Positions 1 to 64,000 of a DNA stretch of 64,000 nucleotides are shown piece by piece. The notes beneath the pieces were generated by a model. It worked only from the letters and a program-made list of their open reading frames with translations, searched no databases and was not told the origin of the DNA. The DNA is from Pseudoxanthomonas sp. PXM01 (lineage in GTDB: Bacteria; Pseudomonadota; Gammaproteobacteria; Xanthomonadales; Xanthomonadaceae): contig NZ_JACVAJ010000002.1 of assembly GCF_014851815.1 (NCBI RefSeq), positions 496,001 through 560,000 of the forward strand, read 5' to 3'. Each line of letters starts with the position of its first letter. The stretch's first letter is position 1. Position numbers and translations under genes: made by a program.

Positions 1-76
1 GGTGTTGGAGCCGTCCTTCGGCCCAATATTTCGGAACGATCATGTCGACTCCCTTCAACTGGACGGATCGAAACAA

Positions 77-101
77 GAACGCCGGGACATGCCCGGCGTT
101 C
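77..101 (-). terminator. Rho-independent terminator of mdh
   Basis: A perfect 10-bp inverted repeat (77-86 with 92-101) has a 5-nt loop. It lies 26 bp past the mdh stop codon on the minus strand and is followed there by TTGTTTCG, a short U-rich tail. I see no recognisable gene in positions 1-76. Confidence 0.75.
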
Positions 102-127
102 CTGGACTCACGGCAGATGCCGGCGGA

Positions 128-1114
128 TCAGCCCAGCAGGTGCGCCACGCCGCTGCGCTCTTCTTCCAGCTCGCCCAGCGTCTTGTCGATCGCGGCCTGG
201 CTGAAGGCGTCGACCGGCAGGTCCTTCACCATCGTGTACTCACCGTTCTCGGTGGTCACCGCGAAGCCGAACATCACGCCTTCCGGGATGCCGTAGCTGC
301 CGTCGGACGGAATACCCATCGTCACCCACTTGCCGTTGCTGCCCAGCACCCAGTCGCGCACGTGGTCGATGGCGGCGTTGGCGGCCGAAGCGGCCGACGA
401 CAGACCGCGCGCCTCGATGATCGCGGCACCACGCTTGCCGACCTTCGGGATGAACTCGTTCGCGTTCCAGTCGGCGTCGTTGATCTTGTCCTTCAGCGAC
501 TGGCCGTTGACGGTGGCGAAGCGGTAGTCCGGGTACATGGTCGGGCTGTGGTTGCCCCACACGACCAGCTTCTCGATGTCGCCGACGGCCACGCCAGCCT
601 TGTTGGCCAGCTGCGACAGCGCGCGGTTGTGATCCAGGCGCAGCATGGCGGTGAAGTTCTTGGCCGGCAGGTCCGGCGCCGACTTCATCGCGATGTAGGC
701 GTTGGTGTTGGCCGGGTTGCCGACCACCAGCACCTTGACGTTGCGCGATGCGACCTTGTTCAGCGCGGCGCCCTGGGCGGTGAAGATCTTGGCGTTCTCC
801 AGCAGCAGGTCCTTGCGCTCCATGCCCGGGCCGCGCGGACGCGCGCCGACCAGCAGGGCCACGTCGACGTCCTTGAACGCGGCTTCCGGATCATCGGTGC
901 CGACGATGCCAGCCAGCAGCGGGAACGCGCAGTCTTCCAGCTCCATGATCACGCCCTGCAGCGCGGCCTGGGCCTTCTCCAGCGGCAGCTCGAGCAGCTG
1001 CAGGATGACCGGCTGGTCCTTGCCCAGCATTTCGCCGGAGGCGATGCGGAACAGCAGCGCGTAGCCGATCTGGCCAGCAGCGCCGGTGACGGCAACACGG
1101 ACGGGGGTTTTCAT
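128..1114 (-). CDS. mdh: Malate dehydrogenase
   Basis: This enzyme interconverts malate and oxaloacetate with NAD in the cytosolic TCA cycle. The 328-aa product starts with a Rossmann glycine motif (GAAGQIG, residues 11-17). It carries the NAD-site GNPANT motif near 132-137, the substrate-binding RLDHNR near 159-164 and the catalytic histidine in WGNHSPT (H189). Length and motifs fit the MDH group 2 family. The ATG at 1114 was chosen over a longer upstream frame because it is preceded by GAGG and begins the conserved N-terminal strand. It lies 79 bp downstream of an aminotransferase gene, which links oxaloacetate to aspartate chemistry, and it has its own terminator. Confidence 0.97.
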
Positions 1115-1140
1115 GATGCGGATCCTCGGGGTTTCGTAGG

Positions 1141-1186
1141 GCGGGCGTCGGCCCGCCGCGTGGGGACAGCGTGGGCCGTGGCCCAC
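1141..1186. repeat. Two tandem GC hairpins between aspC-like gene and mdh
   Basis: Two adjacent 6-bp stems with 4-nt loops occupy the short gap between the aminotransferase stop and the mdh start (1141-1156 and 1171-1186). Neither is followed by a T-run on either strand. They look like mRNA-stabilising or processing hairpins rather than a terminator. Confidence 0.5.
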
Positions 1187-1193
1187 AGTGCGA

Positions 1194-2396
1194 TTACTTC
1201 AACTCGGCGAAAAATTCCTGGAAGCGTTGCAGGCCCGGCGCCAGCTGCGGCGTCGGGCAGGTGTAGCTGATGCGCAGCGCGCGCGGCTCGCCGAACGCGG
1301 AACCCGGCACGCAGGCCACGCCCTTGGCATCGAGCAGCACGCTGCAGAAGTCGACGTCGTTCTCGATCTTCACGCCGTTGTGCGACTTGCCGAATGCGCA
1401 ACTGATGTCGGGGAACACATAGAACGCGCCCTGCGGACGCGGGCAGACCACGCCCGGGATCGCTTCCATCGCCGCCAGCACCTGGTCGCGCTTGGCCTGG
1501 AACTCGGCGTTCTTCTGCGCGGGCACGTCCTGCGGACCGGTCAGCGCGGCAATCGCCGCGGCGGTGACCACTTCCGGCACGTTGGTGATGTGGTTGGAGT
1601 TCATCGTGGTCAGCGCTTTCGCGACCGACTCCGGACCGGCCATGAAACCGACGCGCCAACCCGGCATGCCGTAGGTCTTCGACAGCGAGTCGACGAACAC
1701 CGTGCGCTCGCGCAGTTCCGGCCGCGCCTGCACGAAGTTGGTGTAGGCCAGGCCGTCGAACAGCATGCGGTTGTAGATGTCGTCGGTGATGATCCAGGTG
1801 TCCGGATACTTCACCAGCACGTCGGCCAGCGCAGCGATCTCGTCGCGCGTGTAGACCATGCCCGTCGGATTGGACGGGTTGTTGAACAGGAAGACTTTGG
1901 GTTTGTGCGTCGCCAGCGCATCGTCCAGCTGCGCCGGTGTCAGCTTGTAGTCCTGGCTGGCGGGACACGGCAGCGGCACGGCCTTCGCGTTGACGATGTC
2001 GGCGATGTCGGCGTACGTGGTCCAGTACGGCGACGGATAGGCGATGGTGCCGCCTTCGTCCAGCAGCGACTCGGCCAGGTTGTACAGGATGTGCTTGGCG
2101 CCGATGCCGGTGGACAGGTTGGCGCGGGTGTAGCCGGTCAGGCCGAGCGCTTCGATGTGCTGCAGGAACGCATCCAGCAGCGCATCGGTGCCGCGGTTGC
2201 TGCCGTACTGGCCGGAGTCCTTCGCCAGCGCGTCGCGCGCAGCCTGGTAGACGTGGTCACCGGGCAGGAAATTCGGAACGCCGATCGAAAAGCTGATGAT
2301 GTCGCGGCCTTCGGCCTTCAGCTTCTTGGCCTTCTCGGCCACCGCCATGATCGCACTTGGCTTGGCGCGACCGATGCGCCGGGCAAGCAGGGGCAT
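1194..2396 (-). CDS. Class I PLP-dependent aminotransferase, probably aspartate aminotransferase
   Basis: This 400-aa fold-type I aminotransferase transfers the amino group between aspartate (or a related amino acid) and 2-oxoglutarate through pyridoxal phosphate. The PLP lysine is K240 in the motif [20 protein letters not shown] (about 172-179) and the downstream DDIYNRM segment are the usual cofactor-contact motifs. The Arg near the C terminus (RALRISY) would bind the substrate carboxylate. It lies upstream of mdh in the same orientation, which supports an oxaloacetate/aspartate role. Substrate specificity cannot be read from sequence, and other members of this subgroup act on aromatic or branched amino acids. 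Confidence 0.88.
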
Positions 2397-2442
2397 TGCA
2401 CAACCTCGCGTGGGAACGGTTAGGGAGCGTCGTCGCCGTCGT

Positions 2443-2457
2443 TTTTGCGGCGCAAAA
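2443..2457. promoter_or_regulatory. 15-bp perfect palindrome upstream of the aminotransferase
   Basis: TTTTGCG-G-CGCAAAA is a perfect 7+1+7 palindrome centred about 54 bp upstream of the aminotransferase ATG on the minus strand. Its length and position fit a dimeric repressor or activator operator. No regulator can be assigned from sequence alone. Confidence 0.35.
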
Positions 2458-2525
2458 TGGTATCACGGCACCCCGCCGCGACCGACTAGCCCATGGTCTA
2501 GGCCGCGGGCATCACCGGCGCCCGG

Positions 2526-3302
2526 TCACTGGTAGTCGACGACGTCGCCCAGGTCGTAGTTCTCGTCGAAATAGGCCTGCCACTGGGCATAGGCCGCGCG
2601 CAGGCAGGACGGCGAGTCGCAGGCATCCAGTTGGCGGGTCGCCGCGGCCACCGTCCTGTCGCCGTCGGGATAGCGGTCCGCCAGTTCCTTGAACTGTTTG
2701 CGCATGCCGGCATCCAGCGCACCGAACTCCTCGTGCCCGCAGACCAGCGCGGCACGCACGCTGCCGGCGGGCGCATCGGTCTCGCAGGGACCGCCCTCAT
2801 CCTGCCCGGCGGCGCGGATCGCTTCGGCCACGCCCTCGCGGTCGCGCGCGGTCAGACGGCGCACGAAACCCAGGTCCTCGGTCTGACCGCCACCCCAGGT
2901 AATCCGCAGGGTGAAGGCGCCTTCCGTCGTCGAGTCCGGCACCTTGCGCACCGTGACGGTCTCGCTCGGCCCGCTGTCCGAGGTCACGTGCAGGGCCAGC
3001 GTGCCGTTGTCCAGGTCGACATCCTCGACGGTACCGTTGAGCCAGACGCCGTCACGCACCACGCGCAGCCCTCCACTCGCCTGCCACTCGAAGAGATAGA
3101 GCGTTTCCGCGTCGTCCCCCTCGCTTTCTTCCGTGCTCCACAGACCTTCCAGGCTCCGCTGGAAGCTTTCCGCCGACGGCGGCTCCACTTCCGGCGCCGC
3201 CTCGATGGGGTCGATATCGGTGTCCTGACGGCAGGACGCCAGCATCATGACAGCCATGAGCAGCAGGGCCAGGCGCACGAAGCGCAGGCAGCGATCCTTC
3301 AA
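2526..3302 (-). CDS. Lipoprotein with C-terminal LprI/DUF1311-like region
   Basis: The 258-aa product starts with a lipoprotein signal: basic residues, a hydrophobic stretch and the lipobox LASC, so it should be lipidated and face the periplasm. The start is a TTG at 3302, chosen because GGGAG lies about 8 nt upstream and because any longer frame runs back through the ppi terminator. The middle looks beta-rich and unrecognised. The C-terminal ~80 residues contain spaced cysteines and a motif resembling LprI/DUF1311 proteins (some inhibit lysozyme): C..., VCGHEEFGALD, then CDSPSCL. That assignment is tentative. It lies downstream of ppi in the same orientation but behind a terminator. Confidence 0.7.
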   Translation of the reverse strand: MKDRCLRFVRLALLLMAVMMLASCRQDTDIDPIEAAPEVEPPSAESFQRSLEGLWSTEESEGDDAETLYLFEWQASGGLRVVRDGVWLNGTVEDVDLDNGTLALHVTSDSGPSETVTVRKVPDSTTEGAFTLRITWGGGQTEDLGFVRRLTARDREGVAEAIRAAGQDEGGPCETDAPAGSVRAALVCGHEEFGALDAGMRKQFKELADRYPDGDRTVAAATRQLDACDSPSCLRAAYAQWQAYFDENYDLGDVVDYQ

Positions 3303-3311
3303 GATGGTGCT

Positions 3312-3347
3312 CCCAAAGAAAAAGGGCCGGTCAGTGGCCGGCCCTTT
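3312..3347 (-). terminator. Rho-independent terminator of the cyclophilin gene
   Basis: A 10-bp perfect stem (3321-3330 with 3338-3347) with a 7-nt loop is followed on the minus strand by TTTTTCTTT (3320-3312). It starts a few bases after the ppi stop codon and ends just upstream of the lipoprotein ribosome-binding site. Confidence 0.9.
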
Positions 3348-3354
3348 CATTCCA

Positions 3355-3852
3355 TCACGCGGACAGGAAGCGGTTCCACTCCGCCACGCGCTCGGCCTTG
3401 GCGGCCAGCACGGCATCGGCGTCGCCAGCGATGGTCACCTTGGTGATCAGGTCGCCCTGCTTGACCGAATCCACGACGTCCTGACCTTCCAGGACCTTGC
3501 CGAACACGGTGTGGCGGCCATCCAGGTGCGGGGTGGGCACGTGGGTGATGAAGAACTGGCTGCCGTTGGTGTTCGGGCCGGCGTTGGCCATCGACAGCAC
3601 GCCGCGCTCATGGCGCACGCCGTTGTTGGTCTCGTCCTCGAAGCGGTAGCCCGGACCGCCGCGGCCGGAGCCCTCGGGGCAGCCGCCCTGGATCATGAAG
3701 TCCGGGATCACGCGGTGGAAGTTCAGGCCGTCGTAGAAGCCGCGCTTGGCCAGGTTGACGAAATTGGCCACCGTCAGCGGGGCCTTGTCGGGGTAAAGCT
3801 CGATCGTGATCGGGCCGTGCGAGGTGTCGAAGGTGGCGGTCAGCTGACTCAT
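3355..3852 (-). CDS. Peptidyl-prolyl cis-trans isomerase, cyclophilin type
   Basis: This 165-aa single-domain cyclophilin catalyses cis-trans isomerisation of Xaa-Pro bonds. It has the hallmark [13 protein letters not shown] (catalytic Arg, Phe and Gln) and NGSQFFIT segments and then a [10 protein letters not shown] stretch. There is no signal peptide, so it should be the cytoplasmic PpiB-type enzyme. It begins with ATG at 3852 after GGAG. The gene has its own terminator and is divergent from typA across a 359-bp gap. Confidence 0.93.
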
Positions 3853-4211
3853 GGAACGGTTCTCCAGGGGTGATTGAGGGAACGGCGGGGCACTGCCGGC
3901 AGCCTCCTGCGTGCGCGGGGCACTCGCGGGGCGGATGCAGCGGGCCCGTCAGCCCGGTCGGCGACGACCGGGATGGCGAAGGGGGAGCGCCGGGTCTGCC
4001 AGGCAGGTCCGGCCCTGTTGCCAGATCACGGCGCCGGACCGGGATTTCAAGGGCTGGCCCCCACGGCGGCGTTCATTCTGGCGTTTTTCGATAAATCAGG
4101 TGCTTAGCGCACCGCAGCCCGCTATAATACGCCGCTTCTTTCCGCCCACGTCCTCGCGCCCTGCCCCTTTGCAAGGGGGTATCCGGGTGCGCTTTTCCGA
4201 TCCCAGAATCC
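3853..4211 (+). promoter_or_regulatory. Divergent intergenic region with typA promoter
   Basis: This 359-bp gap separates divergent ppi and typA. A consensus -10 box TATAAT lies at 4123-4128, about 84 bp before the typA ATG. The -35 is weak (TGCTTA-like at 4101-4106, 16-bp spacer). An AT-rich stretch at 4081-4098 could be an UP-like element. A 7-bp hairpin with a 6-nt loop lies at 3953-3972. I find no convincing ORF or RNA gene in the rest. Confidence 0.6.
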
Positions 4212-6041
<1,830 letters not shown>

Positions 6042-6056
6042 TCGTCGCACCGCGCC

Positions 6057-6527
6057 TTGGAGACCTCCGCGTACAACCCGGATCCCAGGGCGCACCCCGG
6101 TCTGCACGCCATCGCCCTGTTCGAGGGCGCCAAGGGCGTGCTGGCCCTGGCCTTCGCCGGCGGACTGCTGGCGCTGGGCCCGGATCGCCTGCGCGAGAGC
6201 GTGCAGGCGATCATCAGCCGCTTCGTTCCCAGCGCCGGTCCCGGCGTGATGGGCCAGTGGCTGGACAAGATCAACCCCGAGTCCGTCCATATCGCGGTGC
6301 TGATCATCGCGGTCTACGCCGCCATGCGGCTGTTGGAGGCGTGGGGTCTGTGGCGCGCGCGCGCCTGGGCGTCGTGGCTGGGCTGCATCGGCTCGGCCGC
6401 CTATCTGCCGCTGGAGGTCAACGCGCTGTACCGCCACCCCGGCTGGCCCACGGCGGCGTTGCTGGTCGTCAACCTCGTGATCGTCTGGGTGCTCTGGCGC
6501 GACATCCGCCGCCGCAAGAACATTTGA
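6057..6527 (+). CDS. DUF2127-family small membrane protein
   Basis: This product of about 156 aa contains roughly three to four hydrophobic segments and the motif LHAIALFEGAKGVLAL near the start, which fits the DUF2127 integral membrane family of unknown function. It ends in a basic tail (RRRKNI) likely to be cytoplasmic. The only start ahead of the conserved segment is a TTG at 6057 with no clear ribosome-binding site, so the exact start is uncertain. It follows typA closely and may be expressed by read-through. Confidence 0.7.
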   Translation: METSAYNPDPRAHPGLHAIALFEGAKGVLALAFAGGLLALGPDRLRESVQAIISRFVPSAGPGVMGQWLDKINPESVHIAVLIIAVYAAMRLLEAWGLWRARAWASWLGCIGSAAYLPLEVNALYRHPGWPTAALLVVNLVIVWVLWRDIRRRKNI

Positions 6528-6578
6528 CGCACAGCCCGGCCGCTGCGTAGCCTGCGGCAACCCCGCGAAGGTGACTGC

Positions 6579-8177
6579 ATGCGTCGACTCCTGCTGCCGT
6601 TCTGCCTGACGCTCGCCCTGGCCGCCTGCCAGCCGGCGACGCCACCGGCCGCGACGGCACCCGCGCCGACCGACTTCATCTATGCCGAGCTCGACATCGC
6701 CGACCTGCAGTCGCGCATGCAGTCGGGCGAACTGGACAGCCGCAAGCTCACCCAGGCCTACCTGGACCGCATCGCCGCAGTCGACAAGACCGGGCCGCAA
6801 CTGAATGCCGTCATCGAGCTGAATCCCGATGCCCTGAAGGAAGCCGCGCTGCGCGACGTCGAACGGCGCGCCAACACCGTGCGCGGGCCGCTGCATGGCA
6901 TCCCGGTGTTGCTGAAGGACAACATCGACGCGGTGCCGATGGCCACGTCCGCCGGCTCGTTGGCCCTGAAGGATTTCCGTCCGGGCCAGGACGCCTTCCT
7001 GGTCCGCCGGCTGCGCGACGCCGGCGCAGTCATCCTCGGCAAGACCAACCTGAGCGAGTGGGCCAATTTCCGCTCCACGCATTCCACCTCAGGCTGGAGC
7101 GGACGCGGTGGCCAGACCCGCAACCCTTACGCCCTGGACCGCAACCCCTGCGGGTCGAGCTCGGGCAGTGCGGTGGCGGTGTCGGCCAACCTCGTCACGA
7201 TCAGCGTAGGCACCGAAACCGACGGCAGCATCCTGTGCCCGGCAGCCATCAATGGCATCGTGGGACTGAAGCCGACGGTTGGCCTGATCAGTCGGCAAGG
7301 CATCCTGCCGATTTCGCACAGCCAGGACACCGCGGGCCCGATGGCCCGCAGCGTGTCGGACGCGGCCCTGCTGCTCGCCGCGCTGGCCGGCCGGGATACC
7401 GCGGATGCGGCGACCACCCAGGCCGCCTGGAACACCACACTCGACTACAGCGCGCGCCTGAAACCAGGTGCGCTCAAGGGCGCCCGTATTGGCGTGCTGC
7501 GCAGCAAGGCGGCGATCCACCCCGACGCGGCGGCCGCACTGGAAGGCGCGATCCAGGTGATGCGCGAAGCCGGCGCGATCATCGTGGATGCGGAGATCCC
7601 CACCGATGGCCAATGGAACGAGGACGAACTCCAGCTGATGCTGTACGAGTTCAAGCACGGCGTGGAGCGGTACCTGACGGAGCGCCGTGCGCCGCTCACG
7701 ACGCTGACGCAGCTGATCGGTTACAACGAGCAGTACCGGGTCTCCGAGATGCCCTTCTTCGGCCAGGAACTGTTCGAACAGGCCAACGCCAAGGGCGGAC
7801 TGGGGGACGCGGAGTACATCGCCGCCCGCAGCCGCGCGCGCCGGCTGGCGGGGCCGGAAGGCATCGATGCCGCGCTCAAGGCCCAGCAACTGGTCGCGCT
7901 GATCGCGCCGACCACCGGACCGGCTTGGCTGACCGACCACAAGGCAGGCGATCACTTTCCCGGCGCCGGCTACGGTGCAGCGGCCGTGGCCGGCTATCCC
8001 AGCCTCACCATCCCGATGGGCCACAGCGATGGCCTGCCGCTCGGCGTCGTGTTCATCGGTCCGGCATGGAGCGAAGCACAGCTGATCGCGCTGGGTTACG
8101 ACTATGAACAACGCACGCGGGCACGCAAGCCACCGGAGTATTGGCCCACGCTGCCACCTCGCACGCCACGACGTTGA
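6579..8177 (+). CDS. Amidase-signature lipoprotein
   Basis: This 532-aa amidase hydrolyses an amide bond by a Ser-cisSer-Lys triad. The lysine is K113 in PVLLKDN, the cis-serine lies in the CGSSSGSA segment (about 193-194) and the nucleophile is S217 in GTETDGSI. All three parts of the family signature are intact. The first 17 residues form a lipoprotein signal ending LALAAC, so unlike cytoplasmic GatA-type enzymes this one should be exported and lipid-anchored. The substrate is unknown, and peptide, nitrile-derived or acyl amides are all possible. A ribosome-binding GAAGGTG precedes the ATG. Confidence 0.9.
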   Translation: MRRLLLPFCLTLALAACQPATPPAATAPAPTDFIYAELDIADLQSRMQSGELDSRKLTQAYLDRIAAVDKTGPQLNAVIELNPDALKEAALRDVERRANTVRGPLHGIPVLLKDNIDAVPMATSAGSLALKDFRPGQDAFLVRRLRDAGAVILGKTNLSEWANFRSTHSTSGWSGRGGQTRNPYALDRNPCGSSSGSAVAVSANLVTISVGTETDGSILCPAAINGIVGLKPTVGLISRQGILPISHSQDTAGPMARSVSDAALLLAALAGRDTADAATTQAAWNTTLDYSARLKPGALKGARIGVLRSKAAIHPDAAAALEGAIQVMREAGAIIVDAEIPTDGQWNEDELQLMLYEFKHGVERYLTERRAPLTTLTQLIGYNEQYRVSEMPFFGQELFEQANAKGGLGDAEYIAARSRARRLAGPEGIDAALKAQQLVALIAPTTGPAWLTDHKAGDHFPGAGYGAAAVAGYPSLTIPMGHSDGLPLGVVFIGPAWSEAQLIALGYDYEQRTRARKPPEYWPTLPPRTPRR

Positions 8178-8219
8178 GGTTGGGTCGATAAGTGTGAGCC
8201 ATTTTGTGCACGGAAGCGC

Positions 8220-11200
8220 TTGCAGGCGATCTCCGTTCGTGGCGTCATAACCGCCAACCAGCAGGCGGGGATCTCACGCGTGGAGTCAGGCGCGGACCGG
8301 GCATCGGAACTGCGGGCGTTCAGTGGATCGGAGTCCACCGCCCGCCGACGGCAGCGCAATCTGAATTCGCTGGCGTGGGGCGTACTGGTCATCGCCAGCC
8401 TGCTCTCCCTGTGGGCCGGCGCCACGGCCTGGCAGCAGGCACGGGAACACGCCCGTGCGCAGTTCGACGCCCGTGCAGACGCCGTGGCCACCGCTGTCGC
8501 CACGCACATGAACGCCTACGAAGACACCGTGCGCGCCGCCGCCGCGGTGCTCGAGGGGCGTGAGGACATCGGGCAGGACGAGTTCCTGGCCTTCGTCGAG
8601 AAGCTGCAAGTGCCCACCCGCCATGCCGGCGTGCATGGACTGGGTTTCGCCCGTCGCGTGCAGCTGGGGGAGCGCGACGCCTACGTCGCCGCCCAACGTG
8701 CGCGCTATGGCGATGGGTTCGCCATCCACCCCGCCGGCGATCGTTCCGAATACGTGGTGATCGACCTGCTCTATCCGGCGGCACCCGGCATGCGGCCGCT
8801 GCTCGGCAAGGACGTGATGGCGGAGGCCTCGCGTCGCAGCGCCATCGAGTCCGCGCGCGACAGCGGCGAGCTGGCTTCGGCGCCGCTGGTGGCGCTGGGC
8901 GACGCTGCCAAAGGCAGCACCGGCCTCGCCGGCTTCCTGCTGTACGCGCCGGTCTACGCCGATCCGGTCGACGCACGCGGAAGCATGGAGGCCCGGCGCC
9001 GCCTGCTGCGCGGCTTCGCCACCGCCGGCTTCGGCTGGCAGCGCGTGATGGAGGACGCGGTGGGCCACGCGGGCAGCGGCGAGTTCGATCTCCAGCTGCT
9101 CGCGCGCGATTCCGGCGACGCGCCGATCTTCCAGTCCGGGACGCTGAAGGCCCGCCACGGCGAAGGCTGGCAGCCCGCCTTCACCGCGCAGCGCGAACTC
9201 CGCCTGCTGGGAAGCGACTGGCGCCTCGTCCTGCAGTCGCCGCCCTTGCGCGAGGCGTTGCCCGGGCTGGCCTCCATCGCACTGCTGACCTTGTGCGGCA
9301 TCGGCCTGGGCGTGCTGTTGTTCCTGCTGCTGCACAATCTCGCGCGCACCGAGCGCCGCAGCCGCGCACTGCTGGACGCCGTGGCCGACCACCTCCCTGC
9401 CCTGATCGCCTACATCGACGGCAACGGCCGCTACGGCTTCGCCAATCGCGCCTGCCGTGCGTGGTCGGGGTCGCCCGAGGGCTGGAACGATCGCCCCGTG
9501 GACGAGGTTCACGCCGATGCCCCGGGCTTCCTCGCCTCGCTCAGGCGCGCGATGCGGGACTGCACGCCGGACCATTGGATCGCATGGGAAACCGAGCTGG
9601 GACAGCCCGCGCGCGCGGTCCACCTTTACCTGGTGCCGGATGTCGCGTCGGGCCGGAAGATCGCTGGCTGGTACCTGATGGGGAACGATGTCAGCGAGCA
9701 GGTGCAGGCGCACCGCGAGCTTGCCATGGCCCGCGACCACCTCAAGCGCGTCACCGATCGCCTGCCCGCCCTGATTGCGCAGTTCGATACGCAGCAACGC
9801 CTGGTCTTCCACAACCGCGCGTTCGCCGAGCAGGTCCGCTGGCGGACGCCTCCGCGGGCGGGCGCGACCATGCGCGACCTGTTCGGTGAAGACGCGTACC
9901 AGCGGCGCACGCCGCATGTCGAGGCGGCCCTCGCCGGACGCGAAGGCGAGTTCGAAAGCAGCTTCTCCACCGCCGACGGCACGCGCAGGATGCACAGCTT
10001 CTATACGCCGGATGTCGACGACACAGGCACCGTGGCGGGCTTCTTCGTGATGTCGGTCGACGTCACCGAAAAGAGCCGCCTCGAACACGCGCTGCACGAC
10101 GCCAACGAACTGGCCGAAGTCACGCTGACCTCCATCAGCGAGGCCGTCATCACCGTGGACGTGGCGAGCCGCGTGACGTACATGAATCCGACTGCCGAAG
10201 CGCTCTGCGGCTGGAGTCTCGAACAGGCACTCGGCGAGCCACTGGACCAGGTGGCATCGCTGGCACGCATCGCGTCATCGGAGGACGAGGACGGGTTGCA
10301 TCCGACCGGGCTTCCGGGCGACCTGCAGCTGGTGCGCCGCGACGGAAGCCGCTTGCTGGTGGAACGTTCGCTGTCCGCCATCCACGATCGCGATGAGCGC
10401 ATGGTCGGCACGGTGATGGTCCTGCGCGACATCACCGAGTCGCGCGCCCTCAGCTCGCGCATGACCTATCTCGCGCACCACGACGCACTGACCGGCCTGC
10501 CCAACCGGCTGCAGCTCAACGCGCGCCTCGGGCAAGCCATCACGCACGCCACCAATCATGGCAACGGCATCGCGGTGCTGTTCCTCGACCTGGACCTGTT
10601 CAAGCACGTCAACGATGCGCTCGGCCACCACACCGGCGACGAACTGCTGCAGCAGGTGGCGCGTCGTATCCAGCGCAACATCGGCAATCTCGGCACCGTG
10701 TACCGCACCGGCGGCGACGAGTTCGTCGTGCTGCTGCCCGACATCCTGTCGCGCGACAGCGTGCTGCAGATCGCCGACCGGCTGCTGGCCCTCGCCGGTA
10801 CGCCGTACACGGTAGCCTCGCACGAGCTGCACCAGGCATTCAGCATCGGCATCAGCCTGTTCCCCGAGGACGGCTACGACGCCGCCACGCTGATGATGCG
10901 CGCCGACGCCGCCATGTACCTGGCCAAGCGCAACGGCCGCAATGCCACGCGCTTCTATACGCGCGAGTTGGCCACCAGCGTGGACGCGCGCATCGAACTG
11001 GAGAACAGCCTGCGCCGCAGCCTGCGCAACGGCGATCTCTCGTTGCACTACCAGCCGCAGGTCGATCGTGTCAGCGGTCGCATCGTCGGTGTCGAGGGCC
11101 TGGCCCGCTGGCAGCGCGGCGACCGCCTGATCATGCCGGGCGAGTTCCTGCCGATCGCCGAGGAAACCAACCTCATCGTCGATATCGACCAGTGGGCGAT

Positions 11201-11798
11201 CCGCGCCGCCTGCCGGCAGAACAGGATCTGGCAACAGGCGGGGTTGCCGCCGATCCGCGTCTCCGTCAACGTCGCCGCCGCGAACTTCGATACGGACGAC
11301 CTCGTGGACACCGTGGTGGAGGCACTGCAGGACAGCGGGCTGCCTGCCGAGTTCCTCGAGCTCGAAGTCACCGAGACCACGCTGATGCGCGACGTGCAAC
11401 GCACCGACCGCACGCTGCGGGCGTTGAAGGCCCTGGGCGTGCGCATCGCCATCGACGACTTCGGCACCGGCTTCTCGAGCCTCAGCTATCTGGGCAACTA
11501 CGGCTTCAACGTGCTGAAGATCGACCAGTCGTTCGTCCGTGATGTGTCCGAGCCCAACCAGGCCGCCATCACGCGCGCCATCATCAGCCTCGCCGCGCAG
11601 CTGCAATGCCGCACGATCGCCGAGGGCGTCGAAACCCTGGAACAGGCGGCCTGGCTTGCGGCCAACGGCTGCGACGAGCTGCAGGGCAATTACTTCAGCA
11701 AACCCTTGCCAGCCACGGAGTTCGCGAAACTCTACGCCCGCGACACGATCTGGGAGATCCCGCAGAACACCACCGGCGCCGACAACCCGGCGCGCTAA
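8220..11798 (+). CDS. CHASE-PAS-GGDEF-EAL cyclic-di-GMP signalling protein
   Basis: This inner-membrane protein of about 1192 aa should make and/or degrade cyclic-di-GMP. Two membrane segments (about 51-71 and 347-373) bracket a periplasmic CHASE-like sensor domain. Three PAS-type regions follow (about 380-500, 505-620, 625-745). The GGDEF domain has an intact GGDEF at 831-835 but no RxxD inhibitory site upstream of it. The EAL domain reads EGLAR at 959-963: the metal-binding Glu, Leu and Arg remain but Ala is Gly. DDFGTGFSSL and the late EGVET motif are intact, so phosphodiesterase activity is plausible. The start is uncertain: TTG 8220 (used for numbering) or GTG 8280. Confidence 0.9.
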   Translation: MQAISVRGVITANQQAGISRVESGADRASELRAFSGSESTARRRQRNLNSLAWGVLVIASLLSLWAGATAWQQAREHARAQFDARADAVATAVATHMNAYEDTVRAAAAVLEGREDIGQDEFLAFVEKLQVPTRHAGVHGLGFARRVQLGERDAYVAAQRARYGDGFAIHPAGDRSEYVVIDLLYPAAPGMRPLLGKDVMAEASRRSAIESARDSGELASAPLVALGDAAKGSTGLAGFLLYAPVYADPVDARGSMEARRRLLRGFATAGFGWQRVMEDAVGHAGSGEFDLQLLARDSGDAPIFQSGTLKARHGEGWQPAFTAQRELRLLGSDWRLVLQSPPLREALPGLASIALLTLCGIGLGVLLFLLLHNLARTERRSRALLDAVADHLPALIAYIDGNGRYGFANRACRAWSGSPEGWNDRPVDEVHADAPGFLASLRRAMRDCTPDHWIAWETELGQPARAVHLYLVPDVASGRKIAGWYLMGNDVSEQVQAHRELAMARDHLKRVTDRLPALIAQFDTQQRLVFHNRAFAEQVRWRTPPRAGATMRDLFGEDAYQRRTPHVEAALAGREGEFESSFSTADGTRRMHSFYTPDVDDTGTVAGFFVMSVDVTEKSRLEHALHDANELAEVTLTSISEAVITVDVASRVTYMNPTAEALCGWSLEQALGEPLDQVASLARIASSEDEDGLHPTGLPGDLQLVRRDGSRLLVERSLSAIHDRDERMVGTVMVLRDITESRALSSRMTYLAHHDALTGLPNRLQLNARLGQAITHATNHGNGIAVLFLDLDLFKHVNDALGHHTGDELLQQVARRIQRNIGNLGTVYRTGGDEFVVLLPDILSRDSVLQIADRLLALAGTPYTVASHELHQAFSIGISLFPEDGYDAATLMMRADAAMYLAKRNGRNATRFYTRELATSVDARIELENSLRRSLRNGDLSLHYQPQVDRVSGRIVGVEGLARWQRGDRLIMPGEFLPIAEETNLIVDIDQWAIRAACRQNRIWQQAGLPPIRVSVNVAAANFDTDDLVDTVVEALQDSGLPAEFLELEVTETTLMRDVQRTDRTLRALKALGVRIAIDDFGTGFSSLSYLGNYGFNVLKIDQSFVRDVSEPNQAAITRAIISLAAQLQCRTIAEGVETLEQAAWLAANGCDELQGNYFSKPLPATEFAKLYARDTIWEIPQNTTGADNPAR

Positions 11799-11817
11799 AG
11801 CGCGACGCGACGACCGC

Positions 11818-13212
11818 TCAGCGCGCGGCGGGAGCGGCCAGCTGGTTCTGCTTGTGCACGATGCTCATCGCGATCTCCAGCGACTGCTCGTAGTTCAGCC
11901 GCGGATCGACGGTCGAGCGGTACGCCCGCTCCAGGTCCGCATCGGTCAGCTCGCGCGCGCCACCGGTGCATTCGGTGACGTCCTCGCCGGTCAGCTCCAG
12001 GTGTACGCCACCCAGCCGCGTTCCCGCGGCGGCATGCAGGTCGAACGACTGCTCCACCTCGCTGCGCACATTGTCGAAGCGACGCGTCTTGAACCCGTTG
12101 CTGGTGCTTTCGGTGTTGCCATGCATCGGGTCGCAGACCCACAGCACGCGACGGCCATCGCGGCGCACCGCGTCCAGCAGCGGCGGCAGCTTGTCGGCGA
12201 TCTGCCCTGCGCCCATGCGGTGGATAAAGGTCAGGCGCCCGCCTTCGTCCTCCGGGTTCAGCACGTCGATCAGCCGCAGCAGCTGGTCCGGGGTGACCGA
12301 GGGGCCGACCTTGATCGCGATCGGGTTGCGCACGCCGCGCAGGTACTCCACGTGCGCGCCATCGACGGCGGCGGTACGCATGCCGATCCACGGATAGTGC
12401 GTGCTGAGGTTGAACCAGCCCCACTGGCGCGGCACCTCACGGGTCAGCCCTTCCTCGTAAGGCAGCAGTAGCGCCTCGTGCGAGGTGTAGAAATCGATCC
12501 GGTTGAGGTTGTGCACTTCGGAGCCCGACAGGGTCTCCATGAACCTCACCGCATCGCCGATGGAGGCGACCATCTGCTGGTACTCCGCCGCCAGCGGCGA
12601 GTAACCGACCCAGTTGAGATTCCAGTACTCGGGATGGTGCAGGTCGGCGAAGCCGCCGTCGATCAGCGCACGCACGAAGTTCATCGTCATGGCCGAGCGC
12701 GCATGCGCCTTGATCATGCGCCGCGGATCGGGCACACGCGCCTCGGCGGTGAACTCCGGCGCGTTGACCACGTCGCCACGGTAGCTGGGCAGCGACACGC
12801 CATCGCGCGTCTCGGTGTCCGCCGAACGCGGCTTGGCGTACTGCCCGGCGAAGCGGCCGACGCGCACGACCGGCAGGCGCAGCCCGTGCACCAGCACGAG
12901 GCTCATCTGCAGAAGCACCTTCAAACGGTTCGAGATCAGCCCGGACTCGCAGTCGCTGAAATTCTCGGCACAGTCGCCGCCCTGCAGCAGGAAGCGCTTG
13001 CCTTCCTGCGCCTCGGCCAGCTGCTTCTTCAGCGAAAAGATCTCCCACGACGTCACCAGCGGCGGCAGCTTGCGCAGCTCACCCAGCACGGACTCCAGCG
13101 CGGCTGCATCCGGATAGGTGGGCATCTGCATCGCAGGCCGCGCGCGCCAGCTGTCCGGCGCCCAGTTCGGCGGCAGGGAGACGGCGCGCAGGTTGCGGTC
13201 GGACGGGTTCAT
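11818..13212 (-). CDS. Class II 3-deoxy-7-phosphoheptulonate (DAHP) synthase
   Basis: This enzyme condenses phosphoenolpyruvate and erythrose 4-phosphate, the first step of the shikimate pathway. The 464-aa size and sequence are the plant/actinobacterial class II type, not the AroF/G/H class I type. Conserved segments include LLQGGDCAENF (metal-binding Cys), GRFAGQYAKPRS, IKVGPS, FIHRMGAG, WVCDPMHGNT and HLELTGEDVTEC. The ATG at 13212 follows AGGAG with an 8-nt spacer and was chosen over a longer frame. The gene stands alone between the GGDEF protein (convergent) and dsbB. Confidence 0.93.
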   Translation of the reverse strand: MNPSDRNLRAVSLPPNWAPDSWRARPAMQMPTYPDAAALESVLGELRKLPPLVTSWEIFSLKKQLAEAQEGKRFLLQGGDCAENFSDCESGLISNRLKVLLQMSLVLVHGLRLPVVRVGRFAGQYAKPRSADTETRDGVSLPSYRGDVVNAPEFTAEARVPDPRRMIKAHARSAMTMNFVRALIDGGFADLHHPEYWNLNWVGYSPLAAEYQQMVASIGDAVRFMETLSGSEVHNLNRIDFYTSHEALLLPYEEGLTREVPRQWGWFNLSTHYPWIGMRTAAVDGAHVEYLRGVRNPIAIKVGPSVTPDQLLRLIDVLNPEDEGGRLTFIHRMGAGQIADKLPPLLDAVRRDGRRVLWVCDPMHGNTESTSNGFKTRRFDNVRSEVEQSFDLHAAAGTRLGGVHLELTGEDVTECTGGARELTDADLERAYRSTVDPRLNYEQSLEIAMSIVHKQNQLAAPAAR

Positions 13213-13263
13213 GGCGGACTCCTGGGGGCCCACCATCGTGCCAGATTGGTGCGCCGCGTCAAA

Positions 13264-13794
13264 TCAGCGGAAGGTCGAGGTCCTGCGGGCGCGAAAGCCG
13301 ATCCAGAGCGCCCAGACCGCCAGCAGCACGAACCACACCAGGCTCCACATGGGCATGGTCAGGCCGAGGAAACTCCAATCGATCGTGCTGCAGTCGCCCT
13401 TGGCCGCCAGCACCTTCTGCACGACACCGAGCCACGTGTTGTTCTCGATCATGTAGTCCCAGCCGGGACCGCAGCTCGGCATCAGTGGTGGGTACAGCTG
13501 GACCCACACGTGCTTGCCGGCAATGCCGATGCCGGTCGCCGCGCCGAGGAAGGCCAGCACACCGTACGCTTTGCGCCCGCCCGGCCGCCGCGGGCCATGC
13601 AGCGCCCCGAGCAGGAACATCACGCCCGTCGCGGCGAAGGCCAGACGCTGGAAGATGCAGAACGGGCACGGCTCCAACTGGTGAACGAACTGCACGTACA
13701 GCGCATAACCCAGCAGGCCCGCGCAGATCGCGAAACCCAGGAAGCACTGCGCGCGGAAACTCCAGCGAAGAGGATTCATCGGCACCGGTGGCAT
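13264..13794 (-). CDS. dsbB: Disulfide bond formation protein B
   Basis: DsbB is an inner-membrane quinone reductase that reoxidises periplasmic DsbA. The product (176 aa, or 171 aa from the second ATG at 13779) has four hydrophobic segments, the periplasmic CPFC redox pair just after the first and a second cysteine pair in the large periplasmic loop (SCGPG and GDCST). The arrangement is complete. The start codon is not settled because neither ATG has a strong ribosome-binding site. The family fit begins at the second (MNPLRW). Confidence 0.92.
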   Translation of the reverse strand: MPPVPMNPLRWSFRAQCFLGFAICAGLLGYALYVQFVHQLEPCPFCIFQRLAFAATGVMFLLGALHGPRRPGGRKAYGVLAFLGAATGIGIAGKHVWVQLYPPLMPSCGPGWDYMIENNTWLGVVQKVLAAKGDCSTIDWSFLGLTMPMWSLVWFVLLAVWALWIGFRARRTSTFR

Positions 13795-13890
13795 GAGGTC
13801 TTGCCCGCATTATCCACGCGTAATGGGCCGTACGTCACCTTGCGGCGATCTGCCGCATCCGCCGGGACACGTCGACACCCATCTGGAAAC

Positions 13891-13916
13891 AAAAACCCCG
13901 GCATTCGCCGGGGTTT
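13891..13916 (-). terminator. Rho-independent terminator of the alpha operon (after rplQ)
   Basis: A perfect 10-bp stem (13893-13902 with 13907-13916) with a 4-nt loop lies 25 bp past the rplQ stop and is followed on the minus strand by TTTTTGTTT. It closes the long ribosomal transcript. Confidence 0.92.
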
Positions 13917-13940
13917 CTGGTGTCCTGCAGGGCGCGAGGC

Positions 13941-14315
13941 TTACTCGGCCGCCGCTTCCGGGCGGTCGACCAGCTCGACGTACGCCATCGGGGCGTTGTC
14001 GCCGGCGCGGAAGCCGCACTTCAGGATGCGCAGGTAACCACCCGGGCGCGACTGGTAGCGCGGGCCGAGGGTGGTGAACAGCGTGCCGACGGCTTCCTTG
14101 TCGCGCAGACGCGAAAACGCCAGGCGGCGGTTGGCCACGCCATCGATCTTGCCGAGGGTGATCAGCGGCTCGGCGACGCGGCGCAGTTCCTTGGCCTTCG
14201 GCAGGGTGGTCTTGATCAGGCCGTGCTTGATCAGCGAGGCGGCCATGTTGCGGAACATCGCTTCGCGATGGGCGCTGGTGCGGTTGAACTTGCGACCGGC
14301 TTTCTGGTGGCGCAT
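13941..14315 (-). CDS. rplQ: 50S ribosomal protein L17
   Basis: L17 (124 aa) is a large-subunit protein near the peptide exit tunnel. The N-terminal [17 protein letters not shown] segment is diagnostic and fixes the ATG at 14315. The longer frame upstream runs through the rpoA-rplQ spacer and is not coding. It is the last gene of the alpha operon, 192 bp after rpoA and separated from it by a strong hairpin, and it is followed by a terminator. Confidence 0.97.
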
Positions 14316-14469
14316 GGATTGGATTCCTGTTGAATGATGGGACGTTGGATTTCGCTGTCGCCATCCTGGCGTTGAAGCAGTGGACTGCGGGTGGTCCGGA
14401 CCGGCCATCCTTGACCGGAGCGTCGCGGGCCTTCAGGTCCGTCGACGAGGTAGAACCTTTGAAACAACA

Positions 14470-14495
14470 GAACTCCCGCGCGAACGCGGGAGTTC
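14470..14495 (-). terminator. Strong internal hairpin between rpoA and rplQ
   Basis: A perfect 11-bp stem (14470-14480 with 14485-14495) reads on the minus strand as a C(UUCG)G tetraloop hairpin followed by TGTTGTTTC. It lies 12 bp after the rpoA stop, inside the alpha operon. It probably acts as a partial terminator or RNA-processing or 3'-end-stabilising site, reducing rplQ relative to rpoA. Confidence 0.7.
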
Positions 14496-14507
14496 CGTAT
14501 CACTTCA

Positions 14508-15506
14508 TCAACCAAGCATGCCGTGCTGGGCGACACCGGCCGGCGGCCAGTTCTCCAGCTTCATGCCCAGCGACAGGCCGCGCTGCGCCAGGACTTCCTT
14601 GATCTCGGTCAGCGACTTCTTGCCGAGGTTCGGGGTCTTGAGCAGTTCGACTTCCGTCTTCTGGATCAGGTCGCCGATGTAGTAGATGCTCTCGGCCTTC
14701 AGGCAGTTGGCCGAACGCACGGTCAGCTCCAGGTCGTCGATCGGGCGCAGCAGCACCGGATCCACGCCGCTGGCCGCCTGCTTCGGCGCGCCGCGGTCGC
14801 GGTGCGTGAAGTCACCGAACACCGACAGCTGGTCGCTGAGGATGTCGGCGGCGGTGCGCACGGCTTCCTCGGCATCGATCGTGCCGTTGGTTTCGATGTC
14901 CAGGACCAGCTTGTCCAGGTCGGTGCGCTGCTCGACGCGCGCGGCTTCCACCGCGTACGCGACGCGACGGACCGGCGAGAACGAGGCGTCCAGCACCAGA
15001 CGGCCGATCGCACGGGTCTCTTCGTCCGGACGACGACGGGCAGCGGCAGGCTGGTAGCCGAAACCACGCTCGATCTTCAGGCGCATGTTCAGCGCCGTGT
15101 CCTTGGTCAGGTTGCAGATGACCAGTTCCGGATTCAGGATCTCGACGTTGTGGTCGGTCTTGATGTCGCCGGCGGTGACCACGCCCGGGCCCTGCTTGGC
15201 CAGGCTCAGCGTGGAGGAGTCGCCGCTGTGGATGCGGATGGCCACATCCTTCAGGTTCAACAGCACTTCCAGCACGTCTTCCTGCATGCCTTCGATGGTG
15301 CTGTATTCGTGCAGCACGCCATCGATCTCGACTTCGGTGATTGCGAAGCCGGGGATCGACGACAGCAGCACGCGGCGCAACGCATTGCCGAGCGTATGGC
15401 CGTAACCACGCTCCAGCGGTTCGATGACCACCTTCGCGCGATTACCGGTCAGGCGCTCGATCTGCGGGCCGCGGGGGCGCAGCACTTGCTGAGTAATACC
15501 CGTCAT
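14508..15506 (-). CDS. rpoA: DNA-directed RNA polymerase subunit alpha
   Basis: The alpha subunit (332 aa) dimerises to nucleate RNA polymerase assembly and contacts UP elements and activators through its C-terminal domain. The N-terminal domain (about 1-235) includes [16 protein letters not shown], the classical assembly motif. The C-terminal domain (about 250-332) includes ANCLKAE and [16 protein letters not shown]. Length and order are normal. It follows rpsD by 50 bp in the alpha operon. Confidence 0.98.
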
Positions 15507-15556
15507 GTTGCTTTGTCTCCTGCGGTCCCCCGGTCGCCCGGGGGTGCGTGAATGAA

Positions 15557-16186
15557 TTACTTCGAGTACAACTCGACGATCAGCGCTTCGTTGATGTCGG
15601 CGGGCAGGTCCGAACGCGCCGGAACCGCCTTGAACACGCCGCTGAACTTCTTGGCGTCGACTTCAACCCACGACGGGTTCAGGTCGAGCTGCTCGGCAAC
15701 CGTCAGCGACTCCTGCACGCGGAGCTGCTTCTGGGCCTTCTCGGACAGCGCGATCGCGTCACCGGCCTTCACCTGGTAGGACGGCAGGTTGACCGGCTTG
15801 CCATTGACCAGCACGCCACGGTGCGAGACCAGCTGGCGGGCGGCCGGACGGGTCACGGCGAAGCCCATGCGGTAGATGACGTTGTCGAGACGGGTTTCCA
15901 GCAGCTGCAGCAGGTTCTCGCCGGTATTGCCCTTCTTGGTCGAGGCCTTCTTGTAGTAGTTGCGGAACTGACGCTCCAGCAGGCCGTAGATACGCTTGAC
16001 CTTCTGCTTCTCGCGCAGCTGGGTGGCGTAGTCGGACAGCTTGCCCTTGCGGGCGGTCGCGCCGTGCTGGCCGGGCTTCTGCTCCAGCTTGCACTTCGAG
16101 TCCAGCGCACGGGCCGGGCTCTTGAGCGACAGGTCGGCGCCTTCGCGGCGCGCGAGCTTACAGGTAGGACCGATATAACGAGCCAT
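15557..16186 (-). CDS. rpsD: 30S ribosomal protein S4
   Basis: S4 (209 aa) is a primary 16S rRNA-binding protein and, in the enterobacterial model, the translational repressor of the alpha operon. The product begins [16 protein letters not shown] and contains the S4 RNA-binding domain ([14 protein letters not shown]). It lies between rpsK and rpoA. Whether S4 autoregulation applies here would depend on the long leader upstream of rpsM. Confidence 0.98.
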
Positions 16187-16200
16187 TTCTTATCGCCCCC

Positions 16201-16593
16201 TTAGACGCGACGCTTTTTCGGCGGACGGCACCCGTTGTGCGGGATCGGCGTCACGTCGATGATGTTGGTGATCTTGTAGCCCACGTTGTTCAACGAACGC
16301 ACGGCCGACTCACGACCCGGACCCGGGCCCTTGATGCGGACTTCCAGCGACTTCACGCCGTAGTCCAGAGCTGCACGGCCGGCCTTTTCGGCAGCGACCT
16401 GCGCCGCAAACGGCGTGGACTTGCGGGAACCGCGGAAACCGGCACCACCCGAGGTCGCCCACGAGAGCGCATTGCCCTGGCGGTCGGTGATGGTGACGAT
16501 GGTGTTGTTGAAAGAAGCGTGGACGTGGGCGACGCCGTCGGTGATGACGCGCTTGATCTTCTTCTTGACTTTGGCAGCAGCTGGCTTGGCCAT
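16201..16593 (-). CDS. rpsK: 30S ribosomal protein S11
   Basis: S11 (130 aa) sits on the small-subunit platform beside the mRNA exit. The product shows the conserved [17 protein letters not shown] segment, SWATSGG and the basic tail [11 protein letters not shown]. It lies 12 bp after rpsM and 14 bp before rpsD. Confidence 0.98.
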
Positions 16594-16605
16594 GATGGTC
16601 GCCCC

Positions 16606-16962
16606 TTACTTCTTGATGGCTTTGCGCGGACCCTTGCGGGTGCGGGCATTGGTGCGGGTGCGCTGGCCACGCAGCGGCAGGCCGCGACGGTGGCGCAGAC
16701 CGCGATAGCAACCCAGGTCCATCAGGCGCTTGATCGCGATGCCGACTTCACGGCGCAGGTCGCCCTCGACCACGTACTTGCCGACTTCGGCGCGCAGGCG
16801 CTCGACTTCCGGCTCCGACAGGTCGCGGATCTTGGTGGTCGACACGACGCCAGCGGCTTCGCAGACCTTCTTGGAACGGGTACGGCCAATGCCGAAAATG
16901 CTTTGCAAACCGACCCAGACATGCTTCTGGGCAGGCAGGTTGACACCTGCAATACGCGCCAT
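16606..16962 (-). CDS. rpsM: 30S ribosomal protein S13
   Basis: S13 (118 aa) lies in the small-subunit head and touches the P-site tRNA and bridge B1. It begins [14 protein letters not shown] and has the [15 protein letters not shown] helix-turn and basic C terminus [14 protein letters not shown]. The ATG at 16962 is preceded by GGAG. It is the first gene of the alpha operon, after a 342-bp gap behind secY. The rpmJ gene often found there is absent. Confidence 0.98.
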
Positions 16963-17304
16963 GACGCGGTTCTCCAACTGTGAGTATTGGCCCGTGTACG
17001 GTCATCCCGGGCGGGATTCGCGCAGACAGGCGGAGTGAACTGGAAATTCTAACAAGATCCGGTGTTTACGGGAAGCCCATGCCGGCAGAGCCGACGTTGG
17101 ACCGGCATGGGGAGTGTGCCCATGCTCCGGCGCCGGAACCTGCCTGGCGCAGGACCGGGGTCTCCCCTGGTCCCGCCCCGCCCGCGCTACTCTGGCGCAG
17201 GGACTGGCCGGTTCGCACCCCCGCACCGGATCGCTGCGGGGGCCGCCCATCTAAGTCAGCCGGCCATGAGGGCCGGACTGGTGCGGTAAGCCCGCAATTA
17301 TATC
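16963..17304 (-). promoter_or_regulatory. Alpha-operon promoter and structured leader between secY and rpsM
   Basis: This 342-bp gap lacks a credible ORF and specifically lacks rpmJ. On the minus strand a consensus -10 TATAAT (17297-17302) overlaps the end of secY, with no clear -35. A second weak promoter candidate is TAGAAT at 17046-17051 with TTCCCG 17 bp upstream. The long leader can form several stems, for example CCCCGCA with TGCGGGG near 17217-17240 and an 8-bp CATGCCGG/CCGGCATG pair near 17078-17108. It could host S4-type autoregulation. Confidence 0.5.
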
Positions 17305-18666
17305 TCAGTTGCGGGGGGCAAGACCGCCCCGCGAACCACCCTTCAGGTTGGCCTTCTTCAACAGGCTCTCGTACTGGTGCGACATCAGGTGCGCCTGGAT
17401 CTGCGCGATGAAGTCCATCACCACCACCACCACGATCAGCAGCGACGTACCGCCGAAGTAGAACGAGGTGTTCAGCTGCGTGCGCATCACTTCCGGCAGC
17501 AGGCAGACCGCCACCAGGTACATCGAACCGATCGCCGTCAGGCGGGTCAGCACGCCGTCGACGTAGTCGGCGGTCGCCTTGCCCGGACGGATACCCGGGA
17601 TCAGTGCGCCCGACTTCTTCAGGTTCTCGGCGGTTTCCTGCGAGTTGAACACCAGCGCCGTGTAGAAGAACGCGAAGCCGATGATCATCGCGGCGAACAC
17701 GATCATGTGCAGCGGCTCACCCGGGGCGAGCGCATTGGAGATGCGCTGCAGCCACGTGGTGGCACCACTGTTCTGGCCGGACCACATCGCCAGCGTAGCC
17801 GGGAAGGCCAGGATGCTGGAGGCGAAGATCGGCGGGATCACGCCAGCCATGTTGAGCTTCAGCGGCAGGAACGAGGTCTGGTTCATGTACGCGTTGCGAC
17901 CGCCCTGGCGGCGCGCGTAATTCACCGTGATCCGTCGCTGTCCGCGCTCCACGAACACAACCAGGAACGTGAAGCCCAGCACCACCACCGCGATGATCAG
18001 CAGCGAAATGAAGCTGAGCGTGCCGTCGCGGAAAGCGCCGACCGTCTGGATGACCGCACCCGGCAGGCCGGCCACGATGCCCGCAAAGATGATCAGCGAA
18101 ACACCGTTGCCGATGCCGCGCTCGGTGACCTGCTCACCGATCCACATCAGGAAGATGGTGCCCGCGGTCAGTGCCACAACGGCGGTCAGCACGAAGCCCA
18201 TGCCCGGCGCGTAGACCACCGGCATGCCGCCCGGCGCAACCTGGTTCTGCAGCGCGGTGGCGATACTGCCGCCCTGCACGATCGCCAGCAGCACGGCACC
18301 GATGCGCGAGTACTGGGTGATCTTGCGGCGACCGGACTCGCCTTCCTTCTGCAGCGCTTTCAGGCTGGGGAAGATGTGCACGCCCAGCTGCATCACGATC
18401 GATGCCGAGATGTAGGGCATGACGTTCAGCGCGAAGATGCTGAAACGGTGCAGGGCGCCGCCCGAGAACATGTTGAACATGTCCACGATGCCGCCGCCCT
18501 GCGCCTGCATCATCGCAAGCATGGCATCGGGATTGACGCCCGGGACCGGGATGAAACAGCCGATCCGGTAGACGATCAGCGCACCCAGGACGAACAGCAG
18601 GCGCTGGCGAAGTTCAGTGAACTTGCCTGCGCCTGCCAGTGCACCGGCGGCATTACCCTGCGCCAT
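17305..18666 (-). CDS. secY: Protein translocase subunit SecY
   Basis: SecY (453 aa) is the channel of the Sec translocon, with ten membrane helices expected and visible as regular hydrophobic segments. Conserved stretches include the N-terminal [19 protein letters not shown], the first-half ALGIMPYIS-like [11 protein letters not shown] and the cytoplasmic-loop region around GIRPGKAT. The ATG at 18666 (MAQGNAAG) was chosen over an upstream extension into rplO. It is the last gene of the spc operon, 7 bp after rplO. SecE is encoded at 45192. Confidence 0.97.
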
Positions 18667-18673
18667 GCGTCCG

Positions 18674-19111
18674 TTACTCCTGCACGCTGCCGCCGGCAGC
18701 CTCGATGGCGGCCTTGGCACCGGCCGTGGCGGCCACGCCCTTCAGCACGAACTTCTTGGTCAGCTCGCCCTTCTTGACGATCTTGGCGCGCTTGGCGGTG
18801 CTGGGCACCAGCTTGGCGGCACGCAGCGCGGCGAAGTCGATCTCGCCGGCTTCCAGCTTCTCGAGCTGGTACGACAGCACTTCGGCGCAATCCAGCTTCA
18901 GCTTGGAGCGGAAACCGACCTTCGGCAGACGCTTGATCAGCGGCATCTGGCCGCCTTCGAACTTCGCCTTGATCTTGCCCTTACCAGCGCGTGCGAACGA
19001 GCCCTTGTGGCCGCGACCGGCGGTCTTGCCCAGGCCGGAACCGATACCGCGGCCGACGCGGGTGCGTTCGGTGCGGGCGCCGTCGGCGGGCTTCAGTGTG
19101 TTGAGACGCAT
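18674..19111 (-). CDS. rplO: 50S ribosomal protein L15
   Basis: L15 (145 aa) is a 23S rRNA-binding assembly protein. The glycine- and arginine-rich N terminus with [20 protein letters not shown] is diagnostic. It lies between rpmD (5 bp) and secY (7 bp) in the usual spc order. Confidence 0.98.
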
Positions 19112-19116
19112 GTTGA

Positions 19117-19308
19117 TTACTCCTCGACCTTGACGAGGTAGTGAACCTTGGCGATCAGGCCGCGCACCTGCGGGCTGTCCTTCAGTTCACGCACATCGTT
19201 GAGCTTGTTCAGGCCCAGCGCCTTCACCGACAGGCGGTGACGCGACTGGGAACCACGCAGGCCGCGCACCAGGCGCACCTTGACGGTCTTGTTCGACTCG
19301 TTAGCCAT
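19117..19308 (-). CDS. rpmD: 50S ribosomal protein L30
   Basis: L30 (63 aa) is a small 23S rRNA-binding protein. The product shows [27 protein letters not shown] family residues and ends YLVKVEE. The ATG at 19308 overlaps the end of rpsE by 8 nt, which indicates translational coupling. Confidence 0.96.
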
Positions 19309-19843
19309 TGAGGAGTTCCTCCACCTTCTTGCCGCGCTTGGCCGCAATGCGGGTCGGCGACTGCATGTCGCTCAGGCCCTTCAGCGTGGCGCGCACCAGG
19401 TTGATCGGGTTGCGCGAACCGACGGCCTTCGCCAGCACGTTCTTCACGCCGACCGCTTCCAGCACGGCGCGCATGGCGCCGCCGGCGATGACGCCCGTAC
19501 CTTCCGACGCCGGCTGCATGAACACGCGCGCCGCGCCGTGGCCGGCCTTCACCGGGTGCCACAGGGTGCCGTTGTTCAGATCGACATTCAGCATGCCCTT
19601 ACGGGCGTATTCCATCGACTTCTGGATGGCGACCGGCACTTCGCGCGCCTTGCCATAGCCGAAACCGATCTTGCCGTTGCCGTCGCCCACCACCGTCAGT
19701 GCGGTGAAGGTGAACTGGCGACCGCCCTTGACGGTCTTGCTGACGCGATTGACCGCGACCAGCTTCTCGATCATGCCGTCGTCGACTTTCTCTTCGCGGT
19801 TGCGGTCGCGATCGCGACCCCGCGACTGACGTTCTTCTGCCAT
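19301..19843 (-). CDS. rpsE: 30S ribosomal protein S5
   Basis: S5 (180 aa) shapes the mRNA entry channel and decoding fidelity. It has an Arg-rich N-terminal extension, the double-stranded RNA-binding fold beginning [14 protein letters not shown] and the segment [12 protein letters not shown]. The ATG at 19843 was chosen over a long upstream frame that crosses the rplR-rpsE spacer. It overlaps rpmD by 8 nt and lies 156 bp after rplR. Confidence 0.97.
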
Positions 19844-19942
19844 TGCTTGAATTCCTATGTGGTTGAGGTATGTACGGCTTGGCCGCTTATGGTTGTTGTG
19901 TGGAGCGGTGACGCAACGGTCGCTGCAGAAGAGCAACCGCGC

Positions 19943-19993
19943 CCGGCGCAACCCGCGCCGGCAGGACAAGGCATGGGGTCGCCCCCATGCCTT
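19943..19993 (-). other. Two hairpins in the rplR-rpsE spacer
   Basis: Just after the rplR stop, the minus strand can form a perfect 11-bp stem (19968-19978 with 19983-19993) with a GCGA (GNRA) tetraloop. A 7-bp stem with a 5-nt loop follows (19943-19949 with 19955-19961). No long U-run follows, only TTGTCC. This may be an RNase processing or stability element or a partial terminator inside the spc operon. Confidence 0.6.
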
Positions 19994-19999
19994 TCAAGA

Positions 20000-20356
20000 T
20001 TAGAACTGCAGACCGCCTTCGCGGGCCGCATCGGCCAGGGCCTTGATGCGGCCGTGGTAGCGGTAACCCGAACGGTCGAATGCGATCTTCTCGATGCCTT
20101 CGGCCTTGGCGCGCTCGGCGATGACCTTGCCCACGCGGGCAGCGGCATCGCTGTTCTTGCCGTTCTTCAGGCCATCCTTCACATCGGCCTGCAGCGTGTT
20201 GGCCGACGCGATGACCTTGGAGCCATCGGCGGTGAACAGCTGGGCGTAGATGTGCTGGCCGGTGCGCAGCACCGACAGGCGCGGCACGCCGAGTTCGCGG
20301 ATGTGCGCGCGGGTCGACTTGGCACGGCGCAGGCGGGCGGTGTTCTTGATGCTCAT
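20000..20356 (-). CDS. rplR: 50S ribosomal protein L18
   Basis: L18 (118 aa) binds 5S rRNA with L5 (rplE here) and L25 (rplY at 49286). The product shows an Arg/Lys-rich N terminus and the conserved C-terminal [20 protein letters not shown]. It follows rplF by 29 bp. Confidence 0.98.
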
Positions 20357-20385
20357 GATCTGGTTCCTCGAAGCCGAAAGCCCGG

Positions 20386-20913
20386 TTAGGCCTTCTTCGC
20401 TTCCTTGCGGATGATGGTTTCGTCGGAGTACTTCACGCCCTTGCCCTTGTAGGGTTCCGGCGGACGGAAACCGCGGATCTTGGCGGCAACTTCACCAACG
20501 CGCTGCTTGTCGGCGCCCTGCACCAGGATTTCGGTCTGGGTCGGGGTGACGATGGTGATGCCTTCCGGCGTCTTGAACAGGATCGGATGGGAGAAACCCA
20601 GCGACAGGTTCAGGTCCTTGCCCTGCATCGCAGCGCGGTAACCCACGCCGACCAGCTCGAGCTTGCGCTCGAAACCGTCCGACACGCCTTTGACCATGTT
20701 GGCCAGGATCGCGCGGATGGTGCCGGTGATGGCGTCGTCGGCCGGGGTGACCGGCGACAGGTTGACCGTACCGTTGTCGACGTTCAGTTCGACGCCGGCC
20801 GGCTTGGCGATGGACAGGGTGCCCTTCGGGCCCTTGACGTTGAGGGTTTCACCCTGGGCATTCAGTTCGACGCCCTTGGGGAGATTGATCGGCTTCTTGG
20901 CTACGCGGGACAT
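20386..20913 (-). CDS. rplF: 50S ribosomal protein L6
   Basis: L6 (175 aa) binds 23S rRNA near the sarcin-ricin loop where elongation factors dock. The product begins [16 protein letters not shown] and carries the C-terminal [13 protein letters not shown] motif. The ATG at 20913 begins the conserved sequence, and the longer frame reaches back into rpsH and is not used. Confidence 0.98.
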
Positions 20914-20929
20914 GTCTGGGCTCCTTCGC

Positions 20930-21328
20930 TTAGGCCACGAAGCACAGGACTTCACCACCCACGCCGGCCGCACGGGCCTGCGCATCGGTCATGATGCCCT
21001 TCGAGGTGGAGATGATGGCGACGCCCAGGCCACCGAGGACCTTGGGCAGCTCAGCCTTGCCACGGTACTGGCGCAGGCCCGAACGGGACACGCGGCTCAG
21101 CTTCTCGATGACCGGCTTGCCTTCGAAATACTTCAGGACGATCTCAAGCTCGGCCTTGTTGTTCTCGGTCTTCGTCACGCGGACGTCGCCGACATAGCCT
21201 TCCGCCTTGAGGACGTTGGCGATCGAGGTCTTGATCTTGGAGGACGGCATCTTCACCGTCGGCTTGCCAACAGCGGCGGCATTGCGAATGCGCACCAGCA
21301 TATCGGCGATGGGATCAGTCATGCTCAT
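20930..21328 (-). CDS. rpsH: 30S ribosomal protein S8
   Basis: S8 (132 aa) is a central 16S rRNA-binding protein and the translational repressor of the spc operon in enterobacteria. It begins [17 protein letters not shown] and ends with GGEVLCFVA. The ATG at 21328 matches family starts. A 204-bp spacer with a strong hairpin separates it from rpsN, which is unusual for this junction. Confidence 0.98.
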
Positions 21329-21462
21329 TAGAGTCTGCCTTATGAGTAGCACCGATATCCGCTTTCGCGAAAATCTTGCGTTGTCCCTGGAATCCCCCAG
21401 GCGGGCGGCCGGTTCCCCGACCCTCCCCCGGCCAAGCCGCGGGAGCCGAACATTGTACAACA

Positions 21463-21488
21463 ACAAGTCCGGCATGTGCCGGACTTGT
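21463..21488 (-). terminator. Strong internal hairpin between rpsN and rpsH
   Basis: A perfect 11-bp stem (21463-21473 with 21478-21488) with a 4-nt loop is followed on the minus strand by TGTTGTAC. It splits the spc operon between rpsN and rpsH. A TACAAT -10-like box lies immediately after it (21453-21458), so the site could both end some transcripts and restart others. The -35 is weak. Confidence 0.6.
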
Positions 21489-21532
21489 CCTTGAAACCAC
21501 GGGGGAGTCCTGGAGGGACGCCCCTGGCGTCC

Positions 21533-21838
21533 TTACCAGCTGGCCTTGCGCAGGCCGGGGACGTCGCCGTTCATGGTGGCCTTGCGCAGCATGTTGCGGC
21601 CCAGGCCGAACTTGCGGTACACGCCACGCGAACGACCGGACAGCTCGCAGCGGTTGCGCTGGCGGCTCGGCGAGGAGTCGCGGGGCAGCTTCTGCAGCTT
21701 GACGACCGCGTCGGCCTTCTCTTCGTACGAGGCGTTCTGGCTGGAGATGATCTTCTTCAGCGCGTCACGCTTCGCAGCGTACTGCTTGGCCAGCTTTTCC
21801 CGCTTGATGTCGCGGTTGACCATCGAGGTCTTTGCCAT
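21533..21838 (-). CDS. rpsN: 30S ribosomal protein S14
   Basis: S14 (101 aa) is in the small-subunit head. It is the long zinc-independent form, lacking the two CxxC pairs of the short form, with [25 protein letters not shown] as the core (split here between [10 protein letters not shown] and ELSGRSRG). It follows rplE by 20 bp. Confidence 0.98.
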
Positions 21839-21858
21839 GATGTCGTTTTCCTAGCGAA

Positions 21859-22401
21859 TCAGTTGCGGAACGGGAACTTGAACGCTTCGAGCAGCGCCTT
21901 GGCTTCGGCGTCGTTCTTGGCGGTCGTCGTGATGGCGATATCCATGCCGCGGATCGCGTCGACGGCGTCGAAGTCGATTTCCGGGAAGATGATCTGTTCC
22001 TTCACGCCCATGTTGTAGTTGCCGCGACCGTCGAACGAACGGCCGGACACGCCACGGAAGTCGCGGACGCGCGGCAGCGAGATGCTGATCAGGCGATCCA
22101 GGAATTCGTACATCTTGGCGCGACGCAGGGTGACCTTGCAGCCGATCGGCCAGCCGTCGCGGATCTTGAACGAAGCCACCGACACGCGGGACTTGGTCGT
22201 GATCGGCTTCTGGCCGGTGATCTTGGCCAGGTCGGCCACGGCGTTTTCCAGGATCTTCTTGTTGGTCGCCGCTTCACCCACACCCATGTTGATGGTGATC
22301 TTGGTGATCTTCGGCACTTCCATCGGATTGGTGTAGCCGAACTTCTTCATCAGAGCCGGCGCCACTTCTTCCTTGTAGATTTTTTCGAGACGGGTGGTCA
22401 T
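21859..22401 (-). CDS. rplE: 50S ribosomal protein L5
   Basis: L5 (180 aa) binds 5S rRNA and contacts the P-site tRNA. The product begins [17 protein letters not shown] and has [13 protein letters not shown] and the C-terminal [21 protein letters not shown]. It lies 11 bp after rplX in spc order. Confidence 0.98.
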
Positions 22402-22412
22402 GTCCTCATTCC

Positions 22413-22730
22413 TCAGGCGTCGAGCGCCTCACCGCTGGAGCGGAACACACGCAGTTTGCGTCCATCCTCCAGCACCTTGAAACCGATACGCTCGCCCTTG
22501 CCCGTTGCCGGGTTGAACAGCGCGACATTGGAGATGTGGATCGAGCGCTCGCTCTCAACCACGCCACCCGCGACACCGGCCTGCGGGTTCGGCTTGGTAT
22601 GGCGCTTGACGACGTTGACGTTGGACACGACCACGCGGTCGCCATCCACACGCACCACATCACCCTTCTTGCCCTTGTCCTTGCCGGCGGTGACGACGAC
22701 CTGGTCGCCCTTCTTGATACGGTTTGCCAT
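22413..22730 (-). CDS. rplX: 50S ribosomal protein L24
   Basis: L24 (105 aa) starts large-subunit assembly. The KOW motif is at the N terminus ([19 protein letters not shown]). It lies 15 bp after rplN and 11 bp before rplE. Confidence 0.98.
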
Positions 22731-22745
22731 TTCTATGTCCTCCGC

Positions 22746-23114
22746 TCAGAGCACTTCAGGCGCGAGCGAAACGATCTTCATGAACTTCTCGGAACGCAGC
22801 TCGCGGGTCACGGGCCCGAAGATACGGGTACCGATCGGCTCCTGCTTGTTGTTCAGCAGGACGGCGGCGTTGCCATCGAAGCGGATCAGCGAGCCGTCGG
22901 GACGACGGACACCCTTGCGGGTACGCACGACCACGGCGTCGTAGACTTCGCCCTTCTTGACCTTGCCACGCGGGATGGCGTCCTTGACGGTCACCTTGAT
23001 GATGTCGCCGATGCCGGCGTAACGGCGCTTCGAGCCGCCCAGCACCTTGATGCACATCAGTTCTTTGGCACCGGAGTTGTCGGCTGCATCAAGGTAGCTC
23101 TGCATCTGGATCAT
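22746..23114 (-). CDS. rplN: 50S ribosomal protein L14
   Basis: L14 (122 aa) sits at the subunit interface. The product begins [20 protein letters not shown] and contains [16 protein letters not shown]. It is by convention the first spc gene, but here only 14 bp separate it from rpsQ, so S10 and spc appear to be one transcription unit. Confidence 0.98.
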
Positions 23115-23128
23115 GAGTCAGATCTCCT

Positions 23129-23395
23129 TTATTCAGCCGCGCGGGTGATGATTTCCACCACGCGCCAGTTCTTGGTCTTGGACATCGGGGCGATCTCGGT
23201 CACGCGCACCACGTCGCCTTCCTTGCAGCTGTTGTCCGCGTCGTGCGCGTGCAGCTTCGTGGAACGCTTGATGTACTTGCCGTACAGGGCGTGCTTGACC
23301 TGACGCTCCACCAGGATGGTGACCGTCTTGTCCATCTTATTGCTGACGACGCGGCCTTCGATGGTGCGTTGCGCTTTGTCTTTGTTATCGCTCAT
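23129..23395 (-). CDS. rpsQ: 30S ribosomal protein S17
   Basis: S17 (88 aa) is an OB-fold 16S rRNA-binding protein. The family segments [27 protein letters not shown] and [18 protein letters not shown] are present. It lies 12 bp after rpmC. Confidence 0.97.
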
Positions 23396-23407
23396 CTTGG
23401 TCGCTCC

Positions 23408-23593
23408 TTACTTCTGGCTGCCCAGCAGGGTCTTGACGCGAGCGATCTCGCGACGGACCCGGCGGGTTTCATGCGTCTTCGGCAGCTGGCCGGTCACCTT
23501 CTGCATGCGCAGGGAGAATTGCTCCTTGCGCAGTTCGGTCAGGTGGGCCTTCAGCTCGTCAGCCGATTTCTCGCGGAGTTGCTTGAGTTCCAT
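23408..23593 (-). CDS. rpmC: 50S ribosomal protein L29
   Basis: L29 (61 aa) is a two-helix protein at the tunnel exit. It begins [14 protein letters not shown] and contains [14 protein letters not shown]. Its start codon overlaps the rplP stop by one base (23593), which suggests coupled translation. Confidence 0.97.
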
Positions 23594-24006
23594 TAGCGCA
23601 CCGTCCGGGTCACGAAAGTGGTGGTGACCGACAGCTTGGCCGCGGCCAGGCGGAACGCCTCGCGCGCGATGTCCTCGCTGACGCCTTCGATTTCATAGAT
23701 CATGCGGCCCGGCTGGATCTGGGCGACCCAGTACTCGACGTTGCCCTTACCCGAACCCATTCGAACTTCGATGGGCTTCTTGGTGATCGGCTTGTCGGGG
23801 AACACACGGATCCACATCTTGCCGCCGCGCTTGACGTAGCGACTGATCGAGCGGCGGGCCGCTTCGATCTGGCGCGCGGTCAGCTGACCGTGCGCCGTGG
23901 CCTTCAGGCCGTACTCGCCGAAACTGACGAGGTTTCCGCTCCAGCTCAGGCCTTCGTTACGGCCCTTGTGCATCTTGCGGTACTTGGTTCGCTTGGGTTG
24001 CAACAT
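23593..24006 (-). CDS. rplP: 50S ribosomal protein L16
   Basis: L16 (137 aa) helps position A-site tRNA. It begins [20 protein letters not shown] and has the conserved [19 protein letters not shown] and [14 protein letters not shown] segments. It lies 6 bp after rpsC and overlaps rpmC by one base. Confidence 0.98.
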
Positions 24007-24012
24007 GACTGA

Positions 24013-24732
24013 TTACCTCGCGTCGCGGTCACGAGCCGGGCGCGACGGACGTTCGCTGCGCTCGGGGCGCGCGTCGTCCTGCTTCTCCTGACCCACCTGG
24101 CTGAAATCGAAGATTTCGCCCTTGTAGACCCACACCTTGATGCCGATGATGCCGTAGGTGGTCTTCGCCTCGGCAAAACCGTAATCGATGTCGGCACGCA
24201 GCGTGTGCAGCGGCACGCGGCCTTCGCGGTACCACTCCGAACGGGCGATTTCCGCACCGTTCAAGCGGCCAGCGACGTTGACCTTGATGCCCAGGGCACC
24301 CAGGCGCATCGCATTGCCCACGGCGCGCTTCATGGCGCGACGGAACATGATGCGGCGTTCCAGCTGCTGCGCGATCGATTCGGCCACCAGCTGGGCGTCC
24401 AGCTCGGGCTTGCGCACTTCGGTGACGTTGATGTGCGCCGGGACGCCCATCAGGTCGCTCACTTCCTTGCGCAGCTTCTCGATGTCCTCACCGCGCTTGC
24501 CGATCACCACGCCCGGACGGGCGGTGTGGATGGTCACGCGGGCGGTCTTGGCCGGACGCTCGATCAGGATCTTGGAAATGCCCGCCTGCGCCAGCTTCTT
24601 GCGAAGCATCTCGCGCACCTTCAGGTCCGCGGCGAGGTAGTCGGCGTAGTCGCGCTTGTTGGCGAACCACTTGGAATTCCAGTCCTTGGCGATGCCCAGG
24701 CGGATACCGGTCGGATGAACTTTGTGACCCAT
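24013..24732 (-). CDS. rpsC: 30S ribosomal protein S3
   Basis: S3 (239 aa) lies at the mRNA entry pore. The product begins [20 protein letters not shown]. It contains the KH domain ([14 protein letters not shown]) and [12 protein letters not shown], and ends in a disordered Arg/Pro/Asp-rich tail typical of proteobacterial S3. It lies 2 bp after rplV. Confidence 0.98.
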
Positions 24733-24734
24733 AC

Positions 24735-25070
24735 TTATTTGCCCTCGCCCACGACCACGGTGATGTGGCTGGTGCGCTTCAGAATGCGGGTGCCACGGCC
24801 CTTGGCGCGGGCCATGAAACGCTTCAGCATCGGACCTTCGTCGACCATGATGGTCTTGACCTTCAGCTCGTCGACGTCGGCGCCCTGGTTGTTCTCGGCG
24901 TTGGCGATGGCGGACTCCACGACCTTCTTGATCAGGTGGGCAGCCTTCTTGTCCGAGAACTTCAGCAGGTTGACGGCGCGTTCGGCCGGCAGGCCACGCA
25001 CCTGGTCAGCGACCAGGCGGGCCTTCTGGGGGGAGATGCGCGCAGTGCGCAGGATGGCTTTCGCTTCCAT
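24735..25070 (-). CDS. rplV: 50S ribosomal protein L22
   Basis: L22 (111 aa) lines the peptide exit tunnel. It has [17 protein letters not shown] and the long beta-hairpin region including [15 protein letters not shown] [13 protein letters not shown]. The ATG at 25070 (MEAKAIL) is preferred because AGGAG lies 8 nt upstream. The other ATG at 25076 would have only a 2-nt spacer. Confidence 0.96.
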
Positions 25071-25082
25071 GGTCATCTCTCC

Positions 25083-25358
25083 TTACTTCTTGCCGCCGGC
25101 TTTCTTGTCGCCACCGTGACCCTTGAAGGTACGGGTGACGGCAAATTCGCCGAGCTTGTGGCCGACCATGTTCTCGTTGACCAGCACCGGAACGTGGTTC
25201 TTGCCGTTGTGGATGGCGATCGTGAAGCCCACCATTTCCGGCAGGATCATCGAACGGCGCGACCAGGTCTTGATCGGCTTCTTGCTGCCGCCCGCGGCCT
25301 CCACCTTCTTGACGAGGTGGTGATCGACGAACGGGCCCTTCTTGAGTGAACGTGCCAT
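25083..25358 (-). CDS. rpsS: 30S ribosomal protein S19
   Basis: S19 (91 aa) is in the small-subunit head. The product begins [15 protein letters not shown] and has [26 protein letters not shown] and [16 protein letters not shown]. It lies 6 bp after rplB. Confidence 0.98.
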
Positions 25359-25364
25359 GGTCGA

Positions 25365-26192
25365 TTAGCCCCTACGATCGCGGACGATGAATTGCTGCGT
25401 GCGCTTGTTCTTGCGCGTCTTGTAACCCTTGGTCGGCACACCCCACGGGGTGACCGGATGCGGATTACCCTGGCCGGCCTTGGCTTCACCACCACCGTGC
25501 GGGTGGTCGACCGGGTTCATGGCCGCACCGCGGACGGTCGGCTTGATACCACGCCAGCGCTTCGCACCGGCCTTGCCGAGCTTCTCCAGGCTGTGCTCGT
25601 CGTTGCCGACTTCGCCAACCGTGGCGCGGCACTCGACCTGCACCTTGCGCATTTCGCCGGAGCGGAGGCGCAGCGTGGCGAAGCCCTGCTCGCGGGCGAC
25701 CAGCTGCACGGCGGCGCCGGCGGCGCGGGCGATCTGTGCGCCCTTGCCGGGCTTCAGCTCGATGCCGTGGATCGTCGTACCGACCGGGATATTGCGCAGC
25801 GGCAGCGTGTTGCCGGCCTTGATCGGGGCATCGCTACCGGCGATGACCTGGTCACCGGCCTTCAGGCCCTTCGGGGCGATGATGTAGCGACGCTCGCCAT
25901 CGACGTAGCACAGCAGCGCGATGTGCGCGGTGCGGTTGGGATCGTATTCGATCCGCTCCACACGCGCCGGGATGCCTTCCTTGTCGCGCTTGAAGTCGAT
26001 GATGCGGTAATGCTGCTTGTGGCCACCGCCGATATGACGGGTGGTGATGCGACCGTGGTGGTTGCGACCGCCGGACTTGCTCTGCTTCTCGAGCAGCGCA
26101 GCATGCGGAGCACCCTTGTGCAGGTCGGGCGTCACCACGCGGACCGCCGAACGGCGACCGGGGGAGGTGGGCTTGAATTTCATCAATGGCAT
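25365..26192 (-). CDS. rplB: 50S ribosomal protein L2
   Basis: L2 (275 aa) is needed for subunit joining and peptidyl-transferase structure. The C-terminal [18 protein letters not shown] segment contains the conserved histidine near the active centre. It begins [19 protein letters not shown] and lies 11 bp after rplW. Confidence 0.98.
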
Positions 26193-26203
26193 GTGGGTCT
26201 ACC

Positions 26204-26503
26204 TCAGGCCTTGGCCGACACGTCGATGGCCTGACCATCGGCCAGACGCACGTACGCCTTGCGCCAGTCGCCGCGGCGGCCGGCGCGGTTACGGAAGGAC
26301 TTGTTCTTGCCCTTGACGTTGACCACGTTGACCGTCTCGACCTTGACGTCGAACAGCTGCTCGACCGCGGCCTTCACATCGGCCTTGGTGGCATCGTTCG
26401 AGACTTCGAAGACGTATTGGTTGGAGAGTTCCTGCAGGCGCACGGTCTTTTCGGAGACGCGCGGAGCACGCAGCACGGCAAAAATCTTTTCGTTGCTGAT
26501 CAT
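26204..26503 (-). CDS. rplW: 50S ribosomal protein L23
   Basis: L23 (99 aa) forms the docking site for trigger factor and SRP at the tunnel exit. The family core [23 protein letters not shown] is visible in pieces. The ATG at 26503 is used because AGGAG lies 8 nt upstream and because it forms an ATGA overlap with the rplD stop, a coupled junction. Confidence 0.97.
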
Positions 26504-27105
26504 GCCAGCCACTCCTCGATCTTCTTGACGGCGTCGGCCGTGATCAGCACGGAGTCGGCACCGACCAGCGCTGCCGGGTCCAGGCCCTGCACGTCGCGCA
26601 CTTCCACGTAGGGAAGGTTGCGGGCGGACAGGTACAGGTGCTCGGAGGCATCTTCGGTGACGATCAGCGGACGCCGACCCAGGTCCAGGCCCTTCAGCTT
26701 TTCAACCAGGGCGCTGGTCTTGGTGGCGTCCACATCGAACGCTTCCACGACCTTCAGGCGGTTCTGGCGGTTCAGCTCGGACAGGATCGAGCTGATGGCC
26801 GCGCGGTACATCTTGCGGTTGACCTTCTGCGCGAAGCTGCGCGGCTTGGCCGCGAAGGTCACGCCGCCGCCGACGAAGATCGGCGCGGTCAGGGCACCGT
26901 GACGAGCACCGCCACCCTTCTGCTTCTTGGACTTCTTGGTGGTGCCGTTCACTTCGGCGCGCGTCTTCTGCGCCTTGGTGCCGGCACGACCGGCGTTGCG
27001 GTAGGCAACGACGACCTGGTGGACCAGATCTTCGCTGAACTCGCGGCCGAACACGTCGTCGGAGACCGACAGCTTGTTGGCGCTACCTGTAATGGCTAGT
27101 TCCAT
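26500..27105 (-). CDS. rplD: 50S ribosomal protein L4
   Basis: L4 (201 aa) lines the exit tunnel and in E. coli represses the S10 operon by attenuating its leader. It begins [14 protein letters not shown]. The tunnel-loop region [19 protein letters not shown] is intact. The ATG at 27105 begins the family sequence. It overlaps rplW by ATGA. The attenuator-like leader hairpin upstream of rpsJ would be its natural regulatory target if L4 control applies. Confidence 0.98.
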
Positions 27106-27116
27106 GGTCGTTCTCC

Positions 27117-27770
27117 TCAACCCTTGCTCGCCGGACGCACGATCACGTCGCCACCCGGCGCACCCGGCACGGCGCCGCGAACGGCGATCAGGCCGCGCTC
27201 GGCGTCCACGCGGACGACTTCCAGGTTCTGCGTGCTCTGCTGCACGGCACCCATGTGGCCCGACATCTTCTTGCCCGGGAACACGCGACCCGGCGTCTGA
27301 CGCTGACCCAGCGAACCCGGCGCGCGATGCGACAGCGAGTTACCGTGGGTGGCGTCGCCCATGCGGAAGTTCCAGCGCTTGATGGTGCCCTGGAAGCCCT
27401 TGCCTTTGGTGACGCCCTGGACGTCGACGATCTGGCCGACTTCGAAGATGTCAGCCTTGATCTCGCCGCCGACGGTGAAGTCGCCCAGCTTGTCGGCTTC
27501 CACGCGCAGCTCCCACAGGCCACGACCGGCTTCGACCTTGGCCTTGGCCAGGTGACCGGCGACCGGCTTGGTGATCAGCGAGGCGCGACGGCTGCCCACG
27601 GCGACCTGCACGGCGCTGTAGCCGTCGGCTTCCGGGGTCTTGATCTGGGTGATGCGGTTCGGGGTAGCTTCGATCAGCGTCACCGGAATGGACTTGCCAT
27701 CTTCGGTGAACACGCGGGTCATGCCAGCCTTGCGGCCGACGAGACCCAACGAATATTTCTTCGCGGTCAT
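27117..27770 (-). CDS. rplC: 50S ribosomal protein L3
   Basis: L3 (217 aa) is an early assembly protein close to the peptidyl-transferase centre. It begins [21 protein letters not shown] and has [11 protein letters not shown] and [23 protein letters not shown], the glutamine in this last stretch being the usual PrmB methylation site. It lies 11 bp after rpsJ. Confidence 0.98.
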
Positions 27771-27781
27771 GGTCGTGGGCC

Positions 27782-28093
27782 TCAGGTCAGCTTGATCTGC
27801 ACGTCGACGCCAGCCGCGAGCTCGAGCTTCATCAGCGCGTCCACGGTCTTGTCGTTGGGATCGACGATGTCGAGCACGCGCTTGTGCGTGCGGGTTTCGT
27901 ACTGGTCACGCGCGTCCTTGTCGACGTGCGGGGAAACCAGGATGGTGTAGCGCTCGATCTTGGTCGGCAGCGGGATCGGGCCGCGCACTTGCGCGCCGGT
28001 CCGCTTGGCTGTCTCGACGATCTCGCTGGCCGAGCGGTCGATCAGACGATGATCGTACGCCTTGAGCCGGATTCGGATCTTTTGGTCCGCCAT
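27782..28093 (-). CDS. rpsJ: 30S ribosomal protein S10
   Basis: S10 (103 aa) is in the small-subunit head and is also NusE, the partner of NusB and NusG in transcription coupling. The product begins [19 protein letters not shown] and has [16 protein letters not shown] and the C-terminal [16 protein letters not shown]. The ATG at 28093 was chosen over a long upstream frame through the leader. It is the first gene of the S10 operon, with its promoter about 190 bp upstream. Confidence 0.98.
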
Positions 28094-28234
28094 GACGGAA
28101 ATTTCCTTCGTTAAAGAGCGACGGGCGCGGCCTCTGGGATGCCTTGCCCCGGTTAGTCCAAGCTGTTCCAGCCCCCCACCGACCGCGTGAACTCCACGGA
28201 CGGAAAGTGCCGGAATCGGCTGGGGATCTTCCTG

Positions 28235-28266
28235 AAAAACTAGGCAGGCCGGTAAACCGGCCCGCC
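28235..28266 (-). promoter_or_regulatory. S10 leader hairpin with U-tract (attenuator-like)
   Basis: Ten nt after the -10 box, the minus strand folds into a 10-bp stem (28257-28266 with 28243-28252, one G-U pair) with a TTTA loop. It is followed by TAGTTTTTC. By form it is a rho-independent terminator in the first ~35 nt of the S10 transcript. A near copy follows the rpsL promoter at 33042-33072. Confidence 0.7.
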
Positions 28267-28276
28267 CAGACATGAA

Positions 28277-28305
28277 AGTATAGGACGCGTGACGCACCCC
28301 GTCAA
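28277..28305 (-). promoter_or_regulatory. S10 operon promoter
   Basis: On the minus strand, -35 TTGACG (28300-28305), a 17-bp spacer and -10 TATACT (28277-28282) form a strong sigma-70-type promoter. The start of transcription should be near 28270. Confidence 0.85.
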
Positions 28306-28367
28306 CCACCGGGGCACCCCGCCCGACCCGAAGGCCTGCAGGAAGGCACGCGACACTCCGTGTCTGG

Positions 28368-28403
28368 CGAACACGAGGCACTTCCTGCACCTCTTTTCGC
28401 GGT
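28368..28403 (-). repeat. 36-bp hairpin element, S10 copy
   Basis: This element matches 33165-33200 at 31 of 36 positions. On the minus strand it forms GAGGTGC-AGGAA-GTGCCTC, where two changed bases are kept paired as G-U wobbles. It lies about 63 bp upstream of the S10 -35 box. Confidence 0.6.
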
Positions 28404-28541
28404 AGAACCAACGGCCTCCCAGGGGGCGCTGGCGGATCAAGCGATTCCTATCGGGCCAAGCGGCTTTCAAGGGGCGCGCATCATAGCGCATGTTTTGCCG
28501 TTTTGCAGCATTTCCACCCCATCACGGATGGATTTCTGCAA

Positions 28542-28571
28542 ACAAAAGGCGGACCGAGGTTCCGGTCCGCC
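28542..28571 (-). terminator. tufA terminator
   Basis: A 9-bp stem (28548-28556 with 28563-28571) and a 6-nt loop lie 41 bp past the tufA stop. The minus strand continues with TTTTGTTTGC. The same hairpin occurs after tufB but without the T-run. Confidence 0.85.
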
Positions 28572-29803
28572 CTTGTCGCTGTCCGGCGAGTCCTCGCCGG
28601 GACCGCAGGGGCTTACTTGATGATCTTGGCCACCACGCCGGCGCCGACCGTACGGCCGCCTTCGCGGATCGCGAAGCGCAGGCCTTCGTCCATCGCCACC
28701 GGGTTGATCAGGGTGACCACCATCTTGATGTTGTCGCCCGGCATCACCATTTCCACGCCTTCCGGCAGGGTCACGGCGCCCGTGATGTCGGTCGTGCGGA
28801 AGTAGAACTGCGGACGGTAGCCCTTGAAGAACGGGGTGTGACGGCCGCCTTCGTCCTTGCTCAGCACGTAGACTTCGGCTTCGAACTCGGTGTGCGGGGT
28901 GATCGAACCCGGCTTGGCCAGCACCTGGCCACGCTCCACGTCGTCACGCTTGGTGCCGCGCAGCAGCAGACCGGCGTTGTCGCCCGCCTGGCCCTGGTCC
29001 AGCAGCTTGCGGAACATTTCCACGCCCGTGACCGTGGTCTTCTGGGTCGGACGGATACCGACGATTTCGATTTCCTCGCCCACCTTGATCACGCCGCGCT
29101 CGATACGACCGGTCACCACGGTGCCGCGGCCCGAGATCGAGAACACGTCTTCCACCGGCATCAGGAACGGCTTGTCGACGTCGCGTTCCGGGGTCGGGAT
29201 CCAGGTGTCCAGCGCATCGACCAGCTTCAGGATCGCCGGCACGCCGATTTCGCTCTGGTCGCCTTCCAGCGCCAGACGGGCCGAGCCCGAGATGATCGGG
29301 GTGTCGTCGCCCGGGAACTCGTACTTGCTCAGCAGCTCACGGACTTCCATTTCCACCAGCTCGAGCAGCTCGGCGTCGTCCACCATGTCGGCCTTGTTCA
29401 GGAACACGACGATGTACGGCACGCCGACCTGGCGCGAGAGCAGGATGTGCTCGCGGGTCTGCGGCATCGGGCCGTCAGCGGCCGAGCACACCAGGATCGC
29501 GCCGTCCATCTGGGCGGCACCGGTGATCATGTTCTTCACGTAGTCGGCGTGGCCGGGGCAATCCACGTGCGCGTAGTGGCGCGAGGCGGATTCGTATTCC
29601 ACGTGGGCCGTGGAGATCGTGATGCCGCGCGCCTTCTCTTCCGGCGCCGCGTCGATCGCGTCATAGGCCTTGAACTCGCCACCGAAACGCTCCGCGCCGA
29701 TCTTCGTCAGCGCCGCCGTCAGCGTCGTCTTGCCGTGGTCAACGTGACCAATCGTGCCCACGTTCACGTGGGGCTTGGTGCGTTCGAACTTACCCTTTGC
29801 CAT
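28546..29803 (-). repeat. 1258-bp tuf duplication, copy A
   Basis: This segment, covering the tufA coding region plus 67 bp of 3' sequence including the terminator stem, is the same as 45751-47008 except for one base (29146 versus 46351). Similarity stops at the ATG on one side and two bases before the stem on the other. Confidence 0.95.
28613..29803 (-). CDS. tufA: Elongation factor Tu, copy A (str operon)
   Basis: EF-Tu (396 aa) delivers aminoacyl-tRNA to the ribosome using GTP. G motifs are intact: [26 protein letters not shown] and NKADMVD, followed by domains II and III ending VVAKIIK. Codon 220 is GTG (Val, in [10 protein letters not shown]), matching the usual family residue. It is the last gene of rpsL-rpsG-fusA-tufA and has a full terminator. 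The protein differs from copy B at 45818 only at residue 220. Confidence 0.98.
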
Positions 29804-29877
29804 TGTCTTCTACCTTGTTATGCGTGATTCGTGACGGGAATGCAGGGCATCGCGATCGCAATGCCCTGCCCCAACTC

Positions 29878-31968
<2,091 letters not shown>

Positions 31969-32046
31969 GACAGTCTCTCTTTTCTGATGGAGGGCCAGCA
32001 GGATGCGGGGGCCTTCCGTGGAGGGCGGATCTTCAGATGGCCGAAC

Positions 32047-32136
32047 GCCGCCTTTCGGCGGCCTTCGGTGCGGAGCGCGGAATACGCGCCCCAGGTGGCA
32101 CCTAGATGGTGCCGATGACCCTTGCTTGCAAGGGTC
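32047..32136 (-). other. Four consecutive hairpins in the rpsG-fusA spacer
   Basis: The 176-bp spacer can form four stems in a row: 32117-32136 (7 bp), 32097-32113 (6 bp), 32075-32089 (5 bp) and 32047-32062 (6 bp, GAAA tetraloop on the minus strand). None is followed by a U-run. Likely roles are RNase III or RNase E processing, mRNA stability or a ribosomal-protein binding site. Confidence 0.6.
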
Positions 32137-32145
32137 CGGAGGCCG

Positions 32146-32613
32146 TTACCAGCGGTAGTGCGCGAACGCCTTGTTCGCTTCCGCCATGCGGTGGGTCTCT
32201 TCACGCTTCTTGATGGCGCCGCCACGGTTCTCGGAGGCGTCCAGCAGTTCGGCAGCCAGCTTGCGCGGCATGGTGTTCTCGCCACGCTTGCGCGCGGACT
32301 CGATCAGCCAGCGCATCGCCAGCGCCATGCGGCGCGACGAACGCACTTCGACCGGCACCTGGTAGGTGGCACCGCCGACGCGGCGCGACTTCACTTCGAC
32401 GGCCGGGGACACGTTGTCCAGCGCCTTCTCGACCAGCTCGAGGGCGTTGGGGTTCTTTTCGCCGATGACGTCCATGGCGCCGTAGACGATCTTCTCGGCG
32501 ACCGACTTCTTGCCGCTCAGCATCACCATGTTGATGAAGCGGGCAATCGTCTGGCTGCCGTGCTTGGGGTCCGGCAGGATTTCACGTTGGGGGGCAGAGC
32601 CTTTGCGCGACAT
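32146..32613 (-). CDS. rpsG: 30S ribosomal protein S7
   Basis: S7 (155 aa) nucleates head assembly and contacts the E and P sites. It begins [16 protein letters not shown] and has [35 protein letters not shown] and RMALRW-like [10 protein letters not shown]. It lies 12 bp after rpsL. S7 is the str-operon repressor in E. coli. Confidence 0.98.
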
Positions 32614-32625
32614 GATTCTTTTTCC

Positions 32626-33000
32626 TTAAGCCTTGGGACGCTTGGCGCCGTACTTGGAACGGCCCTGGCGACGCTTGGCGACGCCCGAGGCGTCGAGCGA
32701 GCCGCGCACGGTGTGGTAGCGCACGCCCGGCAGGTCCTTCACACGGCCGCCGCGCACGAGCACCACGGAGTGCTCCTGCAGGTTGTGGCCTTCACCGCCG
32801 ATGTAGCTGATGATTTCTTCCTGGTTGGTCAGGCGCACCTTGGCGACCTTGCGAAGCGCCGAGTTCGGCTTCTTCGGGGTGGTCGTATAGACACGGGTGC
32901 ACACGCCGCGACGCTGCGGGCAGTTGTCCAGCGCGGGCGACTGGCTCTTGTACGTGGGGGCCTGCCGCGGCTTGCGGACCAGCTGATTGACGGTTGCCAT
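32626..33000 (-). CDS. rpsL: 30S ribosomal protein S12
   Basis: S12 (124 aa) controls decoding accuracy. The segments [18 protein letters not shown] and [13 protein letters not shown] are intact. The lysines and proline that change in streptomycin-resistant mutants are wild type, so the sequence predicts streptomycin sensitivity at this locus. The ATG at 33000 (MATVNQL) is the family start. It is the first gene of the str operon. Confidence 0.98.
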
Positions 33001-33041
33001 AGTGGATTCTTCGTGTGAAGGCCGGAGCCTTGTTTGACATG

Positions 33042-33072
33042 AAAACGAAGGCAGGCCGTATGACGGCCCACC
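33042..33072 (-). promoter_or_regulatory. str leader hairpin with U-rich tail
   Basis: Exactly 10 nt after the -10 box, the minus strand forms a 10-bp stem (33063-33072 with 33050-33059, two G-U pairs) with a 3-nt loop, followed by TTCGTTTTC. Sequence, length and distance from the promoter match the S10 leader hairpin at 28235-28266. Confidence 0.7.
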
Positions 33073-33082
33073 TAGACGGAAA

Positions 33083-33112
33083 AGTATAGCCGGCAACCCG
33101 CCCGACCGTCAA
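33083..33112 (-). promoter_or_regulatory. str operon promoter
   Basis: On the minus strand, -35 TTGACG (33107-33112), an 18-bp spacer and -10 TATACT (33083-33088) precede rpsL by about 83 bp. Both boxes are identical to those of the S10 promoter. Confidence 0.85.
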
Positions 33113-33164
33113 CGCGACGGAGGTGGGTGCCTGCCAACTGACTGCGATCCCGCCCTTCCTGGGC

Positions 33165-33200
33165 CGAAAACGAGGCGCGTCCTGCGCCTCTTTTCGTGGT
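33165..33200 (-). terminator. rpoC terminator and 36-bp hairpin element, str copy
   Basis: A perfect 7-bp stem (33172-33178 with 33184-33190) with a 5-nt loop lies 45 bp past rpoC and is followed on the minus strand by GTTTTCGG. It should end the rplKAJL-rpoBC transcript. It is a 31/36 match to the element at 28368-28403 upstream of the S10 promoter. Confidence 0.75.
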
Positions 33201-33234
33201 CTGGGACGGCCCGAGGGCCGTCAGGTAGTACGGT

Positions 33235-37467
<4,233 letters not shown>

Positions 37468-37559
37468 GGTGTTTCTCCGTCAGGAGGAATCTTTGTCGAT
37501 GGCGGGTTGACCGGGGTCGATCGGCGCAGCGGCAGGTCAGTGCCGCCGCGCCACATCGA

Positions 37560-41711
<4,152 letters not shown>

Positions 41712-41788
41712 GTTGACTGTGCCTTTGGCAGCGTGGGGCGCGCGTCCGCGACCACACGGGGGACATTCTTTCGAACGGGGGAATTTTC

Positions 41789-41845
41789 AGTTGGAAGTCG
41801 CTGGTATTGCCGGCACCAGCACGCCTTCTGCCGCTACTTCCAACT
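41789..41845 (-). other. Long nested inverted repeat upstream of rpoB
   Basis: A perfect 10-bp outer stem (41789-41798 with 41836-41845) encloses a 6-bp inner stem (41800-41805 with 41815-41820). It lies in the rplL-rpoB spacer, 77 bp before the rpoB ATG. In E. coli this spacer contains an RNase III site, and this structure is a candidate counterpart. Confidence 0.6.
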
Positions 41846-41886
41846 ACAAACTCGCGTTTACATCGCTACGTCTTGAAACGACCGAA

Positions 41887-41910
41887 GGCCAGGGGCTTTC
41901 GCCCCCGGCC
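41887..41910 (-). terminator. Attenuator-like hairpin between rplL and rpoB
   Basis: A 10-bp stem with one G-U pair (41887-41896 with 41901-41910) is capped by a GAAA tetraloop on the minus strand and followed by TTCGGTCGTTTC. It lies about 38 bp after rplL, where a partial terminator sets the rplL to rpoB ratio in E. coli. The U-tract here is weak. Confidence 0.6.
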
Positions 41911-41948
41911 TCGGCTTGTCGCCTAGGTGAACCGGCGACGGATACGAC

Positions 41949-42320
41949 TTACTTGACTTCGACGCTCGCACCAGCGGCTTCGAGTTCCTTCTTGAACTTG
42001 TCGGCGTCTTCCTTCGACACGCCTTCCTTCAGCACGCCGCCGGCCTCGGTGAGGTCCTTGGCTTCCTTCAGGCCCAGGCCGGTGATGGCGCGGACAGCCT
42101 TGATGACGTCGACCTTCTTGGCACCGGCGTCCTTCAGGACGATGGTGAACTCGGTCTGCTCTTCGACCGGGGCGGCGGCAGCGGCCGGACCGGCAGCAGC
42201 GGCGACCGGGGCGGCGGCGGAAACGCCGAACTTCTCTTCGATGGCCTTGACCAGCTCCATCACTTCCATCAGGGTCTTGCCGGCAATGGCGTCGACGATC
42301 TGTTCGTTGGAAAGGGACAT
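41949..42320 (-). CDS. rplL: 50S ribosomal protein L7/L12
   Basis: L7/L12 (123 aa) forms the mobile stalk that recruits GTPase factors. The N-terminal dimerisation helices ([20 protein letters not shown]), an Ala/Pro hinge (about 35-55) and the C-terminal domain with [19 protein letters not shown] are present. It lies 60 bp after rplJ, whose product anchors it. Confidence 0.98.
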
Positions 42321-42380
42321 TGTGTTTACCTTTGGAAATTATCTGGGATTAGGGTTCGTAGAACCGTAAAGACGTCGAAC

Positions 42381-42917
42381 TCAGGCTTCAGCCGGGGCTT
42401 CCGCAGCGGCTTCCGCCGGTGCATCGCCACCACCCTGCTGATCGGCCACGGCCTTGACGGCGCGGGCGAACATCGTGGCGGGCTCGGCCAGCACGCGGGC
42501 CAGCATGGCCAGCGCCTGATCACGGGTCGGCAGCGATGCCAGGACTTCCACATGGCTGGCCGGATACAGCTGGCCACCCACGGAGACGACCTTCGGCTGC
42601 AGCTTGTCGTTACCCTTGGCGAATTCCTTGATCAGGCGACCGGCAGCGCCGGGCTCCTCGGTCGAAAACGCATACAGCAGCGGGCCGACGAGCTTGTCCT
42701 GGACAACCTCGAATTCGGTACCGGCGATGGCACGCACGGCCAGGGTGTTCTTGACAACTTTCAAGAACACGCCGGTCTCGCGAGCCTTCTTGCGCATCGC
42801 GGTCATCTGGGTGACCGTGGTGCCTGCGTATTCGGCAGCGACCAGGGAGTGCGCCTTGGAGGCGACGTCTGCCAGTTCGGCGACTACTTCTTGCTTCTGG
42901 GACAGATTGAGAGCCAT
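42381..42917 (-). CDS. rplJ: 50S ribosomal protein L10
   Basis: L10 (178 aa) forms the stalk base and binds L7/L12 dimers through its C-terminal helix. It begins [19 protein letters not shown] and ends in an Ala/Glu-rich tail. The ATG at 42917 was chosen over a long frame through the leader. The 372-bp leader upstream is the expected place for L10-L7/L12 autoregulation. Confidence 0.97.
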
Positions 42918-43289
42918 ACACTCCTCACTAATTGACTCCGCTTGCGGCTCCTGCCGCTCGCGGTCCTGGACGGCGTCCATCCTGGATGCCGGGGACTTGC
43001 GGTCCCGTCGGTGGCCTGTCTGACTGGCCGGCCTTGCGGCCAGCACCAGAAAACTTCCAGAAGGCGGCACCATCTGCGCAGGCGCACTCCCTGACGGGAA
43101 TGGATTAAGCGATCCCGCTAGCCACGACGGCGATTCCCTGCCAACACGAGCCTCCGTGCCCGTCGTCGTTGCGCGCTGACCGCACCTGCGGTCTTTGACG
43201 GCTGTCGCTTGCACCGGGACCCCGGCCTGGGCGACTGCCCTCAAAATTCGTTGCGCCCTGCCCCGCGTCGCGGGACAGGGGTGATGCGA
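42918..43289 (-). promoter_or_regulatory. Structured rplJ leader (candidate L10 autoregulatory region)
   Basis: This 372-bp gap has no convincing ORF. A stem with one G-U pair (43256-43280) begins 9 bp after the rplA stop. Nearer rplJ, hairpins form at 43025-43042 and 42992-43006. The minus-strand heptamer CCGCAAG recurs three times (43033-43039, 42996-43002, 42941-42947), in or beside hairpin loops. The location matches the L10 leader of other proteobacteria. I see no strong promoter inside it. Confidence 0.55.
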
Positions 43290-43988
43290 TTACTTCAGGG
43301 ACAGCGAGGACTGGTCCACGGTCACGCCGGGGCCCATGGTCGAGCTGACCGAGATCTTCTGCAGGTACTGACCCTTCGAGGTGGCCGGCTTGGCCTTCAC
43401 CAGGTCGATCAGCAGCGCCTGCAGGTTCGACTTCAGCGCTTCGTCCTCGAAGCTGGCCTTGCCGATGGTGCAGTGGATGATGCCGGCCTTGTCGGTGCGG
43501 TAACGCACCTGGCCCGACTTGGCGTTCTTGACCGCCTCGGCCGGGTTCGGCGACACGGTGCCGACCTTCGGGTTCGGCATCAGGCCGCGCGGGCCCAGCA
43601 CCGTACCGAGCTTACCGACCACGCGCATCGCGTCCGGCGTGGCGATGACCACGTCGTAGTTGATGTCGCCGGCCAGCATCTTCTCGGCCAGGTCGTCCAT
43701 GCCGACGGCTTCGGCGCCAGCGGCGGCGGCTTCGTCAGCCTTCGCGCCGGCCGGGGCGAACACCGCCACGCGGACCGACTTGCCGGTACCGGCGGGCAGC
43801 ACGGTCGAACCGCGCACCTGCTGGTCGGACTTCTTGGCGTCCACGCCCAGGCGAACGGCGACGTCCACGGACTCGACGAACTTGGACTTGACCGCGGTCT
43901 TGATGATCTTCAGGGCCTCGTCAATGGCGTACGCCTTGCCGGGGGTCACGGCGGCCAGGATGGCCTTCTGTCGCTTGTTCTGTGCCAT
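43290..43988 (-). CDS. rplA: 50S ribosomal protein L1
   Basis: L1 (232 aa) forms the stalk at the E site and represses its own operon in E. coli. It begins [14 protein letters not shown] and has [19 protein letters not shown] and [18 protein letters not shown]. It lies 3 bp after rplK. Confidence 0.98.
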
Positions 43989-43991
43989 CTC

Positions 43992-44420
43992 TTAACCCTC
44001 TACCGTCAGGCCCATGGAGCGGGCCGAACCCGCGATCGTGCGCACCGCTGCGTCCAGGTCGGCCGCGGTCAGGTCGGGTTCCTTCGCCTTGGCGATGTCC
44101 TCGAGCTGCTTGCGGGTGACCTTGCCCACCTTCTCGGTGTTCGGGCGCTTGGAGCCGGACGTGATGCCGACGGCCTTCTTCAGCAGGATCGACGCCGGCG
44201 GCGTCTTCGTGATGAAGGTGAAGGTACGGTCGGAATAGGCCGTGATGACCACCGGAATCGGCAGGCCCGGCTCCAGCTTCTGCGTGGCGGCGTTGAACGC
44301 CTTGCAGAATTCCATGATGTTCAGGCCGCGCTGACCCAGCGCAGGACCGACCGGCGGCGAGGGGTTGGCCTGACCGGCCTTCACCTGTAGCTTGATGTAA
44401 CCGACAACTTTCTTTGCCAT
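43992..44420 (-). CDS. rplK: 50S ribosomal protein L11
   Basis: L11 (142 aa) binds the GTPase-associated centre and is needed for the RelA-type stringent response. It begins [20 protein letters not shown] and has [19 protein letters not shown] and the C-terminal [16 protein letters not shown]. It lies 3 bp before rplA and 200 bp after nusG. Confidence 0.98.
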
Positions 44421-44515
44421 GTGAGTACTCTCCGGGTGCTAGCGCCTGGGTAACAGGCTCCCCATCGGACCGGGAAAATCACGCGTCCCGGCATCGCGTT
44501 TTCTTGAACGCACCA

Positions 44516-44578
44516 ATGGCCGCCCGAAGGCGGCCATGGCTCCTGCCCGGCATCGCCGTCAGGGAGCCGCGCAGTATA
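44516..44578 (-). promoter_or_regulatory. rplK promoter and leader hairpin
   Basis: In the 200-bp nusG-rplK gap, the minus strand carries an extended -10, TGA-TATACT (TATACT at 44573-44578), with no good -35. About 36 nt downstream is a 9-bp stem (44516-44524 with 44529-44537) with a C(UUCG)G tetraloop and no U-tract. It probably separates rplKAJL-rpoBC transcription from secE-nusG. Confidence 0.55.
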
Positions 44579-44620
44579 TCAGGGTTTTACGGCTCCGGCC
44601 GAACCTGCCGGGCCGCCGGA

Positions 44621-45178
44621 TCAGGCCTTCTCGACCTGGCCAAACTCCAGCTCCACCGGGGTGGAACGGCCGAAGATCAGCACTGCAACGCGCAGGCGGC
44701 TCTTCTCGTAATTGACTTCCTCGACCACGCCATTGAAGTCGTTGAACGGGCCGTCGGTGACGCGCACCATCTCGCCCGGCTCGAACAACACCTTGGGCCG
44801 GGGCTTCTCGACGCCTTCCTGGACGCGATCGAGGATGGCAGCAGCCTCTTCGTCGCGGATCGGCAGCGGACGGTCCGCGGTGCCACCAATGAAGCCGAGT
44901 ACCTTGGAGGTGTCCTTCACCAGGTGCCAGCTCTCGTTGTCCATGCGCGGGATACCCGCCTCATCATGGGTTTCGATCTGGACAAGCACGTAGCCCGGGA
45001 AAAACTTGCGCTCGGAACGGCGCTTCTGGCCGGAGCGCATTTCCACGACCTCTTCGGTCGGGACCAGGACATCGCCGAACTTTTCCTGCATGTCGTCGCG
45101 GACGATGCGGTCGCGGAGGGCCTGGGCCACCGACTTCTCGAAGCCCGAGTAGGCATGGACGACATACCAACGCTTCAC
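44621..45178 (-). CDS. nusG: Transcription termination/antitermination protein NusG
   Basis: NusG (185 aa) binds RNA polymerase through its N-terminal domain and Rho or S10 through its KOW domain. The N terminus is [14 protein letters not shown], and the C-terminal KOW motif reads [20 protein letters not shown]. The GTG at 45178 is preferred because GAGGAG lies 8 nt upstream. The alternative TTG at 45202 lies inside the secE end and has no ribosome-binding site. Confidence 0.95.
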
Positions 45179-45191
45179 TGCGGCACTCTCC

Positions 45192-45581
45192 TCAACGGCC
45201 AAAATTCAGGAACAGCTCGATCGCCTTCTGGATGCCGAAATCGAAGGCAGCCAAGATCAGGCTGAGGATAATGACCACAATGACGACCACCCAGGTCGTG
45301 CGGGTCGCTTCCTCACGGGTCGGCCACACCACCTTGCGCAGCTCGAAGCGGGATTCGGACAGAAACTCGCGCGTATCGCGACCCTTGCCGGTCTGCAGGA
45401 ACACCAGCGCACCCAGCACCAGGCCAGCCACCACCGCCAGTGCACGCACGGGCGTGGTCCACTGGCCATTGAACCACCACCATGCGACCAGCCCGGCCAC
45501 GACCAGCGCAAGCGCCAGGACGTACTTGGCGATGTCGGCTGCAGGCGTGCCGGCTTTGGATTGTTCGACCTTGCTGTTCAA
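45192..45581 (-). CDS. secE: Protein translocase subunit SecE
   Basis: SecE (129 aa) clamps SecY and is essential for the Sec channel. Two N-terminal hydrophobic segments precede the conserved amphipathic region ([21 protein letters not shown]) and the last membrane helix. This is the three-helix proteobacterial form. It lies 13 bp before the nusG GTG start. Confidence 0.96.
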
Positions 45582-45642
45582 GTCAATTGTCGCTCTTTGC
45601 TTTTGGGGAGCACCGGGGACCCGGGCTCCGCGAGGAAGGAAG

Positions 45643-45718
<76 letters not shown>

Positions 45719-45752
45719 ATCGATTTGCTACAACCTTCCCTTAGACGGCGAA

Positions 45753-45776
45753 GGCGGACCGAGGTTCCGGTCCGCC
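45753..45776 (-). other. tufB 3' hairpin without U-tract
   Basis: The same 9-bp stem as the tufA terminator is present, but the minus strand continues TTCGCCGTCTAAGG instead of TTTTGTTT. It is unlikely to terminate efficiently and may be a processing or read-through signal into tRNA-Trp. Confidence 0.65.
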
Positions 45777-45817
45777 CTTGTCGCTGTCCGGCGAGTCCTC
45801 GCCGGGACCGCAGGGGC

Positions 45818-47008
45818 TTACTTGATGATCTTGGCCACCACGCCGGCGCCGACCGTACGGCCGCCTTCGCGGATCGCGAAGCGCAGGCCTTCGTCCATCG
45901 CCACCGGGTTGATCAGGGTGACCACCATCTTGATGTTGTCGCCCGGCATCACCATTTCCACGCCTTCCGGCAGGGTCACGGCGCCCGTGATGTCGGTCGT
46001 GCGGAAGTAGAACTGCGGACGGTAGCCCTTGAAGAACGGGGTGTGACGGCCGCCTTCGTCCTTGCTCAGCACGTAGACTTCGGCTTCGAACTCGGTGTGC
46101 GGGGTGATCGAACCCGGCTTGGCCAGCACCTGGCCACGCTCCACGTCGTCACGCTTGGTGCCGCGCAGCAGCAGACCGGCGTTGTCGCCCGCCTGGCCCT
46201 GGTCCAGCAGCTTGCGGAACATTTCCACGCCCGTGACCGTGGTCTTCTGGGTCGGACGGATACCGACGATTTCGATTTCCTCGCCCACCTTGATCACGCC
46301 GCGCTCGATACGACCGGTCACCACGGTGCCGCGGCCCGAGATCGAGAACAAGTCTTCCACCGGCATCAGGAACGGCTTGTCGACGTCGCGTTCCGGGGTC
46401 GGGATCCAGGTGTCCAGCGCATCGACCAGCTTCAGGATCGCCGGCACGCCGATTTCGCTCTGGTCGCCTTCCAGCGCCAGACGGGCCGAGCCCGAGATGA
46501 TCGGGGTGTCGTCGCCCGGGAACTCGTACTTGCTCAGCAGCTCACGGACTTCCATTTCCACCAGCTCGAGCAGCTCGGCGTCGTCCACCATGTCGGCCTT
46601 GTTCAGGAACACGACGATGTACGGCACGCCGACCTGGCGCGAGAGCAGGATGTGCTCGCGGGTCTGCGGCATCGGGCCGTCAGCGGCCGAGCACACCAGG
46701 ATCGCGCCGTCCATCTGGGCGGCACCGGTGATCATGTTCTTCACGTAGTCGGCGTGGCCGGGGCAATCCACGTGCGCGTAGTGGCGCGAGGCGGATTCGT
46801 ATTCCACGTGGGCCGTGGAGATCGTGATGCCGCGCGCCTTCTCTTCCGGCGCCGCGTCGATCGCGTCATAGGCCTTGAACTCGCCACCGAAACGCTCCGC
46901 GCCGATCTTCGTCAGCGCCGCCGTCAGCGTCGTCTTGCCGTGGTCAACGTGACCAATCGTGCCCACGTTCACGTGGGGCTTGGTGCGTTCGAACTTACCC
47001 TTTGCCAT
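45818..47008 (-). CDS. tufB: Elongation factor Tu, copy B (tRNA operon)
   Basis: This is the second EF-Tu gene (396 aa), identical to copy A except codon 220, which is TTG (Leu) in place of GTG (Val) in the segment [10 protein letters not shown] of domain II. All GTPase motifs are intact. It lies downstream of tRNA-Tyr, tRNA-Gly and tRNA-Thr, the classical tufB position, and upstream of tRNA-Trp, secE and nusG. Confidence 0.98.
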
Positions 47009-47044
47009 GGCTGCTGGTTCTCGAGTGGATCAAATGGATGGAAG

Positions 47045-47120
47045 TGGTGCTCACGAAAGGAATCGAACCTTCGACCTCCTCCTTACCAAGGAGGTGCTCT
47101 ACCGACTGAGCTACGTGAGC
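47045..47120 (-). tRNA. tRNA-Thr (GGT)
   Basis: The 76-nt cloverleaf has acceptor GCTCACG/CGTGAGC, anticodon GGT in TTGGTAA, T-loop TTCGATT and an encoded CCA. It lies 36 bp upstream of tufB. Confidence 0.97.
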
Positions 47121-47172
47121 GTGAAACCGGTTGTGTTGCCTGGATTGCCGCTGGTCCTGCACGGGTGTTCAG

Positions 47173-47246
47173 TGGAGCGGGAGACGGGAATCGAACCCGC
47201 ACTAGTAGCTTGGAAGGCTACAGTTCTACCATTGAACTACTCCCGC
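47173..47246 (-). tRNA. tRNA-Gly (TCC)
   Basis: The 74-nt cloverleaf has acceptor GCGGGAG/CTCCCGC, anticodon TCC in CTTCCAA and an encoded CCA. It is the middle gene of the tRNA-Tyr-Gly-Thr-tufB unit. Confidence 0.97.
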
Positions 47247-47284
47247 ACCGGGAGACCACTACAACTCGAAACAACAACGAAAAC

Positions 47285-47370
47285 TGGTGGAGGGAGGTGG
47301 ATTCGAACCACCGAAGGCGTAAGCCAGCAGATTTACAGTCTGCCCCCGTTGGCCGCTTGGGTATCCCTCC
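47285..47370 (-). tRNA. tRNA-Tyr (GTA)
   Basis: The 86-nt type II tRNA has a long variable arm, acceptor GGAGGGA/TCCCTCC, anticodon GTA in CTGTAAA and an encoded CCA. It is the first gene after the promoter at 47430-47458. Confidence 0.97.
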
Positions 47371-47429
47371 GGGATCACCGGACTGACCCGGCCTGGAGGC
47401 CAAATCAAACCAGGGTGAAACAGCCCGAG

Positions 47430-47458
47430 ATTTTGGCGTGTGCCGACACGTCTGTCAA
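47430..47458 (-). promoter_or_regulatory. Promoter of the tRNA-Tyr-Gly-Thr-tufB unit
   Basis: On the minus strand, a perfect -35 TTGACA (47453-47458), a 17-bp spacer and -10 CAAAAT (47430-47435) are followed by a GC-rich discriminator (CTCGGGC), typical of stringently controlled stable-RNA promoters. Confidence 0.8.
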
Positions 47459-47479
47459 CGCGTCCGGGAGACTTTTTTC

Positions 47480-48571
47480 TCAGACATTGAACCGGAAATG
47501 CAGGACATCGCCTTCCTGCACACGATATTCCTTGCCTTCCAGCCGCAGGCGGCCGGCATCGCGGGCACCCGCCTCGCCCTTGTACTTGAGAAAGTCGTCG
47601 AACGCGATGGTCTCGGCGCGGATGAAGCCCTTCTCGAAATCCGTGTGGATGACCGCCGCTGCTTGGGGTGCGGTGGATCCGCCCCGGACCGTCCAGGCCC
47701 GCACTTCCTTCACGCCGGCGGTGAAGTAGGTCTGCAGGCCCAGCAGCGTATAGGCCGCCCGGATGACCCGGTTTAGGCCAGGCTCGTCCAGCCCGAGATC
47801 GGCCAGGAAGGCGTCCCGGTCGGCGTCGTCGAGCTGGGACAGCTCTTCCTCGATGGCAGCCGACACCGGCACCACCTGCGCGCCTTCGGTCGCGGCGCGG
47901 GCACGCACGGCGTCCAGGTGCGGATTATTTTCGAACCCGTCCTCCAGCACGTTGGCCACGTACATCACCGGCTTCAGCGTCAGCAGGAACAGGTCGCGGA
48001 CCAGCGCCTTCTCCTCCTCGTCCAGCCCCAGCGCGCGGCCCGGCTTGCCGTCATTGAGACCGGCCTGCAGCTTCTGCAGCACGGGCTTGCGGGCGATGGC
48101 GTCCTTCTCGCCCTGCTTGGCCGAGCGTTCGGCACGATTCAGCGCCTTCTCGACGCTATCGAGGTCCGCCAGCGCCAGCTCGGTATCGATGGTGTCGATA
48201 TCCGAGATCGGATCGATGCGGTTGTTGACGTGGATGACGTCGTCGTTCTCGAAGCAGCGCACCACATGGGTGATCGCATCCACCTCGCGGATGTGCGCCA
48301 GGAACTTGTTGCCCAGGCCTTCACCACTGGCCGCACCCGCCACCAGACCGGCGATGTCGACGAACTCGACCGCCGTCGGGATGACCTTCTGCGGCTTGAC
48401 GATCTCGGCCAGCTGGTTGAGGCGCAGGTCCGGTACCGGCACCACGCCCACGTTGGGCTCGATGGTGCAGAACGGGAAGTTGGCCGCGGCGATGCCCGCC
48501 TTGGTCAGCGCGTTGAACAGGGTGGACTTGCCGACGTTCGGCAGACCCACGATGCCACATTTGATGCCCAT
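47480..48571 (-). CDS. ychF: Ribosome-binding ATPase YchF
   Basis: YchF (363 aa) is an OBG-family P-loop protein that prefers ATP and is linked to ribosomes and the oxidative-stress response. [15 protein letters not shown] (Walker A), DIAGLVAGA (G3) and the C-terminal TGS domain ending [12 protein letters not shown] are clear. NKxD is replaced, as is normal for YchF. It is the last gene of rplY-pth-ychF. Confidence 0.97.
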
Positions 48572-48652
48572 GTCTACATCCCGGATTCGTTATTCGTGAT
48601 TGGCGATTCGCAGCGGAGGCCCGCCCGCAAATCATCAATCACCAATGACCAA

Positions 48653-49234
48653 TCATGCCTTCTGCGTGTGCAGTCGCGTCATCGCGTCCATGAAGTTGCC
48701 CGCCACCGCCAAGGGCAGCACATCCATCGCATCATCGATCGCGCGCGCGATCAGCACTTCATCGTCCTTGCCCGGCCTGCCAAGCACCCAACCCGTCACC
48801 CGGTCCTTGTGCCCGGGATGGCCGATGCCGATCCGCAGCCGGTGGAACTTGCCGTGTCCGAGATGCTGGATGGTGTCGCGCAGGCCGTTCTGGCCGCCAT
48901 GGCCGCCATCGAACTTCAGGCGTGCGGCGCCCGGCGCAAGGTCCAGTTCGTCATGCGCGAGCAGCGCCTCTTCCGGCGCGATCTTCCAGAAGCGCAGCGC
49001 GGCCGCCACCGACTTGCCACTAAGATTCATGAAGGTGGCCGGCTTCAGCAGCCACACCGGCTGACCGGCAATCACGACCTTCGCGGTCTCGCCGAACAGC
49101 TTGCTGTCCAGCCCAAAACGCTCACCCTGCCGTTCCGCCAGGGCGTCGACAAAATGGAACCCGGCGTTGTGCCGGGTTCGGGCATGTTCGGCACCGGGAT
49201 TGCCCAGTCCGACGATGAGGCGCAAGCCTGCCAT
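48653..49234 (-). CDS. pth: Peptidyl-tRNA hydrolase
   Basis: Pth (193 aa) frees tRNA from prematurely released peptidyl-tRNA. GLGNPGAEHARTRHNAGF (Asn and the catalytic His), the FMNLSG segment, HDELDL (Asp) and GGHGGQNGLRD are all present. It lies between rplY and ychF, a common arrangement. Confidence 0.97.
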   Translation of the reverse strand: MAGLRLIVGLGNPGAEHARTRHNAGFHFVDALAERQGERFGLDSKLFGETAKVVIAGQPVWLLKPATFMNLSGKSVAAALRFWKIAPEEALLAHDELDLAPGAARLKFDGGHGGQNGLRDTIQHLGHGKFHRLRIGIGHPGHKDRVTGWVLGRPGKDDEVLIARAIDDAMDVLPLAVAGNFMDAMTRLHTQKA

Positions 49235-49285
49235 GGGGACGCATCACGCGCCTGCGCCCGCCGGAGCGGGCGCAGGTTCACGCGA

Positions 49286-49939
49286 TTACTTGTCGTCCTT
49301 CTTGGCGACCTTCGAAGCCGGCACGTCGGCCGACTCGGCCGGCGCTTCTTCGGCTTCTTCCTTGCCGTGCTTGGCGATCACGACGGCGACGTCGTGTTCC
49401 TTGCCCAGCTTCAGCTCGGGGATGGTCACGCCGGCCGGCAGCTTGACGTCGGACAGGTGGATCACCGCACCGATGGCCAGGTCGGCCAGGTCGATCTCGA
49501 TGAATTCCGGCAGGTCCTTCGGCAGGCACTCGACGACGACTTCGTTCAGCTCATGGGTGACCACGACTTCGGCGGACTTGCCGGCCGGCGACTTGTCTTC
49601 GTTGAGGAAGTGCAGCGGCACCGCGGTGCGCAGCGTCTCGTTCTCGTTCACGCGCTGGAAGTCCAGGTGCATGATCTGCTGCTTGAACGGATGGCGCTGC
49701 ATGTCACGCAGCAGCACCTTCTGGATGTCGCCGTTGAGGCTCAGGTCCAGGATCGACGAGTAGAACCAGTCGTGCTGGGAGGCCAGCCAGACTTCGTTGT
49801 GGTTCAGCTGGATGCTGACCGGCTTCAGTTCGCCACCGTAAACGATGGCAGGCACGGTGCCCGCGTGACGGAGGCGGCGGCTCGCACCCTTACCCTCGTC
49901 TTCGCGGCGCTCGACCTTGATTTCATGCGTCTTAGCCAT
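49286..49939 (-). CDS. rplY: 50S ribosomal protein L25, CTC/TL5 type
   Basis: L25 (217 aa) binds 5S rRNA. This is the long general-stress (CTC) form, with an N-terminal L25 domain (about 1-95), a C-terminal beta domain (about 100-190) and an acidic/Ala-rich then Lys-rich tail. The ATG at 49939 (MAKTHEIK) is taken as the start, with an in-frame GTG lying 9 bp upstream. It precedes pth and follows prs in the same orientation. Confidence 0.95.
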   Translation of the reverse strand: MAKTHEIKVERREDEGKGASRRLRHAGTVPAIVYGGELKPVSIQLNHNEVWLASQHDWFYSSILDLSLNGDIQKVLLRDMQRHPFKQQIMHLDFQRVNENETLRTAVPLHFLNEDKSPAGKSAEVVVTHELNEVVVECLPKDLPEFIEIDLADLAIGAVIHLSDVKLPAGVTIPELKLGKEHDVAVVIAKHGKEEAEEAPAESADVPASKVAKKDDK

Positions 49940-50051
49940 TTTCTTCACTACCTAGTTGTTGGACCGCCCTTCGGCGATCTGATGAAAGGTTCACCCGCGA
50001 CCAGATGAACCCGGAGAGCCGCCCGCCGATGGTCCGGCGCGCAGCGGAGAC

Positions 50052-51011
<960 letters not shown>

Positions 51012-51043
51012 GGGTCGTCTCGGCGGATGCAGCTGGACTGGAT

Positions 51044-51119
51044 TGGCAGGGGCGGAAGGATTCGAACCTACGAATGCCGGGATCAAAACCCGGTGCCTTA
51101 ACCACTTGGCGACGCCCCT
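51044..51119 (-). tRNA. tRNA-Gln (TTG)
   Basis: The 76-nt cloverleaf has acceptor AGGGGCG/CGCCCCT, anticodon TTG in TTTTGAT and an encoded CCA. Its first two bases are the last two bases of the ispE stop codon, so ispE, this tRNA and probably prs share a transcript. Confidence 0.97.
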
Positions 51120-52008
51120 AGGCGTACTTCTCCGTCCCGCGAACCTGCGCCAGCGCATCCAGCAGCGGCGAGCGCGCTGCGCCCTCCACCACCCAGGCAT
51201 GAAGCCCGGCAGGCAGTGACGCCAGTGCGGCCTCGGCAGAGGTCCGATCAGCGAACTCGACAAAGCAGCCGCCGCCGGAACCCGTCAAACGTGGCGCACC
51301 GATCTGCGACAGGGCCTGGAAGGCTGCCTCGATGGCAGGCTCCTGGCGACGCACGACCGGCTCGAACGCGTTGCCGAGCAGTGATCCCGAAACGAAGTCC
51401 GATATTTTCGCGGGTGCAGCATCACGCGTCAAATCCGGCGACGCGAAAAGGGCTGCCGTCGGCACGTGGACACCCGGATCCACCAGCAGATACCAGGCTG
51501 GCGCGAGGGTAAGGGGCGCCAGAATATCACCCACACCTTCGGCCCACGCATTCTCACCACGGACGAAGACAGGCACGTCCGCACCTAGCTGCAGCCCCAG
51601 CGACGCCAGCCGATCTGTCGCCTGGCCGCAGCCCCAGATCTGGTCCAGGGCGAGCAGTACGGTCGCGGCATCCGACGATCCGCCGCCGAAACCGCCGCCG
51701 GCCGGGATGCGCTTTTCGACGCCGATGTCCACACCTTCAGCGACATTAGCTTCTTTTTTAAGCAGCCTGGCTGCACGAACGACCAGGTCCTCCGCCTCCA
51801 GGACGCCCGGGGCGGACTCCCCCACCCGTCGGATCTCGCCATCCGCCCGAACCCGCAGGTGGATCGTGTCCCCCCACGCCAACAGCCGGAACACGGTCTG
51901 CAACAGGTGGTAGCCGTCGGCACGACGCCCGACGATCTGCAGGACCAGGTTGAGCTTGGCCGGGGCTGGCCAGGCCGACCAGCCCTCCTCCGCCGGGAAC
52001 GCGCTCAC
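51118..52008 (-). CDS. ispE: 4-diphosphocytidyl-2-C-methyl-D-erythritol kinase
   Basis: IspE (296 aa) phosphorylates CDP-methylerythritol in the MEP isoprenoid pathway. It is a GHMP kinase with [11 protein letters not shown] (catalytic Lys region), [18 protein letters not shown] (ATP loop) and the C-terminal [12 protein letters not shown]. The GTG at 52008 overlaps the lolB stop as GTGA. The TAG stop overlaps the tRNA-Gln 5' end by two bases. Confidence 0.96.
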
Positions 52009-52655
52009 TGCGGCGCCAGTTGCCACTGATCGACGGCGACCTTGACGGTAGCACCCTGCCGACGCGCCTCCATACGACGCGGCATGACCGGCTGGGTACC
52101 CTCGGCCGGGAACCAGTCCAGATAGTCCACCCGCCATCCCTGCTGGGTCAGGCTCCGCACCCGGCCATCGGCGGCGTACTCCGTGCCCTCCACGGCGGCG
52201 GAGGGATCGGCGACACCGCGGGCCCAGTGCACCATCGAGGCGACCGGGATATCCCAGCCGGTGGCCTCGCGCAGCAGACGATCGGCATCGAGGCCTTCGC
52301 GCGATCCTCCCTCCAGGCCATCCAGGCGGGCCGCCCGGGTCTGCAGGTCGCCGCCGAGGCGCCAGCTCTGCCGGGTGACTGGCGCGCTCAGGGCCACCTG
52401 GTAAGCCGTGCCCGTCTGTTGCCAGTCGATACGGCCACTGCCGCCCTTCCCGTTCGCATTGACGGCCACCCGCCCGGCAAACGACCAGTCCGGCTGCGAC
52501 GCCAGCCATGCCGCACGGGTGGCCTGCGCTGCCTGTGCCGCCGCCAGCGCCTCGGGATCGCTCAGCATCGGCGAATCCACGGCCGGGCCACGCGTGGCGC
52601 AGCCCGCCATCGACAGGGCTGCAAGCCCCGCCAGCAGGAAACCTAAAACCTTCAT
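52005..52655 (-). CDS. lolB: Outer-membrane lipoprotein receptor LolB
   Basis: LolB (216 aa) accepts lipoproteins from LolA and inserts them in the outer membrane. It has a lipoprotein signal ending SMAGC (C19) and the family pattern [25 protein letters not shown] (visible in pieces) and LDWF near the C terminus. The ATG at 52655 overlaps the upstream TPR stop as ATGA, and its stop overlaps ispE. Confidence 0.9.
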
Positions 52656-54337
52656 GCGCCTGTCTTCTCCAGCGCCCGCAGCAGCGAGCGATTGTCGGGG
52701 TCGAGCTTGCGAGCCTCGTCGAAATACCGGCGCGCCTCGTCCTTCTGTCCCATCACCCACAGCACTTCGGCCACGTGCGCGGCGATCTCGGGGTCCTTCT
52801 GCAGCGTGAAGGCACGCCGCAGTTCGACCAGTGCTTCCGCATTGCGGCCGAGCCGGTACAGCACCCAGCCGTAGCTGTCGATGATGGCCGCGTCGTCCGG
52901 CACCGCGGTGCGCGCGCGATCGATCAACTCCAGCGCCTCCTGGTAGCGCGTGGTGCGGTCGGCCAACGTGTAACCCAGTGCATTGAGCGCCGCCACATTG
53001 TCAGGCTCGATCACCAGGATGCGCCGGAAATCGGCCTCCGCATGGTCGATGCGGTCGCGTCGTTCCCACGCCAATCCACGCGAATACAGCAGCGCCAGGT
53101 CGTCCGGATAGGCGGCCAGCCCGCGCGCGAAAACTTCCAGCTCGCCCTCGTCCTGCTCGTCCTGCTGACGCAGTTCGGCCTCCATGAGATAGGCGTCGCG
53201 TCGCGTGCCATCCTCGACGCTGGCGTCGCCCTGCAGTGCGCGGGCTTCGGCGAAGGCTTCGTCCTTGCGACCGAGGTCGAACAACGCCTTCAGCGTACGG
53301 AGGCGGGCATCGGCGCGCTGGTCTCCCGCCGGAACGCTGCGGTACCACGCGAGCGCTTCCTCGCGCTTCTCCAGGAACTCCGCCATCTGGCCTAGCAGCA
53401 GGCGCCGGTCCGGGCTGTATTCCGTCGGCTGGTCCGTGCCGACCTTTTTCAGTTCCTCGTACAGCGCATTCAAGGCGGCCTTGTCGTCGGCCTTGGCCAG
53501 CAGTTGCGCACGCAATCCGTAGGTCAGCGTGTCCTGGGGGCCCTGCCCCATGGCGTGCGAGGCCGCGGCGGGATCGCCCAGCCGGTCGTACTCCTCGGCC
53601 AGCTTCAGCCGCAGTGCCGGATCGGTCGCCGCCTTGGGCAGCAGGCCATCCAGTACGACGCGCGCCTCCTGCTTGCGGTCGGCCTGCAGCAACTGGCTGG
53701 CCTGCAGCAGCGCAACCAACGGCTCGCCGGAGAATCGTTTCACGACATCGCCGACCATGCGCTCGGCCAGCGCAGGCTGCTCCAGTTGCTGGGCAAGGCC
53801 GGTGAATGCCAGCCACGGCTGCAGCTTGTTCGGAATGGCGCCGTCGTCCACCAGTTCGCGCAGCAATCGCGGCGCCAGCGCCGGATCCTTGCCCCCGCTT
53901 CCCAGCGCGGTCAGCGCGTAGCGCCAGCCCAGGTCATCGGCATCCTTCATCAAGGCGGACAGTTCCCGGCGTGCGACCCGCGCCTGACCCTGGCGCAGCG
54001 CCAACGTGGCCTCCGCGCCACGCAGGGCCAGCGTGCGCGGTCCCCGCGCCCGCCACAGCTTGATCGCCTCGGCCGCCCGGGCATCGTCCTTGGCCAGCAG
54101 CGCGATGCGGGTGGCGCGCTCGGCCAACCCGGCGTCGTCGCCCCGCTTCGCCGCGTCGAGATACCAGCGCGCGGCCTCCGGCAGCTGTCCTGCCTGCAGG
54201 GCGAATTCGCCTGCCATGACCGTGCCCAGCGCATCGTCGGGCTGGTCGGCGGGCGGAGCCGCTTTCGCCGCCATGGCGGACGGGACAGCGGCCGCGAGGA
54301 CCAGCGCGGCAACCCAGCTGCGAATCATTTCGGGCAT
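52652..54337 (-). CDS. Secreted tetratricopeptide-repeat protein
   Basis: This product of about 561 aa has a Sec signal peptide ([20 protein letters not shown]) and then mostly helical TPR-like repeats, clearest in the last 200 residues ([27 protein letters not shown] and [12 protein letters not shown], then [18 protein letters not shown]). The family is common upstream of lolB in this lineage. A protein-protein scaffold role at the envelope is likely, but no specific function can be assigned. Starts at 54337 or 54328 are both possible. It is coupled to lolB by ATGA. Confidence 0.85.
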
Positions 54338-54405
54338 GAACGTCACGTCGGCCGTAAAATGGCGGCCCTGATATGAGCCAGCAGCTTACTGCAAGCGCCT
54401 GAACG

Positions 54406-55686
54406 ATGACGTTGTGGGTCCTCGGATTGAACCACCAGACCGCGCCGGTCGACCTGCGCGAACGCGTGGCGTTCGACGCCGGCACGGTGCCGCACGCATT
54501 GTCGTCGCTGCGGGCGCTGCCCGACGTGGTCGAGGCCGCCCTGCTGTCGACCTGCAACCGCACCGAGCTGTACGCGGTGGCCGAGGACGGCGATGTGCTG
54601 GCGAGCTGGCTGGCCACCCATGCCGAGGGCCTCGAGGGCTACCTCTACCGCCATCGCGATGCGGACGCCGTGCGCCATCTGTTCCGGGTCGCGATCGGGC
54701 TGGATTCGATGGTGCTGGGCGAACCGCAGATCCTCGGCCAGGTGAAGGACGCCTGGGCCACGGCGCGCGAACACGGTGCGCTCGGCAACCGCCTGGACCG
54801 CCTGTTCCAGCAGACCTTCGCCGTCGCCAAGCGCGCGCGCACCGATACCCGCGTCGGTGCGAACCCGGTATCGGTCGCCTCCACCGCGGTGCGCCTGGCG
54901 CAGAACTCCTTCGCCCGCCTCAGTGACTCCACCGTCCTGCTGGTCGGCGCCGGCGAAACCATCGAGCTGGCCGCCAAGCACCTGAGCGAAGGCAAGGTGC
55001 GCCGGCTGCTGGTCGCCAACCGCACGCTGGCGCACGCGCAGGAACTGGCCACGCGCCACGGCGGCTACGCGCTGCCGCTGACCGACCTGGAACGGCATCT
55101 GGCCGAAGCCGACGTGGTGTTCTCCGCCACCGCGGCGCGCGAGCCCGTCGTGCTGCAGGCCCAGGTCGCGGCCGCGCTGGCCAAGCGCAAGCACAAGCCG
55201 ATGCTGCTGTTCGACCTGGCGGTGCCGCGCGACATCGAGGCATCCGTGGCCGAGTTGCCCGATGCCTACCTCTACACGGTCGACGACCTGGAGCGCGCGG
55301 TCGAGGACAACCGTCGCGGGCGTCGTGAAGCCGCCGATGCCGCCGAAGCGATCATCGATGTGCAGGTCGGGCGCTTCATGGAAAGCCTGCTTGCCGGCTC
55401 CCGCCAGGAGCCGCTGAAGCGCCTGCGTGCGTTGGGCGAGTCCACCCGCGAGGACGTGCTGGCCAAGGCGCGCCAGCAACTCGCCAACGGCCGCGAACCG
55501 GAGCAGGTGCTGGAGTTCCTCGCGCACACGCTGACCAACCGCCTGCTGCATCCGCCGACCGCGGCGCTGCGCGAAGCCGCCATGAGCGGCGACGGCGACT
55601 TGGCGCGCGCCGCCGACCGCCTGTTCCCCGCGCAGCCGCCCTACTCCCATCTGAAGAAAGACGATGACGCCGACGCTGCGCCGTAA
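54406..55686 (+). CDS. hemA: Glutamyl-tRNA reductase
   Basis: HemA (426 aa) reduces Glu-tRNA to glutamate-1-semialdehyde, the first committed step of C5 haem synthesis. The nucleophile is C50 in [24 protein letters not shown], the NADPH domain with [17 protein letters not shown] and the C-terminal dimerisation helices follow. It is divergent from the TPR gene across 68 bp and overlaps prfA by 23 nt. Confidence 0.97.
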
Positions 55687-56749
55687 GCTCGAAGCGTTGG
55701 CCGAGCGCCGGGAAGAACTCGAACGCCTGCTCGCCGATCCCGGCGTGATCGGCGACAGCGACCGCTTCCGCGCCTTCTCGCGCGAGTTCTCGCAGCTGGA
55801 ACCGGTGGCCACCGCGATGGCGGAAGAGAAGCGTGCGCAGGCCGACCTCGCCGCCGCGCAGGCAATGCGCGACGACCCGGAGCTGGCCGAACTGGCCGAC
55901 GAGGAGATCGCCGCTGCCCAGCAACGCCTGGCGCAGCTGGACGACGAACTGATGCTGTTGCTGCTGCCGAAGGACAACCGCGACGAGGGCAACCTGTTCC
56001 TCGAAGTGCGCGCCGGCACCGGCGGCGACGAAGCCGCGATCTTCGCCGGCGACCTGTTCCGCATGTACGCCCGCTATGCCGAGCGCCGAGGCTGGAAGGT
56101 CGAGATCGAATCCGACAGTCCCGGCGAACATGGCGGCTACAAGGAAGTGGTGGCGCGCGTCGTCGGCCGCGGCGCGTATTCCAAGCTGAAGTTCGAGTCC
56201 GGCACCCATCGCGTGCAGCGCGTGCCTGAAACCGAATCGCAGGGTCGTATCCACACGTCGGCGGCGACGGTGGCGATCATTCCGGACGTGGACGAGGTCG
56301 ACGACATCGTCATCAATCCGGCCGACCTGAAGGTCGACACCTTCCGCTCCTCCGGCGCCGGCGGCCAACACGTCAACAAGACCGAGTCGGCGATCCGCAT
56401 CACCCACGTGCCCAGTGGCATGGTGGTGGAATGCCAGACCGAGCGCAGCCAGCATGCCAACCGCGACAAGGCGATGAAGCGCCTGAAGGCGCAGCTGCTC
56501 GACGCAGAACGCAGCAAACAGCAGGCCGCGCAGGCGGAGACCCGCAAGCTGCAGGTCGGCAGCGGCGACCGCAGCCAGCGCATCCGCACCTACAACTTTC
56601 CGCAGGGCCGCATCACCGACCACCGTGTCGAGGGCCTTACGCTGTACGACCTGCCCAACATCATCCAGGGCGACCTGGACGAACTGATCGACCGCCTCGG
56701 CCGCGAGCACCTGGCCGACGAACTCGCACGGCTGACGGAGGCCGCATGA
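55664..56749 (+). CDS. prfA: Peptide chain release factor 1
   Basis: RF1 (361 aa) reads UAA and UAG stops. The catalytic GGQ is at residues 233-235, and the [16 protein letters not shown] anticodon-region segment precedes it. The start at 55664 gives the family N terminus ([16 protein letters not shown]) and overlaps hemA by 23 nt. In this operon PrmC would normally methylate Gln235, but prmC is not in the window. Its stop overlaps the next gene as ATGA. Confidence 0.97.
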
Positions 56750-57195
56750 CCGCCACGATCAGGAAAGCGACGCCGGACGACCTCGACACTGTCGCCCCGC
56801 TGTTCGACCTGTACCGTGTGTTCTACGGCAAGCCGTCGGATCCGGCGCTGGCCCGCGACTTCATCCAGGCGCGCATGGCGCGCAACGAATCAGTGATCCT
56901 GCTGGCGGAGATCGGGCGGGATACCGTCGGCTTCACCCAGCTCTATCCCGCCTTCTCGTCGGTCAGCGCCACCCGCACCTGGATCCTCAACGACCTGCTG
57001 GTAGTGCCGGAAGCGCGGCGCAGCGGCGTGGCCCGTGCATTGCTGGTCGCCGCCGCGGATTTCGCGCGCGACGACGGCGCGCTGCGGCTGGAACTGGAAA
57101 CCGACCACGACAACGCGACCGCGCAGGCGCTGTACCACGCGATGGGCTGGACCGCGTACGACGGCACGCTGCGCTTCCGCCTGCCGCTGCGATGA
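56746..57195 (+). CDS. GNAT-family N-acetyltransferase
   Basis: This 149-aa GNAT-fold enzyme should transfer an acetyl group from acetyl-CoA. It begins [21 protein letters not shown]. The acetyl-CoA motif is [17 protein letters not shown], and the C-terminal [10 protein letters not shown] fits the fold. The substrate is unknown. ATGA overlaps on both sides (prfA and the OGT-like gene) show tight translational coupling. Confidence 0.88.
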
Positions 57196-58919
57196 GCCGC
57201 GTCGGTCCGGCCGTCAGCGAGCGTGATCGCCTGCGGCAGGCCGTGAGTGCGCAACCGCAGGATTTCATCGCCTGGGTCATGCTGGCCGATGCCGAACTCG
57301 ACCACGGCGATGCCGAGGCCGGACTTCGCGCCGCGCAGCGCGCATTGAACCTGCGGCCACGGCATCCCGAAGCGCTCGCGCGACTCGGCCGCAGCCATTG
57401 GCTGTCAGGCCAGCACGTACAGGCCGCGCAGGCATTGAGCGAGGCCGCCGCGCAGGCGCCGCAGCATCCCGGCATCGCGCTGTGGCTCGGACACGCGTTG
57501 GAAGACGCCGGCGAGGCCGAAGCCGCCGCGCAGGCTTACGAACACGCCTACCGGTTGATGCCCGGCGAACCGATGTTCGCCGCCCATCTGCTCAACTGGC
57601 GCCGCAAGCTATGCGATTGGCGCGACCTCGACACGCTGTCGGCGCAGGTGCGTCGCGCCGTGCGTGAGGGGCATGGCGTCGTCGAACCGTTCGCGTTCCT
57701 CAGTGAAGACGCGAGCGCGAACGAGCAACTCGCCTGCGCCCGCCAGCGCGCGCAAGCGATAGCCGCCGTCATCCGTCCGTTGCCGCTCGCACCTCGCGCA
57801 GCAGAAGACGCACCGCTGCGCCTGGGCTTCCTGTCCAACGGTTTCGGTGCGCATCCCACCGGCCTGCTGACGGTGGCGTTCTTCGAGGCGTTGCAGGTGC
57901 AGGAAGCGGTGTCCACGCACCTGTTCGCGCTTACACCCGATGACGGCGGCCCCATCCGGCAACGGCTGACCGCCGCGACGCAGCTGCACGACGTCGCCGG
58001 ACAATCGCATGCGCGCATCGCGCAGGCCATCCGCGACCAGCGCATCGACGTGCTGTACGACCTGCGCGGCTGGGGCGGCGGCGGCACGCCGGAAGTGCTG
58101 GCGATGCGGCCCGCACCCGTGCAGGTCAACTGGCTGGCCTATCCCGGCACGTCCGGGGCGCCGTGGATCGATTACGTGCTGGCGGACCGCTTCGCCCTGC
58201 CCGATACGCTGGTGCCGTCGTACAGCGAAACCGTCGCGTATCTGCCTGGCGCCTTCCAGCCGTCGGACACGCGCCGCTCGATCGACACGCCGCCTTCGCG
58301 CGAGGCCTGCGGCCTGCCCGCCACCGGCGTTGTCTTCGCCTGCTTCAACAACAGCTACAAGCTCAATCCACGCAGCGTGTCGCGCATGCTCGATGTGCTG
58401 GCGAACGTCGACGGCAGCGTGCTGTGGCTGTTGTCCGGACCGGGCCGGGCCGACGAGCGCCTGCGCGCAGCCGCGCAGGCGCGCGGCATCGATCCCGCGC
58501 GACTGGTGTTCATGCGCAAGCTGCCGCATGCGGAGTACGTGGCGCGCTACCGGCACGTCGACCTGTTCCTCGACACGCATCCGTACAACGCACACACCAC
58601 CGCGTCCGATGCGCTGTGGGCGGGCTGTGCAGTGCTGACCTGCCCGGGCATGACGTTCGCCGCGCGCGTCGCCGGCAGCCTCAACCATCATCTCGGCCTG
58701 GGTGACATGAACGTGCCCGATGATGCGACGTTCGTCGCCACCGCCATCCGGCTGGGTCGCGATGCCGATGCGCGCGCCGCCCTGCGCACCCGCCTGCAGA
58801 CCGCGATCACCCACGCACCGCTGTTCGACATGCCCCGGTTCGCGGAAGGATTCGCCGGCATCGCCCGGCGCATGGCTGACCGGCACCGCAAGGGCCTGCC
58901 GCCCGCGCCACTCGACTGA
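57192..58919 (+). CDS. TPR protein with O-GlcNAc-transferase-like (GT41) domain
   Basis: The 575-aa product combines N-terminal TPRs (about 15-130) with a GT41 catalytic region like eukaryotic OGT and SPINDLY and the Xanthomonas campestris OGT homologue (568 aa in that species). Catalytic-region landmarks are present: GAHPTG with H221, TSGAPWIDYVLAD, CFNNSYKLNP with K390 and DTHPYNAHTTASDALW. The acceptor is unknown. It has no signal peptide, so it acts in the cytoplasm. It is coupled to the GNAT gene by ATGA. Confidence 0.9.
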   Translation: MSRVGPAVSERDRLRQAVSAQPQDFIAWVMLADAELDHGDAEAGLRAAQRALNLRPRHPEALARLGRSHWLSGQHVQAAQALSEAAAQAPQHPGIALWLGHALEDAGEAEAAAQAYEHAYRLMPGEPMFAAHLLNWRRKLCDWRDLDTLSAQVRRAVREGHGVVEPFAFLSEDASANEQLACARQRAQAIAAVIRPLPLAPRAAEDAPLRLGFLSNGFGAHPTGLLTVAFFEALQVQEAVSTHLFALTPDDGGPIRQRLTAATQLHDVAGQSHARIAQAIRDQRIDVLYDLRGWGGGGTPEVLAMRPAPVQVNWLAYPGTSGAPWIDYVLADRFALPDTLVPSYSETVAYLPGAFQPSDTRRSIDTPPSREACGLPATGVVFACFNNSYKLNPRSVSRMLDVLANVDGSVLWLLSGPGRADERLRAAAQARGIDPARLVFMRKLPHAEYVARYRHVDLFLDTHPYNAHTTASDALWAGCAVLTCPGMTFAARVAGSLNHHLGLGDMNVPDDATFVATAIRLGRDADARAALRTRLQTAITHAPLFDMPRFAEGFAGIARRMADRHRKGLPPAPLD

Positions 58920-58944
58920 CCCGCGATTGCGCTACCCTGCCGGC

Positions 58945-59463
58945 ATGAGCCATGCCGATGCCTTGATCCCGCTGCACCTCTGCGTGCTGACCGTTTCGGA
59001 CAGCCGCACCCTCGCCGAAGACCGCTCCGGCGACTACCTCATCGACGCCCTCACGCAGGAAGGTCATCAGCTGCACGAGCGCGCCCTGCTGCCCGACGAC
59101 CGTTACCGCCTGCGCGCGCAGGTCTCGCAGTGGATCGCCGATCCCGCCGTCGACGGCATCCTGGTGACCGGCGGCACCGGCTTCACCGGGCGCGACTCCA
59201 CGCCCGAAGCGCTGCTGCCGCTGCTCGACAAGGAAATGCCGGGCTTCGGCGAACTGTTCCGCCATGTCAGCGTCGAAGAGATCGGCACGTCGTCGCTGCA
59301 GTCGCGCGCGTTCGCCGGACTGGCGAACCAGACGTTCATCTTCTGCCTGCCCGGTTCCACCTCAGCCTGCCGCACGGCGTGGGAAAAGATCATCCGTGCG
59401 CAACTCGATGCGCGCACGCGACCGTGCAACCTGGCCACGCTGCGTCCCCGCCTGAAGGAATGA
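58945..59463 (+). CDS. moaB: Molybdenum cofactor biosynthesis protein B
   Basis: The 172-aa MoaB/MogA-family protein adenylates or binds molybdopterin in Moco synthesis. The signature ILVTGGTGFTGRDSTPEAL and the later CLPGSTSACRTAWEKII are intact. The ATG at 58945 starts the conserved domain. It stands alone here, with no other moa or moe gene in the window. Confidence 0.92.
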   Translation: MSHADALIPLHLCVLTVSDSRTLAEDRSGDYLIDALTQEGHQLHERALLPDDRYRLRAQVSQWIADPAVDGILVTGGTGFTGRDSTPEALLPLLDKEMPGFGELFRHVSVEEIGTSSLQSRAFAGLANQTFIFCLPGSTSACRTAWEKIIRAQLDARTRPCNLATLRPRLKE

Positions 59464-59479
59464 GCAAGGAGAGCCTGCG

Positions 59480-59818
59480 ATGTCCCTCGATGCCACCCTG
59501 CGTCTGCTCACCAAGGCCAGCGGCCTGACCGCCGCCGATCTCGCCGCCGCCATCCCGCGCGCCGGCGTGGCCACGGTGAAGTCCTGGCTCGCCGGCGAGA
59601 AGATGCCCGGCGGCGACCAGCTCGCCGCACTGGCGCGTGCCTTCGGCATCCCGGCCGGCGCACTGCTGTCGGAACTGGCCACGACGCTGGACCCCGCCCG
59701 CACGCAGGGCGAACACGACCTGCTCGCCGCCTACCGCGCGCTCAACACGCGCCAGCAAGGCGCATTGCTGGAAGTCGCCCGCGGCATGGCCGGGCACAAG
59801 GCCCGCCGCAAGCGCTGA
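59480..59818 (+). CDS. Small helix-turn-helix (XRE-like) regulator
   Basis: The 112-aa protein has an N-terminal HTH: SGLTAADLAAAIPRAGVATVKSWL, then GEKMPGGDQLAALARAFGI, which fits an XRE/Cro-type DNA-binding fold. The C-terminal ~45 residues are helical (LLAAYRALNTRQQGALLEVARGM) and end in a basic tail. The ATG follows AGGAG by 8 nt. The target is unknown. It lies between moaB and ppk2 in the same orientation. Confidence 0.8.
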   Translation: MSLDATLRLLTKASGLTAADLAAAIPRAGVATVKSWLAGEKMPGGDQLAALARAFGIPAGALLSELATTLDPARTQGEHDLLAAYRALNTRQQGALLEVARGMAGHKARRKR

Positions 59819-59845
59819 TTCCCCACCACCGCACAGGATGCCGCG

Positions 59846-60625
59846 ATGAAACCGCTCAAGCGCAAGGACTACGAAGCCCGGCTCAAGCCGCTGCAACTGG
59901 AACTGGCGGCGATGGCGCGCTGGGCCTCGCACTGCGGCGCCCGCATCGTGGTGGTGATGGAAGGCCGCGACACCGCCGGCAAGGGCGGCGCGATCGGCGC
60001 GATCACCGAGCACCTCAATCCGCGCCAGTGTCGCGTGGTGGCACTGCCCAAGCCGAGCGAGCGCGAAGCCACGCAGTGGTATTTCCAGCGTTACATCTCG
60101 CACCTTCCGGCGGCCGGCGAGATCGTCCTGTTCGACCGCAGCTGGTACAACCGCGCCGGCGTCGAGAAGGTGATGGGCTACTGCACCGACGAACAGCACG
60201 CGCGCTTCCTGCAACAGGCGCCGGTGTTCGAGCGCGGCATCACCGACGACGGCATCCTGCTGTTCAAGTACTGGCTGTGCGTGGACCAGGCGCAGCAGGA
60301 AGAGCGCTTCGCCGAGCGCGCCGACGAACCGCTGAAGAGCTGGAAGCTGTCGCCGATCGACCTGAAGGCGCGCGAGAAGTACGCCGACTACACCGCCGCG
60401 CGCGAGACCATGCTCAAGGCCACGCACACCAGGCACGCGCCGTGGACGCTGGTCGACTTCAACGACCAGCGCAGCGGGCGGCTGACGTTGATCCGTGACC
60501 TGCTCGACCGCCTGCCCGACACGCAGGTGCCGCTGGAACCGCTGGGCCTGCCGCCGCTGAAGGGCAAGCTGCACAAGGAGCGCTACGGCGTGCTGAAGCC
60601 GATCAAGCCGCAGCCCGGCGGCTGA
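59846..60625 (+). CDS. ppk2: Polyphosphate kinase 2
   Basis: PPK2 (259 aa) moves phosphate between polyphosphate and nucleotides, mainly polyP to ADP or GDP in class I enzymes. Walker A is EGRDTAGKGG (K46) and Walker B is LFDRSWYNRAG (D97). The lid KLSPIDLKAREKYADY follows. It is a single-domain class I-like protein. Nucleotide preference cannot be read from the sequence. Confidence 0.94.
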   Translation: MKPLKRKDYEARLKPLQLELAAMARWASHCGARIVVVMEGRDTAGKGGAIGAITEHLNPRQCRVVALPKPSEREATQWYFQRYISHLPAAGEIVLFDRSWYNRAGVEKVMGYCTDEQHARFLQQAPVFERGITDDGILLFKYWLCVDQAQQEERFAERADEPLKSWKLSPIDLKAREKYADYTAARETMLKATHTRHAPWTLVDFNDQRSGRLTLIRDLLDRLPDTQVPLEPLGLPPLKGKLHKERYGVLKPIKPQPGG

Positions 60626-60628
60626 TCG

Positions 60629-61033
60629 ATGCGGTTGCCCCTGATGGCCACGCTGTGGCTGCTCGCTGCACCCGTACTGGCGCAGGATGCGCCGCCGCAG
60701 GAGGATGCGTCCGCAACCACACTGGATACCCTGGTCGTGCGCCCGGAGCCGGAGGAAGTGCTGGATCTCTACCGCTTCGAGAATCCGGTGGATGTCGAGC
60801 CGACGGCGTTCGGGCGCAGTTGGAAGGAACCGACCAGCCTGGAGCAGTTGGGCAAGAACGGCGGCATCGTGCCGGTACTGGTCGGACTCGCCGCGAAAGG
60901 CATCCAGGCCGGCGCGCGCAAGATCCCCGGCTGGAAGGAGCCGATGCAGGCCGTTGTCGCACGGCCGCCACCGCTGGACGAGGAACAGCAGGCACGCGCC
61001 CTGCGCCTGCACGACGCCGGCGAGCCGCGGTGA
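60629..61033 (+). CDS. Small secreted protein of unknown function
   Basis: The 134-aa product starts with a Sec signal peptide (MRLPLMATLWLLAAPVLAQ) and continues with an acidic/Thr-rich stretch, a weakly conserved-looking block (LYRFENPVDVEPTAFGRSW) and a basic segment. I recognise no domain. Its ATG lies 3 bp after the ppk2 stop codon, so it is probably co-transcribed. Confidence 0.7.
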   Translation: MRLPLMATLWLLAAPVLAQDAPPQEDASATTLDTLVVRPEPEEVLDLYRFENPVDVEPTAFGRSWKEPTSLEQLGKNGGIVPVLVGLAAKGIQAGARKIPGWKEPMQAVVARPPPLDEEQQARALRLHDAGEPR

Positions 61034-61039
61034 TGCGCG

Positions 61040-61306
61040 TCAGCCGGTGACGAAACCTTCGTTCACCGGCATCGTCCACGCCTCGCGCACGACCGCATCG
61101 ACGCGCGCGGCAGGAGGCCCTAGGCGCAACCACGCTTCCAGCGCATCGAGCGCCACGGCATCACTGTCGACGATCACCTCCACGCGACCATCCGGAAGAT
61201 TGGTCGCACGACCGGACAGGCCGAGATCCAACGCACGCTCGCGTGTCGAGGCGCGATAGAACACGCCCTGCACCTTGCCGCTGACCAGGAAGCGGGCGCC
61301 CGCCAT
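61040..61306 (-). CDS. acyP: Acylphosphatase
   Basis: This 88-aa enzyme hydrolyses acyl phosphates. The substrate loop GKVQGVFYRAS carries the catalytic Arg (R18), and the catalytic Asn is in TNLPDGRVEV (N36). The ATG overlaps the upstream stop by one base (TGATG). It is the last gene of the YihY-TlpA-acyP unit. Confidence 0.93.
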   Translation of the reverse strand: MAGARFLVSGKVQGVFYRASTRERALDLGLSGRATNLPDGRVEVIVDSDAVALDALEAWLRLGPPAARVDAVVREAWTMPVNEGFVTG

Positions 61307-61878
61307 CAGGCCTTCGCTTTCGGACCACCGGCAGCCGCAATGGCCGCTTCGATCTCCTTGCCGGTCACCGGGCCGAGGAACTGCTTGGCGACCTTGCCGT
61401 CCGGCGCGATCAGATAGGTGAGCGGCAGGCCGCGCGGCGTGGCGAAATCGGCCGGCGGGTTGTACACGTCGAGGATGGCGATCGGATACACGACCGGCCG
61501 TTCGGCGAGGAACGCCTTCAGTTCGTCCGCTTCGATTTCCTCGTAGGCGAGACCGATCACCTCGATATGCTCGTTGTCCTTGTCGAGCGCGGACAGGTCG
61601 GGCATTTCCTTCAGGCAGGGTGCGCACCAGGTCGCCCAGAAGTTCACCACCACCCACTTGCCGCGCCGGTCGGCCAGCGCGTACTCGGCACCGTCCAGCG
61701 TCTTCAGCTGCAGCGTGGGGATCTCCGCCGTGCGATCGGCCGGCTTCTGCGCGGCGGGATCGATGGCCTGCACGTGCGCTTCGATCGCCGGACCGGCGAC
61801 CTCGGCAGGCGCCGAGCCGGCATTGCAGGCCGCCAGCGTCAGCACGAAAGCCAGCGACAGGGAGGAAACGGACTTCAT
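61306..61878 (-). CDS. TlpA-like thioredoxin lipoprotein
   Basis: The 190-aa product has a lipoprotein signal (LAAC, C18), about 40 linker residues and a TlpA/ResA-like thioredoxin fold with the active site NFWATWCAPC (C85 and C88) and a cis-Pro loop (GLPLTYLI). It should act as a periplasmic thiol-disulfide reductase. The substrate is unknown. It overlaps the YihY gene by ATGA and acyP by one base. Confidence 0.93.
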   Translation of the reverse strand: MKSVSSLSLAFVLTLAACNAGSAPAEVAGPAIEAHVQAIDPAAQKPADRTAEIPTLQLKTLDGAEYALADRRGKWVVVNFWATWCAPCLKEMPDLSALDKDNEHIEVIGLAYEEIEADELKAFLAERPVVYPIAILDVYNPPADFATPRGLPLTYLIAPDGKVAKQFLGPVTGKEIEAAIAAAGGPKAKA

Positions 61879-63152
61879 GCAGGCTCCTGGTTGGATTCGA
61901 CGAACAGGTCGCTGACGCGCTTCTTCAACAGTTCGCGCAAGGGCATGCGCAGGTCGTCCAGCGCGGCGCGCGCGGCGCGACCCAGCACATCGTCATGGAA
62001 CGGAAGATGCGCTTCGGCGACCGGGATGCGCAGCTGGCAGGCTTCATAGAGATCGCACAAGGTCAGGTCGTCCAGATCGCGCGACAGCAGCCATTCGCCT
62101 TCCTCGTCGCGACGCAGCAGGTTGATGCCGGACAGCTGGCCCAGCATCTGCTGGATCAGCGAATCGGTCAGCATCGGTTCCATCGCCAGGATCTGGTCGC
62201 TGTGCAGGCCGCGACCCTGCTCGCGTGCCTGCGAGAAACGGCCGAGCATGCGCAGCAGCCCATACAGTTCGTAGCCCAGCGGCAGGCGCATGGCGACCGG
62301 CTGGTAGCGGAAGGCGGCCATGCCCGACGCCAGCGATGCGCCCAGCAGCACCGCGACCCAGCACAGGAAGATCCACAGCAGCAGGATGGGCGCGGCCGCC
62401 ACCGCGCCATAGATCTTCTGGTAGGAATTGAAGCTGCCCAGATAGAGACCGAGGCCCCACTTCGCCAGCTCCAGCAGCACCGTCGCTAGTAGCGCACCCG
62501 CCACCGCATAGCGCCACTTGATGGTCCGGTGCGGCACCACGCGGTAGATCACCACGATGGCCGCCAGTTCGATCAGCACCGGCGCCACGCTCAGCGACAG
62601 CGCCTGCAGCCATTTGCCGCCGCTGGTCGCGAACACCGGCAGCGCATAGAAGCGCGCGGACAGCGCCAGCGAGGCCGCCGCCATAAGCGCCCCCAGCGTC
62701 AGCACGGTCCAGTACACCAGGAAGCGCGACAGCTTCGGCCGTGCGCTGTGCACGCGCCAGATGCGGTTGAAGGTGGTCTCGATGCTGTTGAGCGTGATCA
62801 GCAGCGACGCCACCAGCGCGATCACGCCCACTGCGGTCAGCTTGCCGGTGTTGGCCAGGAAACCGTCCAGGCGCTCCTTCAGGCTCACCGCCGCGCCGGG
62901 CAGGAAATTGGCGAAGATGTAGTCGCGCAACTGCGCGCTCCATTCCTGGAACACCGGGAATGCGGACAGCACGCCGAATACCACCATCGCCAGCGGGACG
63001 AGCGCGAACAGGGTGGTATAGGCCAGCGAACCGGCGGCCTGGAACAGGCGGTCGTCGAGGAAGCGCTTGGCCAGGAAGCGGAAGAACGTGCCCATCCGCG
63101 CACGGTCGCGCACGCGGTCGGTCCAGCGGTTCAACGTATCCAGGGGCTCCAT
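61875..63152 (-). CDS. YihY/virulence-factor BrkB family membrane protein
   Basis: The 425-aa product has about six membrane helices in the first 290 residues, including SLAYTTLFALVPLAMV, followed by a soluble C-terminal domain of about 130 residues. The family was long called ribonuclease BN in error, and its biochemical role is unresolved. It is divergent from wrbA across 77 bp and heads a three-gene coupled unit. Confidence 0.92.
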   Translation of the reverse strand: MEPLDTLNRWTDRVRDRARMGTFFRFLAKRFLDDRLFQAAGSLAYTTLFALVPLAMVVFGVLSAFPVFQEWSAQLRDYIFANFLPGAAVSLKERLDGFLANTGKLTAVGVIALVASLLITLNSIETTFNRIWRVHSARPKLSRFLVYWTVLTLGALMAAASLALSARFYALPVFATSGGKWLQALSLSVAPVLIELAAIVVIYRVVPHRTIKWRYAVAGALLATVLLELAKWGLGLYLGSFNSYQKIYGAVAAAPILLLWIFLCWVAVLLGASLASGMAAFRYQPVAMRLPLGYELYGLLRMLGRFSQAREQGRGLHSDQILAMEPMLTDSLIQQMLGQLSGINLLRRDEEGEWLLSRDLDDLTLCDLYEACQLRIPVAEAHLPFHDDVLGRAARAALDDLRMPLRELLKKRVSDLFVESNQEPA

Positions 63153-63229
63153 GGGCGGAAGGGTAACCGATGCGTCACGGGTCCGACATCGCCGATACTA
63201 GGCGCCTTCCACGCAATGAAGATGGCCCG

Positions 63230-63826
63230 ATGCCCGAGATCCTGGTGCTCTACTACAGCCGCGGCGGGTCCGTGGCGCGGCTGGCGCGGCAGATCGCGCG
63301 CGGCATCGGCGAAGTGGACGGCATGTCCGCGCGCCTGCGCACCGTGCCACCGGTGGCGGCGGTGACGCAGCAGGCCGCACCGCCGGTACCCGAGGATGGC
63401 GCCCCCTACGTGGACAAACAGGACCTGGCCGAGTGCAGTGGCCTGATCCTCGGCAGCCCCACCCGCTTCGGCAACATGGCCGCGCCGGTCAAGCACTTCA
63501 TCGACGGCCTGGGCGCGGAATGGGCCAGCGGCACGCTGGTCGGCAAACCGGCGGCGGTGTTCACCTCCACCGCCACCCAGCACGGCGGCCAGGAATCCAC
63601 CCTGCTGTCGATGCAGGTGCCACTGCTCCACCACGGCTGCGTGATCGTCGGCATTCCGTTCACCGAACCGCAGCTCAGCACCACGCGCACCGGCGGCACG
63701 CCGTACGGCGCCAGCCATGTGGCCGGTGGCGAGGACGATCCGCATCCCAGCGATGAAGAAGCCGCGCTCGCGCGTGCGCTCGGCCGTCGCGTCGCGGACA
63801 TCGCGCGCCGGCTGGAGCCGCGCTGA
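63230..63826 (+). CDS. wrbA: NAD(P)H:quinone oxidoreductase, WrbA type
   Basis: The 198-aa flavodoxin-fold enzyme reduces quinones by two electrons using FMN. The phosphate loop is LYYSRGGSVARLARQI. GSPTRFGNMAAPVKHFID and TSTATQHGGQESTLLS are the other FMN contacts. The ATG at 63230 begins the fold, and the longer frame upstream is not needed. The next gene starts within its stop codon (TGATG). Confidence 0.95.
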   Translation: MPEILVLYYSRGGSVARLARQIARGIGEVDGMSARLRTVPPVAAVTQQAAPPVPEDGAPYVDKQDLAECSGLILGSPTRFGNMAAPVKHFIDGLGAEWASGTLVGKPAAVFTSTATQHGGQESTLLSMQVPLLHHGCVIVGIPFTEPQLSTTRTGGTPYGASHVAGGEDDPHPSDEEAALARALGRRVADIARRLEPR

Positions 63827-64000
63827 TGGACCGCTCGCGCCTGCTGCTCGCCGGCCTGCTGCAACTGCTGGCCATCCTGTACGCGGTATGGTTCTGGGGC
63901 GACCGCCAGTACACGCTGGCGCTGCTGGTGTTCTCGCTGCCTCCGTTGCTGTTGATGATTGGCGTGATGGCGCGGCGGCGGACGGCGGCGTTCTGGGCCG
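63826..64000 (+). CDS. Small membrane protein (DUF2069-like), partial at window end
   Basis: The first 58 codons encode two hydrophobic segments joined by a short FWGDRQYT loop, then a basic patch (ARRRTAAFW). The position directly after wrbA, sharing a base with its stop, fits the DUF2069 proteins found there in related genomes, an assignment from context. The 3' end lies beyond the window. Confidence 0.6.
   Translation, partial: MDRSRLLLAGLLQLLAILYAVWFWGDRQYTLALLVFSLPPLLLMIGVMARRRTAAFWA

Follow-up and report, generated by a model that had tools for sequence, protein, structure and literature searches.

The str and S10 ribosomal protein operons of Pseudoxanthomonas sp. PXM01 carry corresponding regulatory elements in front of their first genes, which are read here, at a probability of about 0.5, as one control cassette consisting of a predicted strong sigma-70 promoter, an attenuator-like covarying hairpin ten nucleotides further on, and predicted RsmA/CsrA hairpins with GGA loops upstream of the promoter. 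The elements agree in position and in sequence plan at both operons and are conserved among relatives; the promoter-proximal hairpins covary and end in terminator-like tails, the loops of the upstream hairpins contain GGA, and the genome encodes an RsmA/CsrA protein.

Promoter and hairpin at str and S10

The window, i.e., the whole analyzed stretch of 64,000 nucleotides, carries on its minus strand rpoC (33235-37467), the str operon with rpsL, rpsG, fusA, and tuf, and then the S10 operon beginning with rpsJ. In front of rpsL (S12; 32626..33000, first gene of the str operon), a promoter is predicted by sequence match from the -35 hexamer TTGACG (33107..33112) and the -10 hexamer TATACT (33083..33088), which are 18 nt apart. 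Ten nucleotides (33082-33073) separate the -10 box from the hairpin GGTGGGCCG-TCATA-CGGCCTGCC (33050..33072), which was recognized from folding, covariation, and conservation and is followed by the U-rich, terminator-like tail TTCGTTTTCA (33038..33049). In front of rpsJ (S10/NusE; 27782..28093, first gene of the S10 operon), the sequence match again predicts TTGACG (28300..28305) and TATACT (28277..28282), here with a 17-nt spacer, and ten nucleotides (28276-28267) lead to the hairpin GGCGGGCCGG-TTTA-CCGGCCTGCC (28243..28266), which rests on folding and a covariance model and ends in the U-rich tail TAGTTTTTCAGG (28231..28242); all these features lie on the minus strand. A preliminary description of the str leader had already named the two boxes at both operons, the common gap of ten nucleotides, and stems of one sequence plan (GGYGGGCCG...CGGCCTGCC) with a U-rich tail, and all of this is borne out, the gap being exact in the window. 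Sites of the type TTGAC-N15-20-TATACT occur in the 64-kb window at str and S10 only, against 0.01 expected from shuffles, and the two hairpins reach folding z-scores of -3.6 and -3.8 with stem energies of -16.5 and -21.4 kcal/mol, respectively.

The terminator-like character of the hairpins was assessed by an intrinsic-terminator score d. The values are about 19 for str and 52 for S10, each as the best of four trims, compared to 45 for the untrimmed tufA terminator. At the genus level, the U tract of the str hairpin is interrupted (TTCGTTTTC). The first 10 nt past the stem contain 64% T versus 25% in whole leaders, and 111 of 125 untrimmed hairpins score as intrinsic terminators; since 74 on average still pass after shuffling of the tail letters, much of the score is supplied by the stem. 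All 31 rpsL leaders of the family contain a predicted intrinsic terminator (d>0) between promoter and start codon. Because of the T-rich tail and these scores, the hairpin is taken for a putative promoter-proximal attenuator. Indirect support comes from enteropathogenic E. coli, where northern blotting has verified that rpsL RNA has a premature 3' terminus which depends on growth phase and is seen in stationary phase, although the accessible part of that report does not state whether it lies in the leader (PMC10687069); the main text of a study on 3' ends in Pseudomonas does not mention rpsL (PMC8297930).

The promoter-proximal hairpin covaries as RNA. An alignment of 39 leaders combines 36 from both operons of the own family with three from rpsJ of family f12; 98.6% of its cells pair, changes on both sides occur in six of nine pairs, and none of 500 column shuffles reaches the number of cells changed on both sides. 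The corresponding values for 48 rpsL leaders from other families are 95.5% and six of ten pairs; here, 52 of 500 shuffles match the number of pairs with both-sided changes, while none match the number of cells (39 versus 11.7). Pairing falls to 27-52% when the arms are slid by one to three columns. The stems contain two G-U pairs at str and one at S10. The wobbles noted in the preliminary description fall at two pairs for which every one of the 47 distinct rows of other families has C-G and A-U, respectively.

A covariance model of the family hairpin, R2, has two strong matches, S10 and str; the class model R1 also matches ordinary 3'-end terminators. In the 4.18-Mb genome, R2 gives 57 bits for S10, 45 bits for str, and 22.7 bits for the tufA terminator in third place (150 of 5231 first-look candidates scored); since its training included sequences like these two and only that share of candidates was scored, the informative part is the gap to the third match. 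The next-best matches of R2 are the tufA terminator (28540-28571) and a corresponding hairpin behind the second tuf copy (45749-45776), which have GGGCGGACCGGAACCTCGGTCCGCC in common.

Model R1 was trained without family f1 and without any rpsJ leader, and also without seven called leaders of atypical appearance (G097, G065, G079, G155, G121, G105, and G172). Among the 114 class genomes searched, it finds an rpsL hit in 21 of the 83 outside training. In these, the 300 nt preceding rpsL contain each of the 13 hits at E<=1e-4, 17 of 20 at 1e-3, and 19 of 28 at 1e-2; eight hits with E of 0.0176-0.044, none of them located upstream of rpsL on its strand, are not part of this tally. Although trained on rpsL leaders of other families only, R1 recovers the rpsJ hairpin in six of 13 genus genomes at E<=1. 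It finds no match at E<=1 in the genome containing the window (150 of 3713 candidates scored), where its score is probably lowered by the G-U pairs of the family. Three other strong matches (G004 C13, G011, and G012) were rejected as modules, because each follows a likely stop codon and resembles an ordinary terminator by eye; such matches show that the hairpin alone is an unspecific mark.

The suggested comparison with ribosomal leader families yielded no fitting Rfam family at either leader, at gathering or loose thresholds. The family rpsL_pseudo (RF01773; gathering threshold 70 bits) has no match in the window or in 12 loci of relatives, and it matches none of 36 class genomes, but also none of 14 control genomes, so that this search had no positive control.

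Distribution of the module at rpsL and rpsJ

The spread of the module was followed with a uniform caller, which combines a sigma-70-like promoter, a hairpin 2-18 nt past the -10 box, and d>0, and was run on 182 rpsL leaders (G179 was excluded for its short leader). The module was called at rpsL in all 22 genomes of the genus and all nine from other genera of the family (31 of 31 for the family). The remaining families of the order gave 43 calls among 58 leaders, and the rest of the class 41 among 93; in this last set, every genome stands for a different family, and 52 leaders lack a called module at d>0. Reverse complements and 12 shuffles gave no call with d>0. The CAG/CTG core is present in 35 of the 41 called leaders from the rest of the class. 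Among 73 named leaders, 19 were called with d>0, some with hairpins of different sequence; the module was not called in most Burkholderiales, both Legionella, and Psychrobacter, and the caller missed Dyella, whose hairpin is visible by eye behind a weak -35 box. In E. coli K-12, a hairpin with a tail lies near the -10 box of rpsL, but its stem differs, and the gap measures 2 nt. The constant distance of ten nucleotides emphasized in the preliminary description persists as a gap of mostly 8-10 nt in the own family and several families of the order, but widens to 11-17 nt in much of the class and to 14-16 nt in family f8.

As many rpsL leaders across the class contain the module, the str hairpin is no special property of the str/S10 pair. 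The coordination of both operons by a common trans-acting factor or RNA-level mechanism, which had been suggested from the hairpins, is upheld in part: the two operons do share geometry and sequence, in a conserved and RNA-like manner, but this likeness does not in itself demonstrate a common factor.

At rpsJ, modules with positive scores are confined to a narrower group, occurring in 26 of 28 genomes of the own family (G090 is excluded because of masked letters at rpsJ) and three of five of family f12, whereas seven other families of the order, represented by 18 genomes, yielded none. In 16 of these 18 module-less genomes, rpsJ follows tuf at a distance of 20-234 nt, compared to 322-704 nt in f1 and 243-447 nt (in one case 3309 nt) in f12, so that the second copy appears to track a wide gap with a promoter of its own, with the exception of two f11 genomes with long gaps (385 and 467 nt) and no module. 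The caller finds no promoter-hairpin module in the rpsJ leader of E. coli. The stems of str and S10 share 16.0 of 18 positions within genomes and 15.6 between genomes, the within-genome value being reached by one of 2000 permutations from which relatedness was not removed; what added likeness the two hairpins show within genomes is slight and cannot be separated from relatedness.

GGA-loop hairpins upstream of both promoters

The preliminary description captured the promoter and hairpin half of the cassette, but overlooked hairpins with GGA loops located 5' of both promoters on the minus strand. At str, these are GAGGCGC-AGGAC-GCGCCTC (hairpin 1, 33172..33190) and GCCC-AGGAA-GGGC (hairpin 2, 33152..33164); at S10, they are GAGGTGC-AGGAA-GTGCCTC (hairpin 1, 28375..28393) and GACA-CGGAG-TGTC (hairpin 2, 28352..28364), the latter being weak and present in the minimum-energy fold, but not in the centroid. 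A hairpin of the pattern GAAAWGAGGNNCAGGANGNNCCTCGTNTTCG ends 59 nt 5' of the -35 box of str and 69 nt 5' of that of S10. With one mismatch allowed, this pattern has two sites in the genome, at str and S10 only, and is present in 24 of the 41 genomes searched, including this one. Mostly 5-10 nt further on, a second GGA-loop hairpin follows; with second stems of at least 3 counted, 40 of the 50 str regions from four families have one. Among rpsJ regions of f1 and f12, the count is 23 of 33 after removal of three wrong picks (G002, G047, and G070).

The stems of these hairpins differ completely between genera while GGA is kept, e.g., GGCCGGGCTggaaGGCCCGGCT, GGGGTacatggagGCCCC, and GAGGTGCacggacGCACCTC, or in the regions L097, L095, and L111. 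In the 50 str regions, taken from four families that were selected with the pattern already observed in them, a GGA-loop hairpin occurs in 47, compared to 18.3 in shuffles (largest 26) and 19 on the opposite strand, and GGA is the commonest loop triplet (41 regions). Tandem pairs within 25 nt and with stems of at least 4 occur in 35 of these regions, versus 2.2 in shuffles (largest 7) and none on the opposite strand. By family, such pairs are present in 30 of 31 regions of f1, two of two of f2, and three of seven of f3 (where one shuffle also gave three), as well as in one of two of f4, one of nine of f8, and one of ten of f9; f12 shows none in ten, with a single GGA hairpin in eight of them. 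Outside the order, tandem GGA pairs are not enriched (one of 93 regions; shuffles 2.2). Changes on both sides of the stem amount to 40 cells versus 11.8, to be read with the provisos that the rows of the underlying alignment A3 were chosen by a hairpin finder, which biases pairing toward structure, and that the pairs of the twin finder are canonical by construction. When 16 genus genomes were searched with R3, a model of the GGA pair, the top two matches fell at str and S10 in 14 of them (39-52 bits); most of these belonged to the training set, as did the two sites of the window, and neither gene was found in the other two genomes. The next match in the genome with the window scores 25.5 bits. 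R3 also finds the str region of f5, which was not used in training, with 44.7 bits.

These hairpins fit predicted RsmA/CsrA sites and represent the best candidate site for a common trans-acting factor. Two hairpins each at str and S10 of the window present GGA in the loop, two sites are near enough for one dimer in 35 of 50 str regions, and the genome contains one gene for RsmA/CsrA (PF02599, 92 bits, G000). Retention of the GGA loop while the stems change is a mark of RsmA/CsrA sites. CsrA most commonly acts at sites that overlap the ribosome binding site of its target gene; no such overlap is found in the window, where the hairpins begin 164-300 nt 5' of the start codons and upstream of the promoters. 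GGA-loop hairpins, generally paired, have been described as characteristic of CsrA dimer sites (PMC4333381), and the RsmX/Y/Z RNAs and the TwoAYGGAY family (RF01731) likewise expose GGA in loops of short, generally paired hairpins with covarying stems. The sites described here differ from known CsrA/RsmA sites in lying in the intergenic DNA between rpoC and rpsL and between tuf and rpsJ, 5' of the promoters, rather than at a ribosome binding site or in a known small RNA. Between positions 28000 and 33400 of the window, no match to TwoAYGGAY (RF01731) or Rsm families was obtained at E<=5.

Below-threshold TwoAYGGAY matches in relatives were observed only beside an interspersed element of ~110 nt (L241, G000 C4:111630-111756), with similar places in G001, G008, G012, G014, and G015 (L242-L248) and apparently several copies per genome. 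A long closing stem encloses two GGA-loop hairpins, which in L241 are GGCGCAC-AAGGAT-GTGCGCC and GGGGC-AGGAT-GCCCC; below-threshold RsmW matches overlap two of the copies, and the TwoAYGGAY matches adjoin two others. This element could be a multicopy RsmA-binding RNA.

Several further features were noticed in the S10 leader on the minus strand. Between the tufA terminator and the GGA hairpins (28490-28400), an additional conserved block contains CCCTGGGAGG between potentially pairing arms, perhaps forming a third GGA hairpin, and also a -10-like TATGAT with a GC-rich stretch behind it. This TATGAT (28480..28485), followed by GCGCGCCCC and lacking a good -35 box, was picked out by eye as a possible earlier S10 promoter 5' of the GGA hairpins; it was not called in a promoter scan of the leader, and similar stretches appear by eye in part of the genus. 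Another strongly conserved block, GGGGCAAGGCATCCCAGAGGCCGCGCCCGTCGCTCTTT (28150-28120), continues in the S10 leaders of the genus into a boxA-like site, CGCTCTTTAACG (28120-28109), immediately 5' of the Shine-Dalgarno sequence of rpsJ, variants of which are visible by eye in the leaders of the genus. A reading frame extends across the leader from 28240 to 28491.

Proposed mechanism, alternatives, and significance

On the reading as a control cassette, RNA polymerase would start about 3-4 nt before the hairpin, a fraction of the transcripts would stop in the U tract about 30 nt further on, and growth conditions would determine the fraction reading through. With the GGA hairpins on the 5' side of the promoter, RsmA could act only on RNA arriving from upstream, which may stem from rpoBC read-through or a start inside rpoC in the case of str, and from tuf read-through or an earlier promoter in the case of S10. 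In what is the least certain step, an RsmA dimer would clamp the GGA hairpins on this RNA and provide a common input to both operons, and the RsmA part is accordingly weaker than the attenuator part. The cassette may be ancestral at str, with the S10 copy arising when rpsJ acquired a separate promoter in this family and f12. In this manner, the cell could likely tune both operons together. The attenuator part has to face the fact that a hairpin so near the start leaves no room for an upstream antiterminator. Moreover, str and S10 need strong expression, and a terminator at the start of such operons demands efficient read-through. An extended version, in which RsmA/CsrA directly coordinates ribosome synthesis, with the twin GGA hairpins 5' of both promoters setting passage past the attenuator, the cassette being copied from str to S10 when the long operon was split, and the hairpin being an unrecognized conserved rpsL attenuator across Gammaproteobacteria with a counterpart in E. 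coli, is considered rather improbable in this full form.

The likeness of both operons might also reflect plain shared ancestry, the S10 control region being a copy of that of str and both copies now being independent. Copying without present coordination would alone account for the likeness and is a serious rival, also favored by the co-occurrence of both cassette halves at both operons and by a stem identity that is scarcely higher within genomes than between them; yet the GGA loops and the hairpin plan are kept at both places while the flanks diverge, which suggests a continuing common constraint, and the explanation is regarded as possible but on balance doubtful. A similar degree of doubt applies to the interpretation of the GGA hairpins as the terminators of rpoBC and tufA, or as binding a partner other than RsmA, such as a ribosomal protein or the anti-Shine-Dalgarno sequence. 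Hairpin 1 of str is indeed preceded by an A tract, followed by a T tract, and terminator-like in score on the plus strand, but a terminator needs no GGA loop, whereas GGA is the commonest triplet while the stems change completely, and the tufA terminator at S10 is a hairpin separate from the GGA hairpins.

The promoter-proximal hairpin, in turn, may protect both mRNAs, str and S10, against 5'-end-dependent decay in the manner of the ompA 5' stem-loop. The strong stems and the gap of mostly 8-10 nt, which predicts few unpaired nucleotides at the 5' end, would suit such a stabilizer, but the gaps of 11-17 nt in much of the class and of 14-16 nt in f8 would not, and the T-rich tail would be left unexplained, so that this role seems unlikely. 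Even less probable, by a wide margin, is a DNA operator, i.e., a dyad serving as transcription factor site just past the start. Its location, about +4 to +27, is one that a roadblock repressor could use, and the CAG and TG positions are invariant in alignment A1; however, many stems pair at some positions only by G-U, which breaks the DNA palindrome while keeping RNA pairing, and the T-rich tail is one-sided. The control cassette is preferred over these alternatives as the reading of the whole arrangement.

Parts of the cassette belong to known kinds of regulation. Attenuators in the rpsL leader, likewise terminator-like hairpins between promoter and rpsL, have been predicted in several genera including Xanthomonas and Pseudomonas, with no global feature being conserved (Naville and Gautheret 2010, PMC2965389); in contrast to that survey, whose accessible text describes no S10 case, one promoter-near hairpin plan is found here over much of the class and copied to S10. 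Premature termination at a leader hairpin controls the S10 operon of E. coli via L4 (PMC10931766), similar to the proposal made here, but the caller finds no module in that leader, and the S10 leader of the window matches no Rfam family. The boxA-like CGCTCTTTAACG fits the NusB/NusE autoregulation predicted from boxA sites 5' of rpsJ in three genera (PMC5725501); it is an element apart from the cassette and occurs at S10 only. As to RsmA, the Xanthomonas protein binds a GGA motif in the hrpG leader, and the same report stated that no rsmB homologues had been identified in Xanthomonas genomes (PMC3937308). RsmU of Xanthomonas campestris, an RsmA sponge that was described later, is derived from the 3'-UTR of XC1332 (ComEA), and was reported in Xanthomonas only (PMC7694677), is likewise a GGA-motif RNA located 3' of a coding gene in a relative, but differs by its locus. 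The accessible text of the literature searched contains no report of a module shared by str and S10, nor of RsmA/CsrA sites or control at either operon. While rpsL attenuators and CsrA sites are thus known kinds, a conserved attenuator-like hairpin of rpsL that reached a second ribosomal operon as a copy, accompanied by a predicted RsmA clamp site, would be new.

The coordination of many ribosomal protein operons beyond autogenous repression by single ribosomal proteins is only partly understood. Over much of the class, the rpsL hairpin retains both its sequence and its position, where a survey of many phyla reported no common feature, and the absence of the second copy from most relatives with rpsJ close behind tuf offers a natural genome comparison. 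If RsmA binds to the GGA hairpins, the Csr/Rsm system would directly reach the core translation machinery.
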